A stretch of DNA of 24,236 bases from a virus: positions 1 to 24,236 of IMG/VR virus record IMGVR_UViG_3300003688_000004. The stretch is one strand, 5' to 3'. The position numbers were made by a program, and so were the translations under genes. Below, piece by piece: positions 1-24,236 of this stretch; the stretch's first letter is position 1, and the number at the start of each line of letters is the position of its first letter. The notes under the pieces were generated by a model, which saw nothing but the letters and a program-made list of their open reading frames with translations, had not been told where the DNA came from and ran no database searches.

Positions 1-690
1 ATTGACGAACATAATATAAAGATTAAAAATATAGAGCAAGACATAGAAACATTGCGTAATGTTTATGCATTATTAAATAAATTAAACTACAAAGATGATA
101 TTATAGATATTGCAGAAGCAGTGAAGAAAAAAGGTATTGAATTAAAAGAACAATTAAATGAATTAGGCGGATATAAGACGCTCAATATTGAGGAAATAGA
201 AGGTTTAGAAAAACAAATAGAAATCCCTGCAATGCCTGATTTTACTGATATAGACAAAATAATATCAGAAGCAGAAGTATTAAAAGAAAAACAAAACAAA
301 GCGTTGATGTATAAGAAAGAATATGATAACAGCGTTGCGGAATATGATGAAATATGCGAAGAAATAGAAAAATTAGAAAATATAATAAAACAAAAATTAC
401 AATCAATTAAACTACCAACTGAAATAAAGATAACTCCCGAAGGCGTGTTTTTTAAGGGCTTCCCCGTTGATGATAAGCATCTTTCAAAGAGTGAGTTATA
501 CATAGTATCTTTAATGCTATCATCAGTAAATCTAAAAGAATTAAAGACCTTATATTTTGATTGTTCGCCGCTTGATAAAAAAAATATGGAAGCGGTGCTA
601 AAATGGGCGAAAGAGAACGATCTTCAACTTTTAATTGAACGACCTGATTTTGATGGAGGGGAATTAAGATTTGAAATAATAGAAAATTAA
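1..690 (+). CDS. Rad50/SMC-like ATPase, C-terminal part (cut by window edge)
   Basis: The frame is open from the first base, so this is the 3' end of a longer gene; about 229 residues are visible. The first half is rich in Glu, Lys and Ile and reads as a coiled-coil arm. The end looks like the C-terminal ATPase lobe of Rad50/SbcC/RecF-type proteins: an ABC signature-like LSKSE at nt 481-495, then the hydrophobic strand and D-loop-like LYFDCSPLD at nt 550-576, then a strand ending LLIERPD. In canonical members the Walker B Asp is followed by a catalytic Glu; here it is Cys. Such ATPases hold or process DNA ends, often with a nuclease, and a nuclease gene follows 21 nt downstream. The Walker A half must lie left of the window. 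The family call is inferred from motifs and context. A TTG at 52 is not a needed start. Confidence 0.6.
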   Translation: MDEHNIKIKNIEQDIETLRNVYALLNKLNYKDDIIDIAEAVKKKGIELKEQLNELGGYKTLNIEEIEGLEKQIEIPAMPDFTDIDKIISEAEVLKEKQNKALMYKKEYDNSVAEYDEICEEIEKLENIIKQKLQSIKLPTEIKITPEGVFFKGFPVDDKHLSKSELYIVSLMLSSVNLKELKTLYFDCSPLDKKNMEAVLKWAKENDLQLLIERPDFDGGELRFEIIEN

Positions 691-716
691 TAACTTTAAA
701 AATCAAAAACTATGAA
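689..716 (+). promoter_or_regulatory. Repeated A-rich translation leader, copy 1
   Basis: These 28 nt, which include the start codon at 712, match positions 2114-2141 at 27 of 28 bases; the common core is TTAAAAATCAAAAACTATG. There is no Shine-Dalgarno sequence, as is usual in Bacteroidetes, where A-rich leaders serve for initiation. The same leader precedes the nuclease and the SSB-like gene, so it may set a shared translation level or bind a regulator. Confidence 0.5.
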
Positions 717-1470
717 CACAAATGAATTATTCAAAGATCTTGAAAAAATAAGAAACGAAGCACTACAAAGTTCAAAGATTGAAACCAAACTTCCTGAAAG
801 ACCGAAAATACGGGCTTCGCAGATGTATATGCTATTCACTGATGCTCGTAAAAAAGGTGAATTAAGCGAGACAACAAAGACCCTTTGCTATCAAATAATA
901 GCAAGGGAAATCGGGGCTTTGAGACAATGGACAAGTAGATATGTTGAGAAGGGAGTAATAATGGAGGATGAAAGCATCGCATTTGTAAATCAAGCATTAG
1001 GCACTAATTATGAAAAGAATTACATCTCTTACGACGGCGGCGTAATTACAGGCACTCCCGATATCATCACTAATGATGAAGTGATTGATATAAAGAATTC
1101 GTTTGATGTAGAGACGCATTTAAAAAACATTACACAGGACGAAATGCCAAAGCAGTATTACTATCAACTGCAAACTTATATGTTGCTGACAAACAGAGAC
1201 AAAGCAAAGGTATTTTATGTTCTAATGCCTACGCCCGATTATTTGCTTGAAAAACAAGCAAGAGCGTTGGAGTATAAATATCAAGATTACGATAAAGCAT
1301 TAGAGACACTTAAATTGACAAATGAAGTGATTGCTTCTCTACCCAATGAATTCAGGGTAGTTGAGTATTCAATAGTTAGAGATGAAAATTTTCTGCAACA
1401 ATTCAATGAAAGATATGAGTCGTTCAAATTATTTTATCAATCAACGATTAAAAAACTGCACTTATGTTAG
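712..1470 (+). CDS. PD-(D/E)XK nuclease, YqaJ/RecB-like exonuclease
   Basis: A 252-residue protein with the core of a RecB/lambda-exonuclease-type PD-(D/E)XK fold. The GTPD motif gives Asp117, followed by VIDIKNS with Asp126 and Lys128, and then QLQTYM (152-157), which matches the conserved Q-x-Q-Y helix of this superfamily. The helical part around 60-90 would hold the first acidic residue. In phages such enzymes usually resect double-stranded ends to make 3' single strands for recombination, working with an annealase or ssDNA-binding protein. The neighbours fit: an SMC/Rad50-like ATPase upstream, and an SSB-like protein, VRR-NUC and helicase downstream. The start follows a leader that is repeated before another gene of the block. 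The superfamily call is strong; the exact substrate is inferred. Confidence 0.78.
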   Translation: MNTNELFKDLEKIRNEALQSSKIETKLPERPKIRASQMYMLFTDARKKGELSETTKTLCYQIIAREIGALRQWTSRYVEKGVIMEDESIAFVNQALGTNYEKNYISYDGGVITGTPDIITNDEVIDIKNSFDVETHLKNITQDEMPKQYYYQLQTYMLLTNRDKAKVFYVLMPTPDYLLEKQARALEYKYQDYDKALETLKLTNEVIASLPNEFRVVEYSIVRDENFLQQFNERYESFKLFYQSTIKKLHLC

Positions 1471-1607
1471 AACATATTTTTCAACAACTACTAATCGCCT
1501 TGCTACGCTTGGCAATGCTGCCAGGCGTGGCTTTGGCGATGATTGTTGAGGATATAATCAATCTAATAAATTTCTTGAAAACAGGCACTTATGAGAAAAG
1601 AAAATAG
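1464..1607 (+). CDS. Small hydrophobic protein overlapping both neighbours
   Basis: A 47-residue open frame starts with ATG inside the last codons of the nuclease gene (7-nt overlap) and ends 17 nt inside the next gene. Residues 8-28 are strongly hydrophobic (QLLIALLRLAMLPGVALAMI), enough for one membrane span, followed by an amphipathic stretch and a basic end, YEKRK. It exactly bridges what would otherwise be a 120-nt gap in a tightly packed operon, which supports it being real. No family is recognised. It could be a small membrane protein or a peptide whose translation couples the two flanking genes. It could also be chance, since short frames are common. Confidence 0.5.
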   Translation: MLEHIFQQLLIALLRLAMLPGVALAMIVEDIINLINFLKTGTYEKRK

Positions 1608-2118
1608 AAAGATACCATATTTCTATCATCAACAAGTTGATGGTAAGATGCTTGAATATGAATTCAAAGACAGAGACACTTTTACGGAATACATCATCAA
1701 CACTGCGATTGCAGAATGCTTGACACCGCAAGATGTAGAAGCATTAAAATCGTTTAATAAAAAAAGAATGCGTGGAGCGTTGTGCTTCAAAAAGCAATTG
1801 CTTATTTATATTTTAATGAACTTTGAAATAAAAAAAGATTGCAATTTATTGAAGCAATTGCATATCAATCGTTTTGACTTCTATCATTTAGCACAAATGC
1901 CGAAAGAGGATGTTATTTTTGAAGGGGAAAAGATGTTGAAGCGTGTAAGAGAAAAGATATTTGTTGAATTGTTTGGCGGATTAAAAGACGATGTAGTAAT
2001 CGTAGATAGTCCAACAGCCGCCAAACTCCTTGATAAATGCGGGAAAGAGTACTTCCTGCTTTATGACTTGGGAAATAAAAAAGTTTCAAAGTGTATAATA
2101 AATAAAATAAATCAATAA
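1591..2118 (+). CDS. Hypothetical protein in replication/recombination operon
   Basis: A 175-residue protein of unknown family. The middle (about 55-125) is predicted mostly helical and rich in Lys and Leu. The end, about 130-175, looks like an alternating strand/helix unit (DDVVIVDSPTAAKLL, then YFLLYDL). There is no signal peptide, membrane segment or recognised catalytic motif. It lies between a PD-(D/E)XK nuclease and an SSB-like protein, so a DNA-transaction role is likely, but this rests on context only. The ATG overlaps the small upstream frame by 17 nt. Confidence 0.7.
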   Translation: MRKENRKIPYFYHQQVDGKMLEYEFKDRDTFTEYIINTAIAECLTPQDVEALKSFNKKRMRGALCFKKQLLIYILMNFEIKKDCNLLKQLHINRFDFYHLAQMPKEDVIFEGEKMLKRVREKIFVELFGGLKDDVVIVDSPTAAKLLDKCGKEYFLLYDLGNKKVSKCIINKINQ

Positions 2119-2141
2119 CCTTAAAAATCAAAAACTATGAA
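2114..2141 (+). promoter_or_regulatory. Repeated A-rich translation leader, copy 2
   Basis: Second copy of the 28-nt leader found at 689-716, with one difference (C for T in the seventh base). It begins within the last codons of the previous gene and runs to the second codon of the SSB-like gene at 2137. Conservation across the non-coding gap and the stop codon shows that the leader, not a coding sequence, is what is kept. Confidence 0.5.
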
Positions 2142-2571
2142 AATCAACAAAGCAAAACTCTTGATTGGCAAGAGAAAAGATGGCTCAAACTACATTGGAA
2201 TTAAAGTCAAAAAGTTTGAAGAACCTGAAACTGAATATGTTTATTTCTTTGATAAATCAAGCGTTCAACAATTCAAAGAAGGACAAGTGATTACTCTTAC
2301 GACAAGTAAGAACAATTCGGTTAAATTAGAAATCGCAAAGAAAAACGATGGTGAGAAAAAAATATACTTGACTTACCAAGACGAAAAAGTAGAAATGCGA
2401 TTAGACAAATTTGGCAATTATTCTTATTTCAATCCTGGTGAAATAGTAATTGACCCATTTATCAGTGAAATAGCAAACGAACTCAAATCATCTGCAACGC
2501 TTGAAAATACAGGTGAAGCAGAAGGACAAAGGGATGATTATATTGTTGAACCGAATGATTTCCCCTTTTAA
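2137..2571 (+). CDS. Putative single-stranded-DNA-binding protein
   Basis: A 144-residue protein with an N-terminal region (1-115) of alternating short strands, consistent with an OB-like beta barrel, then a polar linker (116-133) and an acidic C-terminus ending EPNDFPF. Bacterial and phage SSBs end in an acidic tip closing with Pro-Phe (DDIPF in E. coli SSB) that recruits partner enzymes, and this tail has the same design. It sits between a nuclease and a VRR-NUC/helicase pair, where an SSB or annealase would be expected. No clear sequence match to the canonical SSB OB-fold was seen by eye, so the call depends on the tail, the size and the context. It shares its translation leader with the nuclease at 712. 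Confidence 0.55.
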   Translation: MKINKAKLLIGKRKDGSNYIGIKVKKFEEPETEYVYFFDKSSVQQFKEGQVITLTTSKNNSVKLEIAKKNDGEKKIYLTYQDEKVEMRLDKFGNYSYFNPGEIVIDPFISEIANELKSSATLENTGEAEGQRDDYIVEPNDFPF

Positions 2572-2574
2572 TTT

Positions 2575-2856
2575 ATGAAAGAACAAGAAATACAATCATA
2601 CTTTATGCGTAAGTGCCGTGAGAACGGCATTTACGCCGTAAAGTTAATTGCAACATCAAAAAGAGGTGTTGCAGATGTAATGGTTATTCATAAAGGGGTA
2701 TATTTAATTGAATTCAAAACAAACAAAGGGAGACAAAGCGAAGCACAAAAGATATTTCAAAGTATATGCGAAATGAACGGCGTGAAATACTTGATAATTC
2801 AGGAGAAAGAACAATGCGATGAAGTTATTAAAAAAATACTATTATGCACATTTTAA
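2575..2856 (+). CDS. VRR-NUC domain nuclease
   Basis: A 93-residue protein consisting of a single VRR-NUC domain. The visible order is an N-terminal helix (EQEIQSYFMRKC), then KRGVADVMVI with Asp34, then LIEFKT with Glu46 and Lys48, then SEAQ with Gln58, and a last strand/helix pair. This is the PD-(D/E)XK arrangement of phage-type stand-alone VRR-NUC proteins, which often act as structure-specific or Holliday-junction-type nucleases. Such genes commonly lie next to an SNF2-like helicase in phages, and one follows here. It starts 3 nt after the preceding stop, so translation is probably coupled. Confidence 0.85.
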   Translation: MKEQEIQSYFMRKCRENGIYAVKLIATSKRGVADVMVIHKGVYLIEFKTNKGRQSEAQKIFQSICEMNGVKYLIIQEKEQCDEVIKKILLCTF

Positions 2857-2895
2857 GAGCAAGTGGTGTTTTGAATATGAATTAAATAAAGAATT

Positions 2896-4185
2896 ATGCA
2901 ACTATACGAATATCAAAGAGAAGCAGTAAATCAAGCAAAAGAAATACTGCAACAGCACGGCATTGTCTATCTCGCAATGGGAATGCGAACAGGCAAGACA
3001 ATTACATCTTTAAGTATTGCTAATGAATTGCAATGTAAGAATGTTTTAGTTCTTTGCTCAAACAAAAATGTAGAAAAAGCATTCGCTGAAACGCTTGATA
3101 AATGCGGGTTTCAAATGCATTTAAGTATTTCAACTCATCATCCTACTACGATAAATAAGTTTAGTAATCAAATGTATGATTGCATAATCGTTGATGAAGC
3201 CCACAATTTCAAGGCATTCCCGCAGACCAACTCACGACAAAAAGCATTGCGGAATATCGTATTAAATAATAAAAGTAAGGGGAATAATCCTTACATCATA
3301 TTGTTATCAGGCACACCAACGCCCGAAAGCTACAGTGACTTATATCATCAACTATGGAGTGTTGGCAAAGAAACGCATAAAAATTTCTACATATTTGCGA
3401 AAGAATTTGTCAATGTAAAAGAAAAGAGAGTGAATGCGACGCAAGTAATCAAGGATTACAGCGATTGCAGGCAAGAGTATTTACAATCGTTAGAGTATTT
3501 ATTCGTAGTAGTATCGCAAGAGGAAGCGGGAATTAAAACACAAAAAAATTTTATTCAATATCAGACAAAAAATAACATCACTGAATTGATTAGCGAATTG
3601 ATTAGCACAAAAACATTAGCAATAAAAGATAATGTCATCTATGCTGATAATAATAGCCGTGAAATGCAGATTATACGGCAGTTGTGCGGAGGCTTTGTCT
3701 ATAAAGATGATAAAACATATATTGAAGTATCAACAGCAAAGGTTGAAGCATTGAAAGATTTAATGCAAAAGTATAAAAAGATTTTAATTTACTATTACTA
3801 TCAAGCAGAACGAGAAATGCTTTTGAAACACTTGAAGGACAAGGTTACGGAGGATTTAAGCATTGCAAAGACAAGTGATAAGCACTTTATAGCACAGATG
3901 ACATCAATGCGTGAAGGAATAACCTTTCCTGAATGCGAAGCGATTGTTTATTTTAATATAGATTTCTCTGCGATTACATTCTTACAATCGCAAGAGCGTG
4001 CATCATTGCACAACAAAGACAAAATAGATATTGTTCATCTTATATCTACTCCATTCCCTTCAAAAAAGGCGAATGGCAAGAGTTTTGAGCAGATAGTATT
4101 GGAAGTATTGTTGCACAAGAAAAGATTTACTGATAGCCACTATGAGCGTATTAAGGGCGATGTTTTTGCATTGATAAAAGGTTAG
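2896..4185 (+). CDS. SNF2-like superfamily 2 DNA helicase/translocase
   Basis: A 429-residue protein with the SF2 motif series. Walker A is GMRTGKT (29-35), motif II is DEAH (100-103) in CIIVDEAHNF, and motif III is LLSGTP (136-141). The second RecA lobe holds SMREGITFPECEAIVYFN (337-354; motif V region) and QSQERASLHNK (364-374), which resembles the Q-x-x-R motif VI of SNF2 proteins. The length is close to compact phage SNF2-like helicases paired with VRR-NUC. It probably uses ATP to move on or remodel DNA during replication or recombination. The stop codon overlaps the first 36-bp palindromic element, and the gene ends the tightly packed block. Confidence 0.85.
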   Translation: MQLYEYQREAVNQAKEILQQHGIVYLAMGMRTGKTITSLSIANELQCKNVLVLCSNKNVEKAFAETLDKCGFQMHLSISTHHPTTINKFSNQMYDCIIVDEAHNFKAFPQTNSRQKALRNIVLNNKSKGNNPYIILLSGTPTPESYSDLYHQLWSVGKETHKNFYIFAKEFVNVKEKRVNATQVIKDYSDCRQEYLQSLEYLFVVVSQEEAGIKTQKNFIQYQTKNNITELISELISTKTLAIKDNVIYADNNSREMQIIRQLCGGFVYKDDKTYIEVSTAKVEALKDLMQKYKKILIYYYYQAEREMLLKHLKDKVTEDLSIAKTSDKHFIAQMTSMREGITFPECEAIVYFNIDFSAITFLQSQERASLHNKDKIDIVHLISTPFPSKKANGKSFEQIVLEVLLHKKRFTDSHYERIKGDVFALIKG

Positions 4186-4217
4186 ATTGACCTAAATTTA
4201 AAGTTAGATAAATCTAA
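4182..4217 (+). repeat. 36-bp double-palindrome element, copy A
   Basis: Two 14-bp palindromic units, TTAGATTGACCTAA and TTAGATAAATCTAA, are separated by the 8-bp spacer ATTTAAAG. Unit centres are 22 bp apart, two helical turns. The two units can also pair with each other (12 of 14 positions) as a stem with an 8-nt loop. Related copies lie at 4697-4732 (opposite orientation, spacer CTTTAAAT) and 6239-6274. This copy overlaps the helicase stop codon and precedes the gene at 4234. It is probably an operator or an RNA hairpin. Confidence 0.7.
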
Positions 4218-4225
4218 AAAAAATG

Positions 4226-4239
4226 TTAGGCGTATGAAT
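4226..4239 (+). promoter_or_regulatory. Start-associated sequence TTAGGCGTATGAAT, copy 1
   Basis: The 14 nt TTAGGCGTATGAAT include the ATG at 4234 and recur exactly at 4741-4754 around the ATG at 4749. Both copies lie 8 nt after a 36-bp palindromic element. The match stops after the second codon, so it marks translation initiation, not a shared protein domain. Confidence 0.55.
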
Positions 4240-4464
4240 TATAAAGAATTGCCAATTGAAGTTATAGATGAAGAATACAAGTTAAAAGAATATATCAAAA
4301 AAAGTGGTTTAAGTTACCTTATAGGTAAAATAGATTGTGAATGTAAAAAAGAAAAGCACATATATCTGTTAATACAAGCTCTTTATATTGTAAAAAGTGT
4401 TATAGTGTGTAAAGAATGTTACGATAATAACAATTATTCAAAACTAAAACTATTAAACAAATAA
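4234..4464 (+). CDS. Small Cys-containing hypothetical protein
   Basis: A 76-residue protein of unknown family. It has four close cysteines in two pairs, CEC (35-37) and CKEC (59-62), plus His42, so it may bind zinc. The stretch between the pairs (43-58) is hydrophobic. It lies just past the helicase behind a palindromic element and a start-associated sequence that also precede the gene at 4749, so both are probably accessory genes under one control. The stop at 4462 is followed by an open +1 frame with no start codon, noted separately. Confidence 0.55.
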   Translation: MNYKELPIEVIDEEYKLKEYIKKSGLSYLIGKIDCECKKEKHIYLLIQALYIVKSVIVCKECYDNNNYSKLKLLNK

Positions 4465-4693
4465 GTGTTTATTTAGTAACAACATTAGATTTAACTTAGG
4501 ATATAGGGGAAAAAATAAATTTGAAAGCATTTGCTTTAACCCGTTCAATGGAATATCAACTAACGACATTTGCATAACCGATTTAACTATAAGAGAAGCC
4601 GCAGATTGTGTAGGGGTTGAAGTTGATATTTTTGATGAATTTTTACCGATTAAAGTGGCAATAAAACTTGCAAAGAAAATAATCGCAAAATAA
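4457..4693 (+). pseudogene. Open frame without start codon (78 codons)
   Basis: The frame reads without stop for 78 codons and ends at TAA 4691-4693, just before palindromic element B, but contains no ATG, GTG or TTG. From about 4552 it looks coding: ICITDLTIREAADCVGVEVD, then IFDEFLPIKVAIKLAKKIIA. It begins within the last codons of the gene at 4234 and is in the +1 frame relative to it. Possibilities are a decayed gene that lost its start, an extension of the upstream gene by +1 frameshifting near AAC AAA TAA, or a rare start such as ATT. This covers most of the gap between the genes at 4234 and 4749. Confidence 0.4.
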
Positions 4694-4696
4694 AAT

Positions 4697-4732
4697 TTAG
4701 ATTTATCTAACTTTAAATTTAGATTACTCTAA
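4697..4732 (-). repeat. 36-bp double-palindrome element, copy B (inverted)
   Basis: TTAGATTTATCTAA, spacer CTTTAAAT, then TTAGATTACTCTAA. Read on the opposite strand it matches copy A: the spacer is an exact reverse complement and the first unit matches exactly. It starts 3 nt after the stop of the start-less frame and ends 16 nt before the ATG at 4749. A and B therefore form a pair of inverted repeats around the 4234 gene. Confidence 0.7.
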
Positions 4733-4740
4733 CAAAATTT

Positions 4741-4754
4741 TTAGGCGTATGAAT
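4741..4754 (+). promoter_or_regulatory. Start-associated sequence TTAGGCGTATGAAT, copy 2
   Basis: Exact second copy of the 14-nt sequence at 4226-4239, placed around the ATG at 4749 and 8 nt beyond palindromic element B. The flanking bases differ, so the conserved block is short and sharply bounded. Confidence 0.55.
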
Positions 4755-5066
4755 GATAAGATTGATTTTTCTCAAAATTGGAATAATAAACTCAATTGCA
4801 AATGCTTCACTACATTAAGATTGAAAAGCGAAAAATACAAGATTGGCAATGTTTATGAAATAACATTAAAAGGTGGGACAATGTTTTTTGCAAAAATAAT
4901 TGCAATAAAAACGCTAAAAATATCGCAGATAAATGACTTCATTGCGGCTATTGATACAGGGTATTCAGTAGAGGAAATGAAGCGATTGATTAAGACAATG
5001 TATAAGAATAAAGTAAAAGATATTGACAATCAAGATTTTTATTTGATATTGTTACAAAGAATTTAA
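4749..5066 (+). CDS. ASCH/PUA-like small phage protein
   Basis: A 105-residue protein. The region FTTLRLKSEKYKIGNVYEIT (20-39), the strands after it, and DTGYSVEEMKRLI (69-81) resemble a small beta-barrel (ASCH/PUA-like) family of phage proteins with the order Thr-x-Arg-Leu, G-x-x-Y, strand pair and a closing D-T-G-Y-S-x-E-E helix. ASCH domains are thought to bind RNA or modified nucleotides; function here is unproven. It is the last plus-strand gene of the block, introduced by a palindromic element and a start-associated sequence, and ends 6 nt before a strong hairpin terminator. Confidence 0.55.
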   Translation: MNDKIDFSQNWNNKLNCKCFTTLRLKSEKYKIGNVYEITLKGGTMFFAKIIAIKTLKISQINDFIAAIDTGYSVEEMKRLIKTMYKNKVKDIDNQDFYLILLQRI

Positions 5067-5071
5067 AACAA

Positions 5072-5097
5072 AAAAGCCCTGATTTTTCAGGGCTTTT
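5072..5097. terminator. Bidirectional factor-independent terminator
   Basis: Perfect 11-bp stem AAAAGCCCTGA / TCAGGGCTTTT with a TTTT loop; both strands end in a run of T. It sits between the convergent genes ending at 5066 (plus) and 5096 (minus) and overlaps the minus gene's stop, so it can end transcription from both sides. Confidence 0.9.
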
Positions 5098-5332
5098 AAA
5101 CAATTTTGATATCTATACCATTTTCTTTCGCTATTCTTTTCAGCTCTTCAATAAACTCATCTTTAAACTTATACCACCGCAGTCCGCATTCTTCAACTGC
5201 GGGGTTTTTGATTATTTTATATCGTTTGAATTCCGCCACCAACTCACCTTCATCAGTGAGTTGAGCGGCGACGATACGGCGTGTGTATGAGCCGTATCTT
5301 TTTTCTATTATAGATAAGATTTTTTGTTTCAT
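5096..5332 (-). CDS. Small hypothetical protein
   Basis: A 78-residue protein with basic helical ends and a central beta-like part (AAQLTDEGELVAEFKRYKI). No family is recognised. It starts with ATG after the leader TTTAAAAT, like several late genes. It lies downstream of the acidic gene at 5435-5992 but is separated from it by a terminator, and its stop overlaps the bidirectional terminator. No TAnnTTTG promoter is visible in the 60 nt upstream; an 11-bp palindrome at 5365-5375 could be an operator. Confidence 0.55.
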   Translation of the reverse strand: MKQKILSIIEKRYGSYTRRIVAAQLTDEGELVAEFKRYKIIKNPAVEECGLRWYKFKDEFIEELKRIAKENGIDIKIV

Positions 5333-5364
5333 ATTTTAAATTGTTAATGAATTTATTTTTTAAT

Positions 5365-5375
5365 ACGCAATGCGT
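5365..5375. promoter_or_regulatory. Palindrome ACGCAATGCGT, possible operator
   Basis: A perfect 11-bp palindrome (ACGCA, A, TGCGT) lies in otherwise nearly pure AT sequence, 32 bp upstream of the gene starting at 5332 and downstream of the terminator at 5397. Its GC content and isolation suggest a protein-binding site for the small gene, but no partner copy was found. Confidence 0.3.
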
Positions 5376-5396
5376 GATAAAATAATATAAAAAATA

Positions 5397-5428
5397 AAAG
5401 CACTACCACTTAATAGTAGTAGTGCTTT
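5397..5428 (-). terminator. Terminator of the acidic gene (minus strand)
   Basis: Inverted repeat AAAGCACTAC / GTAGTGCTTT with a 12-nt loop. Read on the minus strand it is followed by TATTTTTTAT, and it starts 6 nt after the stop codon of the gene 5435-5992. On the plus strand no T-run follows, so it probably acts on the minus strand only. Confidence 0.8.
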
Positions 5429-5434
5429 GAATAA

Positions 5435-5992
5435 TTATTCATCATAGTCATTTAAAATCTGTTCTATAGTTAATTTGTCTAATTCATTTTTTGTTGGATA
5501 ATATCCATATCTTTCAAAAAATAAAATTTCTTTTAGTTCATCCTCTGCATCCTCTTTATTTAAATAAGGTATAGGCACATTAGCACTTTTTGTTTGAAAA
5601 TCACGGTAAAACTTATCTAATATACTTTCGTAAGCTTCTTCCCAACTATCGTATTCATCCCCATTCCATACAAAAGGACCATTACCCCAAGCACCTGTCC
5701 AAGTAAAGGTGCCATATCTAATCTCTGGTATCCATCCATCTTCTTCATTCTTATAGTATTCAGGATCTAAATTCTCTTCATATCTATTATAATTCAAAAG
5801 TTCTCCATTTCTCCCCACCAATATAGCCCTAATCTGTGTCCTATTGGCTAGTCCTTCTGGCGTAGTAGTATGGTCATTCCAGTACCTTTCAAGATATTCT
5901 TTCATTGTTATTTCTTCAATATTATTCTGTTCAATAATATAAACAGAATAGTCATACTTTGTTTTAAACTCTTTAAACTCTTTTGTTTCCAT
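5435..5992 (-). CDS. Very acidic hypothetical protein, single-gene unit
   Basis: A 185-residue protein of unknown family with about 41 Asp/Glu against about 20 Lys/Arg, many Tyr and Trp, and an acidic C-terminus (LNDYDE). The centre (80-115) is aromatic and Gly-rich (WTGAWGNGPFVW). There is no signal peptide or membrane segment. It is the only gene here with its own complete unit: a good Bacteroidetes promoter (6023-6054) and its own terminator (5397-5428), while the late operon ends upstream. That layout is typical of added accessory genes (morons). Net charge and size would fit a DNA mimic or an inhibitor of a host defence protein, but this is inference only. An array of 21-bp-spaced iterons lies directly upstream of its promoter. 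Confidence 0.75.
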   Translation of the reverse strand: METKEFKEFKTKYDYSVYIIEQNNIEEITMKEYLERYWNDHTTTPEGLANRTQIRAILVGRNGELLNYNRYEENLDPEYYKNEEDGWIPEIRYGTFTWTGAWGNGPFVWNGDEYDSWEEAYESILDKFYRDFQTKSANVPIPYLNKEDAEDELKEILFFERYGYYPTKNELDKLTIEQILNDYDE

Positions 5993-6022
5993 AGTTGTAA
6001 GTTTTAATTGTTTTTGCTGCTA

Positions 6023-6054
6023 CAAAGATACGCACATTTTGAAGCAAAAAGCAA
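6023..6054 (-). promoter_or_regulatory. Promoter P1 for the acidic gene
   Basis: On the minus strand the -7 box TATCTTTG (6023-6030) fits TAnnTTTG exactly, with a -33-like TTG at 6052-6054, 21 bp upstream. TAGCA follows the -7 box, as in promoter P2. The leader to the ATG at 5992 is about 30 nt and A-rich. The spacer contains CAAAATGTGCG, which also occurs upstream of P2. Confidence 0.75.
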
Positions 6055-6059
6055 GTGCG

Positions 6060-6132
6060 TTTAGACGAATTGCTGAAAATTTTAGACGAAACCCCAAAAA
6101 GTTTAGACGAATGCCTTATTTTTTTAGACGAA
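6060..6132. repeat. Four TTTAGACGAA iterons, exact 21-bp period
   Basis: The decamer TTTAGACGAA occurs at 6060-6069, 6081-6090, 6102-6111 and 6123-6132, always 21 bp apart, with unrelated 11-bp spacers. This places all copies on one DNA face. Beyond it lie AT-rich palindromes, TTGTTAAAACAA (6138-6149) and CAAAAATTTTTG (6169-6180). It is either an activator/operator array directly upstream of P1 or the iterons of a replication origin. With copy C of the palindromic element it fills most of the 287-nt gap 5993-6279. Confidence 0.75.
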
Positions 6133-6238
6133 TTTTTTTGTTAAAACAACAAAAATGATTTAAAAATACAAAAATTTTTGTTTTTGAATAAAAAAAAATA
6201 CCTTCAAAATATAGATTAGAATTGCTTTAATAAAAAAT

Positions 6239-6274
6239 TTAGACAAATCTAAATTTAAAGTTAGATTACTCTAA
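6239..6274. repeat. 36-bp double-palindrome element, copy C
   Basis: TTAGACAAATCTAA, spacer ATTTAAAG, then TTAGATTACTCTAA: the same layout and spacer as copy A. It lies 5 bp beyond the tape-measure stop codon. On the minus strand the self-pairing stem (12 of 14 positions) is followed by ATTTTTTATT, so here it could also serve as a weak terminator or 3'-end hairpin of the late transcript. Its first unit shares TTTAGAC with the nearby iterons. Confidence 0.65.
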
Positions 6275-6279
6275 CATTT

Positions 6280-8343
6280 TTAAAAGGTGCTACTTTCAAT
6301 TATACTTTTAACTCGCCTTTGAGTATTAGTTATATCCGTTTCAACAACTACTGCTTTAATTACTTGATTGTCGGTCTTTTTAATACCTTCTGTGCTTTCA
6401 CCTTGCGGCAATAAAGGTCTTATGGGCTCAGCACTTTCAACATTTACACTTACTCCTCCTCTTGTATCAGGCACACTCGCAGATACACTCGCACTTTCAT
6501 TTTCGGGGAATTTTTGTGCTAAAATACTTGCTACCTGAGCTGCACCCGCAGCTGCTGTAAGCGAAGCAAATACTATGTTCAAAGGAAATGCAAATGCTGT
6601 TAGTGTTTTAGTAATCGCTTCTGCTGTATTGATGATAGCTTTGGTTGCGGATATTCCTTTATCCAAATTAAATTTCTTTCTTTGCAATTCCTTCTCTTCC
6701 GCACTACCTTTCTTTACTCTATTCAACTGCAATTGAAAGAAAAGATTGCTTAAATTATCAATCGCTTGAAAAGACAAAGAAGTTAATTGCATTCTTATGT
6801 TTCTTTTGTCTTCCTCTAATTTCCTTGCCAATTGCTTCTCTTTCTCGTTCGCATCTGCAACTGCTTTGAGTTTGAATAATTGATATTCTCGTTCTAATTT
6901 CTTTTTCTGCTCTATCTTTTCCTGTTCGCTTAATAGTTCGTTGTTGTCTATTATGTTTTTCTTTTGCTCTAAATAATACTCCTCTAACTGCAATCGTTCT
7001 TCAAGCAATTGCTGATAACTCAATTTACCTTGCTGAATGAGTATCTCATTATTTTTTTGTTCAATTTCTAATTTAATCAAATCCACATTCTTTTTGAATT
7101 CCAAATCTTCCATCGCCGCTTCAATCGTCTTTTGAAATTCTTTTTTCCGCTCTTCATCTCGTCTATCTTGCTGTTCTTTCGCATATTTTAAGTTCATTAA
7201 CTCAATTTCTTTATTTAATTCATCAATCATTTTTAGTTTCTCTTTATTCTCAATAAGAGTAGTATTCTTTATCAATTGCAGTTTTTTATTCGCATATTCA
7301 ATCTCTATCTTTTCCTTGTCCTGTGCGGTAATCAGCGCTTTTTGTTTTTCAAATTCAAGTGCATTTAATTCTTCCTCTAATTGCTTTTTCCTTCTCTCTT
7401 GCAATGCTTTTTGATATTCTTCGTATTTTTTCTTTCGTTCTTCCAATTCTTTTTTTACCGATTCGCTGATTTCCTTATTCTGTCTTATTTCCAATACCTT
7501 CTGTTCAGTTGCCACATCAATCAATTGTTTGCGTAAGTCAGCAAGTTTTTTGCTATCTTCTTCGCTCAACTTACCTTCCATTTCTTTTAGTCGCAGTATT
7601 GCTATTTGATTAGCAATGTAGTCCTTTTGCAATTGCAGTTTTTGTCGCTCTAATTCAATAGTAGATTTACCTTCTGCTTGTGCTATCTTCATTTGTCGTT
7701 CAATCGTTGCTGTTTGCTGTTCGTATTTCTTTGTCAATTCATCATTCATCTTATTCAATGCTTCAACCTTTTGAGAATATAAGCCAACTAATGAAAGCAC
7801 TGATTTTATTGCATTTCCAACGCCATCTACAATTTTGCCAAATACCTCAAATTTGTCCTTTAATGCAACAATAGTAACGCCAATTGCTGTCAGTATTGCA
7901 GCGAGAATGAATAAAGGATTAGTAAGTAAATTCACTTTAATTGCAGTAAATACAGCATTCAAATCTTTGAACCCTGCAACAGCATTAGCAATGTTGCTAA
8001 CCGCTTGCAGTTTAACCATTGTTTTTACTAATTCTTCATTTTCTGTTCCAACTAATGCGATAATGCCTGACAACGCCTGAAAGCCACTTGCCACGCCGTT
8101 TATAGATGTTTGCAATGTGTCAATACTATTGCCTGCCGCAGCAATAGACATCTTTAAATCTTTTAATTCAGATTTTGCTTTTGCTAATCGTTTAAATGCC
8201 GCTTCCCACTCTTTCGTGCCTTTCTGTGCTTGTGCTAATTGCTGTCTCGCTTCTTTTATTTCTTTATTGATATCAGCCACGCTCTTTGCCGCATTCTCGC
8301 TACCTTCAACGCCTATGTGTATTTTGACATCTTTGTCTGCCAT
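6280..8343 (-). CDS. Tail tape measure protein
   Basis: A 687-residue protein with tape-measure features: a helical N-terminus, hydrophobic segments at about 84-100 and 139-161, a very long charged coiled coil (about 195-520, rich in Glu, Lys, Gln and Leu), and a hydrophobic Ala-rich region near 555-600 (AITKTLTAFAFPLNIVFASL). Tape measures fix tail length; at roughly 0.15 nm per residue this would suit a tail of about 100 nm. It is the last gene of the late operon, downstream of two large tail proteins, whereas in most siphoviruses it precedes the distal tail genes. The ATG follows the leader TTAAATAAAATATT. Confidence 0.8.
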   Translation of the reverse strand: MADKDVKIHIGVEGSENAAKSVADINKEIKEARQQLAQAQKGTKEWEAAFKRLAKAKSELKDLKMSIAAAGNSIDTLQTSINGVASGFQALSGIIALVGTENEELVKTMVKLQAVSNIANAVAGFKDLNAVFTAIKVNLLTNPLFILAAILTAIGVTIVALKDKFEVFGKIVDGVGNAIKSVLSLVGLYSQKVEALNKMNDELTKKYEQQTATIERQMKIAQAEGKSTIELERQKLQLQKDYIANQIAILRLKEMEGKLSEEDSKKLADLRKQLIDVATEQKVLEIRQNKEISESVKKELEERKKKYEEYQKALQERRKKQLEEELNALEFEKQKALITAQDKEKIEIEYANKKLQLIKNTTLIENKEKLKMIDELNKEIELMNLKYAKEQQDRRDEERKKEFQKTIEAAMEDLEFKKNVDLIKLEIEQKNNEILIQQGKLSYQQLLEERLQLEEYYLEQKKNIIDNNELLSEQEKIEQKKKLEREYQLFKLKAVADANEKEKQLARKLEEDKRNIRMQLTSLSFQAIDNLSNLFFQLQLNRVKKGSAEEKELQRKKFNLDKGISATKAIINTAEAITKTLTAFAFPLNIVFASLTAAAGAAQVASILAQKFPENESASVSASVPDTRGGVSVNVESAEPIRPLLPQGESTEGIKKTDNQVIKAVVVETDITNTQRRVKSIIESSTF

Positions 8344-8353
8344 AATATTTTAT

Positions 8354-11053
8354 TTAAATAGTTAGTATGTTGATTATTATTTTTCCTTGCGTAACGCCTA
8401 ATGATGAAGTGATTGAGAAAGTATTGTTTATAGTGTTTCTTACATTCGCCAAAAGCCCGTTTTCACCGCTATTTTGAGCAATTTGCGTATTTCCATTTAA
8501 GTTTAAAGTAATACGATTATTGAAAGTATTTACAATGCGATAAACTATACCAACCACCGAAATGCTATTAGGAATAGCCAATTCAAAAGGAATATCGCTT
8601 GCTTCCACTTCATACTGCAATGAAGTGATATTTATCTCACCTGAATAATTTTCTATTGTTCGTCTTATTCTATGCACTGAAAAGTCATTAGTAGCAATAC
8701 TTTCAGCGGTTATTGATGAAGCATCAATTGTCCTTGCAAAGATATTAGCACCAGCGGGTGTTTCGCTAAATTCATTCACTAAAATACCTCTACTACCATA
8801 CTCAATCAGTGATGTGTCAATTATTTTGATAAACTCAATCTTTGCTAAATCAATATGATTGACATTCCAATCATATACTTTGCTGATTAGCCAGTAATTA
8901 TTGTCAAAATAATACACTCTATCCAACTCAATCGGCAAGTGCGAAGGAACAGCAACATTCACTGCATAAATAATGCTGTTTTTATCAATTAGATTAAGCC
9001 AAAAACGATAAAAGTAAGAGTAATATACATTTCTATTAGTCGTTTGAGTTGCAGGGTAATAAAGCAATTGCGGTGTGTCATAGCATAAATCAAATTCGGG
9101 CTGAAAAACGCTTTGATAAGGCACACTCCAAGATGATGGTGCTGTCTCCGTCCAATAGTGCGAAACATAAGGAATATCAATAGAAGCAATTGGTAATATG
9201 TTGCCGTTGTTGATATTAGTCAATGTATTGTCGTCAAATGAATTTACTTCAAATACCTTATATCCCGCACTTCCCGCTCGTGGAGTAACTAATCCATTCC
9301 ACAAGCACAAAACAACACCATAATCTATTTCCTTCTTTTGACCTTCCTCTGTTATATCGCAAAGATTAGGCAAAGGAATGCCATCAACATTCAACATCGC
9401 AGGTATAGACAATATCGTGCTTTCCGTTGTCGTGCTTGGTTTTGCAAAGTATCCAGTGTCTATTTCAACATCACCGTACTCTCTATTTGTCTTTGTTTTG
9501 TGGTCTTTGAAACAATAGGTGTTGTTATTTTTCCAATGATATTGAATATACCGATTTACATAATCACTAATGATATACTGCTCTTTCGCTTGAATATCAA
9601 CATTTCTACTAATATCAATAATGTTTGTCTTATCATAGAATGTTTCAAATGCTTGAATACTAATGATATTCTCATCTCTTATTTTGTAGAACAAATTAAA
9701 CGCTTTCAAAAAATTACGCACAAAATCTCCTGCACTGATATCGGGCATTAGATTGCTGATAGGTATTGAAGTATTGCCAAATGCATATTCTGTCGGATAA
9801 GCGTAAATAGTAGTGCCTACTTGTTGAACAAACTTACAATACCAAGTGCTTGTATTTACAGGCATTCCGCTGTAAGGATTGCCTGCATTCAACACTTCAA
9901 TATCAATGTAAATATGTTTGTTTATCTTATTAGCAAAGATGCCTTGAATAATAGTATCTACATTGCCCGTGTAAGTATAATCAGCATTTGTAAAAGATAC
10001 AGAACCTGTTTTGGTGAATGCTATATTTTTAGTCACTTCAACATATTGATTATAGTCGTTGAAATGCACTTTAAATCTCACAGGCAATACTACATTATTT
10101 GGATGTGCGTAATCACTTGTAAAAATAACCTGTCCAAATAACTTAATTGATAGCACAAATTCATCAGTATAACTAATCTTATTTGTCGCATTGTTCCAAT
10201 GATTTCCTGCATCTGTTACTTCATTATTTGCTTTTAAAATATGTTGCGTAAAAATGAAAGATGAAGGATAGTAAGTAGTAGTAGTAGATGATGCAGAAGT
10301 ATTATTTACTTGCATTGAGTTATTTACTTGCGTATTGTAATCAACCTTTCTCCACTCTTTTTGTGCCACTAACATCAAATACTTAAACACCTTCCATCGC
10401 TTGTCAGCATTGCTATACAAGACGCTTGAAGGGTCTAATTGATAACCTACTTTGTTGAACGCTTTTTCAAGTATTCTATTGACAAATACGCAAGGTATTA
10501 AATTCTTATAGTTAGTATAATCCTCTGTAATAGCATAACCACCATCAAAAAGCCCAATAAATACAGGATATTGCGAAGATGCCGCAGGATTATTTGGTGG
10601 TGAATTTTGGTTTTGAATTGCTTGCGATGTGTAATTAAAAGTGTCTGAACTATCCCAAATATCTGCAAGTTTCAAAGCATCTAATTTTTTAAACACATCA
10701 CCGATATTGCCAACGATTGTGCATTCATAACTATAAGAGTATTGATTGTCGTTTATTTTCAGCAAATACATCTTACCTCGCAAAACCTCAACATCATTGC
10801 GATAAACAGCAACATCTACACCTTGTTTGACATCAAATAATTTATCTACATTGATATTGTAAGCATTTGCAAAGAATGTGTTATTCTTTTCTGTCGCAGG
10901 AAAGACAATGGTTTTCGTGTAGTCGTTTTTTCTTTTAGTGATATCACGAATATCAAAGATATTTTTATTTACAGCAATTACAACGCTTTCGTCAATATCT
11001 AATTCAACCCATTGATTACCTTGTTTTGCAAGTATTTTCGCTTGTGTGCTCAT
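8354..11053 (-). CDS. Large tail/baseplate protein
   Basis: An 899-residue protein, beta-rich and Asn/Tyr/Thr-rich, without membrane segments. The start (residues 15-65) holds KRKNDYTKTIVFPATEKNN, a motif I associate with large tail proteins of Bacteroidetes phages (early Asp-rich strand, then D-Y-T-K, then P-x-T-x-x-N). The end (about 770-899) reads like a small beta domain with polar repeats. It probably forms part of the tail tip or baseplate and may help contact the host. It starts 3 nt after the preceding gene and ends 10 nt before the tape measure. The tail role is well supported by context; the precise part is not known. Confidence 0.7.
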   Translation of the reverse strand: MSTQAKILAKQGNQWVELDIDESVVIAVNKNIFDIRDITKRKNDYTKTIVFPATEKNNTFFANAYNINVDKLFDVKQGVDVAVYRNDVEVLRGKMYLLKINDNQYSYSYECTIVGNIGDVFKKLDALKLADIWDSSDTFNYTSQAIQNQNSPPNNPAASSQYPVFIGLFDGGYAITEDYTNYKNLIPCVFVNRILEKAFNKVGYQLDPSSVLYSNADKRWKVFKYLMLVAQKEWRKVDYNTQVNNSMQVNNTSASSTTTTYYPSSFIFTQHILKANNEVTDAGNHWNNATNKISYTDEFVLSIKLFGQVIFTSDYAHPNNVVLPVRFKVHFNDYNQYVEVTKNIAFTKTGSVSFTNADYTYTGNVDTIIQGIFANKINKHIYIDIEVLNAGNPYSGMPVNTSTWYCKFVQQVGTTIYAYPTEYAFGNTSIPISNLMPDISAGDFVRNFLKAFNLFYKIRDENIISIQAFETFYDKTNIIDISRNVDIQAKEQYIISDYVNRYIQYHWKNNNTYCFKDHKTKTNREYGDVEIDTGYFAKPSTTTESTILSIPAMLNVDGIPLPNLCDITEEGQKKEIDYGVVLCLWNGLVTPRAGSAGYKVFEVNSFDDNTLTNINNGNILPIASIDIPYVSHYWTETAPSSWSVPYQSVFQPEFDLCYDTPQLLYYPATQTTNRNVYYSYFYRFWLNLIDKNSIIYAVNVAVPSHLPIELDRVYYFDNNYWLISKVYDWNVNHIDLAKIEFIKIIDTSLIEYGSRGILVNEFSETPAGANIFARTIDASSITAESIATNDFSVHRIRRTIENYSGEINITSLQYEVEASDIPFELAIPNSISVVGIVYRIVNTFNNRITLNLNGNTQIAQNSGENGLLANVRNTINNTFSITSSLGVTQGKIIINILTI

Positions 11054-11056
11054 ATT

Positions 11057-12280
11057 TTACGCAATTATTTTATAGCCATCATTGATATTGATTGTCAATT
11101 GATATAGTTTATCTGTCTTGTATTTTTTTATATCAACATTTTTGTCAATGATAAAACATTGTCTTAATGTAGTGTCATCAGCAGTATTATACCACACATA
11201 CTTCGCACTGAAAAGGTCAGAAATTCCAAGCATATCAGCATCATTGTCAATGATGTAAGATGTTGCAGTGATACTAATATCTTCTCTTGAATAATATCTT
11301 TCACCGAAAGTGCTTTGAAAATCCCTTTGTTTCTGCAATTTTACATCAGTAGTAACAATGCTCCGCTTTCTCTTGTAAATCGGGAAATACCAACTATCTA
11401 CTTGCCCTAAACTATTTATCCAATAAAGCATTATACCATCATTGTTTAAACATCTTATTACTTCGTATTGAAAAATTGATTGCAAGTATTCATCGGGTAA
11501 TTCTGCTAAATTAAAATGCTGATTAACATTGAATTTATTGACATTGGTAAAAATAGAATTTAAAGTATCATAGAAAGTATAGTAACTTCCGCTAATATCA
11601 ACGATTGAAGCACCAATTAAGAAATTAAAAAGACGATTATTAGTAGTAACTGCTTCTACATTATTATTTAAAACAGCTTGTGCTAAAAATATCTCTCCAC
11701 CGCTTGACGGCAATAAATTTATTGCACCAAAAATCTTGCCGCTTGAAATGTGAAGCGAATTTGCAAACATATTTATCCATAAGTAATTGAAAGGGACTAA
11801 AAAGAATTTATTTAACCTTCTTCTATCAATTGTTGTTGTGCCTAATGAATAATAATCAACTGCATATTCATCCTTATTGTAAGTGTGATAAACCAACCAA
11901 CAATCGTGAGAATAAAGGTTAGGATAAATGCTATAAGTAGTAGATGTCGTGTAATATGCTTCACCTACTTTAATAGTAATCTTGCCGCCCAAAGCACCTG
12001 TGATTGTTTGCATAGTGCTTGAATAACTAATATACTGCGGCAATTGATAAACCGCTAAATCTCTTAATACTTGCGATATGTTGAACCTGCACTGATTAGT
12101 GCCTGCAATCGTGGGAACATAAAATCTCAAAAAATTTTGTCCCCAAAAAGTAATACCATTCACATATACATCAATGACAAATTTAAATCCGCTATTCCCC
12201 GCATTAGTGCTTTGATAGACATTGATGTTGTCGCTATTATGCCCAACTACTTGATGTATTTGAACCCCTGAAACTGCCAT
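11057..12280 (-). CDS. Tail protein, possibly distal tail
   Basis: A 407-residue beta-rich protein with many Tyr, Asn and Thr and no signal peptide. No firm family is recognised. It sits directly upstream of the 899-residue tail protein, separated by only 3 nt, with the shared leader TAAAATATG at both starts. The pair resembles a distal tail plus tail-associated protein arrangement, so a Dit-like or baseplate role is reasonable. Its place after the gp10-like neck protein supports tail morphogenesis. Confidence 0.6.
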   Translation of the reverse strand: MAVSGVQIHQVVGHNSDNINVYQSTNAGNSGFKFVIDVYVNGITFWGQNFLRFYVPTIAGTNQCRFNISQVLRDLAVYQLPQYISYSSTMQTITGALGGKITIKVGEAYYTTSTTYSIYPNLYSHDCWLVYHTYNKDEYAVDYYSLGTTTIDRRRLNKFFLVPFNYLWINMFANSLHISSGKIFGAINLLPSSGGEIFLAQAVLNNNVEAVTTNNRLFNFLIGASIVDISGSYYTFYDTLNSIFTNVNKFNVNQHFNLAELPDEYLQSIFQYEVIRCLNNDGIMLYWINSLGQVDSWYFPIYKRKRSIVTTDVKLQKQRDFQSTFGERYYSREDISITATSYIIDNDADMLGISDLFSAKYVWYNTADDTTLRQCFIIDKNVDIKKYKTDKLYQLTININDGYKIIA

Positions 12281-12283
12281 ATT

Positions 12284-12865
12284 TTATGCTATTTTTACGA
12301 TTATTTCTTTCTTTGTATGCTCTGCTAAAACATCTACAATCTTTTCTACTAAATCACTTTGCATTGCGTCATCAATAAAATGATATCCAGGTATTCCCTT
12401 TTTTTGTATTGATTTAGCAATTCTCCAAGCAAGTGTTTTATTTGCTTCAATCATCGCTTTCTTTAATTGCTTCTTTGTTTTTGCTCCTGTTTTTTGTCTT
12501 ATATCACTTCTATCAATTAAACCTTTTCTTGCTATCCATCCTGTCTTGCCCGAAAAAACTGATGTTGGCGGCATTTTGCTTTTGAATGAATAAGGCGAAT
12601 TTTTTGCACTATCATAACTGCTTTCATTACCACGAACACCTTCATTGATGAACCTTCCATAGTAATCCATCGTGATTAAAACATAGTTTGATCCAACATC
12701 AACTATTATTGATTTCTCTAATTCGCTTGTCGGTGGCACAACAACACCTCCTCTTGCTTCTCTTTGTCTATTAAGCATTGCAGCAATTAAATTCTTTTTC
12801 ATTAAGCCAATCAATTGATTTGCGTATATTTCTAATACTTCTTTATAGTTGAATTTGCCTTCCAT
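12284..12865 (-). CDS. HK97 gp10-like neck/tail completion protein
   Basis: A 193-residue basic protein. The core IIVDVGSNYVLITMDYYGRFINEGVRG (53-79) matches the strand-strand-Y-x-x-F-I-N-x-G pattern of HK97 gp10-family neck proteins, which join the head completion ring to the tail. Lys-rich helices follow, and a late region, GIPGYHFIDDA (154-164), resembles the conserved end of this group. The start codon lies inside the -1 frame extension of the upstream chaperone gene (34-nt overlap), so its translation may be coupled to frameshifting. Confidence 0.65.
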   Translation of the reverse strand: MEGKFNYKEVLEIYANQLIGLMKKNLIAAMLNRQREARGGVVVPPTSELEKSIIVDVGSNYVLITMDYYGRFINEGVRGNESSYDSAKNSPYSFKSKMPPTSVFSGKTGWIARKGLIDRSDIRQKTGAKTKKQLKKAMIEANKTLAWRIAKSIQKKGIPGYHFIDDAMQSDLVEKIVDVLAEHTKKEIIVKIA

Positions 12866-13541
12866 TGCTCTTTGTATTTTAAGTACGATAAGTGATTAAG
12901 CACAGCAATCGCAGGTAAATCAAGCACTGCGTCGTGCTTCGTAATATCTTCATTCGCTAATTGATGAATGATATCATACCAAACTATTTCAACATCAACA
13001 GCAATTCTTTCATTCTCTTTTTCTCCTCTTTCCTTAAATAGTATTGTATAATTGTCTCTAATTTCTTTTTGAATTTTGAAAAAAAAAGCATAATGCCGTA
13101 GCCATCTTTAAACGGCATACTGCTGCAATCAATGTTTGGTATGTATTCATTTGTTTCAACATCAATTAAAAAGCAAGACACTACTTTGTCAATGTATTCA
13201 GTAGTGTCATCAATATCTTTTACTTTGCTTAATATCAGTTGCAAATCAACGAACTGCCCAAATTTCAAGTCCTTAATGAATTGAATAATCTTGTATTTCT
13301 TGCCGTCAATCGTGGTGAATACAGGCATTACGAATTCAGGTATCGGCTCTTTCAAAAAAGTAATATCATATTTCTTAATCTCATCAATACTCATTGCCAT
13401 CAAAGTATCGTAAGGTACTTCATAAATTACTTCAATCATCTTGCAAAGTGCTTCTAACTCTGTATATTCAGTGTTTTTAGCAACAGCAATGATGTCCTTG
13501 TATTGCTTGACTGTCAAGTGTTCCCAAGATTTTTTAATCAT
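12832..13541 (-). CDS. Tail chaperone long form by -1 frameshift
   Basis: The -1 frame behind the gene 13541-12984 is open from the T9 run at 13087-13079 to TAG at 12834-12832. It has no ATG, GTG or TTG before the late GTG in its second half, so it needs a frameshift to be made. Slipping at T TTT TTT would join 154 residues of the zero frame to 82 of the -1 frame, giving 236 residues. The extension looks coding: IAVDVEIVWYDIIHQLA, then NEDITKHDAVLDLPAIAVL, then NHLSYLKYKEQ. This is the design of lambda gpG/gpGT, where a -1 slip makes a minor long chaperone that recruits tail subunits to the tape measure. The extension frame is well supported; the slip site is inferred. Confidence 0.7.
12984..13541 (-). 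CDS. Tail assembly chaperone, short form
   Basis: A 185-residue protein read without frameshift. The start SWEHLTVKQYKDIIAV (5-20) and the helical body resemble Bacteroidetes phage tail-assembly chaperones. From residue 155 on, the zero frame becomes Lys/Glu/Leu-rich and of low complexity (KKKLETIIQYYLRKEEKKRM), typical of a short readthrough end after a slip site. The ATG overlaps the terminase stop (ATGA), so the two are coupled. The -1 frame continues with better coding character, as listed for the long form. Unusually for a chaperone, three genes separate it from the tape measure. Confidence 0.6.
   Translation of the reverse strand: MIKKSWEHLTVKQYKDIIAVAKNTEYTELEALCKMIEVIYEVPYDTLMAMSIDEIKKYDITFLKEPIPEFVMPVFTTIDGKKYKIIQFIKDLKFGQFVDLQLILSKVKDIDDTTEYIDKVVSCFLIDVETNEYIPNIDCSSMPFKDGYGIMLFFSKFKKKLETIIQYYLRKEEKKRMKELLLMLK
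13079..13087 (-). other. T9 slippery run (-1 frameshift site)
   Basis: On the minus strand the codons CTT TTT TTT TCA contain the heptamer T TTT TTT in the right phase for -1 slippage (X XXY YYZ). The -1 frame has a TAA about 30 nt upstream and none downstream until 12834, so the slip must happen after that stop. A weaker alternative is G AAA AAG further on (about 13017-13023). Confidence 0.6.
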
Positions 13542-14758
13542 AAGTATTTTATTTTATGTTTGATAACTTTTATTTCGCTCTTTAATCCTAATGTTTCGCT
13601 GTGCGTTGTAACTGCATATCGCATTGCATCCATTAGGTGGTCGTTATATTTCACAGGTCTATCAATAACATTGCCGAACTTATCTACTGCGAACTTATAC
13701 ATTGATATTTCTTTAAGTAAATTAGATGAAGCACTATCAATAAAGATATTGTATGAATTAACTTGCTGAATGCCGAAAAGCACATCTTTGTTTGAAGCAT
13801 ATACATTGAAGCCTGCATCGTAAAGTGCTTGAATTCTGTCAGCATTCGCAGTATCGCAGTAAATGTATGAGTATCTATCAATGTTTAATTCCTTCATCTT
13901 ATTGATAAGTGCTTCATTCGTAAGATTTGTCTTATACAGCAATTCTCTTACATAAAGATTGTCCCTCACAATCTTGCATTCAACAAGTGCGGTGGGATTA
14001 GAGAATCCAAAATCAAGCCCATAAAAACTTTCTCCTTCAATATCTTGCCAATCGCCGTTGTATATTTTATACTTCGGATAAATCAACTCTTTGCTTGAAT
14101 TTCCCCATTCTCCCAATGCATATACATTGTAGTAGTCCTCGTCCATTTCCTTTAATTGTAGCATTGTCTCTTTATATCCATCATCTACATACTTATTGTC
14201 AAGATAAGTCGTCTTTATCACTACCTTGTCAGTCGTGCGTTGCAAGTGCTTGTATAACCAATGCTGCTGCGACACAGGATTAAAGGTCAATATCATATAA
14301 TTGTGTGCTTTCGGTGTCCGCAATCTCAACTTTAATTGCATATAGTCCCTTTCCGTGAATTCCGTTGCCTCCTCCATCCAAATGCAGTTTGGCTCTTGCA
14401 CAGATTTCAATTTCTCCACCTTATCAACTCCCGCTGCTATCAACTGATTGCCAGTGATTGTGCATTCAATCGTCATATCGTTTTCTTTTATCTTGAATAA
14501 ATCATTTAGTTTGAAAGTATTGATTATATCTTTGAACAATAAGAACTGCGAACCTCTGATTGTCCTTTGAACCTTGCGTAAATAAAGGCAACGAAAGTAT
14601 GGCTGTTGAAGTGCTTGAAGTATCAGGTGAGTAGCAACTGCATAAGATTTGCCACTTCCTGCACCGCCGTAAAGCACCCACTCGCTGCTTCTCTCATTGT
14701 CAAAGTGCAGTGGTAAAGCCCATTTATTGAATATGTTTTCATCAATAATTATTTTCAT
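13538..14758 (-). CDS. terL: Terminase large subunit
   Basis: A 406-residue DNA-packaging ATPase/nuclease. Walker A is GGAGSGKS (31-38), Walker B is CIWMEEA (125-131) with the catalytic Glu, and the coupling motif is ILTFNP (156-161). The RNase H-like nuclease domain has Asp249 in GLDFGFSNPTA, Asp302 in YCDTA, and Asp373/Asp377 in NDHLMDAMRY. It is complete and of the PBSX/Terminase_3 type. It overlaps both neighbours by the ATGA junction. Its place, after the lysis genes and between head and tail modules, is unusual, because terL normally starts the head module. No small terminase gene is seen in the window. Confidence 0.93.
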   Translation of the reverse strand: MKIIIDENIFNKWALPLHFDNERSSEWVLYGGAGSGKSYAVATHLILQALQQPYFRCLYLRKVQRTIRGSQFLLFKDIINTFKLNDLFKIKENDMTIECTITGNQLIAAGVDKVEKLKSVQEPNCIWMEEATEFTERDYMQLKLRLRTPKAHNYMILTFNPVSQQHWLYKHLQRTTDKVVIKTTYLDNKYVDDGYKETMLQLKEMDEDYYNVYALGEWGNSSKELIYPKYKIYNGDWQDIEGESFYGLDFGFSNPTALVECKIVRDNLYVRELLYKTNLTNEALINKMKELNIDRYSYIYCDTANADRIQALYDAGFNVYASNKDVLFGIQQVNSYNIFIDSASSNLLKEISMYKFAVDKFGNVIDRPVKYNDHLMDAMRYAVTTHSETLGLKSEIKVIKHKIKYL

Positions 14759-15219
14759 TTCATTTTAGCAATAGTGGTGAGAATGATTAAAGTAATAACT
14801 ACTGATGCAAGTATGATGTATAGTATTGAGTAATTGTTTTTCTTTTCTAATTGCTGTTTTTCTGCAATATAGCGGTCTCTATAAACTATCCTGTATATCG
14901 TGTCTCGCTTCACTTCAACCGCTGTGTAAATCGTGTCGTAATGCTTGAAAATTTTGATTATAGCGTTGTTTTTATTGATAGTGATAGTATCTATCACCTT
15001 GCCTATTAAAAGCGTATCAAACTTAAATCCTTGCGTATAAATAGTATCTATAATAGTGTCTCTAATCCTCGTCAAGTAACTATCACCATACTTTGATATC
15101 GTGTATTCAAGCACGAACTTCGGCGAACGCTTCATCACTGCTTTATCAATATACCTTTCTGCACTGCAAGAAAAAAGAAACATAGCAATGAATAGCATTA
15201 GTATCTTAATATGCTTCAA
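14755..15219 (-). CDS. Possible separate u-spanin from internal TTG start
   Basis: Codon 125 of the endolysin frame is TTG (15219-15217). Starting there gives a 154-residue protein beginning MKHIKILMLFIAMFLFSC, a textbook lipoprotein signal with a basic start, hydrophobic core and Cys at residue 18. ATG codons at 132 and 137 exist but leave no basic n-region. The C-terminal span would sit in the inner membrane and the lipidated Cys in the outer membrane, as in phage T1 gp11, which fuses both membranes for lysis. Whether it is made from this start, by processing of the long form, or both cannot be told from sequence. Confidence 0.5.
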   Translation of the reverse strand: MKHIKILMLFIAMFLFSCSAERYIDKAVMKRSPKFVLEYTISKYGDSYLTRIRDTIIDTIYTQGFKFDTLLIGKVIDTITINKNNAIIKIFKHYDTIYTAVEVKRDTIYRIVYRDRYIAEKQQLEKKNNYSILYIILASVVITLIILTTIAKMK

Positions 15220-15591
15220 AGGGTCAAGCAATCGTAATGATGCTCTTTCTCTTAATGTTAGATGTAAATGTGCTCCCGTTGAATTGCCTGTATTTCCTGT
15301 ATAAGCAAACACTTCCCCCTTCTTTACTATTGCGTTGATATGCACTGGAACCCTTGATAAATGGGCTAATCCGTAGATATATTTATCATCTGCTACTTTC
15401 ATCTGCAATCCGCCAATATGGTCTTGCCAAACATTTAGCACCACTAAATCAGTATGTGCCGTGATTGGCGTGCCAATGGGCGTTGCAATATCTACGCCGT
15501 TGTGAAACTCTTTTCGCAAAGAGATAGGATGTGTCCTTTCGCCGAACGGCGAAGTAATGCGATATGTTTTAAGCAATTCATTTATAGTCAT
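14755..15591 (-). CDS. M23 endolysin fused in frame to a spanin-like lipoprotein
   Basis: A 278-residue frame with two distinct parts. Residues 1-125 form an M23 (LytM-type) peptidase: SPFGERTHPI, then FHNGVDIATPIGTPI with His30 and Asp34, LAHLSR with His77, and GAHLHLTL with His108 and His110. These zinc and catalytic residues cut peptide cross-bridges of the cell wall. The domain closes normally at RLLDPL. Residues 126-141 then form a lipoprotein signal (KHIKILMLFIAMFLFS) ending in Cys142. A beta-rich segment with repeated DTIY/DTI follows, and a C-terminal membrane span at 254-275. This second part has the layout of a unimolecular spanin. No stop separates the parts. The holin lies two genes upstream, making a lysis cassette. 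Confidence 0.8.
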   Translation of the reverse strand: MTINELLKTYRITSPFGERTHPISLRKEFHNGVDIATPIGTPITAHTDLVVLNVWQDHIGGLQMKVADDKYIYGLAHLSRVPVHINAIVKKGEVFAYTGNTGNSTGAHLHLTLRERASLRLLDPLKHIKILMLFIAMFLFSCSAERYIDKAVMKRSPKFVLEYTISKYGDSYLTRIRDTIIDTIYTQGFKFDTLLIGKVIDTITINKNNAIIKIFKHYDTIYTAVEVKRDTIYRIVYRDRYIAEKQQLEKKNNYSILYIILASVVITLIILTTIAKMK

Positions 15592-15863
15592 AATTTTCTT
15601 ATTTCAATCTTTGTCTGTTCATCCGCAATTGCAATTATTTTTTGTTCAGTTAGTTTGCAACCGCAGTTATGGTAAAGTGTTTTTAAATGTTTAAATTTTA
15701 TTATTGTCGCACTGCCATTGATTATTGAAATAGTATATCTTCCATTAGTTCCATCAATGATTTGCATTATTACATCAAATACGCCATCATTTACTATTGC
15801 AGTGTCTTCGCTGAATTCAGTAATGTTTTCATTGATTATTTGAATTGTCGTTACCGATTGCAT
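15588..15863 (-). CDS. Small hypothetical protein in lysis cassette
   Basis: A 91-residue protein with alternating strands (TTIQIINENITEF, then NGRYTISIINGSATIIKFKHL) and two close Cys (NCGC, 66-69). No family or signal peptide is recognised. The only early start is ATG at 15863, which gives a 35-nt overlap with the holin gene; the next Met is residue 33. It overlaps the endolysin start by 4 nt. Sitting between holin and endolysin, it could be a lysis regulator or an unrelated structural protein; the sequence does not decide. Confidence 0.6.
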   Translation of the reverse strand: MQSVTTIQIINENITEFSEDTAIVNDGVFDVIMQIIDGTNGRYTISIINGSATIIKFKHLKTLYHNCGCKLTEQKIIAIADEQTKIEIRKL

Positions 15864-16326
15864 TCTTAATATCCTTTATGTTGTCGTATATTTCTTTGAT
15901 ATCTTTTTTGTATTTGAATTGTCTTTTTATTTTGTCAATCATTGATTGCAGAATATCTGTTTGATAAATTATTTCTAAATTCTCTTTAATTGAAATCGCT
16001 TCAACAATTGCACCCAAAAACACAAGCGGCTTCACTACATCAACTCCTGCGTAGTGCTTAATGAATATGCCTAAAATAGCCACAACTAAAAACATAATCA
16101 ACTTAAATGAAATGCCAAATGCTAATCTAATTGATGTTATTTTTATCTTTCTCTTTATTGAAGCAATAATGCCTAATACCGTATCAATCATCATCAAAAT
16201 AAAAAAAGTAACTACTACATCTTTTTCTTTTAGTAGCAATGATACTAACCAAGAATATAAAAACATTATTGAAATACCAATAAATTCAAGCAAATTAGCA
16301 AGTATATGTTTTATTTTTTCATTCAT
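15829..16326 (-). CDS. Phage holin (phage_holin_4-like)
   Basis: A 165-residue membrane protein with about four hydrophobic spans (near 16-32, 37-57, 69-90 and 95-113) and a charged Lys/Asp-rich cytoplasmic tail (130-165). Features shared with the phage_holin_4 (Cph1/TcdE-like) family are MIDTVLGIIASIKRK (46-60) after the second span and EAISIKENLE (109-118) after the last. Holins open the inner membrane at a set time and release the endolysin. The endolysin here lacks an N-terminal signal peptide, so it would need this pore. It lies in the lysis cassette, 2 nt after the upstream gene. Confidence 0.82.
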   Translation of the reverse strand: MNEKIKHILANLLEFIGISIMFLYSWLVSLLLKEKDVVVTFFILMMIDTVLGIIASIKRKIKITSIRLAFGISFKLIMFLVVAILGIFIKHYAGVDVVKPLVFLGAIVEAISIKENLEIIYQTDILQSMIDKIKRQFKYKKDIKEIYDNIKDIKNAIGNDNSNNQ

Positions 16327-16328
16327 AG

Positions 16329-16793
16329 TTAATTCTTTAAGTATTCATTGATGTATTCAATAGTCGCTGAATTGCTTGCTAAATCAAGCAAAGCATCGTA
16401 ATTGTTTTTGAACACATATTCATTAAAATAAAAATAATTAGTAATTAAAACATTAAAAATATCCTCATCGTTCTTTCTGCAATAAGTGATAAATCTTTGA
16501 TAGCATTTGTTTCTTTCCTCCTGCGAACGCTTAAAGTATTCAGTTAGTATATCTATATCATTTGAATGATTGCCTATTTTAAATATGTTCGCAATTTCAC
16601 CATCCACCTGCTTCCCGCATTCTTTCAGCAATCTGCGACATTGTATGAATGATATCTCACCACGCATATACATTTCGTATATCCACTGCGGCTCGCAATC
16701 TTTTACATCAATTGCTTCTCCTCTTATTATACCTTCGTAAGTGCCGTATTCTGCGTAAATTGATACAAAATCTTTATACTTAAATAACTGCAT
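16329..16793 (-). CDS. Hypothetical protein between fibre and holin
   Basis: A 154-residue, mostly helical protein rich in Tyr, Phe, Asn and Ile, with three Cys in the first 70 residues and one near 97. No family is recognised and no membrane span or signal is visible. It lies right after the tail fibre gene (11-nt gap) and before the holin, so a fibre assembly factor is one option, but nothing in the sequence shows it. Confidence 0.6.
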   Translation of the reverse strand: MQLFKYKDFVSIYAEYGTYEGIIRGEAIDVKDCEPQWIYEMYMRGEISFIQCRRLLKECGKQVDGEIANIFKIGNHSNDIDILTEYFKRSQEERNKCYQRFITYCRKNDEDIFNVLITNYFYFNEYVFKNNYDALLDLASNSATIEYINEYLKN

Positions 16794-16804
16794 AGCTTTT
16801 TATT

Positions 16805-17830
16805 TTATATAGTTGATAAAATTCTTTGACCTAAAAGTAAAATATACAAAGTAGATCCTGCAAAATTAGGAAAACCCAAATTACTTGGAAGGGACGATTG
16901 ATTGGTCAAATATAAAAGAGATTGATTTGAATAATTATTATCCATAATGTAAGCTATTTGATTAAAATGATTTATATAATTAAGTTGAAAGTTACTACCA
17001 AATGGCACTACTTGCCTAAACGCAAACAGATATATTCCGCTTGGTAATGTAACCACTGTTTGCAACGGAAAGAAATTCACACCGGCTGTTATTGCAGATA
17101 AATTAGTTCTTGCAACTAATGTATTTTGTCTTGTCTGAAAATTTGGTTGATAAATCCCTATTTCTGCTTGAACTGCCCCCCCTGAATTATTGTGTACCGG
17201 TGTAAATATTCCTAATTGTTCAATAGTCATAGGTTCGGTAAGAAATCCAAACGAACCTCTAATTTCGTTTGAGAAAGAAAGCGTTATATTAGCATACGTC
17301 TGCCCCAAAACAGAATGCGTAATATCTTTCCCTGTTGCTGTGTTCCTGCCGAAAATTCCACTATATCCGCTAATTGAAACATCGCCGTAGTTTTTATTTA
17401 TCCACCACTTTAAATTCTTTAATGTAGTTACTCCATCTCCAACCTTGTAGCAATTAGTGTCTTCTTGTAGATATACTATCGTATTCTTGCGTAAAACATT
17501 ATTCGCATTCGCTTGAAACCAAGCGATGTTGCGAATAATTACAACATCTCCCGCTTGCCAACTCGTGCCGTCGTGAATAAAAACATCTCCCTTTGAACCT
17601 GTTGGAAAATCAGCAATATCAGCCAACTGATGCGTATGCGAAGATGGTGGAAATGTTGATGGCTTATTAGTAATATCAGCCCAATCAACTGAACCTCCGC
17701 CAAAATAACTTTTCATATTTACCGCAGAAATACTGCGGTTGTCAAGGGAAACACTATCCCTTATGACAAATAAATCTGCATCGTTTAAATTATTCTTTTG
17801 TATTAACTGCGAAATTTTTTTTGCACTCAT
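16805..17830 (-). CDS. Tail fibre / receptor-binding protein
   Basis: A 341-residue protein built like a phage fibre. The N-terminal attachment part (1-45) has KISQLIQKNNLNDADLFVI. Then comes the fibre signature DWADITNKPSTFPPSSHTHQLADI (49-72), with the typical KPSTFPPS and HTH, and the short motif CYKVGDGVTTLKNLKWW (127-143), the G-D-G-x-T unit of many fibre and tropism proteins. The rest (150-341) is beta-rich and Asn/Gly/Ser-rich and probably forms the receptor-binding head. It lies between tail terminator and lysis genes, away from the other tail genes. It would be among the fastest-changing genes of the phage. Confidence 0.75.
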   Translation of the reverse strand: MSAKKISQLIQKNNLNDADLFVIRDSVSLDNRSISAVNMKSYFGGGSVDWADITNKPSTFPPSSHTHQLADIADFPTGSKGDVFIHDGTSWQAGDVVIIRNIAWFQANANNVLRKNTIVYLQEDTNCYKVGDGVTTLKNLKWWINKNYGDVSISGYSGIFGRNTATGKDITHSVLGQTYANITLSFSNEIRGSFGFLTEPMTIEQLGIFTPVHNNSGGAVQAEIGIYQPNFQTRQNTLVARTNLSAITAGVNFFPLQTVVTLPSGIYLFAFRQVVPFGSNFQLNYINHFNQIAYIMDNNYSNQSLLYLTNQSSLPSNLGFPNFAGSTLYILLLGQRILSTI

Positions 17831-17833
17831 AGT

Positions 17834-18331
17834 TTAAAATTCTAAAAGTAATGGAAAATTATTTTCAAGTAACACCACGCCAGGCGGCATTTGATAAGGT
17901 ATTCCGCAAGCGTCTAATTCATTAGGCACTTTAATGCTTACTCTCGTCAGCCAACCAACTACTATATCATCGTTGAAGTTATCTCTTACATCATCAATTG
18001 AAAGATTAGCACCATTCACTATTCCCATTGTCGCATAAGATTTCAACTCTACCTCTGCAATAATATCAAGTAACACTTGTCTTGCATTCTCTAATACTAT
18101 TAAATCATTTTCATTTTGCTTATCAACCTTATCAAGAACTACTAATTGAAAATTAAAAGTGTTTGAAGCCCTTGAAATATCAACACTTTCAGGTGCCATC
18201 AATACTGCAATGTATTCAACATCTTTTTTTGTTGCAATCTTATCTAAATAATCAAAATGAAATGACTGCACTTGCGAATGTGCAGTGCAAATCGTTTCAA
18301 ACAAATTCTTTATGTCTAATAGAGTAGCCAT
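17834..18331 (-). CDS. Putative tail terminator/completion protein
   Basis: A 165-residue protein with an alpha/beta pattern: a start helix, strands FNFQLVVLDKV (99-109 region of the fold), a helix with NARQVLLDIIAEV, and an end VVGWLTRVSIKVPNELDACGIP. The final G-W-x-x-x-x-x-x-x-P-x-x-x-x-x-C pattern resembles tail terminator-like proteins of Bacteroidetes phages, which cap the tail tube and join it to the head. Its place after the connector gene, overlapping it by 16 nt, agrees. The assignment is by pattern and position. Confidence 0.5.
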   Translation of the reverse strand: MATLLDIKNLFETICTAHSQVQSFHFDYLDKIATKKDVEYIAVLMAPESVDISRASNTFNFQLVVLDKVDKQNENDLIVLENARQVLLDIIAEVELKSYATMGIVNGANLSIDDVRDNFNDDIVVGWLTRVSIKVPNELDACGIPYQMPPGVVLLENNFPLLLEF

Positions 18332-18903
18332 CTCTTGTAATAGTAGTTATCATTGCTTCTATTTAAATTCTTTAATCTATCAACCATAAACTGCTTTCCA
18401 CTTAAATTAAGCGTATTGCTTGATGAATAAGCGTTCAAACGACCTATCATTTGAGAAATATCATCTATGTTTAAGTAATCAGCATATTGCGTTTTATTTG
18501 CAATCAAATACCGCAACATTCTTTGTGCGTAGAAATCTGCCATATTCTTTAATTCCTCCCGCATATCGTCTAAATCCTTGCTATCAACCGCTGTGCTTCT
18601 ATCAGTATTCTTCGTAACAATGCCTGCCGCAGTAATGCGGTTATTCAAATATAGCGGTAAATAATAAAGTGAATATCTTATCAATGCGGGCAATAAGTAA
18701 TCATCAAGTAATGTTATATTTTGTGCAGTCAATGTATTTGTCTGCACCTGTGTTTTCAAGGTTTTCAAATACTTTGTGCCAATCAACTCTTGTATGTTTA
18801 TCTCTTGTGCGTCAGTAATTGCATTAACAATCAATGTATCATCAACATTGTTATCAACTAAATAATTGTCTTTAATGTATTTTGGTGATACTAACAAAAT
18901 CAT
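18316..18903 (-). CDS. Head-tail connector (DUF6712-like)
   Basis: A 195-residue, mostly helical protein. The start (LVSPKYIKDNYLVDNNVDD), then AITDAQEINIQELIGTKYL (28-46), a central PALIRYSLYYLPLYLNNRITAAGI and a helix MADFYAQRMLRYLI match the pattern of DUF6712-type proteins in Bacteroidetes phages, regarded as head-completion or adaptor proteins. It lies between the prohead protease and the tail terminator and overlaps the protease gene by 4 nt, a normal place for an adaptor. Confidence 0.65.
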   Translation of the reverse strand: MILLVSPKYIKDNYLVDNNVDDTLIVNAITDAQEINIQELIGTKYLKTLKTQVQTNTLTAQNITLLDDYLLPALIRYSLYYLPLYLNNRITAAGIVTKNTDRSTAVDSKDLDDMREELKNMADFYAQRMLRYLIANKTQYADYLNIDDISQMIGRLNAYSSSNTLNLSGKQFMVDRLKNLNRSNDNYYYKRWLLY

Positions 18904-19487
18904 AATTCAAATAATTTTAGTAAGTTATTCAATCTTTCAATATCGCTGTTTGCCGCAATTGGCGTGGCTTCTGCGGTGCTATCATCTTTCACGAGTTTAA
19001 ATAATCCTTCAATACTTATGCCAACCACCTCTTTATTCTTAATCATTTGCCACGCTTCATCGTTCAATACTTTTGCAACTATAAACAAAGTGTTGTTCGG
19101 TAAATCGCTGAAATACTGCGGGTTTTCAATGCCTGCGTCTTTGTCGCTGACAAAGACACTTTCTAAAAACACATCATCAAAAATTTTTGATGTATGTTCA
19201 AAATTAAAAATAATTTGCTTGCCAATTATTTTTTGTGCTACTAATTTTATTTGTTCTGGCTCAATAGTTACATAGTATTCGCCGATTTCATCATCATACC
19301 GATAAATCAATTTATTTGGTATCAATAGCGGTGAGACAATTATTCTCTTATCATCATTGAAATAAATCTTTTTCTTTTGGTCCTTAAATGCAATAAAATT
19401 TACACCGATGGCAGGTGCATCGGTCAATGCAATCGCTTGTATTTCGCCGTTTTCATCAACAACCATTTTGTAAATTGGTAATGCCAT
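18900..19487 (-). CDS. Prohead protease (XkdF-like)
   Basis: A 195-residue protein. Markers seen in XkdF-like prohead proteases are DAPAIGVNFIAF (23-34), a long strand pair with VSPLLIPNKLIYR (51-63), His98 in NFEHTSK, ES near 109-110, and VVGISIEGLF (154-163) with Ser158. The His and the Ser in a G-x-S-x-E-G context are the likely catalytic pair. Such proteases cut the scaffold and capsid N-termini during maturation. The gene follows the portal directly. Capsid and scaffold genes lie upstream of the portal, a different order from the usual portal-protease-capsid. Confidence 0.75.
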   Translation of the reverse strand: MALPIYKMVVDENGEIQAIALTDAPAIGVNFIAFKDQKKKIYFNDDKRIIVSPLLIPNKLIYRYDDEIGEYYVTIEPEQIKLVAQKIIGKQIIFNFEHTSKIFDDVFLESVFVSDKDAGIENPQYFSDLPNNTLFIVAKVLNDEAWQMIKNKEVVGISIEGLFKLVKDDSTAEATPIAANSDIERLNNLLKLFEL

Positions 19488-19494
19488 AGTGTTT

Positions 19495-21234
19495 TTATTT
19501 AATGAATAGGTGCTGTTTCCAATTGTGTCTGCAATGCGGAATGCTTATTTCCGTGCCTTTCACACGATACCAACCGCCACGCATACTCCAAACATCGTAA
19601 CCCACTCTTTCGCTTATTTTATCAATATCTTCACGCCTCCATAGTTTTCCTTCTCTTTTCCTTCTTTCGCTTTCAGCCATTAGTTTTTTGCAAAATTCTC
19701 TTGAAGTTTTTTTATCACTATCGTCAAAGCCGTAAATCCACTCGTAAGAATATCGTATTTCTTTCTTTATTATATCATTATTTTCATTCACCACTTTCAA
19801 TCCCTTCGGTGTCAAGCCGTTCTCATCAATGTATCCATCATCCTTCAACAACTGCAAATACTCTTTTGTCAATGTCGCTGAAATGCCCACTATTCCTGAT
19901 AAAAGACGTATATCTTTCATCAATGATTTGTCTCTTAATATCCATTTAAGTATTTCTAATTCTATCTCACCAATCGCTTGCTTGAATTTAAGCAATATCC
20001 TTGCTTCGCTTTCCTTCGTGGGCTTCTCAACAACATCATCAACTTGATGAAATTTGACTTCTTTCAAAACGGGAGTTTCCACTTCTTTCAATAACTCCAC
20101 CGCTTTCATCTTTATTTGCTCAATGTCTTGCTTTTGCTCCGCTGAAAGTGGCGAATATCCTAATGATTGCCGTATCTCATCTATTGTCAATATACCTTTT
20201 AATTCGCTGATATCACGAGTGATTATATCGTTATCTTTCACTTCAAACTTTCCAAACAACTTAAACAAATGTTCATCTATCTCTTGTCTTTTCGGCAATA
20301 CATAAGTGGTTTTGAATAAATTCCAAGCGTCAATCATTTCATTCCTTCCGCCCAATTGCCCTTCTACACGAACGCCAAACAACATCGGTGATGTTATTCT
20401 ATGTGCAATGAAAATCTCTTGCTGAACCGCATTATTCAAGGTATCAAAGATGGCTCCTATATCTTGCTGATCAATCTTTTCAACACTTATCTTTTCTTCG
20501 GGTCTAACAAATGTATTAAGCAAGAAACCTCCTGCTTGTTCATCTCCGCTAAATAGCGATGCAATCTGTTCTTCAATGAAATCTCTTTCCTCATTTGTCT
20601 GCTTTTTCGCAGGTATTGAAATGATGAAGTTCGCAGAAAATCCTCTGCGAACGCTGTTATTCCAATAATTAGATATGCGATAGTCCAATTCAATATACTG
20701 CAAAGCCCCGATGTAATCAGGCACAGGATAGATATTTGAATAGCCAATGTTTTCAATTAAATACACTGAATACTTCTCTATTTCATTCGCTTGAAAGACG
20801 GGCAATTCAACATACTTGCAACTTGCATTATTGCTGTATTTGAACACTTCTTTTGAATTTACCCATTTGTCCTTAAATGCTACTGCTACTTTACTTTCAT
20901 CGTCTTTTATTTTTCTTATGCTTGAATAATTCAAATACTGAACATCTACTATTTTACCATTTAAGTCCTTTTCAATAAGCATCGCACAACCGCCAAATAC
21001 TAAATAATCCTTTATCATTCTTTTTCTTACATCATTAAACTGAAAGTCGCTAATTCCCGCAATTGCAAGCGTTTTCCCGTCTATCAACGCTTGATGCTTG
21101 CTTGATGAATGATATAAATCAATTAAGTATTGAAAGAACTCATTTCTCCCGCCGTAGTAAAGCACTTTGCCACTTTCCTTGACAACAGGCGTGGCTACGC
21201 TTTGCATTTTTATTTGTTTCAAAATCTCTTTCAT
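19495..21234 (-). CDS. Portal protein with extra C-terminal domains
   Basis: A 579-residue protein. Residues 1-370 are a phage portal: an early KVLYYGG, the stem and wing region, and ITSPMLFGVRVEGQLGGRNE (280-299), followed by a helix that matches PBSX/HK97-type portals. Portals form the dodecameric ring through which DNA is packed by the terminase. Beyond a linker, residues about 424-482 read as a winged helix (ILKWILRDKSLMKDIRLLSG, then TLTKEYLQLLKDDGYIDE). The end (495-579) holds SREFCKKLM, RGGWYR and PHCRHNWKQH, like MuF-type or CRH-type ends attached to some Bacteroidetes portals. The portal part is secure; the tail domains are inferred. Confidence 0.82.
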   Translation of the reverse strand: MKEILKQIKMQSVATPVVKESGKVLYYGGRNEFFQYLIDLYHSSSKHQALIDGKTLAIAGISDFQFNDVRKRMIKDYLVFGGCAMLIEKDLNGKIVDVQYLNYSSIRKIKDDESKVAVAFKDKWVNSKEVFKYSNNASCKYVELPVFQANEIEKYSVYLIENIGYSNIYPVPDYIGALQYIELDYRISNYWNNSVRRGFSANFIISIPAKKQTNEERDFIEEQIASLFSGDEQAGGFLLNTFVRPEEKISVEKIDQQDIGAIFDTLNNAVQQEIFIAHRITSPMLFGVRVEGQLGGRNEMIDAWNLFKTTYVLPKRQEIDEHLFKLFGKFEVKDNDIITRDISELKGILTIDEIRQSLGYSPLSAEQKQDIEQIKMKAVELLKEVETPVLKEVKFHQVDDVVEKPTKESEARILLKFKQAIGEIELEILKWILRDKSLMKDIRLLSGIVGISATLTKEYLQLLKDDGYIDENGLTPKGLKVVNENNDIIKKEIRYSYEWIYGFDDSDKKTSREFCKKLMAESERRKREGKLWRREDIDKISERVGYDVWSMRGGWYRVKGTEISIPHCRHNWKQHLFIK

Positions 21235-21566
21235 TTATAGTAAGTATTTGTGTTTGTCTTATTATACATCGTCGCTGTCGCAGTATTTACGCCGCATCTC
21301 GCAATCTGATATGCAACTAACTTATTATTGCTATCATATACTTTCACTTCATACATCTGTTCGCTTAATTGAATGTCGCTTGGTTCGTTGAATTGAAACA
21401 TCATAAAACGCGAAGGGCTTGCAGATATGTTTGCAACATTATTTATCGTTTGTATAACATTATCTGCAAGCCCTCTAAATTCAATCCTGTATGGTTGAGT
21501 AGTATCGTGATTTACATTGTTACTAATGATAAGAACATTAGTGGTGTTGCGTTGTAATTGAAGCAT
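21231..21566 (-). CDS. Small structural protein
   Basis: A 111-residue beta-rich protein rich in Asn and Thr. The part LSEQMYEVKVYDSNNKLVAYQIARCG (67-92) resembles small conserved proteins of Bacteroidetes phages with a strand-turn-strand ending in an I/L-x-x-G unit. Function is unknown. It lies between the probable tail tube and the portal, overlapping the portal gene by 4 nt, and a virion role is likely from context. Confidence 0.55.
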   Translation of the reverse strand: MLQLQRNTTNVLIISNNVNHDTTQPYRIEFRGLADNVIQTINNVANISASPSRFMMFQFNEPSDIQLSEQMYEVKVYDSNNKLVAYQIARCGVNTATATMYNKTNTNTYYK

Positions 21567-21584
21567 CTCATTTTAATTGATTAT

Positions 21585-22103
21585 TTAAGATTGAGTTAAG
21601 CTGTTATATTGAGATTCTGAAATTTCATAAATTGGATGAGTATCTTTATACTGCAATGTTACTTCATATCCATAGAAATCTCCGAAAGCCGTGCCAGTCG
21701 TGGCTTGCGTGGTGGTCATATACGCACCATAGAACAAGCCCATTAACAAGCACTTCCCTGCATTCGTCTTAATCGCTACTAATACATTGTTTTTTGCAAG
21801 CGTCTGCAACTCTTGTGAATTCGCAGCAGACAAGTTTTCTAACTTAAATTTCAATTCGTCTTGAAAAAATAAAGTAGCATTCTGTTCATTGACATTAGTA
21901 GTTTCAGTAAATGATGCGGTCTCTTGTCTAAATTGATATCTATACCATCCTGTTTCGCTTCCTGCTGCAATTGTTACTTGATTTCCCGCACTAATCGTGA
22001 AATCCGCAGGATTGATAGGAAGTGCTTTTATTTTCACTTCCTTTATTCCTCCTGCATATTCTTTGCATCCAAGCGTAAATCCTTGTGTCAAATTGCAAGG
22101 CAT
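21585..22103 (-). CDS. Probable major tail (tube) protein
   Basis: A 172-residue protein. The start MPCNLTQGFTLGCKEYAGGIKEV is the typical opening (C-x-L-T-x-G, C-K-x-x-x-G-G-I-K) of a structural protein common in Bacteroidetes phages. Residues 120-150 (LMGLFYGAYMTTTQATTGTAFGDFYGYEVTL) match its second conserved part, with the G-D-x-x-G-Y motif. The length and fold pattern suit a tail tube subunit, but these proteins are usually annotated only as structural. In this genome it lies right after the major capsid gene, not next to the other tail genes. Confidence 0.5.
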   Translation of the reverse strand: MPCNLTQGFTLGCKEYAGGIKEVKIKALPINPADFTISAGNQVTIAAGSETGWYRYQFRQETASFTETTNVNEQNATLFFQDELKFKLENLSAANSQELQTLAKNNVLVAIKTNAGKCLLMGLFYGAYMTTTQATTGTAFGDFYGYEVTLQYKDTHPIYEISESQYNSLTQS

Positions 22104-22137
22104 ATCTTTTTGTTTTATTTATTAGTTATTTAATTGA

Positions 22138-23109
22138 TTATGGTGTCAAGTGGAATTCGCTTACAAATGTAAAGTCCTTCACTCCTGCACCAATCTCGTA
22201 TTGAATGTCCATCACTAATTGCTTATGATAATCAGAATAAAACACTACTCTATCATCAAGCGAAATGTTATACGCTAATGTTAGATTGCCTCTGTAAGTC
22301 GCATAAATACATTGCTTCTTTGATAATGGTTGAGAAGGAACAGAATTTGAATTTAAACCACTCGTTGGCACAATCAACACTTCGGTGCCTGGATAATAGA
22401 ATGGCTTCAACGCACCATTTTCCGCCAATTGCGGGTCTGCTGTGTAATGGAAATAATTTGCATTACGCAACGCAATCGTCAATTTCCTTACTAATTCAGC
22501 AGGAACAAACACTACTAACTCTTGCCCTGTATAAACTGGCAACTTGCCAATCACTTCGTCCATTACGTTAATGATATTAGCAGTAGTTATCGTTTGTCCT
22601 GATGGCAAAGTGTTTTGATTTACCGCAGGAACATTTGTTTGCAATTGTTTTATCAATCCGTCAAACGCTTTGAAATCATTGGGAAATGCGGCAACTCCTG
22701 TATCTGACATCCACACTTGTCTTGATTGTTTCAATGCTACTTTAAGTAAAGCATTTTCAACAAGTGTGTCCAAAGCCGCAAATTCTTTGGGCATTTCAGT
22801 ATCGTTAGGCAACCATTGAGTTGCAAAGTATTGCTTCAATTGTTGCAAGCACCAAGTTTTGCGGATATTGAAGGGCTTTGTAGTAATAGTGAATTGTTTA
22901 ATCGTGTCTTGCCCTGTTGCATTGATATTGCAAGGATCTGTTGATGCAGTAACATCAGTGTCAATGACAGGTAGTTTAGTTATTTGACCTGACACATTAG
23001 TTACTTTATCAAAGTAATCAAGAGAGCCATCTCTTTCTATCGGCAACTGAATGATGTTGCCCGCTCTCTCCTCTATCCATTGATTAAGTAATGATAAATT
23101 GAATGCCAT
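22138..23109 (-). CDS. Major capsid protein
   Basis: A 323-residue protein with the pattern of a Bacteroidetes phage HK97-fold capsid: an early strand (KVTNVSGQITKLPVIDTDV), the helical spine region ALDTLVENALLKVALKQSRQVWMSDTG (about 112-138), a P-domain strand with ELVVFVPAELVRKLTIALRN (about 190-215), and a late beta region (FYYPGTEVLIVPTSGL). It makes the capsid shell. A scaffold gene with coiled coil lies upstream with one small gene between. There is no protease domain in the frame, as expected with the separate protease gene. Confidence 0.78.
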   Translation of the reverse strand: MAFNLSLLNQWIEERAGNIIQLPIERDGSLDYFDKVTNVSGQITKLPVIDTDVTASTDPCNINATGQDTIKQFTITTKPFNIRKTWCLQQLKQYFATQWLPNDTEMPKEFAALDTLVENALLKVALKQSRQVWMSDTGVAAFPNDFKAFDGLIKQLQTNVPAVNQNTLPSGQTITTANIINVMDEVIGKLPVYTGQELVVFVPAELVRKLTIALRNANYFHYTADPQLAENGALKPFYYPGTEVLIVPTSGLNSNSVPSQPLSKKQCIYATYRGNLTLAYNISLDDRVVFYSDYHKQLVMDIQYEIGAGVKDFTFVSEFHLTP

Positions 23110-23122
23110 TGTCTTTTAGTTT

Positions 23123-23302
23123 TTATTTGTTTGTTGTTTTTGTTTGTTGCTTTGTTTGATTTATTTTTGTTTTAATTGCTTCTAATTGTTGAGGTGTAAA
23201 TGAGTAGATTAAATTCTCATTGTATTGCCCCGAAAGTGCCTTTATTTCTGCACTTTCAAACTTCACTAATACTTCTGTATCACTTTGCGAAATGATTTGC
23301 AT
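23123..23302 (-). CDS. Small protein between scaffold and capsid genes
   Basis: A 59-residue frame starting with ATG at 23302 and ending TAA at 23123. It exactly fills the gap between scaffold (ends 23314) and capsid (starts 23109). The sequence has the parts VLVKFESAEIKALSGQYNEN, then LIYSFTPQQLEAI and a basic Gln/Lys/Thr-rich tail (KQQTKTTNK). No family is assigned. A coding role is supported by the exact fit, normal codon use and the well-formed strand/helix pattern. It may be a decoration or assembly factor. Confidence 0.6.
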   Translation of the reverse strand: MQIISQSDTEVLVKFESAEIKALSGQYNENLIYSFTPQQLEAIKTKINQTKQQTKTTNK

Positions 23303-23313
23303 AAACTAAAATT

Positions 23314-23871
23314 TTAGTAGAATTTTTTGATTGTATTTGAATTATTTGATGTTTCTTTTTTAATTGGATTATATTTTTCCCAAAGTGTTTGATGCTGTTT
23401 GCTTAGGACCTCAAATTTTTCTTTAACTTCTTTCAACTCGTTTTTAATTGCTTCATTCTCTTTTTTCAACTCGCTTAATTTAATTGCAATCGCCATTTCT
23501 ATTGATTTTACTGCATTAGACATTGCAACATTTTCACTATTAGTGTCTTTCGCTTCCCCTTGCGAATTTTCTACCTCTTCAATCTTTTGCACTGATTTCA
23601 CAATACCATCTACAATAGTAACTTTAAACTTGCCGCTTTCTCCCACGATTTCAACATCTCCCGTATATGTCTCAATCATCTCACCTCCAACCTCTGCAAT
23701 TACTTTATCGCCCTCTTTGGGCTCTGCATCGGGGAATTGCAAGATGATTGAACCATCAGCACTTGCATAAGTAGAAAAACCAAGTTTTTTCATAATTGTC
23801 AATGCTAATGTCTTAATTGCACTTAATCCTTGCTTTGCTTTTCTTTCAAGCGTTTCAATTGTTTTATTCAT
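23314..23871 (-). CDS. Scaffold-like protein
   Basis: A 185-residue protein and first gene of the late operon. The N-terminal part (35-95) is a small beta domain (GSIILQFPDAEPKEGDKVIA, then FKVTIVDGIVKSVQ) often seen in Bacteroidetes phage scaffolds. A linker (96-112) and a long charged coiled coil (118-170, KLSELKKENEAIKNELKEVK) follow, with a basic end (IKKFY). Coiled-coil scaffolds shape the capsid and are then cleaved or expelled; the basic C-terminal end would bind the shell. It precedes the capsid gene, as scaffolds normally do. Confidence 0.68.
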   Translation of the reverse strand: MNKTIETLERKAKQGLSAIKTLALTIMKKLGFSTYASADGSIILQFPDAEPKEGDKVIAEVGGEMIETYTGDVEIVGESGKFKVTIVDGIVKSVQKIEEVENSQGEAKDTNSENVAMSNAVKSIEMAIAIKLSELKKENEAIKNELKEVKEKFEVLSKQHQTLWEKYNPIKKETSNNSNTIKKFY

Positions 23872-23886
23872 AAAAACTTTTTGCTA

Positions 23887-23918
23887 CAAAAATACATCTA
23901 CTCTTGTCGTTTTGTCAA
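23887..23918 (-). promoter_or_regulatory. Promoter P2 of the late operon
   Basis: On the minus strand TTGAC (23914-23918) lies 19 bp before the -7 box TATTTTTG (23887-23894), a good match to the Bacteroidetes promoter TTG / TAnnTTTG. The -7 box is followed by TAGCA, as at P1. Only 15 nt separate it from the first ATG, so the message has a very short leader. It can drive the whole 17.6-kb late operon. Confidence 0.75.
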
Positions 23919-23946
23919 GTCAATTAAACGCACATTTTGTCGTTTT
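23904..23946. repeat. Direct repeat TTGTCGTTTT, 33 bp apart, at P2
   Basis: TTGTCGTTTT occurs at 23904-23913 and 23937-23946 (three helical turns apart), on either side of the -33 box of P2. CGCACATTTTG at 23929-23939 also occurs at 6031-6041, next to P1. Both could be operators of a late-gene regulator. No gene occupies 23872-24166; the rest of this stretch holds the TTGTAACAA array. Confidence 0.5.
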
Positions 23947-24034
23947 TATGCACTATTGCTCAAACCCTTGCCCAGTGCGGTTTTCAGCACATCTAATTTT
24001 TATCAAAATAACCAATTCCCGCACCAGTCCTGAT

Positions 24035-24216
24035 TTGTAACAACCAACCCTTGCGTTGTTACAAAAAAAAGTCCCATTTTTCAAGCATTCTGTAATTTTA
24101 ACTAATTTTTACAATCGTGTTGTAACATAGATTTGGTGCGGATTGTAACAACTAAAAGCAAAAAAAATGAACTTAAAAAATGAGTTGTTACACAGTAAAA
24201 TCAAGGATTGTAACAA
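24035..24216. repeat. Six-copy palindrome array TTGTAACAA
   Basis: Copies of TTGTAACAA or its reverse complement, some with one end change, lie at 24035, 24056, 24120, 24143, 24185 and 24208. They form three pairs with 21, 23 and 23 bp between starts. Two sit on either side of the possible promoter P3. The arrangement suggests an operator bound by a dimeric regulator with cooperative pairs, or origin iterons. The sequence is a near-perfect 9-bp palindrome centred on one base. Confidence 0.7.
24128..24135 (+). promoter_or_regulatory. Possible plus-strand promoter P3 (-7 box)
   Basis: TAGATTTG fits TAnnTTTG. A TTGTAACA site ends at the base before it, and another begins 7 bp after it, about at the expected start of transcription. 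No clear TTG is seen at the usual -33 distance. It would serve the frame starting at 24167. Confidence 0.4.
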
Positions 24217-24236
24217 GAAATTGTATTTTTTTAAAT
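24167..24236 (+). CDS. Possible start of a plus-strand gene (cut by window edge)
   Basis: ATG at 24167 opens a frame that runs to the window end (23 codons, MNLKNELLHSKIKDCNKKLYFFK). It follows the possible promoter P3 and an A-rich leader (AAAAGCAAAAAAA) typical of genes here. Two TTGTAACAA-type sites lie inside its first codons. It is too short to identify; a regulator controlled by the sites would fit the place, but this is inference. Confidence 0.3.
   Translation, partial: MNLKNELLHSKIKDCNKKLYFFK

Follow-up and report, generated by a model that had tools for sequence, protein, structure and literature searches.

The fusion gene and its lysis cassette

The DNA analysed here, a stretch of 24,236 nucleotides from an IMG/VR virus record (IMGVR_UViG_3300003688_000004), is referred to at its full length as the window and carries on its minus strand a continuous open reading frame of 278 codons at positions 14755-15591. 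The frame starts with an ATG at 15591, ends with a TGA stop at 14755-14757 and encodes a protein of 278 aa, and full-length homologous versions are present in seven contigs, the window included. In this protein an M23 peptidase runs without interruption into a lipoprotein signal that ends at Cys142; a predicted periplasmic domain and a C-terminal membrane span follow. This agrees with the initial annotation, which had placed M23 peptidase, lipoprotein signal and C-terminal span in one frame at this locus and had left the strand unnamed; the strand is the minus strand, and the plus-strand reading of 14755-15591 is full of stops.

The gene is part of a lysis cassette. A holin is encoded two genes upstream of the fusion (15829-16326, minus strand; PF05105 Phage_holin_4_1 with E 1.2e-6, above the gathering score, and PHROG 199 holin). 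In between lies a gene for a 91-aa protein (15588-15863, minus strand), which matched no Pfam or PHROG family, contains a CGC motif that is invariant at 36% identity across clades and is possibly a lysis regulator. Its TGA overlaps the ATG of the fusion in an ATGA, and the stop of the fusion overlaps in the same way with the gene for the terminase large subunit (13538-14758, minus strand; PF04466, E 1.4e-48). These ATGA overlaps at 15588-15591 and 14755-14758 suggest translational coupling of the 91-aa protein, the lysin-spanin and the terminase large subunit. The gene order holin, 91-aa protein, fusion and terminase is found in the contigs showing both sides of the locus. The nearby holin gene and the M23 lysin to which the second half is fused place this half in a lysis cassette, as is the case for u-spanins.

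Elsewhere in the window, two small genes at 4234 and 4749 (plus strand) are preceded by nearly the same leader, TTAGGCGT, followed by ATGAAT, and this leader is possibly a repeated regulatory site.

The M23 half

The M23 peptidase domain comprises residues 1-124 (15220-15591, minus strand). Residues 29-116 match Peptidase_M23 (PF01551, E 3.2e-18), residues 8-129 match the metallo-endopeptidase family PHROG 7767 (E 7.7e-20), and many solved M23 enzymes in the PDB match this first half as well, so that the complete M23 peptidase described earlier for the first part of the frame is indeed present. The zinc ligands of an M23 endolysin, HxxxD and HxH, are found as H30, D34, H108 and H110, and these residues and H77 are invariant in all homologues. 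No N-terminal export signal is seen in the M23 half, its N-terminus MTINELLKTYRITSPFG not being a signal, and this together with the PF05105 holin in the cassette corresponds to the features of a holin-dependent endolysin. Moreover, the scanned proteins of the window included no second lysin, which leaves the M23 half as the sole candidate for an endolysin in the fragment. It is a predicted endolysin, the solubility of which would be doubtful if the signal stays attached.

Lipoprotein signal, ectodomain and C-terminal membrane span

The predicted internal lipoprotein signal covers residues 125-141 (15169-15219, minus strand), as judged from sequence, hydropathy and invariant columns. It contains K126 and K129, a hydrophobic core at residues 130-140 and the lipobox residues LFS before Cys142 (15166-15168, minus strand), the residue predicted to be lipidated; pattern and hydropathy thereby bear out the earlier statement that the signal ends at this cysteine. 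F138, L139, S141 and C142 are invariant in the seven homologues, and the lipobox reads LFSC, or LSSC in contig L004, as judged by pattern and hydropathy. Cys142 is found at position 142 in all seven sequences and is the sole cysteine of residues 125-278; none of the seven fusion sequences has a cysteine after it, and the further cysteines of clade B (Cys64, in L010 also Cys66) lie inside the M23 domain only. In the survey cataloguing u-spanins a periplasmic cysteine was found in 0 of 58 u-spanins (PMC6139136). The signal occupies residues 125-142 of the frame and not the N-terminus of the translated protein, and an N-terminal signal as in a u-spanin would be present only in the predicted processed product of the fusion.

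The putative periplasmic ectodomain (residues 143-252; 14836-15165, minus strand) is rich in DTI/DTIY. DTI, DTL or DTV occurs about five times and most DT positions are invariant, which makes the term DTIY repeats used in the initial annotation a fair description. AlphaFold, run with 7-8 sequences, did not resolve the ectodomain fold (mean pLDDT 39). A mainly beta periplasmic domain would be expected of a u-spanin; the model has strands at ectodomain residues 69-107, which are to be read at this mean pLDDT of 39. The C-terminal membrane span (residues 254-277; 14761-14832, minus strand) carries basic residues at its C-terminal end and is predicted from hydropathy, with the best hydrophobic window of 20 residues at 256-275 (mean Kyte-Doolittle 2.7), and from AlphaFold, which draws helices at residues 124-143 and 254-277.

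Conservation of the fusion

The same continuous fusion is present in six other IMG/VR contigs with 53-95% identity. These form two clades, clade A with L002, L003 and L004 (84-95% identity) and clade B with L005, L009 and L010 (53-54% identity). The alignment of the seven sequences is ungapped through residue 252, showing that the length of the junction is fixed. An eighth fragment, contig L017, carries the C-terminal part of the fusion. Both halves are under purifying selection, as pairwise dN/dS values among closely related pairs are 0.03-0.13 for the M23 part and 0.03-0.11 for the ectodomain.

Homologues with the two parts as separate genes, the search for which had been suggested at the outset, were not met: the second half, the whole fusion, the terminase and the holin were used as queries against viral contigs, and the searches returned nothing but fused forms, unrelated loci and contigs that break off before the question can be answered. 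At first L009 and L010 had matched as the second half alone, but on inspection they turned out to be fused. Contig L006 was rejected as the same fusion, since it matches mainly via the M23 domain and continues into an unrelated C-terminal half. Furthermore, pattern scans of IMG/VR for other M23-lipobox fusions returned only the family of this fusion; the pattern, an M23 GNTG..TG.HLH motif with a lipobox 60-96 bases later, had one glycine codon fixed and therefore undersamples. No host genome was matched in the genome contigs scanned with the second half and with the 899-aa virion protein.

Host group and stand-alone counterparts

The nearest portal proteins of isolated phages are those of the Nonlabens phages P12024S/L, a distant likeness (E 6e-16) that points to a host of the Bacteroidota; the terminase is too widespread to tell the host. 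The phage lineage thus probably has a host of the Bacteroidota, and from the same distant relatives such a host would be expected to possess an outer membrane. The fusion-bearing lineage has no close isolated relative: tblastn against 50,697 phage records found no match for the 899-aa protein, a 323-aa protein (22138-23109) or the holin.

According to a survey of viral lytic proteins, phages of Bacteroidetes use only u-spanins (PMC12596118). In flavobacterial phages, stand-alone proteins with the layout of the second half are encoded in the lysis region: gp49 of Flavobacterium phage 11b (MKKLILILSLIFLFSC..., 154 aa) is encoded directly after the endolysin gp48, and gp03 of Riemerella phage RAP44 (MKSKFLLIIAVLLLFSC..., 192 aa) lies between holin and endolysin. 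U-spanin-like lipoproteins with a C-terminal span, all labelled as hypothetical protein, were seen in RAP44 (L034:1209-1787), in 11b (L033:28129-28593) and in Cellulophaga phage phi10:1 (L032:758-1231).

A proposed processing model and its alternatives

We propose that the gene encodes one lysis-cassette precursor, which carries both an endolysin and an outer-membrane disruptor and is probably cut before Cys142 by signal peptidase II. The M23 peptidase would fold in the cytoplasm, and the hydrophobic stretch from the end of the M23 domain would act as an internal lipoprotein signal in the orientation N-in, C-out. Because this signal begins where the M23 domain ends, the enzyme should stay cytoplasmic while the rest of the protein is translocated. 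The ectodomain would cross to the periplasm and the C-terminal span would return to the inner membrane. Diacylglyceryl transferase (Lgt) would lipidate Cys142 and signal peptidase II (Lsp) would cut before it. Two proteins would result: a 137-residue u-spanin, lipidated at its N-terminus and with the membrane span at its C-terminus, and a 141-residue M23 enzyme, on which the signal would remain as a hydrophobic C-terminal tail. This tail would probably be removed by a host RseP-type intramembrane protease or would else hold the enzyme at the inner membrane. Finally, the adjacent holin would let the enzyme reach the wall, and the spanin would then fuse the membranes. The gene with its conservation, domains, sole invariant cysteine and cassette is what was observed, and topology, lipidation, the two cuts and the role in lysis are inferred from it.

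For E. coli it was shown that RseP removes remnant signal peptides after the signal peptidase cut (PMC8144685; PMC10470546). Moreover, the RseP model substrates, signal peptides among them, had a large HA-MBP domain facing the cytoplasm (PMC10470546), which provides a precedent for freeing an N-terminal cytoplasmic domain from a signal. A lipoprotein signal right behind a folded domain of 124 residues would still be unusual, and the separated M23 half would bear a hydrophobic tail, unlike a canonical holin-released endolysin.

The fusion might also stay uncut as an inner-membrane protein with two spans and the M23 domain on the cytoplasmic face, so that cutting of the wall would be confined to the margins of holin lesions or to the time after membrane collapse, and the ectodomain would act with no free lipidated N-terminus. 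The signal abuts the folded domain without a linker and in the AlphaFold model residues 124-143 form one helix, as would fit such a protein. However, this would leave the lipobox and the sole invariant cysteine without an evident function, the hydrophobic core with its about 12 residues is as short as in a signal peptide, and without a cut the protein would have no anchor in the outer membrane, for which reasons we regard this reading as rather unlikely.

The initial annotation had offered internal initiation or a signal peptidase II cut of the fusion as alternatives, with the TTG at codon 125 (15217-15219, minus strand) as a start. Internal initiation at this TTG or at a codon near the border would give two proteins, a free u-spanin with its own N-terminal signal next to the fusion. 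Codon 125 is Leu-TTG in four of the seven homologues, i.e., in all four clade A sequences, the window among them, and a protein starting there would have a textbook signal, MKHIKILMLFIAMFLFSC. In clade B, however, the codon is Glu-GAA (L005, L009 and L010), and no start codon in codons 90-142 is common to all seven sequences; the most widely shared one, at codon 137 in six of the seven, is only five codons ahead of the cysteine, and a protein begun there would have no signal. Furthermore, the 28 window genes listed all start with ATG (28/28), mostly behind an A-rich stretch, with a mean of 10.2 A in the 20 bases upstream of the window gene starts; the 20 bases upstream of TTG125 contain 4 A and 9 G/C. 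In a position-weight score TTG125 reaches -5.2, a value equalled or exceeded by 49% of 194 ordinary internal TTG codons, whereas the leave-one-out median of the real starts is 3.4. The context is hence that of a random internal TTG, internal initiation at the junction is unlikely, and a two-protein output by this route is in our view improbable. As there is no conserved second start, a single precursor is the likeliest route. The idea of an endolysin and a u-spanin-like lipoprotein fused in one frame is upheld by the cassette and by the conservation in the lineage, the start at TTG125 is not, and the cut by signal peptidase II is the better of the two routes, although the hydrophobic tail of the M23 half had not been considered with it.

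A-rich leaders and ATG starts as in the window are expected for weak Shine-Dalgarno sites, as in Bacteroidota. A programmed frameshift releasing the M23 domain alone was rejected, since the position and the frame of the first off-frame stop vary among the seven sequences; by reading the codons of these sequences, the heptamer C CCT TTG was found only in the window and in L002.

The second half might instead be a membrane-anchored lipoprotein with another role, i.e., a lysis regulator, a factor of superinfection exclusion or an envelope tether. In line with this, no convincing sequence relative of the ectodomain was found among known spanins (the best PHROG match was a family of unknown function with E 0.0019, and an Rz-like spanin gave E 0.074), tblastn of the second half against phages gave no match, and its fold was not resolved by AlphaFold. 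The position in the lysis cassette, the u-spanin layout, the absence of a periplasmic cysteine and the stand-alone proteins of matching build that other flavobacterial phages encode next to their endolysin genes speak against such a role, which we judge to have only a slim chance. A u-spanin is well supported by architecture and, with place and host group added, is the preferred reading of the second half. Finally, two ordinary overlapping genes might have been merged by an assembly or sequencing error that erased a stop or frameshift, for which nothing speaks beyond the rarity of the design. Such an error is refuted by the six other contigs, in which the frame is open at identities as low as 53% and the junction has no indel, and its probability is negligible.

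Novelty and implications

Both halves are of known kinds; the novelty lies in their being conserved together in one frame and in the processing that this implies. No endolysin-spanin fusion is described in the phage-lysis literature searched, most subscription journals being outside that search; this agrees with the earlier remark that no described phage of such a design was known and marks a gap in that literature rather than a proof. The literature searched treats spanins and endolysins as separate proteins that act in sequence. The locus may encode a lysis polyprotein, from which signal peptidase II, possibly with an RseP-type protease acting next, would produce at 1:1 an endolysin, either cytoplasmic or anchored by its tail, and a u-spanin linked to the outer membrane, so that the host lipoprotein pathway would become part of the lysis mechanism; for this full scheme we see about even chances. 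If true, one precursor can supply the proteins for wall cutting and for lysis of the outer membrane, a natural protein can have a functional lipoprotein signal following a folded enzymatic domain, and phages can rely for lysis on the signal peptidase II of their host, which would release the lysin. Moreover, annotation pipelines would label such genes as M23 peptidase and miss the spanin, and missed fused spanins may explain some apparently spanin-less Bacteroidota phages.

Comparison with known systems

With u-spanins of the T1 gp11 type (PMC6139136) the fusion shares the lipobox signal, the cysteine-free periplasmic domain, the C-terminal span and the place in a lysis cassette. Unlike in these, the signal is internal (residues 125-142) and an M23 endolysin lies ahead of it in frame; the likeness is architectural, with no sequence similarity found to a tested u-spanin. 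11b gp49 and RAP44 gp03 have in common with the second half a FLFSC/LLFSC lipobox, a similar size, a C-terminal span and an adjoining endolysin gene, but they are separate genes with their own N-terminal start and a different ectodomain sequence, and the adjacent enzymes are of the GH19 or amidase type, whereas the enzyme of the fusion is of the M23 type. Phage M23 endolysins (PHROG 7767, PF01551) resemble the first half in the domain, the catalytic residues, the lack of a visible N-terminal export signal and the nearby holin; in contrast to these, the fusion continues in frame into a lipoprotein signal and has no cell-wall-binding domain. In SAR endolysins and NlpD-type LytM lipoproteins the membrane signal precedes the peptidoglycan enzyme, which is exported. 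The fusion shares with them a peptidoglycan enzyme linked to a membrane signal, but here the signal follows the enzyme, which should stay cytoplasmic.
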